Part shown: piece by piece, positions 1-5,792 of the stretch | Layout: each line of letters begins with the position of its first letter | How positions within the stretch are numbered: the first letter of the stretch is position 1 | NCBI GenBank assembly: GCA_016932965.1 | Contig: JAFGBW010000162.1 | Location: 1 to 5,792, forward strand | Direction: 5' to 3' | DNA: 5,792 bases | DNA from: Candidatus Auribacterota bacterium | GTDB taxonomy: Bacteria; Auribacterota; JAFGBW01 | Program-made: the position numbers and the translations under genes | Notes under the pieces: generated by a model | What the model was told of the DNA's origin: nothing | What the model saw: the letters and a program-made list of their open reading frames with translations, nothing else | Database searches by the model: none

Positions 1-485
1 AAGAGAAGGTACTCAACAGAAAAATTCGGCATGTTATCAAGGCGGGACATTTCCTCTTCACGGGTCCTAAACAGGGCAATATGATCGACTGCCATGAAAA
101 ATTCCCATCTGCGTCTGGGATCTCTGAGAATATTGAAGACCTCCTCGTCACCTTTTTGAGCCGAAATAGCCTGCAGTAATTCCATACAGGATTGAGTCAA
201 ACGCTGTCCATCATACAACGGCGCATAATCGTGTTCCGGGAATTTACCCCTCCAGACTTCATCTTGTTTTCTTTTACTGTCCATGGCTGTAAACAGGGTC
301 AAAACCCTGATAACAGGACTGGAGCTTTCGATGGAAAGAGGAGCCAGACAAGAACCGGCCGGGAATGCACTGCCGGAAACTTCAACTGCAGAATTAAAAC
401 AAGCTGCACTCAGAAAAAGAATGAAACTGAAAAGACCAGTTAAGAAGGATTTTGTTTTTGTTGTGTTTTGTAAATTCATGGCCAT
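1..485 (-). CDS. Exported protein of unknown function with LAP motif (C-terminus off left edge)
   Basis: The frame is open from ATG at 485 (alternative in-frame ATG at 479) to the left edge, 161 visible codons, so the end is missing. I do not recognise the family. The N-terminus is a typical export signal: Lys residues near positions 10-12, a hydrophobic core at about 14-28, then AAC at 27-29. That is only a weak lipobox (Ser, not Leu, at -3), so Sec export is likely but lipoprotein status is doubtful. After a short Ser/Gly/Ala linker comes SCLAPLS (residues 45-51), resembling the N-terminal regions of two other genes in this window. The rest is soluble and charged, with EVFNILRDPRRRWEFF and HIALFRTREEEMSRL-type helices and no catalytic motif I can name. 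No Shine-Dalgarno precedes either ATG, so the start is uncertain by two codons. A promoter-like element lies at 564-592. Confidence 0.72.
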   Translation of the reverse strand, partial: MAMNLQNTTKTKSFLTGLFSFILFLSAACFNSAVEVSGSAFPAGSCLAPLSIESSSPVIRVLTLFTAMDSKRKQDEVWRGKFPEHDYAPLYDGQRLTQSCMELLQAISAQKGDEEVFNILRDPRRRWEFFMAVDHIALFRTREEEMSRLDNMPNFSVEYLL

Positions 486-563
486 TTTTTATGTGTAGAT
501 CACTCGTTCCGGTTTCAATATAAAACCAGCCTGAAAATGATCACCTGTATCTGTCCGGAGATA

Positions 564-592
564 ATGATACACCATTTTCGCAGATATTTCAA
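564..592 (-). promoter_or_regulatory. Sigma-70-like promoter for the 485 minus-strand gene
   Basis: On the minus strand TTGAAA (587-592) and TATCAT (564-569) are separated by exactly 17 nt, each one base from consensus. Transcription would begin near 557, giving an untranslated leader of about 70-80 nt before the start at 485/479. This is seen from sequence only; no -35/-10 combination as good was noticed closer to the gene. Confidence 0.45.
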
Positions 593-754
593 GGGGTTCG
601 CAGACATAAATGAATGGTTCATCGTTGTTGGTGAAAAAAGATGGGAAGGTAAAATAATATTTAGAGACATGAATGTCCGGCTTATAAATAAAGAAATATC
701 GTAAAACACAATAAAATAGTGGGATTGATTAAAAATAAAAGGAAGCCGGACATG

Positions 755-934
755 GAATTCAGAATTGAGAATTCAGTAGGGAAGTCTTTGGCGTTTCGCA
801 TTGGAGCATAAAATCATTAGTCCGCCTTGAAGCCCTCCTGTTTCGTAGCATAGAGGTGAACGCGACCAACGGGAGTCCCCCTTTAGGGATGAGGCCGAAG
901 GCCGGAACAATACTGAATCCTCAATTCTGAATTC
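755..934. repeat. 180-bp MITE-like element with 24-bp terminal inverted repeats
   Basis: Positions 755-778 and 911-934 are reverse complements at 23 of 24 positions; the match stops abruptly on both sides. Each arm is itself built from two copies of a GAATTCAG-type octamer (755-762 and 769-776; mirrored at 927-934 and, with one change, 913-920). The 132-nt interior has no open frame of note and is more GC-rich than its flanks. It includes small hairpins such as TCCC-CCTTTA-GGGA and GGCC-GAA-GGCC near its right end. No target-site duplication is evident. It could be a non-autonomous mobile element, an intergenic repeat family, or a structured transcript; one copy alone cannot decide. Confidence 0.6.
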
Positions 935-1022
935 TTTAAAAATATCGCATAAAGTAAAAACCTAAAAATAACATGAAACAATAATTGAATAATAAACCGG
1001 ACAGTAGTGAGTTAGACAGAAT

Positions 1023-2075
1023 TTACAGGATTCCCTCAATTTCATTTTCAAGAAGGCTCCATTCATCTGAGAAGAATCTTTTATAAAGATTTCCCTGTCT
1101 GTCGATGAGAATAAAAACCGGTATGGCTTCAAAATTCCCATAATCTTCCATGACTTGTTGAGTCCCCCATAATACGGGATAGCCGTAATCTGTTTTTGAC
1201 CGGTCCCTGATTTTATCATCGGAGAGTTTTTTCCAATCGCTGATTTTATCAACAGACACAGCCAGCACGATTAATCCTTTCTGATTATATTTTGAATACA
1301 GTTTTTTCAATTCCGCTCCTGCTTCAACACAAGCCGGACACCAGAGCGCCCAGAATTCCAAGAGAATTATTTTTCCAGAAAAATCAGACAAGGCCACAGG
1401 AGTACCTGAAAAACTCTCCAGTTGAAACGGCGGTGCCGGGAATTTTTTTTCCAGCTGGTCTTCAAATCTGGATACGGAATAAAAATGATTCGCGTATTCG
1501 ATATTCTGCAGAAAGCCTTTTCTTTCGCCGAGAATTTTGACTGTGTTCCGAGTCGCTTCCATACCTTTACGAAAATAGTCGGAAGCCGGGCCGTATTTTT
1601 TTTCTTTCATGAGCCGTTCAGCGTATCTGATCATTCTATATCCCGGCTGGTCCAGGCAGTATTCATAATTGCCTTTCCAGGCCTTTTCATCCCTGATTTT
1701 CAACAGTTCAAGATACATAGATGCCGCTTGTTCAAATTCAGCCGATGCAGCATCAAAATCACTGCGGTCGGCTGCTTTTTCAGCCTCTTTCATTTTCAGA
1801 TAAGCCCTCTGACCCTTGTTATAAAGATAATTGGTGTCAGCGTTTTTCAGCGTCCGTTTATAACCGGTATTCTCCGGATCAGAAGCAAGACCTGCCCTGC
1901 ATATTTCTGAAATTTTCAAATATAATTCCGCAGCCTGTTCAAACTGGTTTTCCCGGGACAGTTTAGAAGCTTGCTGCTCCAGAGATTCCGCTTCATCAGA
2001 ATGCACAACCGGGGTGATACTCAACAGAGCAGCCAGGACGAACAATCGCAAACCGGTTTTGACATGATTCTTCAT
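1023..2075 (-). CDS. Exported TPR protein with C-terminal TlpA/ResA-like thioredoxin domain
   Basis: The product is 350 residues and probably acts outside the cytoplasmic membrane as a thiol-disulfide oxidoreductase. A signal peptide spans about residues 1-26 (KNHVKTGLRLFVLAALLS core, cleavage near VVHS-D). Residues 28-205 are helical with TPR-like units around 36-60, 91-124 and 152-175, likely for protein binding. Residues 212-350 form a TlpA/AhpC-TSA type domain: APPFQL, then GKIILLEFWALWCPAC with the redox pair C246/C249, then a probable cis-Pro at AIPVFILID (P319) and the DRQGN turn. CPAC differs slightly from the CPPC common in TlpA/ResA. The ATG at 2075 is chosen because AAAGGA (2084-2089) precedes it by 8 nt and it gives a proper signal peptide; an upstream extension to 2216 would overlap the PrsW-like gene. 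It overlaps that gene's stop by ATGA, so it is probably translationally coupled as the last gene of the operon. Substrate and redox direction cannot be told. Confidence 0.9.
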   Translation of the reverse strand: MKNHVKTGLRLFVLAALLSITPVVHSDEAESLEQQASKLSRENQFEQAAELYLKISEICRAGLASDPENTGYKRTLKNADTNYLYNKGQRAYLKMKEAEKAADRSDFDAASAEFEQAASMYLELLKIRDEKAWKGNYEYCLDQPGYRMIRYAERLMKEKKYGPASDYFRKGMEATRNTVKILGERKGFLQNIEYANHFYSVSRFEDQLEKKFPAPPFQLESFSGTPVALSDFSGKIILLEFWALWCPACVEAGAELKKLYSKYNQKGLIVLAVSVDKISDWKKLSDDKIRDRSKTDYGYPVLWGTQQVMEDYGNFEAIPVFILIDRQGNLYKRFFSDEWSLLENEIEGIL

Positions 2076-3202
2076 TTTATCAATCCTTTCAGGCGGAAAA
2101 AATTTTTCATCAGGGACCGGACATATCTTTCGCCGGATTCTGAAAAACGGCTGTTCTTCATGACATATAAATGAAATGCCAAAGTCCGTCTGACTAAAAG
2201 CAGCGATGACAAACATCTCAGGAAAAGCCGCTTCTGTTTTGATACAGCAAATTGACTCAATAATAGACGAAGACCTGAGAAAAAGGGAGACAGGATACGC
2301 AGATGAACCGGAGCTGAAAAAATGATTTTTGTTTCAAAAATAAGGCAGACCAGAACAAGCAGATAAAATACCCAGGCGGATAAGGTGCCATGACAGTTGA
2401 TGGTCAGAAAAAAATCCGTGAATTTGTCCGCGATAGTGTGGCTGTGACGATAATTGAAAGCCGCATGATCCGCCACCATCCACAGCCAGATGAATAGGGG
2501 AAACAGCCAGGACGCCCAATGGATCCTTTTTGAAAATTTTGATTTTATCAAAGGCCCGATCATCATTGAAAACCCCATAGCCATTCCGATAAATCCCGTG
2601 GCGGCAGGATGCCCGATAAAATATTTCGGGGTGTCACGCGTAAAAATGCCGGTGCCGGTAAGACTCGGAAACGGATAAAACCATCCCCAGTGCAAAGTGG
2701 ACTCATGCATGGCGAAAAGGTCCGGGGGAATGACACATCTGGTGAGAAAAACCCGGAGGAAATCTTCCGTCCAGGTAAAGCCAGCCCCCAGGGCCGAGCC
2801 AAGGAGTAATAGATCCGAGCCTGAAAAACAGAGTCTTCCTTTCTTTTTCATCCAAACGATCAACAGGATCAACGGCAGGACTTTGAATGTTTCCTCCAGA
2901 AACGGAATGATAAAGGACGGAAGCAGATTGCCCGTGGTTCCGGTGAATAAAGCCGCGAATGAACTCATGAGAATCACTGTAACAGGAATGACCGTTGCTC
3001 CCAAAAGAAAGGCATTCGTCACCCAGCCAAACTGAATGGTCCTGGTTAAAGATATCGATAACGTGACAATACCCAAAAAATACAGGGGGAATATCAGGCT
3101 GGGCCAGGTTTTGGGGAAATAAATAAAAAAAGGAATGAGTGCTATGATCAAACAAATTAAACGAAGTCTGTTGATACCTGCCGGGGTTTTGAATGAGCTC
3201 AT
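2072..3202 (-). CDS. PrsW-family intramembrane protease homologue
   Basis: A 376-residue polytopic membrane protein with about eight hydrophobic segments between residues 12 and 292. The family hallmarks appear in order: EETFK (EExxK, residues 103-107) at the start of a membrane helix; GAGFTWTED with E146 (FxxxE-type); GHPAATGFIGMAMG with H198; and DHAAFN (residues 245-250). This layout matches the PrsW (PF13367) relatives of the CPBP/CAAX-protease superfamily. Bacillus subtilis PrsW makes the site-1 cut in anti-sigma factor RsiW; the substrate here is unknown. No anti-sigma factor is visible nearby. The protein is longer than the roughly 220-residue B. subtilis PrsW, the excess including an 80-residue Arg/Lys-rich tail after the last helix (about 297-376). 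The start at 3202 lies 2 nt after the stop of the upstream gene and lacks a good ribosome binding site, suggesting coupling; its stop overlaps the next start. Which residues remain catalytic cannot be tested from sequence alone. Confidence 0.88.
   Translation of the reverse strand: MSSFKTPAGINRLRLICLIIALIPFFIYFPKTWPSLIFPLYFLGIVTLSISLTRTIQFGWVTNAFLLGATVIPVTVILMSSFAALFTGTTGNLLPSFIIPFLEETFKVLPLILLIVWMKKKGRLCFSGSDLLLLGSALGAGFTWTEDFLRVFLTRCVIPPDLFAMHESTLHWGWFYPFPSLTGTGIFTRDTPKYFIGHPAATGFIGMAMGFSMMIGPLIKSKFSKRIHWASWLFPLFIWLWMVADHAAFNYRHSHTIADKFTDFFLTINCHGTLSAWVFYLLVLVCLIFETKIIFSAPVHLRILSPFFSGLRLLLSQFAVSKQKRLFLRCLSSLLLVRRTLAFHLYVMKNSRFSESGERYVRSLMKNFFRLKGLIK
2084..2089 (-). promoter_or_regulatory. 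Ribosome binding site of the TPR-thioredoxin gene
   Basis: AAAGGA on the minus strand, 8 nt before the ATG at 2075, inside the last codons of the PrsW-like gene. It is the best Shine-Dalgarno sequence in the operon and fixes the start at 2075. Confidence 0.7.
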
Positions 3203-3204
3203 GT

Positions 3205-3606
3205 TTATTTATTTTTTATAAAAAAGTTCCAAGCTTCATTGGCCTGTTGTTCCGCCTGATTTTCAATGTAGCTCATTTCATCCTGCAGCGCATGTTCCGC
3301 CAGGTCCTGAGATCTCTCTTTCATCTGGCTTTGAGCGAGTTTGACATATACCGCTGCCAATGCCTCTCCGGCCAGCAAATCCGCCCCGAATGGCGTTATG
3401 TACGCGATTTCCTCCAGATTGCCGGCCAGACCTTCTCCGACACCCCTTCCAAAAGAGCCGCCGATTTTTTCTCCCGCGTTGCCGAGAAAAACCCTTGCAT
3501 AGGCTTCCAGGATAGCCCAGCCGGATAAGAACAGGGCAAACGGCCAGCGGATAACATCCTGAATGTCCCTGAAAATCATGTATAAGGCCTGCATGCAAAA
3601 ATCCAT
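3205..3606 (-). CDS. Small membrane-associated protein of unknown family, first gene of operon
   Basis: 133 residues; I do not recognise it. Visible parts: an N-terminal amphipathic to hydrophobic helix (about 18-41, WPFALFLSGWAILEAYARVF), a glycine-rich stretch (42-62, GNAGEKIGGSFGRGVGEGLAG), a second moderately hydrophobic helix (67-90), and a Gln/Glu-rich charged helix to the end (93-133) that may form a coiled coil. There is no cleavable signal peptide. The ATG at 3606 is preferred because GGAG (3617-3620) sits 10 nt upstream; a TTG at 3615 is open but only 1 nt from that site. The gene ends 2 nt before the PrsW-like start, and its context suggests it partners with or is a substrate of that protease, which is inference. 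The composition is protein-like and the reading frame agrees with the operon, so I believe it is real. Confidence 0.72.
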   Translation of the reverse strand: MDFCMQALYMIFRDIQDVIRWPFALFLSGWAILEAYARVFLGNAGEKIGGSFGRGVGEGLAGNLEEIAYITPFGADLLAGEALAAVYVKLAQSQMKERSQDLAEHALQDEMSYIENQAEQQANEAWNFFIKNK

Positions 3607-3616
3607 GACCGTCAAA

Positions 3617-3620
3617 CTCC
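3617..3620 (-). promoter_or_regulatory. Ribosome binding site GGAG that decides the 3606 start
   Basis: GGAG on the minus strand lies 10 nt before ATG 3606 and only 1 nt before the alternative TTG at 3615, so it argues for the shorter protein. Confidence 0.5.
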
Positions 3621-3636
3621 GTCTGATTTTGTGTTT

Positions 3637-3665
3637 ATTGTATATTTATCCTATCATCGTGAAAA
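3637..3665 (-). promoter_or_regulatory. Possible operon promoter
   Basis: TTTTCA (3660-3665), a 17-nt gap, then TACAAT (3637-3642) on the minus strand. The -10 is one base from consensus and the -35 is weak (4 of 6). The start point would be near 3630, giving a leader of about 25 nt. The surrounding AT-rich DNA makes chance matches likely. Confidence 0.28.
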
Positions 3666-3754
3666 TCAAAAAAATCAGAGCCAATTGCAGAACCCCCTAT
3701 TGTTAAATAGTCCGCTATTTCGAAACGGAGTGAAAACACTTACTATATTGAAAA

Positions 3755-3821
3755 AGATCCTTCACTTCATTCAGGATGACACTTCGTGTCAGTTCAGATT
3801 CCTCGTTTCACCCGGAATGAC
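3755..3821 (-). repeat. Two REP-like direct repeat units
   Basis: Two 26-nt units on the minus strand (3796-3821 and 3755-3780) start with GTCAT and end with ATCT, agreeing at 18 of 26 positions with all eight differences being transitions. The joining segment forms a 6-bp hairpin TGACAC-TTC-GTGTCA (3777-3791). The unit closely resembles a GTCAT(T/C)C-type dispersed intergenic repeat that I recall from many bacterial genomes, in which frames translated across it give spurious small ORFs. The minus strand runs into a T-tract after the second unit (3751-3755), so it may also help end transcripts from the gene at 3898-4217. Confidence 0.65.
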
Positions 3822-3897
3822 ATCCTGGACGGGTTTGAAATGACCTCATTATTTCGATATTCAGCCTTTTTGATGCCCCCATGAGTCCATATCAGAA

Positions 3898-4217
3898 TCA
3901 GGCGGCATGAATGGCCGGCGGTTCCCTCATGGCAGAGAGCAGGGCTTTCTCACGAAGCCTTATCATTATTTCTGAAATAATCTCATCACATTCCGCGGGA
4001 CAGCGGATCCGGCCATGGGCTCTCAGCAACAATTCAATGTGTCATTTCTCTCATCATCAATATCCGGCATGGCTGTTGATATCCGGCCGATGTTGTTAAG
4101 TGCATTTCGGGGGGCAAGACAACCCAGTCCCGTGGTTTGCAGACGGTTATCCGCAGACAGAAACAGATCATCTGAAGCCAGACTCAATAAGATCAAAACT
4201 GACAGAAACAATTTCAC
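3898..4217 (-). pseudogene. Probable frameshifted gene for small exported protein with LAP motif
   Basis: From GTG at 4217 the minus strand encodes VKLFLSVLILLSLASDDLF, a clear signal-like hydrophobic N-terminus, then GLGCLAPRN (LAP at codons 34-36), then a polar segment stopping at 4023. In the -1 frame the strand stays open from 4041 to a TGA at 3898. Those 47 codons look protein-like: IELLLRAHGRI, CDEIISEIMIRLREKALL, with G-rich first codon positions. One base change between about 4023 and 4041 would join both parts into about 106 residues. I therefore read it as a gene broken by a single-nucleotide deletion, or a base error. It could instead be an intact protein of about 64 residues, or rest on programmed -1 slippage, though I see no canonical slippery heptamer. 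The start is uncertain: the frame is open upstream to 4334 and no Shine-Dalgarno is present. Function unknown. Confidence 0.42.
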
Positions 4218-4223
4218 GAATAC

Positions 4224-4355
4224 ATTATACCCTATATCCGCGAAAAAACCTGGGATTCCGGAATGCGACTGCAATAAGCGAGAACGGCGCGTACCGGCCG
4301 ATGCCGTCATAAAATTTCCGCAACGCATTGACATAAGAATTATATAGGGTATAAT
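4224..4355. repeat. 14-bp inverted repeat at divergent -10 regions
   Basis: ATATAGGGTATAAT occurs on the plus strand at 4342-4355 and, perfectly, on the minus strand at 4224-4237. Each copy contains TATAAT placed as a -10 box for a gene pointing away: the HExxH gene to the right and the broken LAP-motif gene to the left. The rightward copy also has a full -35; the leftward one has none recognisable (CAGGTT at the expected place). It may be a shared operator or a duplicated promoter core. Confidence 0.55.
4328..4355 (+). promoter_or_regulatory. Full-consensus sigma-70-type promoter for the HExxH gene
   Basis: TTGACA (4328-4333), 16-nt spacer, TATAAT (4350-4355); both hexamers match consensus perfectly. 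Transcription would begin near 4362, leaving about 37 nt before ATG 4399. The -10 lies in a perfect 7-bp palindrome, AATTATA (4338-4344) with TATAATT (4350-4356), a plausible repressor site. Confidence 0.75.
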
Positions 4356-4398
4356 TATTGAGTAGGATTTTCTAAACGAAAAACACTTGTTTCATGAA

Positions 4399-5631
4399 AT
4401 GAAAACCAGCTTATTAACAAAACTGTGTTCATCTGTTCTTGTATTTGTTTTCATAACGGAGCAGATTGCTTTCTCCTCTTCCAAAAATTTCCGGAATGAA
4501 TACCATACACTGGCTCCGCAATCAACGATGCCGTCCGACTGGAAAACTTCTAAAAGAATCCGGCCGTGGCTCCTAAGTCGATTCAAGTCTCTCACAAGTG
4601 ACCATAAAACATGGAAAGCCCTTTTAAAGGATCCCACTTTTTTGGGCATTCTTAATTCTGAATTATTGAGAACATTCAAACCTCATCAGACACCCCCCAG
4701 AGATTTTAACTTTGAAGTCAGGTCTTACAGACATATGCATACCCCGGAGAAGAGCATCCTGCACTGGATTGTTTACTATTTGAATTATTCATTTAATAAT
4801 CCTATCGCTCCGGCTTTTTTATTTCAGCTGTTTCTGTTCATCCCTTTGGAGATCATTTCCTTTTTCGTCTCCGTTCCCAATCCATGGTATTATGTCCCGG
4901 GACTGGTTGTATTTCTAATGTATTTGACTGCCCGGCTATTCAAATCATCATTTTTTGCCTGGGTTCATTACTCAGAAGAAATCATGAATAGAATCATTAC
5001 ATGGAGTTGGTTTGGCGACAACCGTGATCCGGCATTCTTTGCTCTTTCTCTGGTTCATGAATACCTGCATATCATAGACAAACAAATCTATTTTAATGAT
5101 ACCCAGGCCTTTTTGTTTCTGGCATTTATCGGATTTGATCTCTCGTCACTCCACAAGTCATTCCCCTATGCTGCCGAATTGGCACATCCCCGTTCCTCAA
5201 TTCTTGCTCAACCTGACACTCCCTTAACAGAGAAGCTTTCCCGATTGGAAGATGAGATGAAAAAAGATGTCCAATCCATTTTGACCTATTATTTCCATCC
5301 GGACCGTATGACGCACCTTTCTCAAGAAAGAGGTCATAATAGAAAATTGAGAGAGCCTTATCTTCCTAACGAGGTTTTGGGTCTTTATCTATCTGAAATT
5401 TACCTTCAATTGAGGGAAGCTTTACAACAGGAACCTGAATTATCCGATGAGGCGGCTTTGTATGCCGAGCAGTTCATCACCCGTTTTTATGAGGACCTCA
5501 GGGAAGATTTGATCCGGGCAAATATTGATAACGTGAAAGAGCCCGAACGTAAAAGAGCCTACCAGCAGACACTGACCGGCCAGAAAAGGGGAACTGCTGC
5601 CTTCCCGTATCTGTTTCTCTGTTCAGCCTGA
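4399..5631 (+). CDS. Exported/membrane HExxH protein, putative zinc metalloprotease, with LAP motif
   Basis: 410 residues, no family recognised. Residues 1-25 form a signal sequence or anchor (KTSLLTKLCSSVLVFVFITEQIAFS); HTLAPQS (36-42) follows. Two membrane-spanning segments lie at about 136-159 and 163-181. Residues 216-227 read LSLVHEYLHIID: HEYLH (220-224) has the HExxH zinc-binding and catalytic Glu pattern in the expected hydrophobic setting. A hydrophobic stretch (237-246) follows, then AAELAH (258-263), whose Glu or His could supply a third ligand; that is inference. The C-terminal third is soluble and helical, rich in Glu, Arg and Leu, with HPDRMTHLSQERGH near 304-317. The ATG at 4399 is preferred over an in-frame TTG at 4387; neither has a good Shine-Dalgarno site (TAGGA near 4363 is too far). 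It is monocistronic as far as visible, behind a consensus promoter, and convergent with the gene at the right edge. Confidence 0.82.
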   Translation: MKTSLLTKLCSSVLVFVFITEQIAFSSSKNFRNEYHTLAPQSTMPSDWKTSKRIRPWLLSRFKSLTSDHKTWKALLKDPTFLGILNSELLRTFKPHQTPPRDFNFEVRSYRHMHTPEKSILHWIVYYLNYSFNNPIAPAFLFQLFLFIPLEIISFFVSVPNPWYYVPGLVVFLMYLTARLFKSSFFAWVHYSEEIMNRIITWSWFGDNRDPAFFALSLVHEYLHIIDKQIYFNDTQAFLFLAFIGFDLSSLHKSFPYAAELAHPRSSILAQPDTPLTEKLSRLEDEMKKDVQSILTYYFHPDRMTHLSQERGHNRKLREPYLPNEVLGLYLSEIYLQLREALQQEPELSDEAALYAEQFITRFYEDLREDLIRANIDNVKEPERKRAYQQTLTGQKRGTAAFPYLFLCSA

Positions 5632-5677
5632 TGCAGGGATAGTGAACGGAAGGATCTATTATCAAGTTTCATCTGAT

Positions 5678-5792
5678 TCATGCTGATGCACCCTTCATAT
5701 CTCTAACCGGCCTGATGAATGAAAGATCATTCTGTGAAAAAAGCTCTGTGAGAACCGCATCAATCAGGGCACTCAGATGGATCCCTTCTTCA
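5678..5792 (-). CDS. C-terminal end of a gene entering from the right edge
   Basis: The minus strand is open from the right edge to a TGA at 5678-5680, giving 37 residues that begin EEGIHLSALIDAVL and end RDMKGASA. The run looks protein-like (alternating hydrophobic helix ALIDAVLTELF, then polar tail) and the position, convergent with the HExxH gene 46 nt away, is typical. A 37-codon open run can occur by chance, so support is moderate. No domain is identifiable, and no hairpin terminator was seen between the two convergent genes. Confidence 0.45.
   Translation of the reverse strand, partial: EEGIHLSALIDAVLTELFSQNDLSFIRPVRDMKGASA

What the first reader, a model, noticed from the sequence alone, without database searches (positions are those of the whole stretch)
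339..4518. Shared signal-peptide-then-LAP N-terminus in three otherwise unrelated exported proteins
SCLAPLS (codons at 339-347, minus), GCLAPRN (4110-4118, minus) and HTLAPQS (4510-4518, plus) each follow an N-terminal hydrophobic signal by roughly 10-20 residues, while the rest of the proteins do not resemble each other. Two have Cys directly before LAP. A repeated short motif at the same place after export signals suggests a sorting, anchoring or processing tag. The window also encodes two candidate membrane proteases (PrsW-like, HExxH), but linking them to the tag is speculation. I recall such N-termini as frequent in Omnitrophota predictions.
Basis: partly seen in the sequence, partly recalled or inferred. 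Interest (0 to 1): 0.6.

Follow-up and report, generated by a model that had tools for sequence, protein, structure and literature searches.

The report
Two-ended tag on exported enzymes
About one in nine exported proteins of this uncultured bacterium carries the same tiny tag just after its export signal and a second tag at its very last two residues, although the proteins are otherwise unrelated and mostly look like enzymes that normally stay inside cells; relatives of several of them are modules of the unexplained giant proteins of Omnitrophota bacteria.

Summary
In detail: LAP sits at the stated codons, and L[AS]Px[ST] after a signal peptide is a genome-wide feature. Outside the discovery window, 27 of 261 proteins carry it against 1.07 in shuffles (maximum 6 in 2000). 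The tagged proteins are not homologous to one another.

Following it up showed a second, C-terminal tag. Of 25 tagged proteins with a complete end, 23 finish in two small residues, mostly -SA or -AA, against 32 of 505 other proteins. The window's own 4387-5631 protein ends in -CSA. The doubtful 4217 frame looks like a frame-broken tagged gene whose other frame ends in -HAA. Tagged proteins with a clear family assignment are cytosol-type enzymes.

Genomes of the same order lack the tag where sampled. Two Omnitrophota genomes have it with another C-end, -[AS]I: 4 of 4 tagged ORFs, none of the other 87. Relatives of tagged proteins lie inside Omnitrophota ORFs of 9,000-40,000 aa.

Best reading: a two-ended sorting signal for a dedicated export route carrying cytosol-type enzymes out of the cell, possibly into prey or host. 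The tag is shown; route and reader are inferred. I found no published description.

The parts
3..485 (-). Tagged exported ORF, runs off the contig; signal peptide then SCLAPLS (LAPLS at 333-347)
   Evidence: translation; coordinates; no Pfam or significant NCBIfam match; C-end not available
4023..4217 (-). N-terminal part of a broken tagged gene: signal peptide then GCLAPRN (LAPRN at 4104-4118)
   Evidence: not called as a gene by the hexamer caller
3898..4041 (-). Probable continuation of the broken tagged gene in another frame, ending ..MREPPAIHAA* with the C-terminal AA tag
   Evidence: that the two frames belong together is inferred
4387..5631 (+). Complete tagged exported protein (414 aa from TTG; ATG alternative at 4399): signal peptide, HTLAPQS tag, HEYLH motif, ends FLCSA
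   Evidence: no family above cut-off in Pfam or NCBIfam; unique to this genome among 59 searched
4510..4524 (+). N-terminal tag LAPQS
   Evidence: genome-wide enrichment
5620..5628 (+). C-terminal end CSA, carrying the second tag (last two residues SA)
5056..5070 (+). HExxH (HEYLH) motif, possible zinc protease site inside the tagged protein
   Evidence: read from the sequence; function not tested

Best explanation
The genome uses a two-ended sorting tag for one class of Sec-exported proteins: L-[AS]-P-x-[ST] at or near the mature N-terminus, mostly within about 20 residues of the end of the signal peptide's hydrophobic core, and a C-terminal pair of small residues, mostly -SA, -AA or -SS. Shown: the N-tag, its tight association with the C-tag, the lack of homology between carriers, their Lys-poor and Arg-rich composition, clustering of the genes, and recurrence with a different C-end (-[AS]I) in two Omnitrophota genomes. 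Inferred: a dedicated machine reads both ends after Sec translocation and moves the proteins to one destination. The identifiable cargo is cytosol-type enzymes (RlmN-like radical SAM, uridine kinase+CYTH, isochorismatase, amidohydrolase, Asp/Glu racemase, GNAT, AAA_5), several with relatives inside Omnitrophota giant proteins. I therefore think the destination is outside the cell, most likely a partner, prey or host cytoplasm or a surface organelle, with a PEXEL-like logic. The existence of the tag pair is near certain (about 0.95); the destination is the weak step.
For: N-tag enrichment against background, permuted motifs, cytosolic proteins and shuffles. Carriers not homologous to one another and LAP codons vary freely, so selection on the motif rather than recent copying. 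C-tag: 23 of 25 tagged with a complete end against 32 of 505 others; Fisher 3e-18 against untagged secreted proteins; replicated in two separate halves of the contigs, P 3e-9 and 9e-10. Untagged secreted proteins with near-miss N-tags (LGPLS, ISPTT) also end in small residues. Tagged set is Lys-poor/Arg-rich (P about 1e-12) at unchanged GC and as low in Cys as secreted proteins. Genes cluster (8 adjacent pairs against 2.0, P=0.001). Cytosol-type domains in tagged proteins against envelope domains in 10 random untagged SP proteins. Omnitrophota G388/G340: 4 of 4 tagged complete ORFs end in [AS]I and no other of 91 does. Relatives as modules of ORFs of 9,333, 19,367, 20,415, 27,888 and 39,957 aa. 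In the 2,362-aa giant the only L[AS]P is the one after the signal peptide, so the tag marks the exported chain.
Against: No receptor, protease or translocon was identified. Signal peptides were called with a hydrophobicity rule, not SignalP. Only 26% of the genome was read. The same-order relatives and 13 other genomes of the phylum, sampled in part, show no double tag, so the tag is patchy. No ATP/ADP translocase in this genome, so no independent sign of host dependence. The Lys/Arg shift is not seen in the Omnitrophota carriers. Omnitrophota evidence rests on four complete ORFs in two genomes.
Confidence: 0.55

Rival explanations
1. Compartment or retention signal: the tagged enzymes stay inside the cell envelope or an internal membrane compartment, with the C-terminal pair working like KDEL or PTS1.
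For: Extreme C-terminal dipeptide; cytosol-type enzymes would suit an enclosed compartment; Cys content like secreted proteins.
Against: No sign of an internal compartment was found; relatives of the carriers sit in Omnitrophota giant proteins that have been proposed to act outside the cell (PMC10066038).
Confidence: 0.2
2. Turnover or processing signal: the C-terminal small pair is bound by a PDZ tail-specific protease (Prc/CtpA type) and LAPxS is a trimming site.
For: Small non-polar C-ends suit tail-specific proteases (own knowledge); the tmRNA tag of this genome also ends in AA.
Against: A degradation signal on a whole class of large, apparently intact enzymes is hard to explain; the C-end in Omnitrophota carriers is [AS]I.
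Confidence: 0.1
3. The two ends are shared by descent, from break-up of ancestral giant exported proteins or end-swapping recombination, and are not read by anything now.
For: Relatives of carriers lie inside giant ORFs; tagged genes cluster.
Against: Signal peptides and tails have diverged beyond recognition while only the tag residues persist, with freely varying codons; the giants sampled show no excess of internal L[AS]P.
Confidence: 0.1
4. Chance or composition, or a motif belonging to known domain families.
For: Four of the first 34 hits are family motifs (BtuF, ATP synthase c, DppC, DctP) and were removed.
Against: 27 seen against a shuffle maximum of 6; association with an independent C-terminal feature.
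Confidence: 0.02

Closest known systems
PEXEL/HT export motif of Plasmodium (and RxLR of oomycetes)
   Same: Short motif a few residues after a signal peptide on many unrelated proteins, many of them acting in another cell (own knowledge; PMC4608785 for PEXEL).
   Different: Sequence differs, it is bacterial, and there is a second tag at the C-terminus.
Lipoprotein export signal (LES) of Bacteroidetes
   Same: Short N-terminal sorting motif after the signal peptide in a bacterium (PMC5080379).
   Different: LES follows the lipidated Cys (own knowledge); here most carriers have no Cys there.
Giant ORFs of Omnitrophota
   Same: Relatives of carrier domains lie in them; reported to be increased in attached cells of one species and of poorly understood role (PMC10066038).
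   Different: Here mostly separate proteins of 200-1000 aa, each with its own pair of tags.
C-terminal sorting systems (LPXTG/sortase, PEP-CTERM/exosortase, T9SS CTD)
   Same: A C-terminal signal shared by unrelated exported proteins (own knowledge).
   Different: No C-terminal membrane segment, basic tail or conserved domain; only the last two residues are conserved.

Membership tests
PEXEL-like export motif | Short motif shortly after the signal peptide on unrelated proteins | tested here: met
PEXEL-like export motif | RxLxE/Q/D sequence | tested here: not met
   consensus is L-[AS]-P-x-[ST]
PEXEL-like export motif | Cleavage by a dedicated protease and delivery into another cell | not testable with these tools
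   no localisation data
LES lipoprotein export signal | Lipidated Cys at the mature N-terminus followed by an acidic stretch | tested here: not met
   Cys directly before LAP only in a minority; no acidic run after it
LPXTG, PEP-CTERM or T9SS substrates | Conserved C-terminal domain, or motif plus hydrophobic segment | tested here: not met
   positions -12 to -3 show no strong conservation, only -2 and -1 do
PrsW-processed substrates | PrsW protease co-occurs with tagged proteins | tested here: not met
   no PrsW in tagged genomes G388 and G340; one in G074
Omnitrophota giant proteins | Shared modules | tested here: met
   control RlmN query hits only ordinary ORFs

The most novel reading that the evidence does not exclude
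Separately exported, double-tagged enzymes and the Omnitrophota giant proteins are two versions of one delivery system: a bacterium sends a set of intact cytosol-type enzymes through its own envelope into a partner or prey cytoplasm, either as many double-tagged proteins or as one giant chain bearing the tag once.
Probability: 0.2. Interest if true: 0.95.

Novelty: categorically new. Interest (0 to 1): 0.78.

Why it matters
It gives a sequence handle on what uncultured relatives of Omnitrophota export. The giant proteins of Omnitrophota have few annotated domains and an unknown role; the tag names a likely cargo class (nucleotide kinases, RNA-modifying-type and other cytosolic enzymes) and marks the ends that a machine would have to read.

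Tried and rejected
Chance or composition: rejected by shuffles and permuted motifs. Lipoprotein anchoring through the Cys before LAP: only a minority have it. PrsW as the tag protease: not in tagged G388 or G340. Host ATP theft as a lifestyle marker: no ATP/ADP translocase. Copying of a shared 5' or 3' cassette: no BLASTP similarity, free codon choice. Contamination: contig L026 holds a tagged gene beside one 77% identical to a same-order genome, and tagged genes lie on about 20 of 80 contigs. Lys depletion as a general property of the system: not in Omnitrophota. Internal tags at module joints of giants, which end-to-end joining of modules might leave: none in excess. A genome-contig scan with the RlmN-like protein found nothing. 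An Omnitrophota search with it found only ordinary RlmN-sized ORFs. A structure prediction of the 4387-5631 protein was queued but did not finish.

Full report
What was checked. I read 80 other contigs of that genome (809 kb), called genes with an own hexamer model and with a longest-ORF rule, and called signal peptides with a hydrophobicity rule (no SignalP was available).

The N-terminal tag is real and genome-wide. In the 35 residues after the hydrophobic core LAP is the most enriched of all tripeptides (20 against 1.41 expected, P=1e-16, next best 6e-5; 31 against 1.93 with the other caller). The five permutations of the same letters are not enriched, the interior of the same secreted proteins has L[AS]P.[ST] in 0 of 162, and cytosolic proteins have it in 1 of 287. 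With the discovery window left out, shuffling residues inside each segment gives 1.07 L[AS]P.[ST] against 27 seen. Carriers show no BLASTP similarity to each other and use LAP codons freely. Four hits (BtuF, ATP synthase c, DppC, DctP) are motifs of their own families and were set aside, leaving 30 carriers.

A second tag at the C-terminus. Reading the carriers side by side showed that nearly all end in two small residues. Of 25 with a complete end, 23 finish in [SAGC][ASG], against 32 of 505 others; Ala is last 17 times (1.3 expected), Ser before it 17 times (2.1 expected); positions further in are not strongly conserved. The association holds separately in even- and odd-numbered contigs. Two secreted proteins with small C-ends that the N-tag pattern missed carry near-miss N-tags, LGPLS and ISPTT. 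In the window the 414-aa protein ends FLCSA, and the disputed frame at 4217 breaks off at 4023 while another frame of the same strand runs on to end PPAIHAA* at 3898.

What the carriers are. The carriers with a Pfam match above cut-off are of kinds that normally work in the cytoplasm: radical SAM (an RlmN relative that keeps the CxxxCxxC cluster and the late Cys), uridine kinase+CYTH, isochorismatase and GNAT, amidohydrolase, Asp/Glu racemase, AAA_5 and WD40. Ten random untagged signal-peptide proteins gave outer-membrane efflux, PilO/T2SSB, GDSL lipase, S49 peptidase and Band 7, the rest nothing. Carriers are Lys-poor and Arg-rich (R/(R+K) 0.55 against 0.36-0.39) at equal GC, low in Cys like secreted proteins, and cluster. 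Most carriers have no family match at all, so the cargo statement rests on the minority that do.

Distribution. Two same-order genomes and 13 others of the phylum show no double tag in 390 complete ORFs, where about 16 would be expected at this genome's rate. The phylum has 44 held genomes, so it is not the Omnitrophota, whose phylum search drew 384 from a larger group; its name could not be learned. A scan with lysyl-tRNA synthetase gave two named Omnitrophota loci, which opened that phylum. The tagged uridine kinase+CYTH protein has its best relatives there (42 and 41% identity, G388 and G340). In the stretches read from these two genomes, four complete ORFs have L[AS]P after a signal peptide and the same four, alone among 91, end in [AS]I.

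Link to giant proteins. Matches of carriers in Omnitrophota fall in ORFs of 2,363, 9,333 and 20,415 aa, 20,415 aa, and 2,770 and 39,957 aa, besides ordinary-sized ones. A tagged 763-aa protein of G340 matches, with residues 65-744, that is between its two tags, inside a 19,367-aa ORF at 40% identity, and in part in ORFs of 19,582, 27,888 and 20,944 aa. The RlmN-like query hit only ordinary RlmN-sized ORFs, so giant hits are not automatic. Giant fragments hold cytidylate and uridine kinases, HD, RmlD, ARMT1 and PHP domains. In the 2,362-aa giant the only L[AS]P is the one after its signal peptide; giants have no excess of internal ones. Published work reports giant ORFs in most Omnitrophota classes, with peptides of one increased in attached cells of one species, few annotated domains and unclear roles (PMC10066038).

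Mechanism. Shown: a paired tag on a defined class of proteins with export signals. Inferred: both ends are read after Sec translocation by one machine that sends the class to one place. I favour export out of the cell, because the cargo is cytosol-type, rapidly diverging and related to giant proteins thought to act on other cells. Retention in a compartment is the main rival. That tags occur once per chain, also in giants, speaks against tags as joints between modules.

Novelty. Searches of the paper library for an N-terminal motif in Omnitrophota, PEXEL-like motifs in bacteria and related terms gave no description of this tag; subscription journals are mostly not held, so this is weak evidence of absence.

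Noticed in passing
window 740-960: Intergenic repeat with AT-rich inverted ends; similar copies (71-90% identity) on at least five other contigs of the sampled quarter of the genome, MITE-like.
   Followed up: partly
window 2072-3202 (-) and G000:C189:10127-10636: Two PrsW-family proteins in this genome; the window copy matches only about half of the profile.
   Followed up: partly
L223:3-3389 (Omnitrophota G205): One ORF joins a CYTH domain related to a tagged protein with sigma-70 regions 2, 3 and 4; its N-terminus is cut off, so export is unknown.
   Followed up: no
L034:2707-3104: tmRNA with an unusually long predicted tag peptide, AKDIFAGARENVVPMNFVPMVPLPFAA.
   Followed up: no
L003:10669-12087: Tagged uridine kinase+CYTH protein matches the pyrophosphatase TTM1 over both domains (7z66), an architecture I know best from plants.
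   Followed up: partly
own genome, 30 tagged proteins: Strong Lys-to-Arg shift in tagged proteins without a GC difference; cause unknown.
   Followed up: partly
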